This document shows positions 1 to 48,149 of a DNA stretch of 48,149 nucleotides, one piece after another. Positions within the stretch are counted from its first letter, which is position 1. The number at the start of each line of letters is the position of its first letter. Made by a program: the position numbers and the translations under genes. The stretch covers positions 1-48,149 of the forward strand of contig JAFYAC010000027.1 in NCBI GenBank assembly GCA_017540905.1, given 5' to 3'. Below the pieces are notes generated by a model. It searched no databases. It was not told the origin of the DNA and saw nothing but the letters and a program-made list of their open reading frames with translations. This DNA is from Kiritimatiellia bacterium. GTDB taxonomy: Bacteria > Verrucomicrobiota > Kiritimatiellia > CAIQIC01 > Lenti-01.

Positions 1-34
1 GGGGGGGGGGAGGGGGGGGGGGGCGTGTTGTGCA

Positions 35-93
35 TGGGGAGGAATGATGGTTGGAAAGCAGGGAAAATATTGATGTTTTCCGTAATCTCAAAA
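35..93 (-). promoter_or_regulatory. Copy a of the GAGATTAC motif module at the contig edge
   Basis: On the minus strand, TTTTGAGATTACGGAAAA occupies 93-76 and is followed by ATCAATATT, a pyrimidine-rich stretch and an ATG at 35-33. The distance from GAGATTAC to the ATG is 54 nt, against 52 nt in the two unknown paralogues at 15.7 and 26.8 kb. CATCAT sits where paralogue 1 has CATCCT. It may be the promoter of a third family member running off the contig, but the sequence after the ATG quickly becomes poly-C (minus strand), so no protein can be called. Confidence 0.5.
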
Positions 94-216
94 GATGGGC
101 GGCAATGGGAAATGAGGGGGGCGCGGGGTGGGCAAATGGTGGGCCGGGGTGGACGGCGGCGGGGGGGGGCCAGGGGGGCTGGCGGGGGGGGAGGGAAGGG
201 TAGGGGGCGGCGCCCG

Positions 217-705
217 TCAGGCGGGGGGCTGGCCGCGGATCTTGGCGATGAGGATGGTGGTGGAAAGGCCGGGGACCATGGGGGCGAGGAGGACGCGGCC
301 GCCGCGGGCTTCGACGATGTCGCGGCCGCTGACGTAGCCGGCCCAGTCGGAGGCCTTGACAAGGACGTCGGGGAGGAGTTCGGCGACGAGTTCCTTGGGT
401 TCGTCCTCGTCGAACCAGGTGACGTAATCGACGCACTCGAGGGCGGCCATCATGCGGGCGCGGTTTTGTTCGTCCACCATGGGGCGCTCGGGCCCCTTGA
501 GGCGGCGTACGCTGGCGTCGGTGTTGAGGGCCACGACCAGAACGTCGCCCTGTTTGCGGGCGAACTGGAGGGTGGAGGCGTGCCCGGCGTGGACCAGGTC
601 GAAACAGCCGTTGGTGAACACGATTTTCTTGCCTTCGGCGCGCAGGCGGGCGCATTCGGCGGCGAGGGCGGCGCGGGGCCAAATTTTTTTCTCGGCTTCT
701 CTCAT
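217..705 (-). CDS. rfaE2: D-glycero-beta-D-manno-heptose 1-phosphate adenylyltransferase (stand-alone RfaE2/HldE C-terminal domain)
   Basis: Cytoplasmic nucleotidyltransferase of about 162 residues that would activate heptose-1-phosphate to ADP-heptose for the LPS inner core. The nucleotidyltransferase signature FTNGCFDLVHAGH lies near the N-terminus, followed by VALNTDASVRRLKG and, near the C-terminus, KASDW and GRDIVEARGGRV, all typical of the family. The separate kinase domain (RfaE1) of the bifunctional HldE is absent here. I chose the start at 705 (MREAEKK), where AAGG lies upstream; an in-frame codon at 765 would overlap ksgA. The gene is divergent from ksgA with under 50 bp between them. 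Other cytidylyltransferases of the same superfamily (for example for glycerol-3-phosphate) are possible but fit less well. Confidence 0.85.
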   Translation of the reverse strand: MREAEKKIWPRAALAAECARLRAEGKKIVFTNGCFDLVHAGHASTLQFARKQGDVLVVALNTDASVRRLKGPERPMVDEQNRARMMAALECVDYVTWFDEDEPKELVAELLPDVLVKASDWAGYVSGRDIVEARGGRVLLAPMVPGLSTTILIAKIRGQPPA

Positions 706-752
706 GGCAGGACTTACCTTTCGTGGGAGAGCGATACCAGATTCCGCGGCCC

Positions 753-1616
753 ATGGACACACCAAAAAACAGCCAGACTCTGCCCGACCCGGCGCATCCG
801 TCGGAGGTGCGGGCGTTTTTGCGCGAAGCGGGGTTCCATCCGTCGCGGGTGCTGGGGCAGAATTTTTTGGTGGACCGCAACATCCTGGACATCATCGTGG
901 CGGCGGCCGGGGTGGGGGAAGGGGACGGGGTAATCGAGGTGGGGCCGGGCCTTGGGGTGCTCACGGGGGCGTTGCTGGAGCGGGGCGCGCGGCTGGATGC
1001 GATCGAGAAGGACCACCGACTGGCGGCATGGCTGCGGGAGCGGTACGGCGGGAGGGGGAATTTCACGCTGCACGAGGGCGACGCGCTGGAGGCGGACTGG
1101 GGTGCGCTGTGCCCGGGGCCGGGGCGGGTGCTGGTCTCGAACCTGCCGTACGCGATTGCGGCGCGCCTGCTGGTGGACGTGGCGGCGCTGGAGCATCCGC
1201 CGGCGCGGATGGTGGTGATGGTGCAGCGGGAGGTGGCGGACCGGATGGCGGCGGCACCGTCGACCCCGGACTACGGGTTGCTGGGCATCCTGCTGCAGCG
1301 GCACTACGCGGTACGGACCGTCAAGCACGTGTCGCCGTCATGTTTCTGGCCGCCGCCGGAGGTGCAATCGACGGTGTGCCGCCTGGACCTGCGTCCGGGG
1401 ACGCGGGGGAGCGCGGCGGAGGAGGCGGAGTTCAGGCGGATATTGCGTTTGGCGTTTTCGCGCCGGCGCAAGACGCTGGCCCGGTCGCTGCGCGGCGAGA
1501 CGGCGGACCCGGCGGGGGCGCTCGCCGCGGCCGGGTTGCCCGCGACCGCGCGCCCGGAGGAGCTGTCGCCGGAGCAGTGGGATGCCCTGGCGAAGCGGAT
1601 CGCGGGTGCCCAGTGA
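753..1616 (+). CDS. ksgA: 16S rRNA (adenine1518-N6/adenine1519-N6)-dimethyltransferase KsgA/RsmA
   Basis: SAM-dependent enzyme that dimethylates two adjacent adenines in helix 45 of 16S rRNA during small-subunit assembly. About 287 residues, the normal length. Visible motifs in order are LGQNFLVD at the N-terminus, the SAM-binding GVIEVGPGLGVLT, IEKDHRLA (motif II) and the catalytic SNLPY (NLPY, motif IV). The C-terminal helical part contains RRKTLARSL. The ATG at 753 gives a start near MDTPKNSQTL; a GTG at 723 is also in frame but would add ten residues with no similarity. A strong hairpin follows the stop. The gene is divergent from rfaE2. Confidence 0.95.
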   Translation: MDTPKNSQTLPDPAHPSEVRAFLREAGFHPSRVLGQNFLVDRNILDIIVAAAGVGEGDGVIEVGPGLGVLTGALLERGARLDAIEKDHRLAAWLRERYGGRGNFTLHEGDALEADWGALCPGPGRVLVSNLPYAIAARLLVDVAALEHPPARMVVMVQREVADRMAAAPSTPDYGLLGILLQRHYAVRTVKHVSPSCFWPPPEVQSTVCRLDLRPGTRGSAAEEAEFRRILRLAFSRRRKTLARSLRGETADPAGALAAAGLPATARPEELSPEQWDALAKRIAGAQ

Positions 1617-1629
1617 CGGGCCCAAACGG

Positions 1630-1656
1630 AAAGGCCGCCCGGGGAGGGCGGCCTTT
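1630..1656. terminator. Bidirectional terminator hairpin between ksgA and rubrerythrin
   Basis: A perfect 11-bp stem, AAAGGCCGCCC (1630-1640) and GGGCGGCCTTT (1646-1656), with a 5-nt loop. It stands between two convergent genes, 14 bp after the ksgA stop and 23 bp after the rubrerythrin stop on the other strand. The U tract is short (three) on each strand. Confidence 0.75.
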
Positions 1657-1679
1657 GCGCGGGGGGAGGGGGACCGGGG

Positions 1680-2255
1680 TTACCAGTTCTCGCCGAGGAG
1701 TTCGAAGTAGGCCTGGGGGTGGAGGCAGGCGGGGCAGAGCTGCGGGGCTTCCTTGCCTTCGTGGATGTAGCCGCAGTTGAGGCAGCGCCAGATGACCACG
1801 CCGTCGCGCTTGAAGACTTTGCCGGCTTCGAGGTTCTTCCAGAGGTCGTTGTAGCGCTTCTCGTGCTGCTTCTCGGCGACGGAGACGCGCTCCCAGAGGA
1901 CCGCGATCTCGGGGAAGCCTTCTTCGCGGGCGATGCGGGCGAACTCGGGGTAGGCCTGGGTCCATTCTTCGTTTTCGCCGGCGGCGGCCGCCTTGAGGTT
2001 TTCGAGGGTGTTGCCGATGACACCCGCGGGGAAGGAGGCGGTGATTTCGACGGCGCCGCCTTCGAGGTACTTGAAGAAGCGCTTGGCGTGTTCCTTTTCC
2101 TGGAGGGCGGTCTCCTCGAAGATCTTGGAAATCTGGACGAGGCCTTCCTTCTTCGCGACGCCGGCGAAGAAGTCGTAGCGGTTGCGGGCCTGCGATTCCC
2201 CGGCGAAGGAGTGCAGCAGGTTCTTTTCGGTGCGGGTTCCCTTGATGCTTGCCAT
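1680..2255 (-). CDS. rbr: Rubrerythrin
   Basis: Non-haem di-iron peroxidase of 191 residues that reduces hydrogen peroxide in anaerobes and microaerophiles, with electrons usually coming from rubredoxin or ferredoxin. The N-terminal ferritin-like four-helix part carries the di-iron ligands in FAGESQARNRYDFF, EETALQEKEHAKRF and VSVAEKQHEKRY. The C-terminal rubredoxin-like domain shows CLNCGYIHEG and CPACLHPQAYFE, i.e. two CxxC knuckles for one iron. The ATG at 2255 follows a purine-rich AAAGAGAGAA, giving the usual family N-terminus. It lies 74 bp downstream of accA on the same strand. Its presence argues for an anaerobic or oxygen-sensitive host. Confidence 0.95.
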   Translation of the reverse strand: MASIKGTRTEKNLLHSFAGESQARNRYDFFAGVAKKEGLVQISKIFEETALQEKEHAKRFFKYLEGGAVEITASFPAGVIGNTLENLKAAAAGENEEWTQAYPEFARIAREEGFPEIAVLWERVSVAEKQHEKRYNDLWKNLEAGKVFKRDGVVIWRCLNCGYIHEGKEAPQLCPACLHPQAYFELLGENW

Positions 2256-2329
2256 TTGGGTTCTCTCTTTCTTTTCGTTGGGGTGAAAAATGGACCGGCA
2301 GGGCCAGTCCGTGTTTTTTACATCGGGTT

Positions 2330-3322
2330 TCACGCGGGCACGGGCGGCGGGGGCGGGACGAAGCGTTCGCCTTCGCGGAAGACGCCCATGGCGCGGAACT
2401 TGTCGTAGCGCTGCTCGAGGAGGGCGTCGGTCGGCCAGGTGAGGAGTTCCTCGAGGTGCTTGACGAGGGCGGCGCGGACCTTCTCGGCGGCGGCGGCGGG
2501 GTCGGAATGGGCGCCGCCGGAGGGCTCGGGGATGAGTTCGTCGGCGATGTGCATGCGCATGAGGTCGGGGGCGGTGAGCTTGAGGGCGGCCGCGGCGTCG
2601 GAGGCGTAGGCGCGGTCCTTCCAGAGGATCGCGGCGCAGCCTTCGGGGGAGATGACGGAGTAGTAGGCGTGCTCCATGATGAGGAGGCGGTTGCATACGC
2701 CGATGCCGAGGGCTCCGCCGCTGCCGCCTTCGCCGATGACGGCGGAGATGATGGGGACGGGGAAGCGGAACATTTCGCGGAGGTTGACGGCGATGGCTTC
2801 CGCCACGTGGCGTTCCTCGCCCTCGATGCCGGGGAAGGCTCCGGGGGTGTCGATGAGGGTGACGATGGGGACGCCGGAGCGGGCGGCGAGGCGCATGAGG
2901 CGGAGGGCCTTGCGGTAGCCTTCGGGGAAGGGGCAACCGAAGTTGCAGGCGAGGTTGGACTTGGTGTCGCGGCCCTTCTGGGTGCCGATGACCATGACGC
3001 GGTGGCCGTTGAGCTTGCCGAAGCCGCCGAGGATGGACTGGTCGTCGGAGACGAGGCGGTCGCCGTGCAGTTCGGTGAAGTCGTCGATGAAGGCGGAGAT
3101 GTAGTCGCCGGTGTAGGGGCGGAGGGGGTGGCGCGCGACCATGACCTCCTGCCAGGGGGTCAAATGGGCGTAGAGTTCGCGGCGGGCTTCCTGGAGTTCG
3201 CGGCGGAGGCGGGCGGTCTCCTCTTCGACGGAGATGTTGCTCTTGTCGGCGAAGTTCTTGAGTTCGTCGAGCTTGTGCTGGAACTCGAGGAGGGGTTTTT
3301 CGAACGGGAGCATGTAGGACAT
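2330..3322 (-). CDS. accA: Acetyl-CoA carboxylase carboxyltransferase subunit alpha
   Basis: Subunit of the cytoplasmic carboxyltransferase that moves the carboxyl group from biotin to acetyl-CoA, the first step of fatty-acid synthesis; it needs AccD, which is not in this window. About 330 residues (E. coli 319). The N-terminal helix region MLPFEKPLLEFQHKLDELK is typical, followed by LTPWQEVMVARHPLRPYTGDYI, GCPFPEGYRKALRLM, DTPGAFPGIEGEERH, and the oxyanion-hole region GEGGSGGALGIG. The start at 3322 lies 8 bp after the L,D-transpeptidase stop and is preceded by GTGAGG; a second in-frame ATG is at 3313. Co-transcription with the transpeptidase and kinase is likely from the spacing. Confidence 0.95.
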   Translation of the reverse strand: MSYMLPFEKPLLEFQHKLDELKNFADKSNISVEEETARLRRELQEARRELYAHLTPWQEVMVARHPLRPYTGDYISAFIDDFTELHGDRLVSDDQSILGGFGKLNGHRVMVIGTQKGRDTKSNLACNFGCPFPEGYRKALRLMRLAARSGVPIVTLIDTPGAFPGIEGEERHVAEAIAVNLREMFRFPVPIISAVIGEGGSGGALGIGVCNRLLIMEHAYYSVISPEGCAAILWKDRAYASDAAAALKLTAPDLMRMHIADELIPEPSGGAHSDPAAAAEKVRAALVKHLEELLTWPTDALLEQRYDKFRAMGVFREGERFVPPPPPVPA

Positions 3323-3330
3323 GGCAGGCC

Positions 3331-4512
3331 TCACTCGACGATGGTCACGACGGTGCCCTTGGGCAGGATCGTGTAGAGTTCTTCGATTTCTTCGTTCAGC
3401 AGGCGGACGCAACCGGCGCTGGACTGGCTGCCGATGGAACCGGGGTCCCAGGTGCCGTGCAGGCCGTATCCGGGGCGGTCGAGGGCGAGCCAGTGGGTGC
3501 CGAGCAGGTTTTCGGGGTCGCCGTAGGGGATGGAGCGGCCGCCGGAGGGGAACCAGGTGGGGTGCTCGATCTTGTCGACGATCTTGAAGACGCCCGCGGG
3601 GGTCCCGGCGTTGGTGCCGGTGGAGACGCGGTAGCGCTTGAAGAATTTGCCGTCGAGGGTGAGGACGAGGTCGTTGCGGCTCTTGCTCACGCGGACGGCG
3701 AAGGTGTGGTTGCGGCCGTCGAGGAGGGTGAGGCGCTGGCCGACGCGGATGTTGTCGCCGCGGATGCCGTTGGCCTTGGCGATGAGAAGGACGGGGGTGT
3801 TGAAGGTGGCGGCGATCTTGCCGAGGAAGTCGCCGGACTGGACGGTGTACTCCGTCTTTTCGGGCATGGGGCGCTGGGAGACGAGGAGTTCCAGGTCGAG
3901 TTTGGAGAGGAAGGCCTCGATTTCGGGGTCGCCGGGCCGCGCGGCCAGGGCGTCGAGGCCGGCTTCGCGGGCGGCCTGGCCGTCGCCGGCGGCGTAGCGG
4001 TCCCGGGCCTGCGCGAAGAGGGCGTCGGCGTCGCCGCCGGAGGGCGCAGGGAGGGCTTCTTCTGCGGGGGCGGGGGAGGGGGGCTGGGCCGGGGCGGCGG
4101 CATCCGCGGCGGTGCCGGAGCCGTCGGTCGGCAAGGAGGCCAGTGGGGGCGGCGGAGGGAGCGCGGGGGCTTCGGGGGCCGCCTGAGCCGCCGGGGGCGT
4201 GGCCTCCTCCCGGGGCGGCTCGGGGAGAGGCCGGGATTCGGGGCCGGGGGATGTCCCGGGGACGGCGTCGGGGAGCGGGAGTTCGGCGGGCGGGAGGTCG
4301 CCTTCGACGGGGGCTTCCGGCAATTCGAGCGGTTCGGCCGGCTCGGTGCCGTCGGTTCCGCGGTTGCCGTGCCACCACCAGGCGGCGACGGCCGCGGCGA
4401 GCAGGGCGGAGATGCCCAAGGCGACGACCATGGCGAGGCAGCCGGACCGCGACTTGTCGCGGCGCATGCGGTAGATGTCGGGGGGGAGGTTGAGGTTGCC
4501 GTCGTGTTCCAT
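3331..4512 (-). CDS. Membrane-anchored L,D-transpeptidase with LysM domain
   Basis: Periplasmic cell-wall enzyme of 393 residues. Residues 25-47 form one membrane anchor after a short basic cytoplasmic tail. Residues 50-155 are a Pro/Glu/Ala-rich linker. A short helical (TPR-like) piece around 162-210 is followed by a LysM peptidoglycan-binding domain at about 221-264 (YTVQSGDFLGKIAATF to VGQRLTL). The C-terminal YkuD catalytic domain has the His352 of LHGTWDP and the nucleophile Cys368 in SSAGCVRL. Such enzymes make 3-3 cross-links or attach proteins to peptidoglycan; which of these applies cannot be seen. It lies between the kinase (54 bp upstream) and accA (8 bp downstream), so the three probably share a transcript. 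Confidence 0.9.
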   Translation of the reverse strand: MEHDGNLNLPPDIYRMRRDKSRSGCLAMVVALGISALLAAAVAAWWWHGNRGTDGTEPAEPLELPEAPVEGDLPPAELPLPDAVPGTSPGPESRPLPEPPREEATPPAAQAAPEAPALPPPPPLASLPTDGSGTAADAAAPAQPPSPAPAEEALPAPSGGDADALFAQARDRYAAGDGQAAREAGLDALAARPGDPEIEAFLSKLDLELLVSQRPMPEKTEYTVQSGDFLGKIAATFNTPVLLIAKANGIRGDNIRVGQRLTLLDGRNHTFAVRVSKSRNDLVLTLDGKFFKRYRVSTGTNAGTPAGVFKIVDKIEHPTWFPSGGRSIPYGDPENLLGTHWLALDRPGYGLHGTWDPGSIGSQSSAGCVRLLNEEIEELYTILPKGTVVTIVE

Positions 4513-4566
4513 GGCGCGTGGTTGGAAGGGGGTTGGGTGGATGCGGGGGATAACGGGTGGGTCGGG

Positions 4567-5379
4567 TCAGCCGAGCCGGTCGAGGTCGCGGAGGACCAGG
4601 CCCATGTCGGGGTAGCGGTCGTCGGGGTTCTTGGCGATGCACTTCATGACGAGGTTCGCGAGGGCGACCGGGATGTCCGGGTTGAGCTGCCGGACGGGGG
4701 TGGGCGGGACCTTCGGATCGACCTGGTCGGCGCGGACCTTCTCGATCTTCTCGCCCTCGTACGGCTTGCGGAAGGTGAGCATTTCGTAGCAACAGATGCC
4801 GAACGCGTAGATGTCGGCGCGGTCGTCGGCGGTGTGGTTGAGGAGCGTCTCGGGCGGCACGTAGGAGGTGGTGCCGGGGATTTCCTTGATTTTCTTGAAG
4901 AAACGCTTGCGCGGGAGCGCGAGGTCGAAGTCGATCAGCACCAGCTGCCCGTTCGGCTGGACGAGGAGGTTCTCGGGCTTGATGTCGAGGTGGAGGTAGC
5001 CCTGCGCATGCACGTACTGGATGACGAGCGCCAGCTGCTTGATGAAGACCATGACGTTGTCGGTCAGCAGCGGCTCGCGGTAGAGGATGAGGTCGCGGAG
5101 GGTGCGCGATTCGACGTACTTGAGGACCATGTAGGGGATTTTTCCCTCGTAGCCCTGCTTGACGAACGGCACGATGTCGGGCCGCCCCTTCTGGATTTTG
5201 GCGAGGATTTCGCCGCCGCGGAAGAAGCGGGCGCGGGCCTTGCGGTCCTTGGCCGCCATCGCGTCGAGGACGCGTATGACATAGCGCTCCTGCTGGGCGT
5301 CGATCGCCACGTACAGCTTGGTCATTCCACCGCCCGAGATCGAGCGCGTGATCGAGTATCCTGCAAAGCTCTGGTTCAT
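4567..5379 (-). CDS. Atypical serine/threonine protein kinase (Hanks type, altered ATP-binding residues)
   Basis: A 270-residue protein that is only a kinase domain, without membrane segment or sensor domain. The glycine-rich loop is ISGGGMTKLYVA (residues 14-25). The VAIK lysine is replaced by arginine (YVIRVL, Arg36), and the helix-C glutamate position is Gly55 (FFRGGE), with Glu57 two residues on. The catalytic loop is HLDIKPEN (Asp132, Lys134, Asn137 kept), the DFG motif reads DFD (150-152) and APE reads PPE. The phosphotransfer residues are therefore mostly present while the Lys-Glu salt bridge is not. Start chosen at 5379 (MNQSFAGYSI), which gives a clean domain start; an upstream in-frame ATG at 5481 would run into padR. 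Divergent from padR, upstream of the L,D-transpeptidase. Confidence 0.85.
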   Translation of the reverse strand: MNQSFAGYSITRSISGGGMTKLYVAIDAQQERYVIRVLDAMAAKDRKARARFFRGGEILAKIQKGRPDIVPFVKQGYEGKIPYMVLKYVESRTLRDLILYREPLLTDNVMVFIKQLALVIQYVHAQGYLHLDIKPENLLVQPNGQLVLIDFDLALPRKRFFKKIKEIPGTTSYVPPETLLNHTADDRADIYAFGICCYEMLTFRKPYEGEKIEKVRADQVDPKVPPTPVRQLNPDIPVALANLVMKCIAKNPDDRYPDMGLVLRDLDRLG

Positions 5380-5456
5380 GCCGGGAGAGTACCCCAGTCG
5401 GGGGCGGTTTGGCAATGAAGAGTTTGGGCGGGAAAAAGGGCTTGACGGGAGGGGTG

Positions 5457-5477
5457 GTACTATGCGATGGGTAGTAC
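5457..5477. promoter_or_regulatory. Inverted repeat, probable operator between kinase and padR
   Basis: GTACTA (5457-5462) and TAGTAC (5472-5477) form a perfect 6+6 inverted repeat with 9 bp between, in the region separating the divergent kinase (start 5379) and padR (start 5505). PadR-type regulators generally bind dyads of this size and often repress their own gene. TTGACG at 5442-5447 could be a -35 for padR, but no well-spaced -10 follows. Assignment as the PadR site is inference. Confidence 0.45.
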
Positions 5478-5504
5478 GCAATGCAGAGTAGAGATGGCAA
5501 CGCG

Positions 5505-5873
5505 ATGATCGACGGGTGGATCGTCCAGCTGCGCAAGGGCGCGCTGGAGTACTGCCTGATGCTCGCGCTGAGGCGCGGGGAAAGCTACGGGTACGAAATC
5601 ATACAGGCGCTCTCGGAGGTCGAGGACCTCACGGTCGGGGAGAGCACGGTGTACCCCATCCTCGCTCGCCTCAAGGCGGAGGGGTTCCTCAAGGCGCGGC
5701 TCGGCAGGTCCGGCGCCGGGCCCATGCGCAGGTATTTTTCTTTGACCGAAAAGGGAAGGATCCGGTTGGCGATGATGGATGCCTACTGGCCGATGTTGTC
5801 GAAATCCATCGAAGCGTTGAAACGGGCCGCGTCGAAGGCAGGCGCGGCCGGAAAAGGGCAGGAGCAGACATGA
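5505..5873 (+). CDS. PadR family transcriptional regulator
   Basis: Small winged-helix DNA-binding protein of about 122 residues. The sequence WIVQLRKGALEYCLMLALRRGESYGYEI followed by GESTVYPILARLKAEGFLKAR and YFSLTEKGRIRLAMM is the classic PadR domain; the C-terminal helix for dimerisation is short (subfamily 2 style). I prefer the ATG at 5505 (MIDGWIVQLRKG), the usual N-terminus of the family; an ATG at 5481 is also in frame. Its stop overlaps the start of the A2M gene in ATGA, so the two are translationally coupled. PadR regulators are very often encoded just before a HAAS-domain membrane protein, and here that partner domain is fused to the A2M. An inverted repeat upstream could be its operator. 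Confidence 0.93.
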   Translation: MIDGWIVQLRKGALEYCLMLALRRGESYGYEIIQALSEVEDLTVGESTVYPILARLKAEGFLKARLGRSGAGPMRRYFSLTEKGRIRLAMMDAYWPMLSKSIEALKRAASKAGAAGKGQEQT

Positions 5874-8800
5874 ACAGGACGGATGCGGCGGACCGCTTGG
5901 CGGCGGGTTATCTTGAAGCGGTGGGCGCGGCGATGGCCGGTCGCCCGGAACAGGAGCGGCGCGACGTGCTCGCGCAGCTGGCGGAGCAGCTCGACGTGGC
6001 GGTGCGCGCCGCCGAGCCCGGTCCCGGGGAGTCGGAGGAGGAGGTGATGGGGCGCATCCTGGAGGGGATGGACCCGCCGGAGAATTTCGTGGTGGGCGCG
6101 GGGGCGATGGGGATTGGGGACGGCGGGGGGAATGGGGAGAATGGGGAAAATGGGGACGGTGGGGACGGTGGGGACTTTGGGGAGAGGGGAAGGGGTGGGG
6201 ACGGTGGTCGGCGGGGGCCGGGCGGGTGGTGGTGGTTCGCGCTGGCGGTGCTGTTCTTTGCGGTGAACGTGTGGGGGTTGTTCGGGGGAGGCGGCGGGGG
6301 GCGCGCCGGCGGGGAGGCGTCCGGGCCGGAGGAGGCGGAGCCGGAGGAGGTGGTGGAGGAACCGCCGCTGCCGGAGCCGGAGTACATGCGGGTGATGAAG
6401 CTGCGCAGGGTTTCGGTGATGGACAGCTCGGCGGACCGGACTGCGACGCTGCTGCTGACGTTCAGCGCGGAGCCGGACCGGTTGCAGCTGACGCGGCACT
6501 TCCGCCTGGAGGACGGGGACGGGGCCGCGGTGGGCTACCGCATCGAGGGGCTGCTGGGCCAGAACACGGTGGCGCTGGCGACGGACCCGGTGGCGACGGT
6601 AGGGCTGCGCTGGACGCTGGACGCGGGACTGGAGTCGTCGGAGCCCGGCGTGGTTCCGCTGGAGGAGGGGGAGCGGGGGATGCTGGAGATGGACCGTAAC
6701 CTGGAGGCGACGGAGGCGGAGGCGTACGCGAGGGCGTTCGAGGAGCCGTACGTGCGGATCCGCCTGACGGGTGCGCCGGAAGGGGAGCGGGAGAAGGTGG
6801 AGCCGTACGTGGAGGTGAAGCCGCCGGTGAAGTTCCGCGCGTCGGCGGGACGGGACTGGGAGGGGTGCTATTTGCAGCTGGAAGGGGCGTTCCGGCCAGA
6901 CAGTTTCTATGAAATCGCGCTCAAGGCGGGCCTGCCCGGCAGCGACGGGCGCCGGTCGCTCTCGCGCGATTTCCGCCGGACGCTGCAGATTCCGCGCCCG
7001 TCGGCGCGCGTGGAGCTGGAGAAGTCGGGCCGCTACCTGCCGCCCTCCGGTCCGCTCGCGGTGCCGGTGCGGACGTGCGGGGCGCGCTCGGTGTGCGCGC
7101 AGGCCTGGAAGGTCTATCCGGCCAACCTCGCCGACGCGGTGCTCTCGCGCGAAATGCGCTCGTGGAAGGTGATGGAGGACGAGTGGGGCGGGAAGTGGCA
7201 CACGCTGACGAACATTCCGGTGCGGCCGGACGTCCCGGGTCCCGGTGGCGCCGAGGCCGCGCCCGGCACGGGCCGCGCGCTGGTGCCGTTGCGCAAGCTG
7301 GCGGGGGAGGAGGAGCCGCGCGGGGCGTGGTGGGTCCGGGTGGAGCCGGAGGGCGACGGGTGGAGCGGCGACTCGCAGCTCGTCGTGGTGACGGACCTCG
7401 GCCTGAGCGTGCGCCTCGGCGTGCCCCCCGGGGAGCGCGGGGCCGGGATGGACGAGGACGGCAGCGCGCTGGTGTGGGTGAATTCGCTGCGCACGGCGAA
7501 GGCGGAGGAGGGGGTGCGCGTCGAGATCGTCTCGTCGCACCACCAGCTGCTGGCGTCAGGCACGACCGACGCCGACGGCATCGCGCGCCTGGAATGGACG
7601 GCGGGGGCGGACGGGGGGACCCCCGCGGTGGTCGTGGCCTCGAAGGACGGCGACCAGACGTACCTCGCGCTCGACCGGGCGCTGGCCGAGGGGGACGGCG
7701 GCGTGCGCGACTGGCCCGGCGAGGGGTTGCCGGAGGCGGAGTTCGCGGCGGGGCGCGGGGTGTACCGCCCCGGCGAGACGGCGTGCCTCGAGGCGTACGT
7801 GCGCGGCATCGACCTGGGCGTGCCGGAGCCGTTCCCGGCGGTGGCGGTGTTGCGCGCGCCGGACGGGCGCGTGGCGCTGGAGAAGGCCGTGGAGACGGGC
7901 GGGCTGGGGACGGTGGCGCTCGAACTGCCGATTCCCGGGGACGCGCCGACGGGCCGATGGGAACTGTCGCTGGAGACGCCGGGGGGGAGCGCGGTGCTGG
8001 GGAGGACGTCGTTCTCGGTGGAGGACTTCATGCCTCCTCAGATCCGCGTGGACGTGACGGGGCCGGAAGGCCGCCAGGCGGCCGCGGACGTGGAAAAGCT
8101 GAAGTTTGCGGTGAAGGCCGAGTACCTCTTCGGCGGCCCGGCGGCGCGGCTCCCGGCGGAGGGCGTGGTGTCGTGGAAGGCGGTGCCGTTCGCGCCGGCG
8201 GGCTGGCAGGGGTGGACGTTCGGGGACCCGCGCAAGAAGTTCGCCGAGTCGGACGCGCGCCTCGGGCAGTACCCGCTGGCGGCGGACGGTTCGCTCGCGT
8301 TCGTCGTGCCGGTGCGGCGCGAACCGGCCCCGCCGGCGGCGCTGCGCGCGGTGTTCGGCGCGACGGTGCGCACGGCGGGCGGCCGGGCGGTCTCGGACTT
8401 CGCGTCGGTGCTGGTCGATCCGTATCCGTTCTACGTGGGCCTGCGCCCGGCGTGGGAGGGCACGGTGCCCGTCGCCGCGACCCAGCGCGTGCAGGTCGCC
8501 GCGGTGGCCCCCGGCGGCGGCGCGCCGGACGCGGAGTCCACGCCCGCGCTGCTGCTCTCGCTGGTGAAGGTGGAATGGAACTCCTCGCTGCGCCGGAATT
8601 CCTCGGGCCGCTACGAATGGCGGAGCGAGCGCGAGGAGCACGTCGTGGAGCGCGCCACGAGGTCCCTCGGGCTCTCCGGCGACGGCCGCCTCGCCGCCGA
8701 CTGGGCGTTCGCCGTGCCGTCCCCCGGCGAGTGGGAAATCCTGGCCGAGGACCCGGAGTCGGGTTCCTCCACGCGCCTCTCCTTCCACGCCGGTTCGCGC

Positions 8801-11524
8801 GACTGGTGGTGGGACGAGGCGGCCCGCGCGAATCCCGCCGAGCTCCAGCTGGAGTGGGAGGGCGAGGGCCCGCGCAAGCCCGGCGACAAGGCGAAGCTGC
8901 TCGTCAAGTCGCCGTTCCCCGGCGAGGCGCTGCTGACCATCGAGACCACGCGCGTGCTGCTGGCGCGGCGCGTGGTCCTCGACGGCAACACCGCCGAGAT
9001 CGAGGTCGAGGTGGGGGAGGACTGGGCGCCCTCGGTGCGCGCCGCGCTCTCCGTGCTGCGCCCCGCCGCGCCCGGCGACACCGCGTGGATGGGCTACCGC
9101 GCGCACGGCACCGCCGCGCTGCAGGTGGACCGCCCCGAACGGCGCCTGGCCGTCGCCATCTCCGCGCCCGCCACCGTGCTGCCGCGCGCGCCGCTCGAAG
9201 TCGAGCTGGCCGTGTCCGGCCCCGACGGCGCGCCCGTGGCGGGCGGCGAGGTCACGCTCTTCGCGGTGGACGAGGCGATCTGCATGCTGACCGGGCACGA
9301 GACGCCCGACCCGCTGGCGCGCTTCAACGAAATCCGCCGCTCCCTCACGGACCTCCACGACCTCTACGCCGACATCATCGAGCCGGAGCCCGACGGCGCC
9401 GACGCCGTGTCGGCCCCCGGCGGCGACGCGGCGGGCGCCTTCCGCAAGCGCCTGAACCCCGTGCGCGCCAACCGCTACACGCCGCTCGCCTTCTGGCGTC
9501 CGGGCCTCGCGCTCGACAAAAACGGCCGCGCCCGCGCGACGGTCGAGCTGCCGGAGTTCGCCGGCGAGGTGCGCCTGATGGCGGTGGCGTGCACGGAAGG
9601 CGGGCTCGGGAGCGCGTCCGCGCCGGTCAAGGTTCACCGCGACCTGGTGGTGCAGCCGTCGCTGCCGCGCTTCCTGGCGCCGGGCGACCGGTGCACGCTG
9701 TCGGTGCCGGTGCACAACCTTTCCTCCAACGCGATGACGGTCGCCGTGCGCGTCGCGTGCGGCGGGCCGCTCGCGTGCGCCGAGGCTGGACGGACGGTGG
9801 AGCTCGACGCCGGCGCCGAGACGCTGCTGACCTTCCCGCTCGTGGCGGGCGACGCCTCGGGCAAGGCCGTATGCACGGTGGAGGCCGAGGCCGAGGGCGC
9901 GCCTTCCGAGCGCTACCACGAGACCTTCGAGCTGGCCGTGCGTCCGGCGGGCGGCCTCTCGCTGCGCACCGCATTCGGCGTGCTGCAGCCCGGCGAGAGC
10001 GCGGAGCTCCCGCCGCCCGAAGGGTTCGTCCCCGGCTCCGGCTCGCGCACGCTGCACGTCTCCGCGATGCCGTCGATCGACCTCTGCCGCGCCCTCCAGT
10101 ACGTCGCGTGGTACCCCTATGGCTGCCTGGAGCAGACCGTCTCCGGCGCCTACCCGCTGCTCCATTCCGAGGAGTGGGCCGAACGCCTCGCCCCCGGCGC
10201 CTGGGCCGCCGGCGACCCGCGCTCGCGCATCCGCGCCGCCATCTCGCGCGTCCTCTCCATGCAGACGCAGAACGGCGGCTTCGCCCTCTGGCCCTGGCTG
10301 CGCGACACCGACACCGAAAACAGCCTCTACGCCGTGCGCTTCCTCCTCGACGCGCGCGCCGCCGGCCACGACGTCCCCGAGTTTCCGCTCGAGCGCGCCC
10401 TCGACTGGGTCCGCCGCTGGGTCCTCGAAGACCGCCTGCCCGCCACCGCCGACACCTTCACCCCCGCCTGGCGCGGCGCCATGCGCCTGCGGGCCGAGGC
10501 CTGCCGCGTGCTGGCCGCCGCCGGGCGCGCCCCGTCCGGGTGGATCGACCGCCTGTGCGAGCGCACCGGCGACCTCGACTTCGCCGCCCGCGTCCACCTC
10601 GCCTGCGCCCTGCGCGAGGCGGGCGACCCGCGGCGCGCCGCCGACCTCCTCTCCTCGCTGCCCGTGCCCGTGCCGCGGCCGCGCCGGGGCGGCGACTGCC
10701 ACGACGGCGACGTACGCGAGGCCGCGATGCTCCTCGACGCCTGGGCCGAAACCGATCCCGAGTCGCGCGCCGCCGTGCAGCTCGCCGCCTACCTCCGCTC
10801 CCGCCGCGGCCCCGACGGCCACTGGGGCTGCACGCAGGACAACGCGCTCGCCCTCTGCGCCTTCGGCAAGCTCGCGCGCAACCTGCCGGCGGCCGAGCGG
10901 CCCGTGTCGTTCGAGTGCGCCTTCGGCGGCGCCGAACCCGCCGCGCGCTCCGGCGAACTCGACTGGGTGGGGAGCGGCGCCGACACCGACCCCGTGCGCC
11001 TCGCCAACACCGGCGGCGCCCCGCTCTACTACGTCCTGCAGGACACAGGCGTCGACCTCGAGCCCCCCGCCCTCTGCGCCGACGGCATCGCCGTAGACCG
11101 CGAATTCTTCGACTGGGAAGGCAATCCCGTGGACCCCTCCGAGCTCAAGCAGGGCGACCTCCTCATCGTGCGCACCACCATCCGGAAGCTCCGCGACGGC
11201 GACCTCTCCAACCTCGCCGCCGAGGACCTCCTGCCGGCCGGCTGGGAAATCGAGAACCTTGCCTTCAAGACCAGCACCTCCGGCGGCACCTGGCTGCAGA
11301 CCGTCATGAAGTCCGACAACTGCTGGACTGACGCGCGCGACGACCGCATGCTCCTCTTCCCGTCCGGCTTCGGCCGCGAAGGCCGCGCCCGGGCCCACTA
11401 CGCCGTCCGCGCCGTCTCCCCCGGCGAATTCATCCTCCCCTCCGTCACCGCCAGCGGCATGTACGACCCCGGCGTCCGCGCCGTCGGCCCCGCCCCCCGC
11501 ACCGTGCGCGTCACCGCGCCGTGA
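5870..11524 (+). CDS. HAAS domain-transmembrane-alpha-2-macroglobulin fusion protein
   Basis: A 1,884-residue protein, longer than the roughly 1,650 residues of E. coli ECAM. Residues about 8-72 match the HAAS/DUF1700 pattern of PadR partners (YLEAVGAAMAGRPEQERRDV, a helical repeat, ending EVMGRILEGMDPPENF). A Gly/Asn/Asp linker (78-117, built from a repeated TGGGGA-type DNA word) leads to one membrane helix at about 118-138. The rest is periplasmic: macroglobulin-like beta domains, the A2M signature FAVDEAICMLTGHETPDPLARF region near residues 1130-1150, and a helical thioester domain with GCLEQ, Cys1419 to Gln1422. That CLEQ is the motif used by E. coli ECAM to trap proteases covalently. Starts in the ATGA overlap with padR. 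In other bacteria A2M genes are next to pbpC, which follows here after an inserted cassette. A role as a protease trap is family knowledge; signalling through HAAS to PadR is inference. Confidence 0.92.
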   Translation: MNRTDAADRLAAGYLEAVGAAMAGRPEQERRDVLAQLAEQLDVAVRAAEPGPGESEEEVMGRILEGMDPPENFVVGAGAMGIGDGGGNGENGENGDGGDGGDFGERGRGGDGGRRGPGGWWWFALAVLFFAVNVWGLFGGGGGGRAGGEASGPEEAEPEEVVEEPPLPEPEYMRVMKLRRVSVMDSSADRTATLLLTFSAEPDRLQLTRHFRLEDGDGAAVGYRIEGLLGQNTVALATDPVATVGLRWTLDAGLESSEPGVVPLEEGERGMLEMDRNLEATEAEAYARAFEEPYVRIRLTGAPEGEREKVEPYVEVKPPVKFRASAGRDWEGCYLQLEGAFRPDSFYEIALKAGLPGSDGRRSLSRDFRRTLQIPRPSARVELEKSGRYLPPSGPLAVPVRTCGARSVCAQAWKVYPANLADAVLSREMRSWKVMEDEWGGKWHTLTNIPVRPDVPGPGGAEAAPGTGRALVPLRKLAGEEEPRGAWWVRVEPEGDGWSGDSQLVVVTDLGLSVRLGVPPGERGAGMDEDGSALVWVNSLRTAKAEEGVRVEIVSSHHQLLASGTTDADGIARLEWTAGADGGTPAVVVASKDGDQTYLALDRALAEGDGGVRDWPGEGLPEAEFAAGRGVYRPGETACLEAYVRGIDLGVPEPFPAVAVLRAPDGRVALEKAVETGGLGTVALELPIPGDAPTGRWELSLETPGGSAVLGRTSFSVEDFMPPQIRVDVTGPEGRQAAADVEKLKFAVKAEYLFGGPAARLPAEGVVSWKAVPFAPAGWQGWTFGDPRKKFAESDARLGQYPLAADGSLAFVVPVRREPAPPAALRAVFGATVRTAGGRAVSDFASVLVDPYPFYVGLRPAWEGTVPVAATQRVQVAAVAPGGGAPDAESTPALLLSLVKVEWNSSLRRNSSGRYEWRSEREEHVVERATRSLGLSGDGRLAADWAFAVPSPGEWEILAEDPESGSSTRLSFHAGSRDWWWDEAARANPAELQLEWEGEGPRKPGDKAKLLVKSPFPGEALLTIETTRVLLARRVVLDGNTAEIEVEVGEDWAPSVRAALSVLRPAAPGDTAWMGYRAHGTAALQVDRPERRLAVAISAPATVLPRAPLEVELAVSGPDGAPVAGGEVTLFAVDEAICMLTGHETPDPLARFNEIRRSLTDLHDLYADIIEPEPDGADAVSAPGGDAAGAFRKRLNPVRANRYTPLAFWRPGLALDKNGRARATVELPEFAGEVRLMAVACTEGGLGSASAPVKVHRDLVVQPSLPRFLAPGDRCTLSVPVHNLSSNAMTVAVRVACGGPLACAEAGRTVELDAGAETLLTFPLVAGDASGKAVCTVEAEAEGAPSERYHETFELAVRPAGGLSLRTAFGVLQPGESAELPPPEGFVPGSGSRTLHVSAMPSIDLCRALQYVAWYPYGCLEQTVSGAYPLLHSEEWAERLAPGAWAAGDPRSRIRAAISRVLSMQTQNGGFALWPWLRDTDTENSLYAVRFLLDARAAGHDVPEFPLERALDWVRRWVLEDRLPATADTFTPAWRGAMRLRAEACRVLAAAGRAPSGWIDRLCERTGDLDFAARVHLACALREAGDPRRAADLLSSLPVPVPRPRRGGDCHDGDVREAAMLLDAWAETDPESRAAVQLAAYLRSRRGPDGHWGCTQDNALALCAFGKLARNLPAAERPVSFECAFGGAEPAARSGELDWVGSGADTDPVRLANTGGAPLYYVLQDTGVDLEPPALCADGIAVDREFFDWEGNPVDPSELKQGDLLIVRTTIRKLRDGDLSNLAAEDLLPAGWEIENLAFKTSTSGGTWLQTVMKSDNCWTDARDDRMLLFPSGFGREGRARAHYAVRAVSPGEFILPSVTASGMYDPGVRAVGPAPRTVRVTAP

Positions 11525-11528
11525 ACGT

Positions 11529-11741
11529 GCGACGGCAACCCGCAATACTCCCCCCTGTCGGCTGCGCCGACATCCCCCCTATCGGAGGGGGGACGGACGC
11601 CGTTGCCGGCGTCCGGGGAAAACCTGTTTTGAATCCACGCCCTTTTTGGAACATGCCAGGAGTGCACCTTCTCCATTCCCCCCCTCCGAGAGGGGGGGGG
11701 CGCGGAGCGCCGGGGGGAGTACTGCGCGTTGCCGTCGTCCC
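11529..11741 (+). repeat. ~212-bp palindromic repeat element, copy 1
   Basis: Begins GCGACGGCAACCCGCAATAC and ends with the near-exact inverse of that end (TACTGCGCGTTGCCGTCGTC), giving terminal inverted repeats of about 25 bp with two mismatches. Inside are further small hairpins: TGTCGGC/GCCGACA, GACGCCG/CGGCGTC and CCCCTCCGAGAGGGG. It starts 5 bp after the A2M stop. Copy 2 (12212-12423) is in the same orientation and nearly identical; degraded relatives lie at 44.8-45.1 kb. It looks like a MITE or large REP-type element. Confidence 0.85.
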
Positions 11742-11789
11742 CCACTTTTATTCTTGCAGAAATCCCCCCTCCTCCCCACTCTCCCTTCC

Positions 11790-12194
11790 ATGTCCCCGCA
11801 CCACCCCGATTTTCTCCACTACCGCCCCGACCTGGTGGAACGCGCCCGCGAGCTGCGCCGCAGGGAAAACCAAACTCCGGAAGAGCGCCGATTGTGGAAC
11901 GCCTGGCTGCGGAAGTCCCCCGTTCGCTTCCAGCGCCAGAAGCCCATCGGCGACTACATCGCGGACTTCTATTGCCACGCGGCGCGCTTGGTGGTCGAGG
12001 TGGACGGCTGGCGCCATTTCAGCGAAGAGGGGGAATCTTATGACGCACGCCGCACGGCCTACCTTGAATCCTTGGGCCTGCGGGTGGTGCGCTTCCGCGG
12101 GGAAGCCGTCCGCGACAACGTCGATGGCGTGGGGCGCTGGCTCGTTGTCCTGGCCGAAGAACGGGCGCGGGAAGTGGGCCGTCCCGCGCCGTGA
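11790..12194 (+). CDS. DUF559 (Vsr-like fold) endonuclease domain protein
   Basis: A 134-residue protein. ARELRRRENQTPEERRLWNAWL, then FQRQKPIGDYIADFYCHA, VVEVDGWRH and the C-terminal LGLRVVRFRGEAV are the hallmarks of the DUF559 family, a PD-(D/E)xK-like nuclease fold related to very-short-patch repair endonucleases. The acidic and basic residues of that core (Asp in YIADF, Glu-Val-Asp in VVEVDG) are present, so it may be active. The start at 11790 has only a pyrimidine-rich leader and no Shine-Dalgarno. The gene lies exactly between two direct copies of the 212-bp repeat, within an otherwise conserved A2M-pbpC pair. Substrate and role are unknown; moving or protecting the repeats is a guess. 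Confidence 0.85.
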   Translation: MSPHHPDFLHYRPDLVERARELRRRENQTPEERRLWNAWLRKSPVRFQRQKPIGDYIADFYCHAARLVVEVDGWRHFSEEGESYDARRTAYLESLGLRVVRFRGEAVRDNVDGVGRWLVVLAEERAREVGRPAP

Positions 12195-12211
12195 CCGCGT
12201 GGCGGCTTGTA

Positions 12212-12423
12212 GCGACGGCCACCCGCAATACTCCCCCCTGTCGGCTGCGCCGACATCCCCCCTCTCGGAGGGGGGACCGGACGCCGTTCCCGGCGTCCGG
12301 GAAAAACCTGCTTTGAATCCACCTCCTCTCTGGAACGTGCCAGGAGTGCACCTTCCCATTCCCCCCTCCGAGAGGGGGGTGGCGCGGAGCGCCGGGGGAA
12401 GTACTGCGCGTTGCCGTCGTCCC
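12212..12423 (+). repeat. ~212-bp palindromic repeat element, copy 2
   Basis: Same ends, inner hairpins and orientation as copy 1, with scattered substitutions (for example GCCACCCGCAATACTCC at the left end). It starts 17 bp after the DUF559 stop and ends 48 bp before pbpC. The two copies and the gene form a unit of about 895 bp. Confidence 0.85.
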
Positions 12424-12471
12424 ACCCCCCAACTTGCCACCTGACCCTTTCCCCACACCCTCCCTCCTCCC

Positions 12472-14685
12472 ATGTCCCCACCGCCTAAAATCCGCCCCCT
12501 CTTCCGCCGCCTCGTGCTCCTCGTCGCCGCCGCCGCGCTCCTCTGGGGCGGGTGGCGCGCGGCGCTGCGCTTCGTGCCGTTCCCGGGCGGGCGGCTGGCG
12601 GCGGTGCCCTCCAGCGTCCTCCTCACCGACCGCGAAGGCGCGCCCATCCGCCTGCGCCTCGCGCCGGGCGGGATCGACGCGCGCCCCGGCTACGTCCCCG
12701 CGCGCACCGACTGGATCGCGCAGGCCATCGTCGCGGCCGAGGACAAGCGCTTCTGGTCGCACGGCGGCCTCGACTTCCTCTCCCTGCTGCGCGCCGCGGG
12801 CCAGAACGCCTCCAGCCTGCGGCGCATCTCCGGCGCCTCCACCCTCTCCACCCAGGTCGTGCGCCTGGCCGTGCCGCGTCCGCGCACCCTGCGCACCAAG
12901 CTGCTGGAGGCGTTCCAGGCCTTCCAGCTCGAGCGCCGCATGGACAAGGCGGCCATCCTCCGCCAGTACCTCGACCGCGCGCCCTTCGGCGGCAACATCG
13001 TCGGGGCCGAAGCCGCCGCCTGGCGCTACTTCGGCAAAACCGCCCGCGACCTCTCCCTCGCCGAAGCCGCCCTCCTCGCCGGCCTCCCCCAATCCCCCTC
13101 GCGGCTGCGTCCCGACCGCCACCCCGCGGCCGCCGCGCGACGCCGTTCCTACGTCCTCTCCCGCATGGAAGCCTGCGGCATGATCACTCCCGCCGAGCGC
13201 GCCGCCGCCGATGCCGCGCCCGTCGCCCTCACCCCGGCGGCGTACCCCTTCCGCGCCCCGCACTTCTGCGACGCCGTGGGCGTCCCCGTGCGCCCGCGCG
13301 CCGACGACTGCCGCGTCCGCACCACCCTCGACCCCGTCATCCAGGCGTGGGCCGAGGACGCCCTCGCGCGCCGTTGCGCGGCCCTCGGCGTGGCGGGCGG
13401 CGCCGTCGTCGTCCTCGACGCCCCGACCGGGGCCGTGCGCGCCATGGTCGGCTCCCCCGACTACGCCTCGCCGCGCGCCGGGCAGGTCAACGGCGCCCTC
13501 TCCGCGCGCGCCGCCGGGTCCACCTTGAAACCCTTCGCCTACGCCCTCGCCCTCGACCAGGGACGCCTCGCGCCCGCCGACCTCCTGCCCGACGCCCCCG
13601 TCCACTACCGCGACCTCGTCCCCCTCAACTTCACCCGCGACTTCCGCGGGACCGTGCCCGCGCGCGACGCCCTCGTCCTCTCCCTCAACCTGCCGGCCAT
13701 CGAAGTCGAGCGCCGCGCCGGGCAGCCCGCCTTCCACGCCCTCTTGCGGCGGCTCGGACTCTCCACCATCGGCCCCGAGCCCGCCCGCTACGGCCTCGGC
13801 CTCGTCCTGGGCAACGCCGAAGTCCGGCTCCTCGACCTCGCCAACGCCTACGCCTGCCTCGCCCGCGGCGGCCGCTTCCTCCCGCCGCGCACCGTCGAAG
13901 ACGCCCCCGCGCCCGACCCCGCCGCCGCGCCCTCCCTCCTCACCCCCGAAGCCGCGTGGATCGTCTCCGACATCCTTTCCGGCGACGAACGCGCCTTCGA
14001 CGCCACCGGCCACGCCGCCGACGTCCCCCTCCCGCGCTTCGCGTGGAAGACCGGCACCTCTGCCGGACTCCGCGACGCCTGGACCGTCGCCTGGAACCCC
14101 GACTTCGTTATCGGCGTCTGGATTGGCGACCCCTCCGGCGCGCCCTCCGCCAGCCTCGTCGGCCGCCTTGCCGCCACCCCGGTCGCCTGGGACCTGATCC
14201 GCCGCCTCTATCCCCGCAACCGCCCCGCCCCGTGGTATCCGCGCCCCGCGGGCGTCGTCTCCCGCACCGTCTGCGCCGACACCGGATGCGTCGCCACCCC
14301 CGCCTGCCCGAGGACCCATCCCGACTGGGCCATCGCCCAAGTCACCCGCCGCGAAATGTGCCCCTCCCGCCACGCCGCCCCCTCCGCGCCGCCCCCCGCC
14401 TCCCCGACGGCCAACCCCGTCCGCATCGTCACCCCTCCCGACGGCGCCACCTACCGCCTTCTCCCCGGCGTCCTTCCGGCGGTTTCCCAGAAACTCCCCC
14501 TTGTCGCGGCCGCCGACACCCTTCCGCCCGGCACCCCCCTCCACTGGTTCCTCGACGGCCGCCCCCTCGGCTCCTCCCGTCCCGGCGAACCCTTTTTCTG
14601 GCCCATGGCCCGCGGCCGCCACACCCTCTCCTGCGCCGCCCCCGGCCACCTCCACCCCCCAACGGCCACCTTCACCGTCGAGTGA
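12472..14685 (+). CDS. pbpC: Penicillin-binding protein 1C (bifunctional glycosyltransferase/transpeptidase)
   Basis: Class A PBP of 737 residues. Membrane anchor at about 10-34. The GT51 glycosyltransferase has the catalytic glutamate in AAEDKRFWSHGG (Glu90) and later QYLDRAPFGGNIVGAEAAA. The transpeptidase domain has SxxK at Ser350 (AGSTLKPF), SLN in VLSLNLPA, and KTGTS at Lys526. The last ~90 residues after PVRIVTPPDGATY form the BiPBP_C domain that distinguishes PBP1C. In E. coli pbpC is directly behind the A2M gene yfhM and the pair is thought to respond to wall breach by host proteases; the order A2M-pbpC is kept here except for the repeat-DUF559-repeat insertion. The leader is CTCCTCCC with no Shine-Dalgarno. 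Confidence 0.95.
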   Translation: MSPPPKIRPLFRRLVLLVAAAALLWGGWRAALRFVPFPGGRLAAVPSSVLLTDREGAPIRLRLAPGGIDARPGYVPARTDWIAQAIVAAEDKRFWSHGGLDFLSLLRAAGQNASSLRRISGASTLSTQVVRLAVPRPRTLRTKLLEAFQAFQLERRMDKAAILRQYLDRAPFGGNIVGAEAAAWRYFGKTARDLSLAEAALLAGLPQSPSRLRPDRHPAAAARRRSYVLSRMEACGMITPAERAAADAAPVALTPAAYPFRAPHFCDAVGVPVRPRADDCRVRTTLDPVIQAWAEDALARRCAALGVAGGAVVVLDAPTGAVRAMVGSPDYASPRAGQVNGALSARAAGSTLKPFAYALALDQGRLAPADLLPDAPVHYRDLVPLNFTRDFRGTVPARDALVLSLNLPAIEVERRAGQPAFHALLRRLGLSTIGPEPARYGLGLVLGNAEVRLLDLANAYACLARGGRFLPPRTVEDAPAPDPAAAPSLLTPEAAWIVSDILSGDERAFDATGHAADVPLPRFAWKTGTSAGLRDAWTVAWNPDFVIGVWIGDPSGAPSASLVGRLAATPVAWDLIRRLYPRNRPAPWYPRPAGVVSRTVCADTGCVATPACPRTHPDWAIAQVTRREMCPSRHAAPSAPPPASPTANPVRIVTPPDGATYRLLPGVLPAVSQKLPLVAAADTLPPGTPLHWFLDGRPLGSSRPGEPFFWPMARGRHTLSCAAPGHLHPPTATFTVE

Positions 14686-14792
14686 GGCACGGCGGTGCTT
14701 GGCCGCGAGCCGCTTGCATTGCGTCCGGCGAATGCGCCTCCCACATTCCCTCGACCAACCCTCCCGCTGCCCCCTCTTTTGGCTGTATGTCC

Positions 14793-15710
14793 TCAGGCTT
14801 CTCCCTTTGATTGCAACCCCGAGAGCCATGCCCGGATGCGGTTCTGCAAGTGCAGCGCTCCCCCCGCCAGATTCCGCGCCCCCAGCACCCTCCCCATCGC
14901 CTCCTTCGTCGCCTCCACCCGCTCCGGCGACACATTGGCCCTCCTATCTCTCGAGATTACGGAAAACTCTTTTGTTTTTTGAGATTTCACACTCCTCCTC
15001 CCCCATGATTTCCGCACCGCCACCAGCCGCACGATGCCCAGCTTCCGCTCCGCGTAGCGCCCCAGCGCCGCGAGCGTCGGATTCTCGCGCAGGATGGCGG
15101 CGAGCCGCCGGGCGGCCGCCGCGAAGGCGCTCTGGAGCTCGGCGGGGAGGTGCTGTCCCGTCGGCACGCCGGACATCAACCATTCCAGTGGCATGCGGTC
15201 GTCCAGTTGCAGGATTTGCCGGAGTCGCTGCGCGAGTTTCTTGTAGCGCATGGCGGTGGAGTAGGGGATGGCGACCCGGCGGTCTTCCAGCCAGCCTTTC
15301 ATCCCGCCCTTCCGTGAACGGATGACGGTCTTGCCGTTGGGGAGGGTGGTGCGGAGGATCGTGTGGTCGAGCGGGGGATCGAGGTCGGCGAGGCGCGAGC
15401 CAAGACGGAGGCGGGTGGCGAGCGTGCGGGGCTCTTCGCGCCAGTCGGCCACGAGTTCCTTGGGCGTGGGGGTGCCGCGCAGGGAGGGGGAGGCGGGGCG
15501 TTTTTCGTGGATGCGGATTTGCCGTCCGATTTCGTGGATGACCCAGGCGCCGACCTCGGTGGCGGCGTAGGCGGCGAGGATGGGGGGCGTGATGGCGAGG
15601 AGGAGCATCCAGTCGTTGTCGCGTATGGTGGCGTTGACGCTGAAGATGGAGTGGACCGCGGAGAGGGTTTTTGCGGTGTTCGAGACGATGCGGGGGGCTT
15701 GGGTTTTCAT
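14793..15710 (-). CDS. Unknown protein, paralogue 1 of a two-copy family
   Basis: I do not recognise this 305-residue protein. Its partner is encoded at 25829-26761. Shared blocks are SLRGTPTP, a stretch LATRLRLGSRLADL, then KGWLEDRRVAIPYSTAMRYK, and LPLEWLMSG; a hydrophobic stretch lies near residues 34-60. The KGWLED...YSTAMRYKKLAQRLR part is helical and basic and could bind nucleic acid, with a faint look of DUF3102-type phage proteins; that is a guess. The C-terminal 70 residues differ completely from paralogue 2, and the change occurs where the gene runs over a GAGATTACGGAAAA motif (14953-14966), so this tail may derive from flanking DNA. Promoter module c lies immediately upstream with no Shine-Dalgarno. 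Confidence 0.7.
   Translation of the reverse strand: MKTQAPRIVSNTAKTLSAVHSIFSVNATIRDNDWMLLLAITPPILAAYAATEVGAWVIHEIGRQIRIHEKRPASPSLRGTPTPKELVADWREEPRTLATRLRLGSRLADLDPPLDHTILRTTLPNGKTVIRSRKGGMKGWLEDRRVAIPYSTAMRYKKLAQRLRQILQLDDRMPLEWLMSGVPTGQHLPAELQSAFAAAARRLAAILRENPTLAALGRYAERKLGIVRLVAVRKSWGRRSVKSQKTKEFSVISRDRRANVSPERVEATKEAMGRVLGARNLAGGALHLQNRIRAWLSGLQSKGEA
14953..15004 (+). repeat. Copy b of the GAGATTAC motif module
   Basis: GAGATTACGGAAAA at 14953-14966 on the plus strand, followed by a T-rich stretch, CACACT and a pyrimidine tract, with an ATG exactly 52 nt after the motif start (15005). It lies inside the 3' part of paralogue 1 and points towards copy c, so the two bracket most of that gene as inverted copies. 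The reading frame from 15005 is antisense to paralogue 1 and not credible as a gene. Confidence 0.6.
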
Positions 15711-15762
15711 GCGGTGAGGATGGAGGATGAAAATGGGAATGTCAATCATTTTCTGTAATCTC
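15711..15762 (-). promoter_or_regulatory. Copy c: promoter module of paralogue 1
   Basis: Minus strand: GAGATTACAGAAAA starts at 15762, then TTGACA (a perfect -35), 17 nt, CATCCT as a weak -10, and the ATG six bases later. Motif start to ATG is 52 nt. The same arrangement precedes paralogue 2, with TTGACA and CACACT. The transcript would be leaderless or nearly so. Confidence 0.65.
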
Positions 15763-15811
15763 GTTTGGTGGAGGGGCGGGTGGGCGCAAATGGGCGGGGG
15801 CGCTTTTGGGC

Positions 15812-15840
15812 TTCTGTTTTCGGGGGGGAAGGGGTAGGGT
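15812..15840 (+). promoter_or_regulatory. Possible promoter of ctpA
   Basis: TTCTGT (15812-15817), 17-nt spacer, TAGGGT (15835-15840). Transcription from here would start near 15847 and leave a ~20-nt leader with GAGAGG before the ATG at 15868. The -35 match is poor. Confidence 0.35.
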
Positions 15841-15867
15841 CGGGGAATGTTTTCAGAGAGGAACGCG

Positions 15868-17247
15868 ATGATCAGATCCAGCAGTCGGTTGAAATGGTGG
15901 TTGGCGGCGGGCGTGCTTGCGGCGAACCTGGCCGCGGGCGTGCGCCTGTATTCCCAGGAAACCGAGGCCGCGGCCGCCAAGGCCGCCGCCGAGGAGAAGT
16001 CCCCCTACGAGATGTACGCCCTGTTCTCCACCGTCGTCGAGCAGATCCGCGCCCAGTACGTGGACGCCGACAAGTGCGGCTACCAGGACCTCATCTACAG
16101 CGCCCTCCACGGCATGCTCCAGTCCCTCGACCCCCACAGCTCGTTCATGGACGAGGAGGAGTTCGCCTCCATGAAGGAGGACACCTCCGGCAAGTTCGGC
16201 GGCCTCGGCATCACCATCGGCATGAAGAACTCCATCCTGACGGTCATCGCCCCCATGGAAGGCACCCCCGCGTTCCGCGCCGGCCTCCTCGGCGGCGACA
16301 AGATCATCGAGATCGAGGACGAGTCCACCGACGGGCTCGCGCTCGACGAGGCCGTCAAGAAGCTGCGCGGCGACCCGGGCACGAAGGTCAAGATCAAGGT
16401 GTTCCGGCCGAGCACGCACCTGGTCAAGACATTCACGATCACGCGCGCGGTCATCAACGTCCCGAGCGTGAAGGACGTGCGGGTGCTGGACGGCGGCATC
16501 GGCTACGTGCGGATGCTCCAGTTCGGCGAGGACACGGCGGCGGACCTGCAGGAGGCGCTGGACGACCTGGAGAAGCAGGGCGTCAAGGCGCTGGTGCTCG
16601 ACCTGCGGAGCAATCCGGGCGGTCTGCTGGCGTCGGCGGTCGAGGTCGCGCAGAAGTTCCTCAAGCGCGGGGACCTGATCGTTTTCACGCGGGCGCGGGA
16701 CGGGCGGATCGACCGCTCGTACTCGGCGCGGCCGAAGAAGTCGTTCCCGAAGGTCCCGATGGCCATCCTCATCAACGGCTACAGCGCGAGCGCGTCGGAA
16801 ATCGTCGCCGGCGCCCTCCAGGACCACCACCGGGCGGTGCTGGTCGGCGAGAAGAGCTTCGGCAAGGGGTCGGTGCAGAGCATCCTGCCGCTCAACGACG
16901 GGGCGCTCGCCATCCGCCTGACGACCGCGAAGTACTACACGCCGAGCGAGCGCGTCATCCACGAGAACGGCATCGAGCCGGACATCGTGGTCCCCATGAC
17001 GGCGGAGAACTGGCGCAACGTGGTCATCGCCCGCAACAAGGCGGAGCAGAGCGCCGGGGACGAGGAGTTCGCCGCGACGGACGAGGGCTGGGAGAGCGAG
17101 GACGGCGGCGAGCTCGACGAGGACGCCGCTTACGATCTGGAGGGGGGCGAGGCGGCCGACGACGCGGCGAAGGGCAACGACACCGACCTGCAGCTGGAAC
17201 GGGCCTGCGACATGCTGCGCGGGATGCTGGCGCTGCAAGGTCGTTGA
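15868..17247 (+). CDS. ctpA: S41 family C-terminal processing peptidase
   Basis: Exported serine protease of 459 residues with a Ser-Lys dyad; these enzymes trim or degrade periplasmic proteins, often peptidoglycan enzymes. N-terminal signal/anchor WWLAAGVLAANLAAGV, then a helical part, a PDZ domain around 85-175 (GGLGITIGMKNSILTV to GLLGGDKIIEI), and the catalytic domain. By alignment with plant D1 protease, the nucleophile is Ser308 in GYSASASE and the lysine is Lys333 in GEKSFGKG, 25 residues on as expected. The final ~60 residues are acidic and low-complexity. The start at 15868 is chosen because GAGAGG lies seven bases upstream; an in-frame ATG at 15847 would add seven residues. tsaD follows 17 bp later. 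Confidence 0.93.
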   Translation: MIRSSSRLKWWLAAGVLAANLAAGVRLYSQETEAAAAKAAAEEKSPYEMYALFSTVVEQIRAQYVDADKCGYQDLIYSALHGMLQSLDPHSSFMDEEEFASMKEDTSGKFGGLGITIGMKNSILTVIAPMEGTPAFRAGLLGGDKIIEIEDESTDGLALDEAVKKLRGDPGTKVKIKVFRPSTHLVKTFTITRAVINVPSVKDVRVLDGGIGYVRMLQFGEDTAADLQEALDDLEKQGVKALVLDLRSNPGGLLASAVEVAQKFLKRGDLIVFTRARDGRIDRSYSARPKKSFPKVPMAILINGYSASASEIVAGALQDHHRAVLVGEKSFGKGSVQSILPLNDGALAIRLTTAKYYTPSERVIHENGIEPDIVVPMTAENWRNVVIARNKAEQSAGDEEFAATDEGWESEDGGELDEDAAYDLEGGEAADDAAKGNDTDLQLERACDMLRGMLALQGR

Positions 17248-17264
17248 GGCGGCGGGGCCGCGCC

Positions 17265-18341
17265 ATGAAAGACCTGCTCATCCTCGGCATCGAATCCTCG
17301 TGCGACGAGACGGCGGCGGCGGTCGTGCGCGGCGGCCGCGAGGTGCTGTCCTCGGCGGTCATCAGCCAGATCGCGCAGCACCGCCCCTACGGGGGCGTGG
17401 TGCCGGAAATCGCGTCGCGCGGGCACGTGGAGGCCTTCCCGGCCGTGGTGTCGGAGGCGATGGCGAACGCCGGGGTGGGATGGGACGCGCTCGACGCAAT
17501 CGCGGTGACGCACGGGCCCGGACTGGTGAGTTCGCTGCTGGTGGGGCTGTCGGGGGCGCGTGCGCTGGGGCAGGCCGTCGGCAAGCCGGTATGGGGCGTC
17601 AACCACATGGAGGGGCACCTGGCGGGAATGTTCCTCGACCCGGCCACGCCGCCGCCGGAGGAGCTCTGCCCGGCGCTGGTGCTGCTGGTTTCGGGCGGGC
17701 ACTCGTACCTGGTGGAGATGCGCGGCATCGGCGACTACCGCCTGCTCGGCCAGACGCTCGACGACGCGGCCGGCGAATGCCTCGACAAGGGGGCGAACCT
17801 GCTGGGCCTGGGGTATCCGGGCGGACCGGTCATCGAGCGCGCCGCGGAGGGCGGGAATCCCGCGTACGTGCGCTTCCCGCGCGGCATGGAGCACGCCAAG
17901 GCGAAGAAGACGGAGAACGGCCTGGACTTGGCGCTGTGCTTCAGCTTCAGCGGGCTCAAGACGTCGCTGCTCCAGAGGCTGAAGACGCATCCGGACGATT
18001 TGCCGGGGCACCGGCCGGACTTGGCGGCGGCCTACCAGGAGGCGGTGATGGAGTCGCTCGCCGTGCGGGCCGACCGCGCGCTGAAGCTCACCGGGGCGAA
18101 GACGCTCGCGTGCGTCGGCGGCGTCGCGAAGAACCGCGTGCTGCGGGCGAAGCTGGAAGCGGTTTCGCGGCGGCGCCGCGCCACGCTGCGCCTCGCGCCG
18201 ATGGCGTACTGCACCGACAACGCCGCGATGATCGCCGCGGCGGCGGGGCTCCGCGCGCGCGCCGGACTGCCGAATCCGCCCGCCTTGGAGGCCGACCCGA
18301 GCCTCCCGCTCGTCGAGGAGGCGGAGGATTTTCCCGCCTAG
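17265..18341 (+). CDS. tsaD: tRNA N6-adenosine threonylcarbamoyltransferase TsaD
   Basis: Catalytic subunit for t6A37 formation in tRNAs reading ANN codons; acts with TsaB, TsaC and TsaE, none of which is in the window. 358 residues. ILGIESSCDETAAAVV opens the ASKHA fold; the metal-binding histidines are His114 and His118 in NHMEGHLAGM. Further motifs are LVSGGHSYLV, DDAAGECLDKGANLLGLGYPGG, FSFSGLKT, and the C-terminal CVGGVAKNRVLR and YCTDNAAMIAAAA with the last metal Asp. It lies directly behind ctpA and ahead of rlmN, probably one transcript with ctpA. Confidence 0.96.
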   Translation: MKDLLILGIESSCDETAAAVVRGGREVLSSAVISQIAQHRPYGGVVPEIASRGHVEAFPAVVSEAMANAGVGWDALDAIAVTHGPGLVSSLLVGLSGARALGQAVGKPVWGVNHMEGHLAGMFLDPATPPPEELCPALVLLVSGGHSYLVEMRGIGDYRLLGQTLDDAAGECLDKGANLLGLGYPGGPVIERAAEGGNPAYVRFPRGMEHAKAKKTENGLDLALCFSFSGLKTSLLQRLKTHPDDLPGHRPDLAAAYQEAVMESLAVRADRALKLTGAKTLACVGGVAKNRVLRAKLEAVSRRRRATLRLAPMAYCTDNAAMIAAAAGLRARAGLPNPPALEADPSLPLVEEAEDFPA

Positions 18342-18342
18342 G

Positions 18343-18378
18343 TTTCTAGATGCCTAGATATCTAGAAATCTAGTTTTT
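18343..18378 (+). terminator. TCTAGA-rich hairpin between tsaD and rlmN
   Basis: TTTCTAGAT (18343-18351) pairs perfectly with ATCTAGAAA (18360-18368), loop GCCTAGAT, followed by TCTAG and five T. It could end the tsaD transcript, although the stem is AT-rich. The word TCTAGAT/CTAGA occurs four times in 35 bp, so it may equally be a small repeat array. Confidence 0.45.
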
Positions 18379-18384
18379 CCCCCC

Positions 18385-19419
18385 ATGAAAACCGCGCTGC
18401 AAGGCCTCTTTTCCGACGAACTGCGGGAGGTGTGCACCGATGCCGGATTCCCGGCGTTCCGGGGAAAGCAGCTATGGGACTGGTTGCAGCGGCGCGGGGC
18501 GCTGTCGTGGGAGGCGATGGGGAACCTTCCGCGGGCGCTGAAGGAGGCGCTGGGGGAGCGCTGGACGCCCGCCCCGGTCAAGGCGCTGCGCGAGGCGGGC
18601 GACCCCGGCGGCACGCGCAAGTGGCTGCTGGGACTGGACGACGGGGAATCCATCGAGACCGTCCTCATCCCGGCGCGCGACCGCAAGACCGTGTGCGTAT
18701 CGACGCAGGTGGGCTGCAAGATGGCGTGCGCCTTCTGCGCCAGCGGCAAGGGCGGATGGGTGCGGAACCTCTCGGCGGGGGAAATCGCCGCGCAGGTGCA
18801 CCACGTCGCCGCGGTGGCGGGCGGGCGGCCGAACAACGTCGTGTTCATGGGGATGGGCGAGCCGTTCGACAACTACGACGAGGTGCTGCGGGCGGTGCGC
18901 CTGCTGAACCATCCCGACGGGCTGAACATCGGCGCGCGCAAGATCACGCTGAGCACGAGCGGGGTGGTGCCGGGCATCCGGCGCCTGGCGGGGGAAGGCT
19001 TGCAGGTGGAGCTTTCGGTGTCGCTGCACGCGCCGCGCCCGGAGACGCGGCGGCGGCTGATGCCCGTCGAAGGGCGCTGGCCGATGGACGAGGTGCTGGC
19101 GGCGTGCCGGGAGTACACGGCGGCGACGAAGCGCATCGTGACGTTCGAGTACACGCTGGTCCGCGGCGTCAACGATTCGGCGGCCGACGCGGCGGAACTG
19201 GCGTCGCGGCTGCGGGGGTTCCCGTGCCGGGTCAACGCGATCCCTCTGAGCCCCGTCGCGGAGTTCGACGGCGAGGCGCCGTCCCGCGAGGCGTGCCAGG
19301 CGTTTCTGGACGCGCTCGCGCGCGGCGGCATCGAAGGCACGTTGCGCGAATCGAAGGGCAAGGGCGTGTCGGCGGCGTGCGGGCAACTGCGCCGCGGGGC
19401 CATGCGCGGCGGGGAGTAG
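18385..19419 (+). CDS. rlmN: 23S rRNA (adenine2503-C2)-methyltransferase RlmN
   Basis: Radical SAM enzyme of 344 residues that methylates C2 of A2503 in 23S rRNA and A37 in some tRNAs. The cluster-binding CxxxCxxC is Cys111, Cys115, Cys118 (GCKMACAFCASG). MGMGEPFDNYD follows, then LSTSGVVPGIRRLA and SLHAPRPETR. The second essential cysteine, which holds the methyl intermediate, is Cys332 in SAACGQLR. The N-terminal helical part LREVCTDAGFPAFRGKQLWDWL is the usual RNA-binding accessory domain. The ATG at 18385 follows TTTTTCCCCCC, with no Shine-Dalgarno. A Cfr resistance enzyme is less likely on these motifs and context. Confidence 0.94.
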   Translation: MKTALQGLFSDELREVCTDAGFPAFRGKQLWDWLQRRGALSWEAMGNLPRALKEALGERWTPAPVKALREAGDPGGTRKWLLGLDDGESIETVLIPARDRKTVCVSTQVGCKMACAFCASGKGGWVRNLSAGEIAAQVHHVAAVAGGRPNNVVFMGMGEPFDNYDEVLRAVRLLNHPDGLNIGARKITLSTSGVVPGIRRLAGEGLQVELSVSLHAPRPETRRRLMPVEGRWPMDEVLAACREYTAATKRIVTFEYTLVRGVNDSAADAAELASRLRGFPCRVNAIPLSPVAEFDGEAPSREACQAFLDALARGGIEGTLRESKGKGVSAACGQLRRGAMRGGE

Positions 19420-19449
19420 GGGCGGCGGCGGCGGGGGAGGGGAAGCCGC

Positions 19450-20163
19450 TCAGCGGGGGAGGAGGTCCTTGAGGGCGCGCACGGCGGCGCGGAGGCCGGT
19501 GAAGACGGCGCGGGCGACGATGGAGTGGCCGATGTTCAGGGTGTCGAGGTGGGGGACGGCGGCGAGGAAGGCGGGGAGGTTGTCGTAGTTGAGGCCGTGG
19601 CCGGCGTTGACTTGGAGGCCGGCGGCGTGGGCGGCTTCGGCGGCGGCGGCCAGGCGGGCGAGTTCGGCGTCGCGGGCGGGGCCGGAGAGGTTGGAGTAGA
19701 GGCCGGTGTGGAGTTCGACCATCGGGGCGCCGAGGCGACGGGCGGCGTCGATCTGCGCGGGGGAGGGCTCGATGAAGAGGCTGACGCGGATGCCGGCCTG
19801 GTTGAGGGCGGCGACGGTGGGCGCGAGGCGGTCGTACTGGCCGGCGGCGTCGAGGCCGCCCTCGGTGGTGAGTTCCTGGCGGCGTTCGGGGACGAGGCAT
19901 ACTTCGTCGGGATGCGCGCGGAGGGCTTGGGCGAGGACGTCGGGGGCGTTCGCCATCTCGAGGTTGAGGGGGACGCGGACGGCTTCGCGGATCTCGAAGA
20001 GGTCGCGGTCCTGGATGTGGCGGCGGTCTTCGCGCAAGTGGATGGTGATGCCGTCGGCACCGCCGGCTTCGGCTTCGGAAACGGCTTCGAGGAGGGAGGG
20101 GTAGGTCGTGCCGCGGGCCTGGCGGAGGGTGGCGACGTGGTCGATGTTGACGCCGAGTTTCAT
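19450..20163 (-). CDS. pdxJ: Pyridoxine 5'-phosphate synthase PdxJ
   Basis: TIM-barrel enzyme of 237 residues that condenses 1-deoxy-D-xylulose 5-phosphate with 3-amino-2-oxopropyl phosphate in DXP-dependent vitamin B6 synthesis. The N-terminal LGVNIDHVATLRQARGT is diagnostic. Further conserved blocks are GADGITIHLREDRRHI, LNLEMA, CLVPERRQELTTEGGLD, RVSLFIEPS, ELHTGLYS, and VNAGHGLNYDN plus LNIGHSIVARAVF near the end. Start at 20163 matches the family exactly. It is convergent with rlmN with 30 bp between. The partner PdxA is not in this window. Confidence 0.96.
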   Translation of the reverse strand: MKLGVNIDHVATLRQARGTTYPSLLEAVSEAEAGGADGITIHLREDRRHIQDRDLFEIREAVRVPLNLEMANAPDVLAQALRAHPDEVCLVPERRQELTTEGGLDAAGQYDRLAPTVAALNQAGIRVSLFIEPSPAQIDAARRLGAPMVELHTGLYSNLSGPARDAELARLAAAAEAAHAAGLQVNAGHGLNYDNLPAFLAAVPHLDTLNIGHSIVARAVFTGLRAAVRALKDLLPR

Positions 20164-20188
20164 GGGAGGGGAAGAGATGGGGAAGTTA

Positions 20189-20248
20189 AGATTTCAGATT
20201 TCAAATCTCAAATTTCAGATTTGAGATTTCAGATTTCGGTTTCGGATT
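20189..20248. repeat. Heptamer array AGATTTC
   Basis: AT-rich tandem array of about nine units with a 7-bp period, mostly AGATTTC with variants AAATCTC, AAATTTC, AGATTTG and GGATTTC. It fills the gap upstream of pdxJ. Because AAATCT and AGATTT are inverses, parts can fold back. It contrasts sharply with the GC-rich surroundings. Confidence 0.8.
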
Positions 20249-20356
20249 TCAGGATTTCCAGGTGGCGCGCTCGGCCTTGAGGAAGAGGGCGAGCGCGGCG
20301 AGGATGACGAAGGAGAGCACCGCCGCGGCGGCGCTGTGGAGGAGTTCGTGGAGCAT
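20249..20356 (-). CDS. Possible 35-residue hydrophobic peptide
   Basis: A short frame starting MLHELLHSAAAAVLSF with one clear membrane helix (AAAAVLSFVILAALALFL) and a charged tail KAERATWKS. It lies 14 bp downstream of the MalK-type ATPase and could be co-transcribed. No Shine-Dalgarno is visible before the ATG, and the stop codon lies at the edge of the heptamer array. It may be a real small membrane protein or chance. Confidence 0.3.
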   Translation of the reverse strand: MLHELLHSAAAAVLSFVILAALALFLKAERATWKS

Positions 20357-20370
20357 GGGGAGGGGCGGCG

Positions 20371-21468
<1,098 letters not shown>

Positions 21469-21521
21469 GGAAAACTCCTTGTTTCGGGGGGGCCGCGGAA
21501 GGGCGGCCGGAACCAATGCGG

Positions 21522-21551
21522 ATATAAGCACGGAAAGGGGCGGCGTGTCAA
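21522..21551 (-). promoter_or_regulatory. Promoter of the MalK-type ATPase gene
   Basis: Minus strand: TTGACA (21551-21546), 18-nt spacer, TTATAT (21527-21522). This is the closest match to the sigma-70 consensus in the window and leaves a leader of about 45 nt with AAGGAG at its end. Confidence 0.65.
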
Positions 21552-21606
21552 AAGCAAAGCGCGGGCCCGCGAATCCGCCGGAAAACGGGCCGGGGCGACG
21601 CCCATG

Positions 21607-21663
21607 TTTTGAGATTACGGAAAAACAACAAGAAACAGCCAGTTTTCCACAAATCTCAATCCC
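21607..21663 (+). repeat. Copy d of the GAGATTAC motif module
   Basis: TTTTGAGATTACGGAAAA at 21607-21624, with an imperfect inverse TTTTCCACAAATCTCAA some 18 bp later, so the site is a hairpin. An ATG lies 53 nt after the motif start (21664), but the frame from it is antisense to the small His/Pro-rich gene and not credible. The remaining gap 21469-21751 holds only this, the ATPase promoter and a GC hairpin (CCCCGCG/CGCGGGG near 21680-21699) that could terminate the small gene. Confidence 0.6.
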
Positions 21664-21751
21664 ATGAAAAACCAGGTGCCCCGCGGGTTGCGCGGGGACA
21701 AAAAAGGCGGCGCAGGCGCGCCACCGTGGGTTGGGATGGTGGGGGATGGGG

Positions 21752-22093
21752 TCAGTCGGCGCAGAGGGCCGCGATCAGTCCGACGGCGGCAATGGCGCCG
21801 ACGGCGACGGCCACGCCGGTGGCGTCGTCGGAGCCGTGGTGGTGGCCGTGGTGGCGCGGGGGCTCGTGGTAGCGCGCGAAGTCGTGGTGGCGCGGCGGGG
21901 GGCAGGGGCGCGGCGGAGGGCAATGGCGCGGAGGCTGGTGGACCATCCGGGCGGGGGCGTGGTGGCGGGGCGGCGGCGGGGGACCGTGGCGCGCGGCGGC
22001 GGAAGCGGCCAGCGGGGCGCCCAGAAGGGCGGCGACGACAAGGCCGGCGGTGAGGCGGCGGGCGATTCGGTGGTTGGGTTGGATTGTCTTCAT
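21752..22093 (-). CDS. Small exported His/Pro-rich protein of unknown function
   Basis: A 113-residue protein. The N-terminus has a classical Sec signal, basic [14 protein letters not shown] then [19 protein letters not shown] with a cleavage site near ASA-A. The mature part is rich in His, Pro and Arg ([25 protein letters not shown]) and ends in a second hydrophobic stretch, [18 protein letters not shown], followed by CAD. CAGGAG seven bases before the ATG supports translation. Histidine clusters suggest metal binding in the periplasm; no family is recognised. Single gene, with tRNA-Leu divergent upstream. Confidence 0.75.
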
Positions 22094-22253
22094 TGGGTTT
22101 CTCCTGTTTTCCGGGGGGCCGGTTTCTGGTTGGGGAGTCGCGGGCGGAATGCGGAAAGTTACAGGGCGGGCGTTTTTTGGCCGGTGGCCGGGGCGGATAC
22201 GGCGTGTCTCCGGCCGTGCGCCGGGAGATTCCGCGGGCGCGGTGCGTTGGCGC

Positions 22254-22282
22254 TTGCATCGCGGGCGCCGGCATTTTATTGT
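22254..22282 (+). promoter_or_regulatory. Promoter of tRNA-Leu
   Basis: TTGCAT (22254-22259), 17-nt spacer, TATTGT (22277-22282), predicting a transcript start a few bases before the mature tRNA end at 22295. Confidence 0.7.
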
Positions 22283-22294
22283 GCCGGTGTTGCC

Positions 22295-22375
22295 GGGCGA
22301 GTGGCGGAATGGCAGACGCGCCAGACTTAGGATCTGGTCCCGAAAGGGGTAGGGGTTCGACCCCCCTCTCGCCCA
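22295..22375 (+). tRNA. tRNA-Leu (anticodon UAG)
   Basis: Acceptor arms GGGCGAG and CTCGCCC pair fully. The anticodon arm is CCAGA-CTTAGGA-TCTGG with anticodon TAG. A long variable arm (TCCCGAAAGGGGT) marks a class II tRNA, and the T arm is AGGGG-TTCGACC-CCCCT. Discriminator base A; the CCA end is not encoded. A 14-bp palindrome TTCCCGCGCGGGAA follows at 22378-22391 and could end transcription. Confidence 0.96.
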
Positions 22376-22395
22376 CGTTCCCGCGCGGGAAAACG

Positions 22396-22436
22396 TTTTC
22401 CAACCATTGGAAAAAATGTTTCCAATCATTGGAAAA
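22396..22436. repeat. Two units of the TTTTCCAATGATTGGAAAA palindrome
   Basis: TTTTCCAACCATTGGAAAA (22396-22414) and TTTCCAATCATTGGAAAA (22419-22436). Each is a hairpin with an 8-bp stem and 3-nt loop. The same word recurs four times at 28464-28565. Confidence 0.85.
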
Positions 22437-22460
22437 CTCGCGGCGGCCGCACGTTTGCGC

Positions 22461-22488
22461 TTGCTTTCGCGCGGAGGGGCGGTAAAAG
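22461..22488 (+). promoter_or_regulatory. Promoter of the ferredoxin gene
   Basis: TTGCTT (22461-22466), 16-nt spacer, TAAAAG (22483-22488), about 65 bp before the ferredoxin start. Confidence 0.5.
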
Positions 22489-22552
22489 GTGGGGAAAGGT
22501 TCCGCGTGGGACCGTGCAAGCCCCGAAACGACAAGAGAAGAGAGGTTTTATC

Positions 22553-22726
22553 ATGGCTGCTGTTGTGGATAGAGAAAAGTGCGCCGGTTGCGGTGCGTGC
22601 GAAGCCGACTGCCCGGTCCAGGCCATCAGCATGGACGACGGAAAGGCCAAGGTCGATGCCGACACCTGCGTGTCGTGCGGCGCCTGCACCGGCAACTGCC
22701 CCTGCGAGGCCATCACCCTCGACTGA
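22553..22726 (+). CDS. 2[4Fe-4S] ferredoxin
   Basis: Low-potential electron carrier of 57 residues. Two CxxCxxCxxxCP motifs are complete (CAGCGACEADCP and CVSCGACTGNCP), so it should hold two [4Fe-4S] clusters as in clostridial ferredoxins. AGAGG eight bases before the ATG at 22553 fixes the start; the in-frame codon at 22514 would add a non-conserved tail. It has its own promoter and a strong terminator, so it is likely expressed alone and at a high level. Rubrerythrin and the radical SAM enzymes in this window are plausible users of its electrons. Confidence 0.95.
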   Translation: MAAVVDREKCAGCGACEADCPVQAISMDDGKAKVDADTCVSCGACTGNCPCEAITLD

Positions 22727-22744
22727 GGACGCCAACGAACACCG

Positions 22745-22773
22745 AGCGGGGTCCCTCGCGGCCCCGCTTTTTC
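22745..22773 (+). terminator. Rho-independent terminator after ferredoxin
   Basis: AGCGGGG (22745-22751) and CCCCGCT (22762-22768), 10-nt loop, followed by TTTTTC. It lies between the ferredoxin stop and the argG ribosome-binding site. Confidence 0.85.
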
Positions 22774-22789
22774 TTGCAGAAAGGACTCC

Positions 22790-24055
<1,266 letters not shown>

Positions 24056-24116
24056 GTTGTGGCAGGGCGCGCGGTTGCGCGCCCACACGGTGCCGCGGTC
24101 GCCGCGGCGCACGGGT

Positions 24117-24146
24117 GCCTTCCCCTTCCACGGGGAAGGCCCTTTT
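24117..24146 (+). terminator. Rho-independent terminator after argG
   Basis: GCCTTCCCC (24117-24125) pairs with GGGGAAGGC (24132-24140), then CCTTTT. A second GC hairpin, GGGCGCGC/GCGCGCCC, lies at 24065-24084. The gap 24056-24342 holds these, motif copy e and the DUF362 promoter. Confidence 0.75.
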
Positions 24147-24187
24147 GCTTTCAGGGGGGGCGGGGGAAAAGACCGGCGCCGTGGCGA

Positions 24188-24204
24188 TTTTGAGATTAGG
24201 AAAA
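24188..24204 (+). repeat. Copy e of the GAGATTAC motif
   Basis: TTTTGAGATTAGGAAAA, shortened by one base against the consensus in the same way as the copy before paralogue 2. No ATG lies at the 52-54 nt position, so it looks like a remnant. Confidence 0.55.
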
Positions 24205-24305
24205 AAACGGTGTTTTCTTGCGTTTTTGGCCGTCCGCGCCCCCGCCGGACCGGGAGCGCGGGCCGGGGGCGGAAAGGAAAAACGCGGCCCGCGGGCATTT
24301 CCGGG

Positions 24306-24334
24306 TTCCGTTTCGGCGGGGGGCGCGGTAGAGT
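24306..24334 (+). promoter_or_regulatory. Promoter of the DUF362 gene
   Basis: TTCCGT (24306-24311), 17-nt spacer, TAGAGT (24329-24334). The -10 ends 8 nt before the ATG at 24343, the same spacing as for the genes at 38128 and 45336, so the mRNA would be leaderless. Confidence 0.5.
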
Positions 24335-24342
24335 GGATGACC

Positions 24343-25800
24343 ATGAAAAGTCCCATCGACGATGTCAGCCTGGCGTTGGAGCGCCATCCCGGGCCCGGCG
24401 CGCCCGCCTACCCGCCGGCGTCGGCGGCCCCCTACGCGCCGTCGGAGGCGTATCCCGAGTTCCCCGCGCTTGCGCCGGAACCCGGCACGCCGCCGAACCC
24501 CGTGTTCGGCATGGTGCGCGGCGCGCTCGCGGGGCTGGGGCTGGATGCCGGGCGCTTCGGCACGCCGGAATGGAACCCGCTCGGCGACTTCGTGGCGCCG
24601 GGCGCGAAGATCGCCGTCAAGCCGAACTGGGTCCTGCACCGCAACGAGAACCCCGCTGGCGGCATGGACTGCATGGTCACGCACCCGTCCGTGCTGCGGG
24701 CGGTGCTGGAGTACGCGTTCCTGGCGAAGCCGTCGCTGGTGACGCTCGGGGACGCGCCGCTGCAGGGGTGCGACTTCGGGGCGCTGCTGGATCACGCCGG
24801 GATGCGCGCGGTCATCGGCGAATTCCGCGCGCGCGGGCTGCCGCTCGCCGTCACCGACTACCGCCGCACGACCATGCACCAGGAGGGCCTGCTCAAGACC
24901 GGGGTCAGCGAGAACCGGCGGCCGGAGTCGGAGTACGTGCTCGTGGACCTCGGCGCGGACAGCCTGCTCGAGGAGATATCCCGGGACTGGAAGAAGTTCC
25001 GCGTCACCGTGTACGACCCCCGCAAGATGCGGCCGCACCATTCGCCGGGACGCCACCGCTACCTGGTCGCGCGGGAAATCCTGGAGGCGGACCTCGTCCT
25101 CAACTGCCCCAAGCTCAAGACCCACAAGAAGGCCGGCGTGACGTGCTGCCTCAAGAACCTCGTCGGCATCAACGGCAACAAGGAATACCTGCCGCACCAC
25201 CGCAAGGGAGCCGCCGACGACGGCTCCGGCGACAACTACTCGCGGGCCCACTGGAAGATGTCGCTTGCCGAGGATTTGCTCGATTTCGCCAACGAACACC
25301 TGCGCGGGATGCCGCGCGCCTACCGTCTTGCGGAGCGGATCGCGTGGCGGTTCATGGTCAAGCACCGCAAGGCCGACCCCGAGGCGCAGCTGGAAGGCAG
25401 CTGGCACGGCAACGACACCATCTGGCGCACGTGCCTCGATCTCAACCGCGCGCTCCTCTACGCCGGGCTTGACGGGCGTCTCCGCGACGGGCCCCAGCGG
25501 CAGGTGCTGTCGATCGTGGACGCGGTCATCGCCGGGCAGGGAACGGGGCCGCTGGAGCCGGATCCGCTGCCGACGGGCGCCATCTTCGCCGCGCGGAATC
25601 CCGCGGCCGGGGATTTGCTCGCCTGCTCGCTGCTGGGGTTCCGCCCGGAAAGCATCCGGCTGGTGGACCGGGCGTTCGGCTCCATGCGCTGGCCGATTGC
25701 AAACGCCAGGCCCGACCTTTCCCGGTGGCCGGCGGGGACGTTCCCCGCGGCGCGTGCACCGGCGGGGTGGGTGGGGCACATCGAGCTGGGCGGGAAGTAG
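24343..25800 (+). CDS. DUF362 domain-containing protein
   Basis: A 485-residue protein, probably cytoplasmic since no signal is seen. The DUF362 core covers most of it: KIAVKPNWVLHRNENPAGG, THPSVLRAVLEYAF, LGDAPLQGCDFGALLD, then CPKLKTHKKAGVTCCLKNLVGINGNK as two joined blocks, and IVDAVIAGQGTGPLEPDPLPTG near the C-terminus. The cysteines in NCPKLKTH and VTCC are conserved in the family, whose biochemical role is not established; some members carry a ferredoxin domain, absent here. The ATG at 24343 is preferred because the promoter spacing fits; an ATG two codons earlier is also possible. Single gene between argG and paralogue 2 (convergent). Confidence 0.85.
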   Translation: MKSPIDDVSLALERHPGPGAPAYPPASAAPYAPSEAYPEFPALAPEPGTPPNPVFGMVRGALAGLGLDAGRFGTPEWNPLGDFVAPGAKIAVKPNWVLHRNENPAGGMDCMVTHPSVLRAVLEYAFLAKPSLVTLGDAPLQGCDFGALLDHAGMRAVIGEFRARGLPLAVTDYRRTTMHQEGLLKTGVSENRRPESEYVLVDLGADSLLEEISRDWKKFRVTVYDPRKMRPHHSPGRHRYLVAREILEADLVLNCPKLKTHKKAGVTCCLKNLVGINGNKEYLPHHRKGAADDGSGDNYSRAHWKMSLAEDLLDFANEHLRGMPRAYRLAERIAWRFMVKHRKADPEAQLEGSWHGNDTIWRTCLDLNRALLYAGLDGRLRDGPQRQVLSIVDAVIAGQGTGPLEPDPLPTGAIFAARNPAAGDLLACSLLGFRPESIRLVDRAFGSMRWPIANARPDLSRWPAGTFPAARAPAGWVGHIELGGK

Positions 25801-25828
25801 GGGGGAAAAAGGGGGGGCACCCCGGCAA

Positions 25829-26761
25829 TCAGGGGCTGGAATGGGCCAGCCAGGCGAGGGCTTGCTGGCGGAGTTTGTCGAGCTTGGGGGGCAGATCCGG
25901 GGCTTTGAGGAAGAGAAGCAGTTCGCGCTTGGTGGCGGCGGCCCGGGTTTCTTCGAGGAGGATGGAGCGGGACCCGTGGGTGATGGCCGGGGGGTGGGCC
26001 GCGGAAGGGGGGTGGACGGTCCGACGGCGCCGGGTGGGCGGGCGTTTTGCGGTGCGGCGGATGGCGAGGAGTTTGGGGATGCCGAGGGCGCTTTCCACGT
26101 GCTTGGAGAGACGATGGAAATTGCGGTGTTCGCGGATGAGGCGGGAAAGGTGCCGGCGGGCGGTGTGGTACTGGGCGCGGAGGGCGGGGGGGATTTCGTG
26201 GTCGGGGGAAGAGCCGGGAATCAGCCATTCGAGGGGCAGGCGGGCGTCGAGGGAGAGGAGCCGGCGGAGGCGGTTCGCCAGCTTCTTGTACTTCATGAGG
26301 GTGCCGTAGGCGATGGCGATGCGATTGTCCTCCAGCCAGCCTTTGACGCCGCGCCCGCGGTAGGCGATGCGGCGGGCGCCGGTGGGGGAGGTGTCGTAGT
26401 GGGTGGTGGAGTCGAGCGTGGGTTCGAGGTCGGCCAGGCGGGAGCCCAGGCGCAGGCGGATGGCCAGGGTGCGGGGCGCGATGGCGCCGTCGGCGGCGAT
26501 TTCTGCCGGGGTCGGCGTGCCGCGCAGGGACGCCGACGCGGGGCGGGTTTCCGGGGGGCGGGCGCGGCGGCGCAGGGCGGAGAGGATGGCGGAGCCTGTT
26601 TCGGTCACGAGAAAGGTGCCCAGGGCGGCGGTGGAGATGGCGGCGGCCGTGGCGAAGGCCAGGGGGAAGGCGGCGGGATGGGGAAGGTCTTCGATCATGG
26701 AAAAGGCGGCGCGGGCGACGGGGGCGGTGTCGGCGAGGGTGTTGCGGAGGATGTCTTTCAT
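25829..26761 (-). CDS. Unknown protein, paralogue 2 of a two-copy family
   Basis: A 310-residue protein of unknown function related to the product of 14793-15710. Alignment by eye is continuous from SLRGTPTP through PRTLAIRLRLGSRLADLEP, GRGVKGWLEDNRIAIAYGTL and RLPLEWLIPG to LGIPKLLAIRR. N-terminal part is hydrophobic (PLAFATAAAISTAALGTFLV, possibly one membrane helix), the middle is basic and helical. The C-terminal third (TRAAATKRELLLFLKAPDLP) has no counterpart in paralogue 1. No catalytic motif is visible. Module f precedes the ATG directly; there is no Shine-Dalgarno. Divergent from hydG and convergent with DUF362. It might be a DNA-binding or membrane-associated protein of a mobile element; that is a guess. 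Confidence 0.72.
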   Translation of the reverse strand: MKDILRNTLADTAPVARAAFSMIEDLPHPAAFPLAFATAAAISTAALGTFLVTETGSAILSALRRRARPPETRPASASLRGTPTPAEIAADGAIAPRTLAIRLRLGSRLADLEPTLDSTTHYDTSPTGARRIAYRGRGVKGWLEDNRIAIAYGTLMKYKKLANRLRRLLSLDARLPLEWLIPGSSPDHEIPPALRAQYHTARRHLSRLIREHRNFHRLSKHVESALGIPKLLAIRRTAKRPPTRRRRTVHPPSAAHPPAITHGSRSILLEETRAAATKRELLLFLKAPDLPPKLDKLRQQALAWLAHSSP

Positions 26762-26817
26762 GGGGGGGAGTGTGGGGGGAATGGGGGGAAATGTCAATGT
26801 TTTTCCTAATCGCAAAA
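26762..26817 (-). promoter_or_regulatory. Copy f: promoter module of paralogue 2
   Basis: Minus strand: CTTTTGCGATTAGGAAAA, then ACATTGACATTT with a perfect TTGACA, 17 nt, CACACT, seven C, ATG. From GCGATTAGG to the ATG is 52 nt, matching copy c. Confidence 0.65.
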
Positions 26818-26839
26818 GGAGGGCGGGCGGAGGGGTGGC

Positions 26840-26867
26840 TTGCAATGCGAGGGAAGTGGGGTAGTAT
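26840..26867 (+). promoter_or_regulatory. Promoter of hydG-like gene
   Basis: TTGCAA (26840-26845), 16-nt spacer, TAGTAT (26862-26867), giving a leader of about 50 nt. Confidence 0.6.
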
Positions 26868-26925
26868 GGAAGGGATTGGCCGGTGGAGCGTTTCCGCGGC
26901 CGTGGAAAGCAGATTGAGCGACAGC

Positions 26926-28419
26926 ATGAACGAATTCGAAAAGGAATGGGCCCGGAACCGGATCGTCCGGGGCGAAATCGACAAATACCTGAAGGACGGC
27001 GGGGCGGACTACGTCCAGGACGAAAAGATTTTCGGGTTGCTGGCGGACACGTCGGAGCCGGAGGCGGGGAGGGTCCGGGAAATCATCCAGAAGGCGCTGT
27101 CCATCCAGACCCTCACGCAGGAGGAGCTGGCGGTGCTGATCCGGGTGAAGGACCCGGGGCTCTGGGACGAGATGAAGGCGGCGGCGGGGAAGATCAAGCA
27201 CATCGTGTACGACAACCGCATCGTGACGTTCGCGCCGCTCTACCTCGCGAACAAGTGCGTGAACAACTGCGTGTACTGCGGCTTCCGCGAGTCCAACGCC
27301 CAGCAGCAGCGCCGCGTCCTGACGCAGGACGAGGTCCGCCGCGAGGCCGAGGCGATGGCGGGCCAGCTCGGCCACAAGCGGCTGATCGTGGTGTACGGCG
27401 AGCACCCGGAGTCGGGCGTCGACTACATCGCGGAGACCATCCGCACGGTCTATTCGGTCAAGGTCAAGACCCGCCGCGGCACGGGCCAGATCCGCCGCGT
27501 GAACGTCAACGCCGCCCCGATGCCGGTAGCGGAGCTGAAGGTGCTGCACGAGGTGGGGTTGGGGACGTTCCAGGTGTTCCAGGAAACCTACGACCGGCGG
27601 ATGTACGCGAAACTGCATCCGGCGAACACGGTCAAGGGCGACTTCCGCTGGCGCCTCTACGCGATGCACCGCGCGCAGGAAGCGGGCATCGACGACAACG
27701 GACTCGGGGTCCTCTACGGCCTGAGCGACTGGCGCTACGAACTGCTCGCCCAGCAGGACCACGTGCTGGAGATGGAGCGGTTCTGCGGCATCGGCCCGCA
27801 CACGCTGTCCTTTCCGCGGCTGGAGCCGGCGATCAACACCCCGTGGCTGGAGCGCAACGACCGCAAGGTCAACGACGACGACTTCGAGAAGATCGTGGTC
27901 CTGGCGCGCCTGGCGGTCCCGTACTCCGGGCTGATCATCACCGCGCGCGAGTCCCCCGAGATGCGCCGCCGCCTGCTGCCGCTGGGGGTGACGCAGATGG
28001 ACGCCTCCAGCAACGTCGGCGTCGGCGCCTACTCCGAAGGCAAGCAGGAAGAGCAGAAGAGCGAGCGCCAGCAGTTCATCCTGGGAGACCCGCGCCCCCT
28101 GGACGTGGTGATCCGCGAATGGGCGTCGATGGGCTCGATCACGAGCTTTTGCACGGCGGGCTACCGCTGCGGGCGGACGGGCGCGTGCATCATGAAGCTG
28201 CTGCGGACGGGCGAGGAAGGCAAGTTCTGCAAGCTCAACGCGGTGCTGACGTTCAAGGAGTGGCTCGACGACTTCGCGTCGCCGGAGACCCAGGCCGTCG
28301 GCGAGGCGCTGATCAAGAAGGAACTGTCCGAAATCGAAGCCAAGCAGCCGAAGATCTGGCCCGAGTTCAAGCGCGACTACGACCGCATCGCGGCGGGCGA
28401 ACGCGACATCTACTTCTGA
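26926..28419 (+). CDS. hydG: HydG-like radical SAM protein ([FeFe]-hydrogenase maturase homologue) with altered C-terminal cluster site
   Basis: A 497-residue radical SAM protein of the HydG/ThiH group. HydG splits tyrosine to deliver CO and cyanide for the H-cluster. The SAM cluster cysteines are Cys111, Cys115, Cys118 (NKCVNNCVYCGF). HydG-specific blocks include VYGEHPESGVDYI, QVFQETYDRRMY, AGIDDNGLGVLYGLSDWRYE and GPHTLSFPRLEPA. In canonical HydG the second cluster is held by CTACYR plus a distant Cys. Here the motif is CTAGYRCGRTGACIM: Cys409 and Cys435 keep their positions, but the middle Cys is Gly412, with new Cys415 and Cys421. No hydE, hydF or hydrogenase is in the window. Start at 26926 assumed; an upstream ATG at 26866 overlaps the promoter. 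Could be a HydG paralogue of other function. Confidence 0.85.
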   Translation: MNEFEKEWARNRIVRGEIDKYLKDGGADYVQDEKIFGLLADTSEPEAGRVREIIQKALSIQTLTQEELAVLIRVKDPGLWDEMKAAAGKIKHIVYDNRIVTFAPLYLANKCVNNCVYCGFRESNAQQQRRVLTQDEVRREAEAMAGQLGHKRLIVVYGEHPESGVDYIAETIRTVYSVKVKTRRGTGQIRRVNVNAAPMPVAELKVLHEVGLGTFQVFQETYDRRMYAKLHPANTVKGDFRWRLYAMHRAQEAGIDDNGLGVLYGLSDWRYELLAQQDHVLEMERFCGIGPHTLSFPRLEPAINTPWLERNDRKVNDDDFEKIVVLARLAVPYSGLIITARESPEMRRRLLPLGVTQMDASSNVGVGAYSEGKQEEQKSERQQFILGDPRPLDVVIREWASMGSITSFCTAGYRCGRTGACIMKLLRTGEEGKFCKLNAVLTFKEWLDDFASPETQAVGEALIKKELSEIEAKQPKIWPEFKRDYDRIAAGERDIYF

Positions 28420-28463
28420 GGCGCGGACGGCCTTCCGCCGCCGCGGAACGGGGCCGCGGGAAG

Positions 28464-28565
28464 TTTTCCAATGATTGGAAAAAAAGTTTCCAATGGTTGG
28501 GAAATTCGGGCCGGTTTTTCCAATGATTGGAAAAAATTTTCGGGCGTTTTCCAATGATTGGAAAA
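28464..28565. repeat. Four units of the TTTTCCAATGATTGGAAAA palindrome
   Basis: Units at 28464-28482, 28487-28503 (variant TTTCCAATGGTTGGGAAA), 28516-28534 and 28547-28565, separated by irregular spacers of 4-13 bp. They fill the gap between the convergent hydG and esterase genes and might act as terminators on both strands. Confidence 0.88.
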
Positions 28566-28593
28566 AAGTTTCCGGGGAAAAGGGCGGCTGCGG

Positions 28594-30243
28594 TCACCAG
28601 ACGTGGTAGGGGGTGTCTCCGTAGGCCTTTTCGAGAAGTTCGCGCGGGGTCTTCGAGGGGTCGGAAACGCATTTCCACGGGCCTGGTTGGATGACGAGGG
28701 TGTCCCTGGTGGCGGTGTCGTAGGGCTTCCAGACGACGCCGTCGATGGCGGGGTCGCCGGTCGTGGCAAAGTTGATCCAGGCTTGCCGGGCCTTGGCGGC
28801 CGCGACGGGGTCGACGCGGCCCGCGTAGAGGCCGTCGTCGGGATTGTTGAACAAGTAGGCCAGTTCGACGGCGTGGACGGCGCTCTTGTACATGTCGTCC
28901 CGGGTGGAGGGAATCGTCCAGAGGTAGACCCGGATGTCGCCGCCGGCGTCCGCGAACCGGTCGGCGTAGTCGAGGATTTCGTAGCGCCACGTCTCCGACA
29001 CGAAGGCGGACTTGGCCAGGGCGGCTTTCACTTTTGCGTCGCCCGCGTATTCCGCGGGGACGAGGCTTTCTTCGTAGGCGAGCAGTTGGGCGATGGCGGC
29101 TTTGCCTTCTGCGTCCAGGCCGGCGCAGGCGTCGTCGTGGATTTCATCCATGCCCTGCACCCAGGAATCGAATTTTTCCTCCGCGGTTTCGCCTTCGGAA
29201 TCCTCCTTGAAATAGTTCCATTCGTCGGAATTGGAGCCCAGGATGAGCTGCACGCCGCTCTTGGCGGCGTCCGCGAAGGCCTTGTCGAGGTCATCGGGAA
29301 TGACGTCCCCGTCAGCCACGACGTAGCAGCAGGCGTCCGCAATCTGGTGGGTGCGGTCGAGTTCGATCCATTCGTCGCCCGGGATCGCCAGGAGGTCCTG
29401 CATGGTTTTGGCGCCGGCTGCCTCCAGGATGTAATCGGCGTAGTCCTGCGCGGCCTTCCGGTCGCGGACGGCCACCACCCCGCTCTGGGCGATGGCGCGC
29501 CGGAACAGGCCCCTCGCCTTCGGCGACAGAACCAGGGCCGTCACGGACCAGGCGCCCGCCGATTCGCCGAAAATGGTGACATTGGCCGGGTCCCCGCCGA
29601 ACGCGGCGATGTTCTTCTGCAGCCATTCGAGCGCGGCGATGTGGTCCCGCAGCGCGAGGTTGATTTCCGTGTAGCCTTCGCCGCCTTCGATTTGCGAGAA
29701 ATCCGCGAACGACATGAGGCCGAGGCGGTAGTTGCAGGTGACCAGGATCACGTCGCCGTGCGCCTTGGCGAAGTTGTGTCCGTCGTACATCGGGTCCGCC
29801 GTCCCGCCCCATCCGTAGGCACCGCCGTGGAAGAAGACCATCACGGGCTTGGGGTCGGCCGAACCGATGATGCCTTCGCGCTCCCAGATGTTCAGCGTCA
29901 GGCAATCTTCGTTCCGGGGGGAGTACGAGGCGGGTTCGGACGGCCATTCGAACTGCAAGGCCGTGTAGCCGAAGTCGTGGCACTCGATTTCCGCGTCGCC
30001 GGGGTCCGGGGGGAGGGGGGCTTTCCAGCGGAGTTCCCCCACCGGCGGCTTGGCGTAGGGGATGCCCTTGAAGGAAACCACGCCGTCGGCGGTTTTTCCC
30101 AGCATGACGCCGTTTTCGCAGGAAACTTTGACTGGCGATGGGGATTCCGCCCCGGGCGATGGCGTACCGACGCATGCCGCAAGGGCGAACACGCCGAGCG
30201 CGAGGAGGGCGGGAACAAGAAGGCGGTGCAGGGTCTTTGTCAT
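28594..30243 (-). CDS. Type B carboxylesterase, lipoprotein
   Basis: Alpha/beta-hydrolase of 549 residues. The signal peptide ends in a lipobox LAAC (Cys24), so it is probably anchored to a membrane on the outside of the cytoplasm. Family blocks: VVSFKGIPYAKPPVGELRWK, EDCLTLNIW, the oxyanion hole FFHGGAYGWG, and the nucleophile elbow GESAG with Ser228. The acid residue would be in SNSDEW and the histidine in AVHAVELAYLF. AAGGAG before the ATG at 30243 sets the start. Substrates are not predictable; relatives act on aryl and carbohydrate esters. The GH13 gene is 110 bp upstream on the same strand, with a hairpin between. Confidence 0.92.
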   Translation of the reverse strand: MTKTLHRLLVPALLALGVFALAACVGTPSPGAESPSPVKVSCENGVMLGKTADGVVSFKGIPYAKPPVGELRWKAPLPPDPGDAEIECHDFGYTALQFEWPSEPASYSPRNEDCLTLNIWEREGIIGSADPKPVMVFFHGGAYGWGGTADPMYDGHNFAKAHGDVILVTCNYRLGLMSFADFSQIEGGEGYTEINLALRDHIAALEWLQKNIAAFGGDPANVTIFGESAGAWSVTALVLSPKARGLFRRAIAQSGVVAVRDRKAAQDYADYILEAAGAKTMQDLLAIPGDEWIELDRTHQIADACCYVVADGDVIPDDLDKAFADAAKSGVQLILGSNSDEWNYFKEDSEGETAEEKFDSWVQGMDEIHDDACAGLDAEGKAAIAQLLAYEESLVPAEYAGDAKVKAALAKSAFVSETWRYEILDYADRFADAGGDIRVYLWTIPSTRDDMYKSAVHAVELAYLFNNPDDGLYAGRVDPVAAAKARQAWINFATTGDPAIDGVVWKPYDTATRDTLVIQPGPWKCVSDPSKTPRELLEKAYGDTPYHVW

Positions 30244-30293
30244 GGTCGCTCCTTGGGGAGGGGGCATGGGGAGGGATGGAGGGACGGGGGAAG

Positions 30294-30315
30294 CGTGGCC
30301 GCCGGAGCGGCCACG
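30294..30315 (-). terminator. Hairpin between GH13 gene and esterase
   Basis: Perfect 9-bp stem CGTGGCCGC/GCGGCCACG with a 4-nt loop, 38 nt after the GH13 stop. There is no U tract, so its action as a terminator is uncertain. Confidence 0.4.
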
Positions 30316-30353
30316 GGCTGAACCTCTATGGAGGGGGGAGAGGGAGGGGGTGG

Positions 30354-31898
30354 TCAGGAGAGGCGGGTGACGAGGGCGGAGAAGGGCGGGAGGGTGGAGT
30401 CGGGTTCGAGGGCGCCGTAGAGGGGTTGGCCGCGGAAGAGGTCGGGGGCGCGGGTCAGGCGCCGGGGTTCTTCGCCGAGGTTCACTGCGCAGCGGACGAG
30501 GCGGCGGCCCAGGATGCGGTCGAAGCACACCACGGTGCGGTCGCGCGCGGGGGCGTCTTCGCCGGGGTCCACCAGGCGGCACGCGCCGTCGGTCAGTTCG
30601 GGGGTCTTGCGGCGGAGCGCGATGAGGTCCTTGAAGTAGCCGTACCAGGCGCGGCGGGTCTCGTAGCCGCGGTCGAAGAGGTTGCCTTCGAGTTCGACGC
30701 CTTCGGTGCGCCATTCGCGGCCGTCGGCGCCGATCAGCCGGCGGCCTTTGTCGCAGGGTTGGCAGCGGGCGTGGATGGACGGGCGGTCGAGGGCCCCGAA
30801 TTCTTCGCCCGTCAGGATGAACGGGATGCACCGCGGCGACAGGAAGGCCAGGGCGTTCATGGCCCGGAAGCCGCCGGGGCCGAAGCGGTAGAGGCCGCGG
30901 CCTTCGTCGTGGTTGTCGGTGTAGCGCGCGGTGAAGTGCGGGGCGGGGTAGCGGGGCGCGGCGTCTTCGTACTGCATGAGGGCGCGGCCCGCGGCGGCGG
31001 CGAGACCGCCGTCCTGCCAGGCTTCGAGAAGGTCGTGGAAGTCGTGGTTGTGCGCGGCGTCCCCGGAGAGGCGGACGCGCGTGGCGCCGGTTTCGGCGTC
31101 GACGGCGTAGGCGTACTGGCAGATCTTGTAGAAGTCGTCGTCGTAGGCGGCGTCCATGCCGCGCGCGAAGAGGTCGAGGTTGTTGCCGAAGCCGTAGCAT
31201 TCCGCCAGGAAGAGGAGACGCCGGGAGGGGTGGCGGCGGCGCAGCTCGGCGAGGGCTTCGTCCCAGAAGCTGCGGTCGTTGATGAAGTGCGCCATGTCGA
31301 GGCGGAAGCCGTCGATGCCGTCGGTCTCGCCCGCGGGCAGGCCGTCGGAGGGGCCGAGGGCGGAGAGCCAGTGGTCGTAGACGTCGATCATCGCGCGGCG
31401 GAGGGCCGGGTTGCGGTAGTCGAGTTTGGCGGTGTCGGACCAGTCGCAGTCGTAGAAGGCGCTGCCGTCGTCGGCCTTGACGTAGTAGTCGGGGTGCGCC
31501 GCCATCCAGACGTGGTCGCGCGCGGTGTGGTTCGGCGTGATGTCGAAGATCACTTTCAGCCGCAGGGCGTGGGCCTTGCGGACGATGTCGAGGAGTTCGG
31601 CCTTGGAGCCGTATTCGGGTTCGACGGCCGTGAAGTCGCGGGAGGAGTACGGGGAGCCGATGCCCTTGCGGCCGAGGCGCCCGATGGGGTAGGGGGGGAG
31701 GAGGTAGAGGATCGTGAAGCCGAGGCGCTTGAGGCGCGGAAGCTGGCGGCGGAGGTAGGCCAGGGGCGATTCCTCGGCGGGACGCTCGGCCGCGGCTTCG
31801 GCGGCGTTGCGCGGCTCGCGCGCGGCCAGGGAACGGAGGTTGACTTGGTAGATGATGCCGCGGGCGGCCCAGTCGACGGGAAGGGTGTTCGTTTTCAT
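30354..31898 (-). CDS. GH13 alpha-amylase family enzyme
   Basis: Glycoside hydrolase family 13 protein of 514 residues without signal peptide, so probably cytoplasmic and acting on imported or stored alpha-glucans or on disaccharides. Conserved regions: FDITPNHTARDH (region I), DGFRLDMAHF with the nucleophile Asp201 (II), LLFLAECYGF with the acid/base Glu233 (III), and YTDNHDEGR with Asp331 (IV). The C-terminal beta domain follows. The first part GIIYQVNLRSLA fits enzymes of the trehalose synthase/oligo-glucosidase type, but the exact activity cannot be read. ATG at 31898 has no clear Shine-Dalgarno; another in-frame ATG is at 31907. Confidence 0.9.
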   Translation of the reverse strand: MKTNTLPVDWAARGIIYQVNLRSLAAREPRNAAEAAAERPAEESPLAYLRRQLPRLKRLGFTILYLLPPYPIGRLGRKGIGSPYSSRDFTAVEPEYGSKAELLDIVRKAHALRLKVIFDITPNHTARDHVWMAAHPDYYVKADDGSAFYDCDWSDTAKLDYRNPALRRAMIDVYDHWLSALGPSDGLPAGETDGIDGFRLDMAHFINDRSFWDEALAELRRRHPSRRLLFLAECYGFGNNLDLFARGMDAAYDDDFYKICQYAYAVDAETGATRVRLSGDAAHNHDFHDLLEAWQDGGLAAAAGRALMQYEDAAPRYPAPHFTARYTDNHDEGRGLYRFGPGGFRAMNALAFLSPRCIPFILTGEEFGALDRPSIHARCQPCDKGRRLIGADGREWRTEGVELEGNLFDRGYETRRAWYGYFKDLIALRRKTPELTDGACRLVDPGEDAPARDRTVVCFDRILGRRLVRCAVNLGEEPRRLTRAPDLFRGQPLYGALEPDSTLPPFSALVTRLS

Positions 31899-31955
31899 AG
31901 GGGGCATGATACGCGAGGGGGGCGGGAGAGGGCAAGAGAGGAGTGAGGACGAGGG

Positions 31956-31997
31956 GAGAGACGAGTGACGAGAGACGAGTGACGGGAGACGAGAGAC
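31956..31997. repeat. 14-bp tandem repeat GAGAGACGAGTGAC
   Basis: Three units of GAGAGACGAGTGAC or GGGAGACGAGAGAC at 31956-31997 with degenerate half-units on both sides, in the 220-bp gap between the GH13 gene and the VIT protein gene. The rest of that gap is G-rich and shows nothing else. Confidence 0.8.
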
Positions 31998-32118
31998 GAG
32001 AGAGCGGTGCGCGCCCGGAGGGCGTGGGAGTGGTGAGAGAGGAGGGGTGGGGCGGGCCCGGGGGGGGAGAGGGCGGACAGCGGCGGGCCGGCGGCCCGCC
32101 GTCAGGAGGGGATGGGGG

Positions 32119-35100
32119 TTACTGGACGAGGAGGGTTTGTTCGCCGGAGGGGAGGAGGGAGAGGACGCGGAGGAGGAGGCCGTCTTCGGTGTATTCGATG
32201 CGGTAGGAGGTGGAGGAGAGGTGGTAGAGGCCATCGGGGCCGGGGAGGAGGGGGGAGAGGGCGGCGGCGACTTCGTCGCGGGTCATGCCGGGACGGAGGG
32301 TCGTGAAGGGGTTGGGCGCGGCGGGGTCGGAGGGGGAAGGTTTGCCGAAGCGGATGGTGCCGACTTCGACGGTGTCTTTGGTCTTCTCCAGGCGCAGGGT
32401 CAGGACTTGCTGGGTCTGGGTCGGACGGCCCCAGTCGGTGAAGACGGTCGCGGTGACGGTCGCAGGGCCGGTGACGGTCTGCTGGTGGCTGCCGAAGTAG
32501 TGGGCCTTGACGGCGTAGGGGCCGTCGAGGGCTTTCTTGATGAGGTATTCTTCGGGGCCGTAGCCGTCGGTGATGTCGCGGGAGACGAGGCCGCCTTTCT
32601 TGGTGCGGTTGTGGGCGTAGTAGGCTTCTTCGCCGGAGGGCTCGACGACGTGGAGGTCGACGTCGGTGGCGTCGGCGTCCCAGCTCATGACGATGCGAAG
32701 GTCGGTGTCGAGGTTCTGGCGGAATTCCTTGGGGATGGAGGGGATGGCGGGGGTGGCGCCGTCGGGCCAGGTCTGGGATCTGACCCAGGCGGCGAGGGCG
32801 TTGAATTCTTCGAGGGCGAAGAGGGGGATGGAGTCGGCGTGGCGCGCCCAGGGGGTGAAGGCGACTTTCCGGAAGAGTTCGAGGGCCTCCGCCACGTCGG
32901 CGGGGGCGCGGTCGCGGCGGGCGCGCTCGGCGAGGGCGAGGGCGAGATCGCGGAAGGATTGGGGTTCTTCGGCGCGGAGCTTGGCGATGCGGCGGAGCTG
33001 GACGATGGCGGCGTCGAGTTCGCCCGCCTGCTGGAGGCGCCAGGCGAGGACGCGCAGGAGGGGGACGTCTTCGATGCGCAGTTCGGCGAGGTTGGTCAGG
33101 ATGCGGATGCCGCAGGCGGCGTGGCCGTCCTTGAGGAAGGCGTCGGCGCAGTCGAGGTAGAAGGCGGGCGAGGTGGACCACTCGGCGCGCTGGGCGAGGT
33201 AGGCGGCGTAGCGGGAGTCGGCGTCGGGGGCGGCTTTGCGGATGGCCTTGAGGTAGGGGGTGTCGGGGGACCAGGGTTTGATGGCGATGGCGGACTCGCG
33301 CGGGGCGGCGGAGGGGGCGCCGGAGGCCTTGGCGGAGGCGGACGGGGCGCGCTGGCGGGCGGCGGCGGGGGCGGCGGCGGGTGCGGGCATGTCGTAGGCG
33401 ACGGATTCGGCCATTTCCATGGCGATTTCTTCGTCGGGGGCGGCGGCGCCGGCAAAGGCTTCGGGGGCGGCCATGCCGTCGACGGGGGCGCCGGCGGAGC
33501 GGGCGAGCATCCGGTCGCCGAGGAGGGTGTTGCGCATGCGGCGGAGGAGGGGTTCGCCCTTGGGTTTCTTGGGGAGGTCTTTTTTGTAGTTTTTCCACCA
33601 GGAGACGCGGGCGTTCCAGAGGGCGGCGAGCTGGGTCTTGTGGGCTTCGAGTTCGTCGGCGGGGTCGCGGGAGATCTTGGCGAGGACGATGCGGTTGTAT
33701 TCGGCGCGCATCTCGGGGAGGGTTTCGGGGGGCTCGATGCCGTGGCGGACCCACTGGTCGAGGGTGTCGAGGACGATGAGGGAGGTGGCCGGCGAGACGA
33801 GTCCGTGGCGGCGGCCGAGGGCGAGGAGTTCTTCTGCGTGGTCGTCGGCGCGCGGGGAGAGCTGCCGTACGCGGGAGGCGGCCCAGGCGGTGGCGAGGAC
33901 GGTGCCGTCGCGGGCGTCGGCGGCGCGGAGGGCGTAGGGGGCGGAAAGGGTGCCGTCGGAGTAGCGGATGCGGACTTCGGCCTCGGGCGCGGTGAGCTGG
34001 CCGAGGATGCGCACGATGCCGGACGCGGGCTGGCCGATGCCTTGTACCTGCGCAAGGCCGGTGCCTTCGAGGCCCGCGACGGTGCGCGCCGGGGCGGCCA
34101 GGTCGGCGACGGCCTGGTCGGGGGTCAGGAGCTGGAGGTCGAGGAGGCGTCCGGCGCAGGCCTGGCGGAGGGATTCGCGGTCGGCCTCGGTCTGGGAGAC
34201 GACGGCGACCGGCTTTACGGCGGCCGCCGCGAAGGCGAGGGGCGCGCCGGAGAGGGTGTCGAGGCCGTCGGTGAAGAGGAGGGCGGGCGCGGTGCCGTCG
34301 GCGGCCGCGGGGGGGAGGGCGGCGGCAAGGCGGGCGAAGTCGGTGCCGCCGTCGCAGGGGAGGGTTTTCAGTGCGGCGATGAGGGCGTCGGCGGTGTCGA
34401 AGGTGCGCGGGGGCTCGGGTTCGTTGCGGAAGGCGACGAGCGTCCAGGCGGGCGCGGGGTCGGCGGCGCCGAGGGCGGCGAGGAGGGCGTATTCTTTTTC
34501 GAGGTCGGCGTCCGCGCGCGAGGCGGAGGCGTCCCAGAGGACGGTGCGGGCGGCGGGCGCGGCGGGGGCGTCCTTGGCGTCCGCCTTGGCCGCGGGCACG
34601 AGGTCGGAGAGGGCGAACCATACGGCGCCGTCGGCGTCCTTTTCGAGCGCGGCGGTCTGCGCGGGGAGGGCCGGAAGAGCGACGAGGAGGTCGTCGGCCG
34701 GGGTCACGTCCTCTTCGGCCTTCTCGACGTGCCAGCGGGATTCGACGGGCGCGAAGGAGGCGTCGCCGAGGCCCCCGAGCACGGGCGGGGTCTCGCCGGC
34801 GCGGACGACGTCGATGGCAACCGAGCGGCGCGCGAGCGGGGTGCGCGGCATGGGGAGAGAGAGGGCGGCGGAGCCGTCGGGGGCGAAGGCGAGGGGCGTG
34901 GTGTAGGCGAGGCGGACGGTGCGGTCGCCGCCGGCGGGGAGCGGGTAGACGCGGGTCTTGTAGAGGTTGCCCTTGACGTGCTCGACGAGGCCCGGATCGA
35001 CGTTGCGGCGCGTCTCGGTCTCGAACGCCACGCGCGCCTTCTCCTTGGGGACCACCACGCCGTCGACCAGGCGGCCGTCGATGTCCAGCGCGTAGCCGCA

Positions 35101-35391
35101 GACGGCGGCGCCGTCGGGGAGCGGGAAGACGAGTTCGCCTTCGAGGATGCGCCCGTTGGGGTTGTGGAAGACGAGCGTCGTCTCGACCGTCGCGTACAGC
35201 CCGCGCACGGTGGCGTCCACGGAAAGCTCGCGCGTCTGCATCGGCGTCGCGTTGGTGTCGGCGAGGCGCATCGAGGGCGGCGGCAGCGGCGGAAGGGGAT
35301 GCGGACGGCGCACGGCAGGCTCGTCCTGCGCGCCGGCGGGAATGGCGGCGGCGAGGGCGAGGAGGGCGGAGGCAAAGGGCTTGAAGGTCAT
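32119..35391 (-). CDS. Large exported VIT/VWA/TPR/DUF2135 protein
   Basis: A 1,090-residue exported protein. Signal peptide at 1-21 (ALLALAAAIPAGAQ). VIT domain at about 50-165 (VETTLVFHNPNGRILEGELV), followed by a VWA-like domain with MIDAS pattern DASAS at 287-291. An Ala/Pro-rich linker around 645-690 leads to helical TPR-like repeats. Residues about 897-1015 are DUF2135 as in E. coli YfaP (VMSWDADATDVDLHVVEPSG). The last ~70 residues (LRPGMTRDEVAAALSPLLPG) resemble the SmpA/BamE fold. AAAGGAG precedes the ATG. In E. coli, DUF2135 is encoded beside the A2M-like yfaS, so a functional tie to the A2M at 5.9 kb is possible but unproved. Confidence 0.85.
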   Translation of the reverse strand: MTFKPFASALLALAAAIPAGAQDEPAVRRPHPLPPLPPPSMRLADTNATPMQTRELSVDATVRGLYATVETTLVFHNPNGRILEGELVFPLPDGAAVCGYALDIDGRLVDGVVVPKEKARVAFETETRRNVDPGLVEHVKGNLYKTRVYPLPAGGDRTVRLAYTTPLAFAPDGSAALSLPMPRTPLARRSVAIDVVRAGETPPVLGGLGDASFAPVESRWHVEKAEEDVTPADDLLVALPALPAQTAALEKDADGAVWFALSDLVPAAKADAKDAPAAPAARTVLWDASASRADADLEKEYALLAALGAADPAPAWTLVAFRNEPEPPRTFDTADALIAALKTLPCDGGTDFARLAAALPPAAADGTAPALLFTDGLDTLSGAPLAFAAAAVKPVAVVSQTEADRESLRQACAGRLLDLQLLTPDQAVADLAAPARTVAGLEGTGLAQVQGIGQPASGIVRILGQLTAPEAEVRIRYSDGTLSAPYALRAADARDGTVLATAWAASRVRQLSPRADDHAEELLALGRRHGLVSPATSLIVLDTLDQWVRHGIEPPETLPEMRAEYNRIVLAKISRDPADELEAHKTQLAALWNARVSWWKNYKKDLPKKPKGEPLLRRMRNTLLGDRMLARSAGAPVDGMAAPEAFAGAAAPDEEIAMEMAESVAYDMPAPAAAPAAARQRAPSASAKASGAPSAAPRESAIAIKPWSPDTPYLKAIRKAAPDADSRYAAYLAQRAEWSTSPAFYLDCADAFLKDGHAACGIRILTNLAELRIEDVPLLRVLAWRLQQAGELDAAIVQLRRIAKLRAEEPQSFRDLALALAERARRDRAPADVAEALELFRKVAFTPWARHADSIPLFALEEFNALAAWVRSQTWPDGATPAIPSIPKEFRQNLDTDLRIVMSWDADATDVDLHVVEPSGEEAYYAHNRTKKGGLVSRDITDGYGPEEYLIKKALDGPYAVKAHYFGSHQQTVTGPATVTATVFTDWGRPTQTQQVLTLRLEKTKDTVEVGTIRFGKPSPSDPAAPNPFTTLRPGMTRDEVAAALSPLLPGPDGLYHLSSTSYRIEYTEDGLLLRVLSLLPSGEQTLLVQ

Positions 35392-35480
35392 GGCTGGCTC
35401 CTTTCGGGGTTCACGGGGAATGTTATTGGAAAGCAGTCGCACGGCAAGCGGGAAAAGTTTCAGGGGGCGGGGAAAACGAT

Positions 35481-35530
35481 GGCAGTCGATTGCAGTCGAT
35501 TGCAGTCGAAGGCAATCGATTGCAATCGAG
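35481..35530. repeat. 10-bp tandem repeat GCAGTCGATT
   Basis: Five units of exactly 10 bp (35481-35530): three with GCAGTCGA and two with GCAATCGA cores. The array stands between proA and the VIT gene start and contains TCGATTGCA/TGCAATCGA type inverse words, so it can fold. Confidence 0.85.
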
Positions 35531-35553
35531 GGGGGCGGGCGCGGCGGCCGTGC

Positions 35554-36849
35554 TCAGACGCGGATCTGGCCGTTGCCGGTGATTTGGTATTTGTAGGTGG
35601 TGAGTTCTTCGAGGGCCATGGGGCCGCGGGCGTGGAGCTTGTCGGTGGAGATGCCGATTTCGGCGCCGAGGCCGAATTCGCCGCCGTCGGTGAAGCGGGT
35701 GGAGGCGTTGACGTAGACGCAAGCGCTGTCCACTTGCTGGAGGAACTGGTCGCGGGCCTTGGCGTCGGCCGTGACGATGGAGTCGGAATGGTGCGAGCCG
35801 TGGCGGTTGATGTGGTCGATGGCGGCCTGCACGTCGTCCGCCACCTTGACGGCGAGGACGAGGTCGAGGTACTCGGCGTCCCAGTCGGCGTCGGTGGCGG
35901 GGACGAGGCCGGGCACGGCGGCCCAGGCGGCTTCGTCGCCGCGCAGTTCGACGCGGCGCGCGCGGAGGCGTTCGGCGAGGAGGGGCAGGAACGACGGGGC
36001 GATGTCGCGGTGGACGAGGACTTTCTCCAGTGCGTTGCAGACGCCGGGGCGGGAGCATTTGGCGTTCTCGATGATGGAAAGGGCCATTTCGGGGTCGGCG
36101 GCCTTGTCGACGTAGACGTGGCAGACGCCCTTGTAGTGCTTGATGACGGGCACGCGCGCCTGTTCGGCGACGGTGCGGATGAGGCGTTCGCCGCCGCGCG
36201 GGATGACGAGGTCCACCAGGCCTTCGAGGCGCACGAGCTCGCGCACGGCGTCGTGGTCGGTGACGGAGATGAGCTGGATGGAGTCGGGCGGGAGCCCCTT
36301 GGCGGCGCCGCCGCGCTGGAGGGCGTCGGCGAGGGCGATGTTGGTTTGCAGGGCTTCGCGCCCGCCGCGCAGGATGACCGCGTTGGAGGCCTTGAAGCAG
36401 AGGACCGCGGCGTCCACGGTGACGTTGGGACGGGCCTCGTAGATGATGCCGATGACGCCGAGCGGGACGCGGATCTTGCGGATGAGCAGGCCGTTGGGGC
36501 GCGTCCAGCGGGCGATTTCGCGTCCGACGGGGTCGCGCAGGCCGACGAGCGAGCGCACGGCGTTGATGACGCCGTCGAGGCGCACGTCGGTCAGGTGCAG
36601 TCGGTCGAGCATGGCGTCGGCAAGGCCGGCGTCGCGCCCGGCGGCCATGTCGCGGTCGTTGGCGGCGAGGATGCGCGCGCGGTCGGCGTCGAGGGCGTCG
36701 GCCATCGCCTCCAGGATGATGTTCTTCCTGCGCGTGGAAAGCGTGGCCAGGGCGCGGGAGGCGGCGACGGCGCGTTCGCCCATCGCGCGGAGGAGGGCGG
36801 GGAGGTCGGGGGTGGCGGGGGCGGAAGCGGGGGCGGTGGGGTTGTCCAT
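35554..36849 (-). CDS. proA: Gamma-glutamyl phosphate reductase
   Basis: NADPH-dependent enzyme of proline synthesis, 431 residues, reducing gamma-glutamyl phosphate to glutamate semialdehyde. Conserved blocks: RKNIILEAMADAL, PLGVIGIIYEARPNVTVDAA, LCFKASNAVILRGGREA, VIPRGGERLI, and the catalytic Cys271 in CSRPGVCNALE. The C-terminal TRFTDGGEFGLGAEIGIST is also typical. The start lies 2 bp after the proB stop, so the two are coupled. Confidence 0.97.
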   Translation of the reverse strand: MDNPTAPASAPATPDLPALLRAMGERAVAASRALATLSTRRKNIILEAMADALDADRARILAANDRDMAAGRDAGLADAMLDRLHLTDVRLDGVINAVRSLVGLRDPVGREIARWTRPNGLLIRKIRVPLGVIGIIYEARPNVTVDAAVLCFKASNAVILRGGREALQTNIALADALQRGGAAKGLPPDSIQLISVTDHDAVRELVRLEGLVDLVIPRGGERLIRTVAEQARVPVIKHYKGVCHVYVDKAADPEMALSIIENAKCSRPGVCNALEKVLVHRDIAPSFLPLLAERLRARRVELRGDEAAWAAVPGLVPATDADWDAEYLDLVLAVKVADDVQAAIDHINRHGSHHSDSIVTADAKARDQFLQQVDSACVYVNASTRFTDGGEFGLGAEIGISTDKLHARGPMALEELTTYKYQITGNGQIRV

Positions 36850-36851
36850 GG

Positions 36852-38024
36852 TCAGGTTCCGGGGTTGGGGGTGGCGCCGCGGAGGGCGGCGGGGTCGAGC
36901 ACGAGGTTGTCGTGGTGGATGATTTCGTCGGGGATGCCGGCGCCGAACTTGGCGTGTATTTCGGAGGTCTTGAGGCCCATGAAGGCGATGGCGGCGATGT
37001 GCGAGTAGGCGGCGAGGCCGCGCGCGACGGGGGCCCCGCGCAGGTCGCGCACCTCGACGAGGTCGCCGGGGGCGAACGTCCCCTCGACCGACCGCACGCC
37101 GACCGCGAGCAGGCTCTTGCCGTCGCGGACGATTGCGTCGCGCGCGCCGTCGTCGACCGTCAGCGTCCCGCGCGGGGGCCGGTGGAAGAACATGACCCAG
37201 CGGCGCCGCAGGTTCAGCTCGTTCGGCGCGCCCGCGGGCAGCCAGGTGCCGACGGGGCGTCCGGAAAGGATCTTCGGGAGCGTGCCCGACTTGCGGCCGT
37301 TCGCGATGACCACGTGCGTGCCGGTCTGGGCCGCTTCCGCCGCCGCGCCGAGCTTGCTGGCCATGCCTCCGGTGGAGAGGGGACTGCCCTTCCCGGCGGT
37401 GTGGGAGAGCGCCTCCTCGTCCACGCACGGCAGGCAGGAAACGACGCGCTCGCGGCCGTCGGCGCCGGGGACGCGGAAGCCGTCGACCGTCGTCAGCAGG
37501 ACAAGCAGGTCCGCCTGGAGGAGCATCGCGGTGCGGGAGGCGAGGGCGTCGTTGTCGCCGAACTTGATTTCGTCGGTGGACACGGCGTCGTTCTCGTTGA
37601 CGACCGGCACCGCGCCGTGCTCCAGCAGCTTGCGCAGGCAGTGCTTGGCGTTGAGGTGGCGCCGGCGGTTCTCGAGGTCGGCGTGGGTGAGCAGGACCTG
37701 GCCGATCCGGCAGTGCGCCTCGGCGAAGAGGCGGTCGTAGAGCGCCATGAGGCGGTTCTGGCCGACGGCGGCCGCCATCTGGAGCGTGGGGAGGTCCTCG
37801 GGCCGGCGGCGGAGGCCCATCGCCTCCATGCCGCACGCGATGGCGCCCGACGACACGAGCACGACCTCGCGTCCCAGCTCCCGCACGGCGGCCAGGTCGC
37901 GAACGAGCGCGGCCATGCGCCGGATGTCCGGCCGCCCGCTGCGCTGCACGAGCACGCGGCTGCCGACCTTGACCACGATGCGCTTCGCCTGCGCCAGGAT
38001 TTCTCTCGACATTGCGTTGTCCAT
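36852..38024 (-). CDS. proB: Glutamate 5-kinase with PUA domain
   Basis: First enzyme of proline synthesis, 390 residues. Amino-acid kinase domain: RIVVKVGSRVL, VVLVSSGAIACGM, LPTLQMAAAVGQNRLM, VPVVNENDAVSTDEIKFGDND, LLTTVDGF, and GTGGM-like STGGMASKLGAA. From about residue 295 a C-terminal PUA domain follows (GTLTVDDGARDAIVRDGKSLL). GGAGGAAT before the ATG at 38024 supports that start over the ATG at 38012. Proline usually feeds back on the kinase domain. proA follows directly. The divergent GT2 operon starts 103 bp away. Confidence 0.96.
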   Translation of the reverse strand: MDNAMSREILAQAKRIVVKVGSRVLVQRSGRPDIRRMAALVRDLAAVRELGREVVLVSSGAIACGMEAMGLRRRPEDLPTLQMAAAVGQNRLMALYDRLFAEAHCRIGQVLLTHADLENRRRHLNAKHCLRKLLEHGAVPVVNENDAVSTDEIKFGDNDALASRTAMLLQADLLVLLTTVDGFRVPGADGRERVVSCLPCVDEEALSHTAGKGSPLSTGGMASKLGAAAEAAQTGTHVVIANGRKSGTLPKILSGRPVGTWLPAGAPNELNLRRRWVMFFHRPPRGTLTVDDGARDAIVRDGKSLLAVGVRSVEGTFAPGDLVEVRDLRGAPVARGLAAYSHIAAIAFMGLKTSEIHAKFGAGIPDEIIHHDNLVLDPAALRGATPNPGT

Positions 38025-38090
38025 ATTCCTCCAGTATGTCACACCCCCGGCAAAAGGAAAGACCGTTCCGCGGCGGGCGCCCTTTTGGGG

Positions 38091-38119
38091 TTGCCGCTTG
38101 CGCCCCGAAATCCTAGAAT
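38091..38119 (+). promoter_or_regulatory. Promoter of the GT2-UbiA-trk operon
   Basis: TTGCCG (38091-38096), 17-nt spacer, TAGAAT (38114-38119). Only 8 nt separate the -10 from the ATG at 38128, so transcription should start at or next to the start codon. Confidence 0.65.
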
Positions 38120-38127
38120 CGCCCGCC

Positions 38128-38901
38128 ATGGACACACTTGTAGTCATCCCCACGTACAACGAGAAAGACAACTGCGAAGCCATCGTCCGCGCCGTGCTGG
38201 CCGCCTGCCCCGAGGCGGAGGTGCTGGTCGTGGACGACAATTCGCCGGACGGGACCGGGCGGATCGCCGACCGGCTGGCCGCCGCCGAACCGCGCGTGCA
38301 CGTGCTGCACCGCGAGAAGAAGCAGGGGCTCGGGCGCGCCTACATCGCCGGGTTCCGCTGGGCGCTGGAGCGCCCGCAGTACCAGTTCGTCATGGAGATG
38401 GACGCCGATTTCTCGCACGACCCCAAGGCCGTCCCGCAGCTGCGCGCGGCGGCGGCGGACGCGGACCTCGTGCTCGGCTCGCGCTACATCGGCGGCATCC
38501 GCGTCATCAACTGGCCCATGAACCGCCTGCTGCTCAGCACCGGGGCGGCCCTGTACGTCCGCACCGTCACGGGGATGCCGTTCGGCGACCCCACGGGCGG
38601 CTTCAAGTGCTTCCGCCGGGCGGTCCTGGAGGCCATCCCGCTCGGCAAGATCCGCTCCAACGGCTATTCGTTCCAAATCGAGATGACCCACACCGCCTGG
38701 CACCTCGGGTTCCGCGTCAAGGAATCCCCCATCGTCTTCGAGGAGCGCCGCGACGGCCAGTCCAAGATGAGCGGCGGCATCGTCAACGAGGCCCTGTGGA
38801 TGGTCTGGAAGCTGCTGGGCCGCGTCGGGTTCCGCCGCCGCCCGCGCAAGGTCCACCCCAAGAGCGTCGCCGCCGCCGGCGCGCCCGCCCCCGCACCGTG
38901 A
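38128..38901 (+). CDS. Polyprenol-phosphate mannosyltransferase-like GT2 (DPM1 type)
   Basis: Family 2 glycosyltransferase of 257 residues, single domain without membrane helices. VVIPTYNEKDNCEAIV opens the GT-A fold, VVDDNSPDGTG binds nucleotide, and MEMDADFSHDP holds the metal DxD (Asp92, Asp94). GSRYIGG, then NGYSFQIEMT and the acceptor-side ESPIVFEERRDGQSKMS are hallmarks of dolichol/polyprenol-phosphate mannose synthases. It would make a lipid-linked sugar at the inner membrane. First gene of a six-gene operon; its stop overlaps the GTG start of the prenyltransferase. Which sugar is used (mannose or glucose) is uncertain. Confidence 0.88.
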   Translation: MDTLVVIPTYNEKDNCEAIVRAVLAACPEAEVLVVDDNSPDGTGRIADRLAAAEPRVHVLHREKKQGLGRAYIAGFRWALERPQYQFVMEMDADFSHDPKAVPQLRAAAADADLVLGSRYIGGIRVINWPMNRLLLSTGAALYVRTVTGMPFGDPTGGFKCFRRAVLEAIPLGKIRSNGYSFQIEMTHTAWHLGFRVKESPIVFEERRDGQSKMSGGIVNEALWMVWKLLGRVGFRRRPRKVHPKSVAAAGAPAPAP

Positions 38902-39788
38902 AACGGCTGTCCATCCTCTTCCGCCTCCTGCGGGTCAACCAGTGGACGAAGAACGGCGTCGTGTTCGCCGCCTTCTTCTTCGCGCTGGGCGACCTGAACC
39001 AGGACCTTTCCCTGGGGCTGCTGTGGAAAGTCGCGCTGGCCGCGCTGGCCTTCGCGCTGGTTTCCAGCGCCGTGTACATCCTCAACGACCTGCGCGACGC
39101 CCCCAAGGACCGGCTGCATCCCGTGAAGCGCCGCCGCCCCATCGCGTCGGGCGAAGTGCCGGTCCCGGCGGCCCTCGCCGTGTCCGCGGCGGTGCTGGCG
39201 GCAGGCCTGTGGGGGGCGTGGTGGATCGCGCCCCGCCTGTTCGGCGTGGTGGCGGCCTACTTCGCGATGCAGCTGGCGTACACCTTCGGCCTCAAGGCCG
39301 TTTCGCTGGTCGACGTCATGATCATCGCGGCCGGCTTCGTCCTGCGCGCCATCGCCGGGGCGGAAGCGATCGCGGTTCCCATCAGCCCGTGGCTGCTGGT
39401 CTGCACGTTCTTCCTGGCGCTGTTCCTGGCGCTGTGCAAGCGCCGGCACGAAAAGCTGGCGCTGGACGGCCAGGGGACCCGGGCGGCGCTGGAAGGGTAC
39501 GACGCGAAGCTCCTCGACCTGCTCGTCGCGGTTTCCGCCGGCGCGACCATCGTCGTGTATTCCATCTACACCCTCTGGCCCGACACCGTGGCCAAGTTCG
39601 GCACCAACCGGCTGGCGGCGACCATCCCGTTCGTCGTCTTCGGCGTCTTCCGCTACCTCGACCTCGCCTACCGCCGCGAGCAGGGCGAGCGCCCGGAACG
39701 CGTCCTCCTCACCGACCTCCCCCTCCTGGCGGACATCGCCCTATTCGGCGCGACCGTCCTTGCGGCGCTCTTCCTTTTCAGGGGCTGA
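38898..39788 (+). CDS. UbiA family prenyltransferase, decaprenyl-phosphate phosphoribosyltransferase-like
   Basis: Integral membrane protein of 296 residues with about eight helices. The first Asp-rich motif NDLRDAPKDRLHPVKRRRPI carries the NDxxDxxxD pattern; the second region has GTRAALEGYDAKLLDLL. RVNQWTKNGVVFAA at the N-terminus and this second region fit decaprenyl-phosphate phosphoribosyltransferase, which moves phosphoribose from PRPP to polyprenyl phosphate. I set the start at the GTG at 38898, overlapping the GT2 stop (GTGA). Together with the GT2 enzyme it suggests lipid-linked sugar production; the epimerase partners known from mycobacteria are not here. Another UbiA function cannot be excluded. 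Confidence 0.82.
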   Translation: MKRLSILFRLLRVNQWTKNGVVFAAFFFALGDLNQDLSLGLLWKVALAALAFALVSSAVYILNDLRDAPKDRLHPVKRRRPIASGEVPVPAALAVSAAVLAAGLWGAWWIAPRLFGVVAAYFAMQLAYTFGLKAVSLVDVMIIAAGFVLRAIAGAEAIAVPISPWLLVCTFFLALFLALCKRRHEKLALDGQGTRAALEGYDAKLLDLLVAVSAGATIVVYSIYTLWPDTVAKFGTNRLAATIPFVVFGVFRYLDLAYRREQGERPERVLLTDLPLLADIALFGATVLAALFLFRG

Positions 39789-39791
39789 ACC

Positions 39792-41144
39792 ATGCGCATA
39801 CTGGTCATCGGCGGCGGCGTCACCGGCTCCCACCTCGCGGAAAAATTCTGCGCGGACGGGCACGACGTCGTGGTGGTCGACGAGGACGCCGACGCCCTCG
39901 CCTCGCTCGAAGCCCACCTCGACCTGCTGACGGTCCGGGGCAACGGGGCGGACCCGGAGGTCCTCGAGGAAGCGGGGATCGGCCGCGCGGACCTGCTGCT
40001 GGCGGTGACCGACAGCGACGACACCAACATCCTGGCGTGCATCTTCGCGAAGACCCGCGGCGTCGACCGCACCGCCGCGCGCGTCTCCGCCGCCGGCTAC
40101 ATGACCAGCCGTCACATCGACTTCGCGAAGCTCGGCGTGGACCTGCTCGTCAACCAGCACGACGAATACGCCCGCGACGTCTGCTCCGTCCTCCGGCTCC
40201 CGGGCGCCATCGAAGTGACCGACCTGCTCGACGGGCGGATCATGGTCGTCGGCATGTCCATCCACATGGACAGCCCGCTGCTGGGCAACACGCTTTCGGG
40301 CTTCGGCAACCCCGACTGGATCCGCCGCATCCGCTTCCTGGCGGTCTCGCGCGGCGACGAAATCCTGGCCCCGCACGGCGACACCTCCTTCCTGGTGGGC
40401 GACGACGTGTACTTCGCCGGCGAACCCGACGCCATCTCCGCCTTCCTGCAGTGGGCCTGGCCGGAGAACAAGCGCTTCCAGCGCGTGGTGGTGGCGGGCG
40501 GCGGCGAACTGGGCCTCCAGCTCGCGCGGCGCCTCGAAGAGGCGCGCATGCCGACCGTCCTAGTCGAGAAGGACTCACGCCGCGCCGACTACTGCTCCGA
40601 GCAGCTCCGCCGCACCCTGGTCATCAAGGGCGACGCCCTGGAGCGCCAGACCCTGGCGGGCATCGGCGATGCCGAGGGCATGGCGTACGTCGCCGCGACC
40701 GGCTCCGACGAGCTGAACATCATCGGTTGCCTGGTGGCCGAGCGCTTCGGCGTGCGCTTCACCGCCGCCAAGATTTCCAAGCCCGAGTACATCGAAATCG
40801 CGTCCCAGCTGCGCCTGCTCGACCGCGTCGTCGACCCGAACCTCGCGATGGTCAACGCCATCCTCCACTTCGTCCGCGGGCGCAACGTGTCGGCGGTGGC
40901 GCTCTTCTCGCGCCTGCCCGGGGAACTCATCGAGCTCAAGCTCGACGACGAGCACCCGTGGGCCGGCCGCGCCATCCGCGACCTGCCCAAACTCCCCGCC
41001 GACGTCATCCTGCTGGCCGCCCTGCGGTCCGGGCAGGTCCGCGTCGCCACCGGCGACCTCCGGCTCGAAGCCGGCGACCGCGTCGTCCTCTACTGCCAGC
41101 CCGACACCGTCGACAAGCTCGACCGCCTCCTCGGCCACGACTGA
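39792..41144 (+). CDS. trkA: Trk potassium uptake regulatory subunit TrkA
   Basis: Cytoplasmic NAD-binding gating subunit of the Trk system, 450 residues, two halves each with an RCK-N and RCK-C part. The first Rossmann motif is ILVIGGGVTGSHLAEKF, with VVDEDADAL and TDSDDTNILACIFAK. The second is VVVAGGGELGLQLARRLE, with VLVEKDSRRADYCSEQL and TGSDELNIIGCLVAE. The C-terminal RCK-C ends LEAGDRVVLYCQPDTVDKL. It starts 3 bp after the prenyltransferase and is followed after 30 bp by trkH, its membrane partner. Confidence 0.95.
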   Translation: MRILVIGGGVTGSHLAEKFCADGHDVVVVDEDADALASLEAHLDLLTVRGNGADPEVLEEAGIGRADLLLAVTDSDDTNILACIFAKTRGVDRTAARVSAAGYMTSRHIDFAKLGVDLLVNQHDEYARDVCSVLRLPGAIEVTDLLDGRIMVVGMSIHMDSPLLGNTLSGFGNPDWIRRIRFLAVSRGDEILAPHGDTSFLVGDDVYFAGEPDAISAFLQWAWPENKRFQRVVVAGGGELGLQLARRLEEARMPTVLVEKDSRRADYCSEQLRRTLVIKGDALERQTLAGIGDAEGMAYVAATGSDELNIIGCLVAERFGVRFTAAKISKPEYIEIASQLRLLDRVVDPNLAMVNAILHFVRGRNVSAVALFSRLPGELIELKLDDEHPWAGRAIRDLPKLPADVILLAALRSGQVRVATGDLRLEAGDRVVLYCQPDTVDKLDRLLGHD

Positions 41145-41174
41145 CCGCCCCCGTCCGCACCTGCCCCCTCCCGC

Positions 41175-42635
41175 ATGAACTTCCGCAACGTCCTCCACGT
41201 CATTTCCTGGATCCTGGCCCTGCTCGGGGGCCTGATGGCGCTGTGCGGCGGCGTCTCGTTGCTCTGCGACGAGCCGCGGGCCGACTGTCTGGCCCTCCTG
41301 TACCCCGCGGGCGCCACCCTGCCGGTCGCCCTGGTCCTCGGCCTGGCCACACGCACCCGGCGGGAGCTCAGCCGCCGGGACGGCTTGGGCGTCGTCGCGT
41401 TCGGGTGGCTGTTCGCCAGCCTCGTCGCCGCCGTCCCCTACATCCTTTCCGCCGACGTCTTTCCAGGCGACCCCGCGGGGGCCGTGTTCGAAGCCGTCTC
41501 CGGCATCACCACCACCGGCGCCACCGCCATGCGGGGGATCGACGGCGCCCCCCGCAGCCTCCTCCTCTGGCGGGCCTTCACCCAGTACCTCGGGGGGATG
41601 GGCGTGCTGATCCTCGTGCTGGCCATCCTGCCCTTCGCGGGCAGCGGCGGCATGCAGCTCTTCCGCGCCGAGATGCCGGGCCCCTCCAAGGACCGCATCG
41701 AACCGCGCATGGCCTCCACGGCCAAGTGCCTCTGGGGCATCTACATCGGGCTGACCCTCATCTTGGCCGTCCTGCTCCGCCTCGCGGGCATGTCCGGGCT
41801 CGACGCCGCCTGCCACGCCATGGCCGCCATGTCCACCGGGGGCTTCTCCACCCGGAGCGCAGGGGTTTCCGCCTGGAACAGCCCGTCCATCGAAATGCTG
41901 CTGGTCGTCTTCATGCTGCTGGCCGCCGTCAACTTCTCCCTCCACTACCGCCTCCTCCGCGGCGACTGGCGCTCCTGGGTCGCAAACCGCGAAACCCTCC
42001 TCTTTTTCGGCCTCTTCGCGTTCGCGTCCCTCGCGACCGCCGTCATGGTCTTCCGCGCCGACCCGGGTGGTGGCGGATTCCTGCACACCCTGCGCGACAC
42101 CGCATTCACGTGCTGCAGCCTCATGACCACCGCGGGCTTCACCACCGCCGACTACGACCGCTGGCCCGTCCTCGCCAAGGGCATCCTGGTCATCCTCATG
42201 CTGATGGGCGGATGCGCCGGCTCCACGTCCGGCGGCATCAAGCTCGGCCGCGTGCAGGTCGCCTTCGCGGCCGTGATGCGCGAAATCCGCCTCTTCATGC
42301 AGCCCCAGGCCGTGCTCCCCGTCCGCATGGGCGGCAAACCCCTCGAAGAACCCCTCGTCGGCTCCATCTTCGCCTTCCTCGTCCTGTTCTTCCTCGTCCT
42401 CCTCGCCGGAATCCTGGCCATGCTGCCGCTGGCGCCCGACGCCGCCACGGCCGTCTCCTCCGTCATTGCCTCCATCAGCAACACGGGGCCCGGCTTCGCC
42501 GCCGTAGGCCCCACCCTCGACTACGCCGCCATCCCCTCCGCCGGCAAGATCGTCCTCAGCCTCCTGATGCTGGCCGGCCGCCTCGAACTCTACACCCTGC
42601 TCGCCATCTTCCTCCCTGCCTTCTGGCGCAAATGA
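41175..42635 (+). CDS. trkH: Trk potassium transporter membrane subunit TrkH
   Basis: Inner-membrane K+ channel-like subunit of 486 residues with four M1-P-M2 repeats. The selectivity-filter regions can be seen as VSGITTTGATAM, AMSTGGFST, LMTTAGFTTADYD and SISNTGPGFAAVG, each with the conserved Gly. SGGIKLGRVQV after the third repeat is characteristic. It acts with TrkA. Its TGA overlaps the ATG of the next gene. The leader CCCCTCCCGC lacks a Shine-Dalgarno. Confidence 0.95.
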   Translation: MNFRNVLHVISWILALLGGLMALCGGVSLLCDEPRADCLALLYPAGATLPVALVLGLATRTRRELSRRDGLGVVAFGWLFASLVAAVPYILSADVFPGDPAGAVFEAVSGITTTGATAMRGIDGAPRSLLLWRAFTQYLGGMGVLILVLAILPFAGSGGMQLFRAEMPGPSKDRIEPRMASTAKCLWGIYIGLTLILAVLLRLAGMSGLDAACHAMAAMSTGGFSTRSAGVSAWNSPSIEMLLVVFMLLAAVNFSLHYRLLRGDWRSWVANRETLLFFGLFAFASLATAVMVFRADPGGGGFLHTLRDTAFTCCSLMTTAGFTTADYDRWPVLAKGILVILMLMGGCAGSTSGGIKLGRVQVAFAAVMREIRLFMQPQAVLPVRMGGKPLEEPLVGSIFAFLVLFFLVLLAGILAMLPLAPDAATAVSSVIASISNTGPGFAAVGPTLDYAAIPSAGKIVLSLLMLAGRLELYTLLAIFLPAFWRK

Positions 42636-43402
42636 CCATGCCCGGCCCGGACCAGACAGCGCCATCCGCCCCCCTCTTCGCGGCCTTGACCCCCGCGGCG
42701 CCGCTGGCCTGGCTGCCGTACCGCCAGACCTTGGCGCTCGCCTTGGTCCCGCTCGGCACCGCCGCGCTCCTGGCCGCCGCCCTGCGGCCCGACAGGCCAA
42801 CGGCCGCCTTCGTCGCGACGCTGGCCGGGGGGCTCGCGCCGATGCTCCTATTCGCCGTGCTCTGGCCATTGCCCATGCGGCGCGGACGGACCTTCCCCGG
42901 CGCCGGCCTCCTCCATTACCTCGTCCGCTGCATCCCGGCCTTCCTCACGCCGGCGTTGCTCTGGATGTCGTTCCACCGCGTCCTCCACGAGACCGCCGGC
43001 GCCTGGCCGCTCGTGATCTTCGCCGCCGCGATCGTCCTCCATCCCGCCGCGCGGATCCTCCACGAAGCCGCCTCCCCGCGCCTCGGACTCGCCCGCCTGT
43101 GGGTGCGGCAGACCGAAGTCCTGCTCGCCCTGCTGGGCATCCTCGGCCTCCTGTCGGGGGCCATCCTAGAAGCCCACAAGGACTATCCCACCGACCCGAC
43201 CGTCCTCCTCCTCGTCCTCTGGATGATCGGCATCCTCCTGTGCGTCGCCAGCTTCGTCCTCGCCTCCATCCAGTGGCAGACCCTCCGCGCCCGCGGCGCA
43301 CCGGAGATTCCCGCGCAGCCCATCGACGACCCGGAAACCGACCCCGACGCCGCCCCGGACCCATCCATCCCCCCCCTCGACTTCCACACCGATGAATTCT
43401 GA
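42632..43402 (+). CDS. Membrane protein of unknown function in the trk operon
   Basis: A 256-residue protein with about six hydrophobic helices (for example LALALVPLGTAALLAAAL, FVATLAGGLAPMLLFAVLWP, VLLALLGILGLLSGAIL, VLLLVLWMIGILLCVASFVL) and an acidic soluble tail (DDPETDPDAAPD). No family recognised. Start in the ATGA overlap with trkH, a second ATG lies two codons later. Its end overlaps the M28 gene by 11 bp. Coupling to trkH suggests a membrane-related role, nothing more. Confidence 0.75.
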   Translation: MTMPGPDQTAPSAPLFAALTPAAPLAWLPYRQTLALALVPLGTAALLAAALRPDRPTAAFVATLAGGLAPMLLFAVLWPLPMRRGRTFPGAGLLHYLVRCIPAFLTPALLWMSFHRVLHETAGAWPLVIFAAAIVLHPAARILHEAASPRLGLARLWVRQTEVLLALLGILGLLSGAILEAHKDYPTDPTVLLLVLWMIGILLCVASFVLASIQWQTLRARGAPEIPAQPIDDPETDPDAAPDPSIPPLDFHTDEF

Positions 43403-44417
43403 CAAAACCACCATCCTCTCCTCCGGCGGAGTCCCCCGTCTCCTGGCCGCTGCCCTCCTCGCCACCCTCTGCGCCTGCGCATGCCGCCGTCCCGCCCCCC
43501 CGGCTTCCGCGCCCGCCGCATCCGGCACCGCATCCGCCATCGCCGCCGCAAAAACACTGGCCGCCGCGCTGGACACCGTCTCCGGCGACCGAACCCTCGC
43601 CAACGCCACCGCTTTCACGGACCTCGGCCCCAAACTCCCCGGCACCCCCGAATCCGCCGCCGCCGCCGACTGGCTCCTCGCCCGCTTCGCCGAAGCCGGG
43701 GCGCCCGCCGAAGCCGTTCCCTTCACCGACCCCGCGCCCGCCGGCCCGCAATCGTTCCGCAACGTCGTCGCCACCATCCCGCCCGCACCCGGCACCGTAC
43801 CGGACGGGGCATTGCCGAACCTCCTCCTCTTCGCGGCCCACTACGACACCAAGTCCGGCATCCCCGGCTTCCTCGGCGCCAACGATTCCGCTTCCGGCGT
43901 CGCCGTCCTCCTCGAACTCGCCCGCGCCCTGGCCGTGCACCCCCTGCCGGGGACTGAAATCCGCCTTGCCTGCCTCGATGGCGAAGAATGCGCCGTGCAG
44001 TACGGTCCCCGCGACGGCCTCCACGGCTCCCGTCGCTGGGCCGCCGACCTCGAAGCCTCGGGCGACCTCCGGCGCATCCGCGCCTTCATCCTCCTCGACA
44101 TGGTGGGCGACGCCGACTTCACGCCGACCCTGCCGCGCAACTGCGCCCCGGCCCTGCTGCACCTCGCCTTCGAGGCCGCCCGCGCCGAAGGCGTGCGCAA
44201 CCGCGTCTCCCTCTTCCCCGGACCCGTCCTCGACGACCACGTGCCGTTCCACGACCGCGGCGTCCCCGCCCTCGACCTGATCGACTTCCAGTACGGCTCC
44301 GCGCCCGGCCTGAACGACTACTGGCACACCCCCGCCGACACCCCCGACAAGCTTTCAGCCGCCTCCCTCGCCCTCGCCGCCCGCCTCGCCCTCCGCGTCG
44401 CCTTCTCCCTGCCCTGA
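43392..44417 (+). CDS. M28 family zinc peptidase / glutaminyl-peptide cyclotransferase-like lipoprotein
   Basis: A 341-residue protein with a signal and lipobox-like CACAC region near residue 30. The M28 fold keeps all metal positions: His150 (AAHYDTK), Asp165 (GANDSASGV), Glu198/Glu199 (LDGEEC), Asp240 or 236 (DMVGD) and His312 (DYWHTPADT). The block DGEECAVQYGPRDGLHGSRRWA closely resembles glutaminyl cyclases (which have DGEEA...DSLYGSRHLA), so it may form N-terminal pyroglutamate on exported proteins rather than cleave peptides. Overlaps the preceding gene by 11 bp; last gene of the operon. Confidence 0.85.
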   Translation: MNSDKTTILSSGGVPRLLAAALLATLCACACRRPAPPASAPAASGTASAIAAAKTLAAALDTVSGDRTLANATAFTDLGPKLPGTPESAAAADWLLARFAEAGAPAEAVPFTDPAPAGPQSFRNVVATIPPAPGTVPDGALPNLLLFAAHYDTKSGIPGFLGANDSASGVAVLLELARALAVHPLPGTEIRLACLDGEECAVQYGPRDGLHGSRRWAADLEASGDLRRIRAFILLDMVGDADFTPTLPRNCAPALLHLAFEAARAEGVRNRVSLFPGPVLDDHVPFHDRGVPALDLIDFQYGSAPGLNDYWHTPADTPDKLSAASLALAARLALRVAFSLP

Positions 44418-44443
44418 ACGCGATTTTTTGTCGGGTGCTCCCT

Positions 44444-44521
44444 CCGGTAGGGCCCGACCTCCGGGCGGGCCGTGTGAAAGGATGGCCCACGACGGGCCGC
44501 CCGGAGGTCGGCCCCTACCGG
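44444..44521. repeat. Long inverted repeat after the trk operon
   Basis: Two 28-bp arms, CCGGTAGGGCCCGACCTCC... at 44444-44471 and its inverse at 44494-44521, match at 26 of 28 positions, with a 22-bp loop. It lies 26 bp after the M28 stop and could stop transcription or be a REP-type element. Confidence 0.85.
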
Positions 44522-44805
44522 CCAGCCGCACCATGCGAAGGACGAGGTTTTTTCCTGACACCCCCATGTCAACCCCCGGGAGGGCGGCCGTCCTCGGCCG
44601 CCGCGGCGCGTGGGGAGATGCGCTGGATTTGGGCATGGGGCGCAAGACCTTCTGAAGAAGCATCGCAGGACTTCCGGAGGTGCGGCTTCCAGCCGCGCCG
44701 CTGGATGGGAAATTATGGGGAGAACATGGACTTTTTCGTTCTTTGGGGATTCATGTGAAACCACCGCTGGAATCCCACGAATGCAGGCACAAGGGGGGCG
44801 ACAGC

Positions 44806-44913
44806 CCGCCCTCCGAGAGGGGGGGCGCGGCCATGGATGGGATGTCCATGCATGGAAGAAGGAAAACGGCAGGGGCCGCGACGGGGGGAGTACTGCGCTT
44901 GGCCGTCGCGGCA
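44806..44913 (+). repeat. Degraded right half of the 212-bp element
   Basis: CCCTCCGAGAGGGGGGGCGCGG is followed, after about 50 unrelated bases, by GGGGGGAGTACTGCGC and TTGGCCGTCGC, the right terminal inverted repeat of the element at 11.5 and 12.2 kb. Confidence 0.65.
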
Positions 44914-44975
44914 AGCGCGACTCCGCCTCGGCAGCGAACGAATCGAGCCCTTTACGGATGGACCACGCGGAAACA

Positions 44976-45085
44976 TGCGGCTACGGCCACCCGCAGTACT
45001 CCCTCCGCCGCCCTTTCCATCCGCTCCGCAGCCGCAATCCAGAATCCATCTTTCACCGGGCTGCACCCCCCTCTCGGAGGGGGGC
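44976..45085 (+). repeat. Degraded left half of the 212-bp element
   Basis: GCTACGGCCACCCGCAGTAC then TCCCTCC matches the left end of copy 2, and CCCCCTCTCGGAGGGGG with GAATCCA nearby matches its inner parts. Oriented like the right half before it, so these are two neighbouring damaged copies rather than one. Confidence 0.6.
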
Positions 45086-45298
45086 GAATGCATGCGCACC
45101 CTCCATTCTCCAAATATCTCTCCGCAATCTCACGGCCATCATCCCCATCCACCAAATTCCCCGAAGAAGCGCCTCCTTTCTCCGTTCCCTCCGTGTTCTG
45201 CGCCGCTGGCCCGTTTGTCAAAGGGGAAATCCTTGTCTGGTTGGCATTCGGAGCCGTCCGCCCCGGCAAGACCGGAAATGCGGCGGTGGGTGCGGGAG

Positions 45299-45327
45299 TT
45301 GCGGGGTGGGGGAGGTGGTGGTAGGAT
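45299..45327 (+). promoter_or_regulatory. Promoter of the DUF456 gene
   Basis: TTGCGG (45299-45304), 17-nt spacer, TAGGAT (45322-45327), then 8 nt to the ATG. Confidence 0.55.
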
Positions 45328-45335
45328 GGAAAACC

Positions 45336-45803
45336 ATGGAAACGGCGTTGTATGTTCTGGCGGGGAGCCTGTGGCTGCTGGGCGTGGTGGGGTGCGTGGT
45401 GCCGGCGGTCCCGGGGCCGCCGGTGGCGTATGCGGGGTTTCTGTGCCTGATGTGGACGCCGAAGGCGCCGGGCTGGCCGTCCGTGGCCGCGCTGGGCGCC
45501 GTGGTGGCGGTGGTGACCGTGCTCGATTTCGTGGCGTCGGCCTGGGGCGCGCGGAAGTTCAAATGCTCGAAGTGGGGGGCGTGGGGCGGGGTGGTCGGCG
45601 CTTGCGTGGGGGTGTTCTTCTTTCCGCTGGGCTTGCTGGCGGGGCCGTTCGCGGGGGCCCTGGTGGGTGAATTGCTCGCGGGGCGGGACCTGACGGACGG
45701 GGTGCACAGCGGATTCGGGGCGGTGTTGGGTTTCCTGGGGGGCGTGTTCGCGAAGCTCCTGGCGTGCGCGGCGATGCTGGGCGTGGCCCTTTGGGCGTGG
45801 TGA
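45336..45803 (+). CDS. DUF456 family membrane protein
   Basis: A 155-residue protein with about four hydrophobic segments. LGVVGCVVPAVPGPPVAYAGFL near the N-terminus and the later GAWGGVVGACVGVFFFPLGLLAGPF followed by GALVGELLAGR are the glycine-rich repeats of DUF456. The family is of unknown function. ATG at 45336 lies 8 nt after the -10, so probably leaderless. Single gene. Confidence 0.88.
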   Translation: METALYVLAGSLWLLGVVGCVVPAVPGPPVAYAGFLCLMWTPKAPGWPSVAALGAVVAVVTVLDFVASAWGARKFKCSKWGAWGGVVGACVGVFFFPLGLLAGPFAGALVGELLAGRDLTDGVHSGFGAVLGFLGGVFAKLLACAAMLGVALWAW

Positions 45804-45835
45804 AAAAGCCGCCGGCTGCTGCGGCGCTTTACGGC

Positions 45836-45864
45836 TTGCGTCGGGGGGCGGGGGCATGTATGCT
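45836..45864 (+). promoter_or_regulatory. Promoter of the last gene
   Basis: TTGCGT (45836-45841), 17-nt spacer, TATGCT (45859-45864), followed by a ~20-nt leader with GGAG before the ATG at 45892. Confidence 0.6.
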
Positions 45865-45891
45865 TGCAAGACAAAGCATGGAGAATTTCCA

Positions 45892-48149
45892 ATGAAACAC
45901 AACTTTTCGCGCATCCTCGCCGCCGCCGTCGTCCTTTCCGCCGCGTGCGCCTGGGGTCAGACCATCGGCTCGGCCGGCAATTATTCGATCGTCGAGGCCT
46001 TGTCGCTGAAAAAGCGTCCCCAGGACTCCTGGGCCCGCTCCATCGCCTTCAAGGACCGCATCGTCGCCGCCGAGCCCGGACGGGCGCAACGGCTGGACCG
46101 GCGGACGTACCTGCCGCTGGAGCTGGAAAACGCCGGCACGGCCTGGATCCGCGAGGACCTCTTCCCGCCGTTCGAGGCTTTGCCCGCCGGTATGGAATTC
46201 GCGTTCGGCGGGACGGTCGACCAGTTCAACCGCCGCTACTACATCATCGTCGATTCGGCCTACCAGATCGAGGCCCTGCCCACGCAGGAAGAACGCTGGA
46301 TCGATGCGCTGGCCAATCCGCCCGCGCCCCCGGCCCCGGAGCAGGAAGAGGGCCTTTTGGCCGAGTCCGGGGATTTGCCGGTGCCCGAGGAGGACGGCGG
46401 GGAGACCGCGGTTCCCCTGGCCGAAGAGGACCCGATGGACGCGCTGGCGCAGGAAGTCGCCGAAACCATTCCGGATGTGCCGGAGGTGCCCGAGGAAGAC
46501 GTGGCCGCCGCAACGGACGCCGTGAACGATGGGGCGGAGGACTTCGATTTCGACGCCTTGTTGGCCGGTGACGCGGATGGCGCGGAGTCGGACGCCGCGG
46601 CGCCCATCCCGGACGACGAAGGGCTTGTCGATTTTGCAGAAGCCACGGAAACTGCCGAAGAGGCCGCCGCCGAGCCGGAAGCCGCCGCCGAGACGGAACC
46701 CGCGGTCGGCGAAGAAGTCGCCGCGGATGCGCCCGAGGCGCCGGCGGAGGACTGGGAGGACGCCTTTGCGGACCGCCAAGACGTGGCTCTCGAAGATGTC
46801 GCGGGGGAAGCGGAATCCGCCGATGCCGCCGCCGAAGAACTTGCGGACGCGGCCGACGCCTTGGCGGAGGACTGGGAAAACGCCTTCCCGGAAACCGAAG
46901 AACCGGCCGGGGAGCCCGAGGCGTCCGTCGATGCCGCCGAAAGCGCGCCGGAGGAAGCGGAAGAGGCCGCGGTTCCCGAAATGTTGGCCGACGGCTTGGA
47001 TGCGGAGACGGAACCCCTCGTGGTCGAGGAAGAGGTCGCCGCCGAAGAAACGGGGTTGCCCGAAGAAGACTTCGCCGAACTCGTTCCCGAGCCGTTGACG
47101 TCGGTTCCAGAGGCCGCCGACAGCTACCACGTCGCCCCGATGGACGACGCCGAGCCGATCACCCTTGTCCCGCTCGTCAGCCTGGAGCCCACCAAGGCCG
47201 AGCTGGCCGCCCAGGAAGAGCGCCGCCGCGAGGCCGCCCGCCAAGAGGCCATCCGCCAGAAGGAAGCCGAACGCCAGGCCAAGATCGAAGCCAAGCGCCA
47301 GCGCGAGGAGGAAGCCCGCCGCGCCAAGGCCGATGCCGCCGCCCTCAAGAAAGCCCAGGCCGAGGCCCGCGAGGCCCTCGAGCGCGAACGCAAGGAAGCC
47401 GAGGAAGCCCGCCGCGCCGAAGAGAAGCGCCTCCGCGAGGAAGAAGCCCGGGCCCTTGCCGCCATGGAAGCCCGCGAGGCCCAGGAACGCGAGGCCATCG
47501 CCCAGGCCGCCGCCCGCGAGGCCCTCCAGAAGGAATACGACGAACTGGCCTCCCGGGTGGAAGCACAAAAGGCCGACCTGGCCGAGCGCAGCCGCATGGC
47601 CCAGGAAGTCATCGCCGCCGAAGTCGCCGCCCGCGAAGAGGCCGAACGCTCCGCCCGCGAGGATGCGGAACGCCAGGAAGAACTGCGCGCGGGGAAGGAG
47701 CGCCTGGAGGCCGACCTCGCCGAAGTCGCCCAGCAGCAGGCCGAAGTCGAAGCCCGTCTCGCCGCCGAACAGGCCGCCCGCGAGGAGGCCGAACGCCTCG
47801 CCCGCGAGGAGTCCGAACGTGCCGAGCGCCTCGCCGCGCAGGAACGCGCCGCCGCCGAACGCCTGGCCGCCGCGCGCGCCGAAGCCGAAGAGCGCGCCGA
47901 AGCCGAGCGCGCCGCCCGCAAGGCCGCGAAGAAGGCCGCCAAGCAGGCCGCCCGCGAACAGCGCGCCGCCGCCGCACGCGCCGCCGCGGCGGAAGAGGAC
48001 CTGGATGCCCTGCTCGCCGCCGAGGAGGCGGAGCTGGAAGCGCTGGGCGCCGCCGGGTCGTCGGAGCCGTTCGCCGGGGACGCCCTCGCGGAGGCCGTTC
48101 CGGAAGCCGAACCGGAGGTGGTTCCCGCCCCCGCCCCCCCCCCCCCCCC
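45892..48149 (+). CDS. Secreted Glu/Ala-rich coiled-coil protein, 3' end missing
   Basis: An open frame of at least 752 codons running off the contig. The N-terminus KHNFSRILAAAVVLSAACAWGQ is a signal peptide, cleaved near AWG-Q. Residues about 23-130 look folded (SIVEALSLKKRPQDSWARS, TYLPLELENAGTAWIRED, FNRRYYIIVDSAYQIE). Residues 140-420 are acidic low-complexity (Glu, Ala, Asp, Pro). From about 430 to 700 there is a long charged helix, rich in EERRREAARQEAIRQKEAER-type repeats, which should form a coiled coil. The final codons become poly-Pro in the contig-end poly-C and should not be trusted. GGAG precedes the ATG. No family recognised; a periplasmic structural or TolA-like spacer is imaginable. 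Confidence 0.75.
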   Translation, partial: MKHNFSRILAAAVVLSAACAWGQTIGSAGNYSIVEALSLKKRPQDSWARSIAFKDRIVAAEPGRAQRLDRRTYLPLELENAGTAWIREDLFPPFEALPAGMEFAFGGTVDQFNRRYYIIVDSAYQIEALPTQEERWIDALANPPAPPAPEQEEGLLAESGDLPVPEEDGGETAVPLAEEDPMDALAQEVAETIPDVPEVPEEDVAAATDAVNDGAEDFDFDALLAGDADGAESDAAAPIPDDEGLVDFAEATETAEEAAAEPEAAAETEPAVGEEVAADAPEAPAEDWEDAFADRQDVALEDVAGEAESADAAAEELADAADALAEDWENAFPETEEPAGEPEASVDAAESAPEEAEEAAVPEMLADGLDAETEPLVVEEEVAAEETGLPEEDFAELVPEPLTSVPEAADSYHVAPMDDAEPITLVPLVSLEPTKAELAAQEERRREAARQEAIRQKEAERQAKIEAKRQREEEARRAKADAAALKKAQAEAREALERERKEAEEARRAEEKRLREEEARALAAMEAREAQEREAIAQAAAREALQKEYDELASRVEAQKADLAERSRMAQEVIAAEVAAREEAERSAREDAERQEELRAGKERLEADLAEVAQQQAEVEARLAAEQAAREEAERLAREESERAERLAAQERAAAERLAAARAEAEERAEAERAARKAAKKAAKQAAREQRAAAARAAAAEEDLDALLAAEEAELEALGAAGSSEPFAGDALAEAVPEAEPEVVPAPAPPPP

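Follow-up and report, generated by a model that had tools for sequence, protein, structure and literature searches.

A PadR regulator and a HAAS-bearing alpha-2-macroglobulin form a candidate self-contained circuit in a Kiritimatiellia bacterium

Ravi et al. (2024, PMC11237479) put HAAS–PadR systems forward as an alternative to two-component systems. The HAAS partners named in the text of that study are PspC, LiaI-LiaF, Toastrack, VanZ, FtsX/MacB, FtsW/RodA, pentapeptide repeats, and uncharacterised multi-TM domains; its main text never uses the word "macroglobulin". The PadR protein LltR of Listeria represses its own operon (lmo0599-0601), in which the HAAS-type domain DUF1700 belongs to a multi-spanning membrane protein and DUF4097 is carried by a separate exoprotein; the available text on this operon makes no mention of macroglobulin (PMC6624303). 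Type-I alpha-2-macroglobulins (A2Ms) such as E. coli YfhM/ECAM and Salmonella A2M have a CXEQ thioester, a bait-region domain, lock tyrosines, and an RDDR motif, and pbpC is often the next gene (PMC4498604, PMC5764988). Cleavage of the bait causes a global rearrangement of A2M, a change in which RDDR takes part, and A2M and PbpC are regarded as a pair for envelope defence and repair (PMC4498604). The HAAS–PadR system as such has been known since 2024, and a variant with A2M as its putative receptor appears to be new; neither an A2M–HAAS fusion nor a bacterial A2M combined with PadR was found among the papers listed in searches of the open PMC library.

In the 48,149-nt stretch of Kiritimatiellia DNA that was analysed (the window), a stand-alone padR gene precedes a gene whose product joins HAAS to a predicted transmembrane helix and an A2M. 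The locus resembles the described HAAS–PadR systems, which have HAAS on a membrane protein and a stand-alone padR gene alongside, and differs from them in its predicted sensor, a single-pass periplasmic trap of about 1,750 residues (PMC11237479). It shares with the Listeria operon the presence of a HAAS-type membrane protein in the operon of padR (PMC6624303). The genes of the locus are:

5505..5873, + strand: padR, encoding a 122-residue PadR-family winged-helix regulator, with the start selected from relatives
5870..11524, + strand: HAAS-TM-A2M fusion of 1,884 residues (ATG at 5870, stop at 11524), assigned from Pfam matches and fused homologues
12472..14685, + strand: pbpC-like gene for penicillin-binding protein 1C (Transgly, Transpeptidase, and BiPBP_C domains), the classical partner of A2M

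The PadR protein matches PF03551 with 66.3 bits (E 2.4e-18, Pfam cut-off 27), resembles TIGR03433 (padR_acidobact) below the cut-off of that model, and is the sole PadR match within the genome, a draft of 178 contigs that is 84% complete. The open reading frame listing begins padR at ATG 5481. We prefer the start at 5505, because position 5481 falls within a conserved operator and the reading frame of relatives starts at the equivalent of ATG 5505. The original prediction had placed the start at the same position and had the A2M start overlapping the padR stop, which is borne out by an ATGA overlap at 5870-5873. The A2M and pbpC genes are separated by 947 nt, which hold a repeat-flanked DUF559 gene. 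In the other two genomes of the window's genus (L122 and L123), no penicillin-binding protein match follows A2M within 2.8 and 3.5 kb.

The fusion protein can be divided into HAAS, linker, membrane helix, and trap:

5882..6097, + strand: HAAS domain, residues 5-76, presumed cytoplasmic, from PF22564 and predicted helices
6227..6286, + strand: membrane helix, residues 120-139, from the AlphaFold2 prediction, presumably an uncleaved signal anchor
9365..9484, + strand: bait segment, approximately residues 1166-1205, with borders inferred from the alignment to Salmonella A2M (4u48)
10124..10135, + strand: CLEQ thioester, residues 1419-1422, with lock tyrosines 1415 and 1417 just before it
11336..11347, + strand: RDDR motif, residues 1823-1826, present in 13/13 aligned proteins

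The reading frame is free of internal stops, and its bMG3, MG2, bMG5, bMG6, bait-region, A2M, and bMG10 domains each exceed their Pfam cut-offs (PF07703, PF00207, and PF17973 among them). The trap matches the structure of Salmonella A2M (4u48, E 8.6e-101). The cysteine, glutamate, and glutamine of the thioester and both lock tyrosines are identical in all 13 aligned proteins, in agreement with the intact CLEQ site at Cys1419-Gln1422 that had been predicted. Among the lock elements, YxY before CXEQ, RDDR, and the MY of EXMY are present in 13/13; the glutamate of EXMY is retained in four of the proteins and is S, T, or V in the others, with S in the window protein. The bait segment is a variable acidic and glycine-containing stretch in the alignment. 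Judged by its sequence, the A2M is equipped like a working type-I trap, with the thioester, the bait domain, and most of the lock residues. It differs from the lipoprotein YfhM in its predicted signal-anchor helix, and from both the E. coli and Salmonella proteins in the HAAS domain before the anchor and the dedicated padR gene in front (PMC4498604, PMC5764988).

The first approximately 76 residues of the protein form a predicted HAAS domain. The HAAS-like N-terminus that had been proposed scores against PF22564 with 21.6 bits (E 2.9e-4) when residues 1-80 are used and with 15.6 bits when the whole protein is used, the curated cut-off being 27; all 20 homologous N-termini match the profile at E up to 1, the best at 2.9e-11. 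Six relatives were tested singly: four exceed the cut-off with 34-37 bits, a fifth reaches 19.1, and the sixth has no match at E up to 0.01; the fusions of four named genomes reach 32-43 bits. The structure prediction that had been suggested as a check gives HAAS-type helices at residues 5-21, 27-47, and 56-66, followed by a break and a helix at 70-73, with pLDDT of 81-93 over ten-residue blocks of residues 1-70 and an overall pTM of only 0.48. The model corresponds to the three-helix HAAS fold with a kinked third helix. Residues L15, L37, P70, and E71 are invariant across the 20 proteins, whose identity is as low as 20%. At the kink, the GxP motif of described HAAS domains (PMC11237479) is replaced by D/E-x-P: the proline is P70 in 20/20, and the glycine position is occupied by D in 19 and E in one. 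D-x-P proteins nonetheless exceed the Pfam cut-off. Another HAAS protein of the phylum (locus L127) has, as judged by eye, GPP at a similar place.

Residues 92-116 form a Gly/Asp-rich linker between the HAAS domain and the membrane helix, in which W122, L125, and N133 are invariant or nearly so. The pLDDT of the linker is under 50 and it is probably disordered in the predicted structure, so rigid transfer of a signal from the trap to HAAS is doubtful, and a tethered or proteolytic mechanism may suit it better. The positive-inside rule applied across 20 proteins was not decisive for topology. The placement of HAAS in the cytoplasm and of the trap in the periplasm is based on the link to PadR and the type of A2M.

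The fusion and its association with padR recur widely within the phylum, as a survey of A2Ms for N-terminal HAAS and padR revealed. padR is located upstream in all 31 genomes with a readable fusion N-terminus and upstream DNA. It was present in 20/20 HAAS-A2M loci of a first survey, in 20/20 fused loci L107-L126 (13 of them from genomes already in the first survey), and in two further HAAS-A2M cases from another class; besides L107-L126, locus L074 has padR and HAAS in a separate frame. The 30 best-matching N-terminal loci (L033-L062) include 29 with padR, and the exception (L054) is cut off by the end of its contig. Two genomes (G005 and G076) have an interrupted or incomplete fused A2M frame. 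Conversely, among 35 loci of the same class whose A2M lacks HAAS, none has padR; 29 of these loci have at least 1 kb of upstream sequence. The A2M tree requires at least four changes in the presence of HAAS, three of which are forced by well-supported branches, and padR follows HAAS at each of them; the independent contrasts number only three (sign test p 0.25).

HAAS was identified in nine of the best 80 of 576 named A2M loci, the titles of which name Kiritimatiellae, Verrucomicrobia, Lentisphaerae, Spartobacteria, or PVC group bacteria. When the N-termini of 60 other A2Ms were scanned against Pfam, HAAS was not among the 25 of 32 families listed. The Thermoanaerobaculia record L195 belongs to a phylum that we take to be Acidobacteriota, where the HAAS family is similarly present in 25/149 genomes. 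It differs in that none of the 32 HAAS matches in these 149 genomes is in a frame longer than 984 residues, so that none is long enough for a full A2M fusion. Elsewhere in the phylum of the window, padR-HAAS loci have HAAS on other membrane proteins, which suggests that HAAS with a sensor is a reused module.

A conserved palindrome is located in front of padR:

5442..5447, + strand: putative -35 hexamer TTGACG, 8 nt before the operator
5456..5492, no strand assigned: putative operator and presumed PadR site, a 37-bp palindrome in which 1 bp separates two TAC-N10-GTA dyads
5458-5473 and 5475-5490: the dyads of the putative operator, TAC-N10-GTA each

The canonical operator of several PadR proteins is ATGT-N8-10-ACAT (PMC3506622); the dyads of the window are of similar length, whereas their letters differ and the dyad occurs twice. 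The putative operator is the best site within approximately 120 nt upstream of padR in 24/24 loci, although in one of them (L114) the site is weak and only its left half can be made out. In the window the operator has a leave-one-out score of 47.2, compared with -5.0 for the best other site on the window's + strand and a best of 3.1 in 40 Markov copies. The highest score outside HAAS loci, 29.2, comes from a low-complexity run in the HAAS-less locus L072 (from the same genome as L134), and other named non-HAAS A2M loci score 14.6 or less. TTGAC is found 13-21 nt ahead of the operator start in 17/24 loci, and a consensus promoter scan gave no sigma-70 match in the padR promoter region.

Separately, Pho-box-like sites are present upstream of two HAAS-less A2Ms (13/14 in L105 and 12/14 in L073). 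A few more of the 28 HAAS-less loci have such sites above shuffles; most do not.

With up to three mismatches allowed, the palindrome occurs at a single site in the window's genome (84% complete) and exactly once in 15 of 18 family genomes; the reversed-pattern control had no sites in the 18 genomes. The same pattern search gave no second site for a wider PadR regulon. Because of this single occurrence per genome, the regulon appears, on sequence grounds, to be limited to the padR-A2M operon. None of the three outcomes named as refuting the original prediction occurred: residues 1-80 do score against the HAAS profile, the window shows no frameshift, and the fusion recurs widely in the phylum. 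The prediction is partly supported, in that HAAS is fused to an intact A2M and linked to padR, whereas a sensor for protease attack or wall breach is a proposal. That HAAS and padR come and go together, and that the palindrome is conserved and unique in the genome, makes the PadR–HAAS–A2M link stronger than the original prediction knew. With no second site in the 84% complete genome, the data favour a PadR that controls the A2M operon itself over one that receives a general report.

We slightly favour a self-contained PadR–HAAS circuit whose product, the protease trap, is also its receptor. From established knowledge of the components, PadR would bind the palindrome as a dimer and keep the operon repressed; with only one membrane helix, the fusion would expose HAAS to the cytoplasm and its trap to the periplasm; and HAAS would serve as the docking surface for PadR. 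A protease entering the periplasm would cleave the bait, and A2M would collapse around it and be spent. The change may travel along the MG domains and, by way of the anchor, reach HAAS, which would alter its hold on PadR and derepress the operon, so that spent traps are replaced, with PBP1C where it is co-transcribed. HAAS, once activated, may capture PadR; alternatively, intact HAAS-A2M may act as a co-repressor that cleavage removes. We infer both protease capture as the signal and the direction of signalling.

The operon could instead control dose without sensing, with HAAS on A2M titrating or assisting PadR to keep the amount of membrane A2M constant, and proteases mattering only by consuming A2M. 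Such control would fit the finding of one operator per genome, located at the operon's own promoter, the overlap of the padR and A2M genes, and the low-confidence linker, which speaks against fine conformational signalling. We nevertheless regard it as unlikely, as various membrane or exported domains, including those of PMC11237479, are joined to HAAS beside padR, which suggests input from the fused domain. It is less probable still that envelope or membrane stress is sensed by the anchor or HAAS itself and A2M is a mere output. PadR–HAAS systems have been tied to membrane stress (PMC11237479), and the defence-and-repair view of A2M–PbpC (PMC4498604) fits this explanation, but a separate HAAS protein would suffice for an output-only A2M, whereas HAAS is fused in 31/31 padR-HAAS-A2M genomes read and is in a separate frame in one further genome (G077). 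Small PadR proteins such as LmrR directly bind drugs (PMC5428041), so PadR might be a plain autorepressor with a small-molecule ligand and HAAS a non-signalling N-terminal extension; the joint presence or absence of HAAS and padR at several points and the four invariant HAAS residues make this improbable. The window's HAAS score under the Pfam cut-off and the 178-contig draft could be taken as signs of a chance helix bundle or of a frameshift or assembly join, but the same architecture in 31 genomes rules out the join and, with relatives' HAAS over the cut-off, leaves an artefact a negligible chance.

With the self-contained circuit, the HAAS–PadR system would come to include a receptor that crosses the membrane once and has a very large periplasmic domain. 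In the fullest form of the circuit, to which we give somewhat less than an even chance, the trap would be a complement-like receptor, in which covalent protease capture is reported through the HAAS tail to a PadR that targets only the trap's own operon; such signalling would be kinase-free, with effector, sensor, and regulated product in one protein. The mechanism of A2M is well studied in enterobacterial relatives, and a circuit made up of only two proteins and a single DNA site is tractable for studying how bacterial A2Ms are induced. The locus also allows one to ask whether the cell notices a fired trap. It lends itself naturally to testing signalling from HAAS to PadR, since HAAS and padR are found or missing together and there is one operator per genome.

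The padR and A2M genes of the window share an ATGA, which bears out the original prediction that the start of the A2M gene overlaps the padR stop. The source genome is a 3.5-Mb draft of 178 contigs that is 84% complete; the window is one of its contigs, and the genome contains one A2M match and one PadR match. The features of the region are:

4567-5379, minus strand, Ser/Thr protein kinase gene (PF00069, E 2.3e-34)
5456-5492, 37-bp palindrome before padR, the presumed PadR binding site (operator)
5505-5873, padR, 122 codons
5870-11524, A2M gene, 1,884 codons
11790-12194, DUF559 gene (PF04480, E 2.7e-27)

The A2M protein is composed of bMG3, MG2, bMG5, bMG6, a bait-region domain, A2M, and bMG10, and its residues 535-1878 align to the structure of Salmonella A2M (PDB: 4u48) with an E-value of 8.6e-101. 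The CXEQ motif, the two tyrosines preceding it, RDDR, and MY are kept in 13 of 13 aligned A2M proteins. The first residue of the published EXMY motif is glutamate in only four of the 13, and serine in the window. Because of this domain set, the alignment to 4u48, and the kept motifs, the protein looks, from its sequence, like a working type-I trap, and the prediction of an intact thioester-containing A2M holds.

The N-terminus of the protein had been proposed to be a HAAS domain. Residues 1-80 reach 21.6 bits against the HAAS profile PF22564, the cut-off of which is 27, and therefore the window protein by itself leaves the identity of the domain unsettled. All of the 20 homologous N-termini, though, match PF22564 at E up to 1, the best at 2.9e-11. 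Of six N-termini tested singly, four are above the cut-off, one reaches 19.1 bits, and the sixth is not matched at E up to 0.01. Among the named genomes searched, the HAAS part passes the cut-off in the four with the fusion, and the six with HAAS-less A2Ms contain no HAAS match at E up to 0.001. The structure predicted by AlphaFold2 (mean pLDDT 70.6, pTM 0.48) shows the three helices expected of HAAS, broken at D-P-P (residues 68-70); residues 120-139 form a membrane helix apart from these, and the linker has a pLDDT under 50. All 20 N-termini have aspartate or glutamate in place of the glycine of the HAAS GxP motif (PMC11237479); the proline is invariant. The N-terminal domain is best described as a divergent HAAS domain.

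The window A2M (query P0001) is matched in 35 of the 57 genomes in the set of relatives, its own among them, and, at E up to 1e-20, in 150 of the 346 class genomes. A profile of the N-terminus (A1) matches 61 of the 346, in some cases over the membrane helix alone. N-termini and upstream DNA were inspected at 20 loci, at 56 further fetched loci, partly from the same genomes, at two loci from another class of the phylum, and at the best 30 A1 loci. Both the recurrence of the fusion and its predicted link to padR are borne out: padR is located upstream in all 31 genomes with a HAAS-A2M fusion and readable upstream DNA, versus none of 35 HAAS-less loci among the further fetched set, 29 of which have at least 1 kb of upstream DNA (less in L072, L075, L076, L080, L088, and L106). 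Merged per genome, the 31 comprise 20 genomes from the first 20 loci, seven more from the further fetched loci, two from the other class, and, from the best A1 loci, G015 and G024, the A2Ms of which run off the contig end. The A2M of G005 has an in-frame stop, and that of G076 stops early, with its C-terminal part on a separate contig. Among the best 30 A1 loci, the sole one without padR, L054, starts at a contig end. G077, with padR and HAAS frames apart from A2M, was tallied separately.

In most fusion genomes padR and the A2M gene are directly adjacent or overlap. The distance is about 65 nt in G004 and about 305-610 nt, with no long open frame of its own, in G018, G022, and G026. At loci L016, L017, and L019, from three genomes of genus g8, the gap of about 305-610 nt is rich in short repeats (e.g. 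TGTAGGCCCGGTCACCTGACCGGGCGC), and the pair is still kept. The inspected HAAS-less A2Ms mostly start with 5-30 residues followed by a membrane helix, and thus HAAS was either acquired by a pre-existing anchor at its cytoplasmic end or lost there. The A2M tree contains at least four changes of HAAS label, three of them forced by starred branches, and padR tracks HAAS at every one. Since only three HAAS/padR pairs are independent (sign test p 0.25), the weight rests on this consistency rather than on the test.

A site of consensus GCTACTATGTATTACGTAGTACGTAATGCGGAGTAGC is present upstream of padR in 24 of 24 loci examined. It is a palindrome of two TAC-N10-GTA dyads spaced by one base; TAY-N10-RTA is intact in the left dyad of 21 and the right dyad of 22 loci. 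The dyads are alike in length to the ATGT-N8-10-ACAT dyads reported for PadR proteins (PMC3506622), but differ in letters. Leave-one-out scores range from 17.3 (L114, with a degenerate right half) to 56.4, and the window site scores 47.2, compared with -5.0 for the best other plus-strand position in the window and at most 3.1 in 40 Markov copies. Among the HAAS-less loci scanned, only L072 exceeds 12, within a low-complexity run. With up to three mismatches allowed, 5458-5490 is the one occurrence of the pattern in the source genome, and 15 of 18 family genomes have exactly one each, directly before padR wherever inspected; the reversed control pattern has no site in the 18. G003, G006, and G017, which have no site, either show no A2M match or have an A2M cut by a contig end, and in G012 and G013 the site and most of the A2M are on different contigs. 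In 17 of 24 loci, a TTGAC is found 13-21 nt ahead of the operator. This spacing would put the operator across the -10 region and the start of transcription, where a repressor would sit; a strict promoter scan of the window gave no match. The kinase gene is divergent from padR and shares the 125-nt intergenic region with the operator.

A PBP1C-like gene, the classical A2M partner, follows A2M in 14 of the 20 HAAS loci L107-L126. The distance is 42-296 nt in ten of the 14; two have it at 0.9-1.0 kb and another two at 2.1-2.3 kb. It is absent within 2.8-3.5 kb after A2M in L109, L122, and L123, the latter two from the genus of the window; L112, L116, and L120, where none is shown, have less than 0.5 kb of DNA there. 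The 947-nt A2M-pbpC gap of the window contains the DUF559 gene, which is flanked within 11529-12423 by direct repeats (66, 116, and 70 nt; 82-97% identical). This stretch resembles an insertion and may uncouple the pair, and therefore co-transcription of A2M and pbpC in the window is uncertain.

In Listeria, the PadR proteins LftR, LltR, and LstR act as repressors of their own genes (PMC6624303), HAAS has been proposed to convey a signal of membrane or extracellular origin to PadR (PMC11237479; PMC12419801), and bait cleavage triggers a global rearrangement of bacterial A2M that traps the protease (PMC4498604). Mapped onto the anatomy described here, these properties would form a closed circuit with the trap outside, HAAS inside, the repressor alongside, and one operator in front. 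The best-fitting signal would be firing or consumption of the trap, upon which PadR might be captured or, alternatively, a co-repressor lost. The weakest link of the circuit is the linker that separates HAAS from the membrane helix, which is probably disordered according to the model and would therefore favour tethering, clustering, or cleavage over a rigid lever.

Pho-box-like sequences CTGTCATAATTCTGTCAC and CTGTCACAATCCTGTCAC precede the HAAS-less A2Ms of L105 and L073, in the place of padR and the operator in HAAS loci. Such sites are weak or absent in most remaining HAAS-less loci, and a regulator swap is possible from these sequences.

HAAS-PadR systems were reported in 2024 (PMC11237479); in the open PMC literature that we searched, no HAAS-A2M fusion, single-pass protease-trap receptor, or single-target operator came up. 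Among other padR-HAAS loci of the phylum, L128 and L129 have a sequence resembling the operator's left half (TATACTGYTTTRCRTAGTA) right before padR, with weak full-site scores of -3.1 and 13.0, a hint in the sequence of an operator grammar shared across paralogous PadR-HAAS systems. L127 (genome G316) contains two tandem padR-HAAS pairs, the second HAAS-like protein of which scores 21.6 bits, below the cut-off, and has a VIT domain. In L130 (genome G338), the gene after padR encodes a HAAS protein in which a hydrophobic stretch is combined with WD40-like repeats and a Big_5 domain; it is a candidate further HAAS receptor. Since these proteins carry a VIT domain or WD40-like repeats with Big_5, HAAS joined to diverse membrane or exported domains seems to recur more widely in the phylum.
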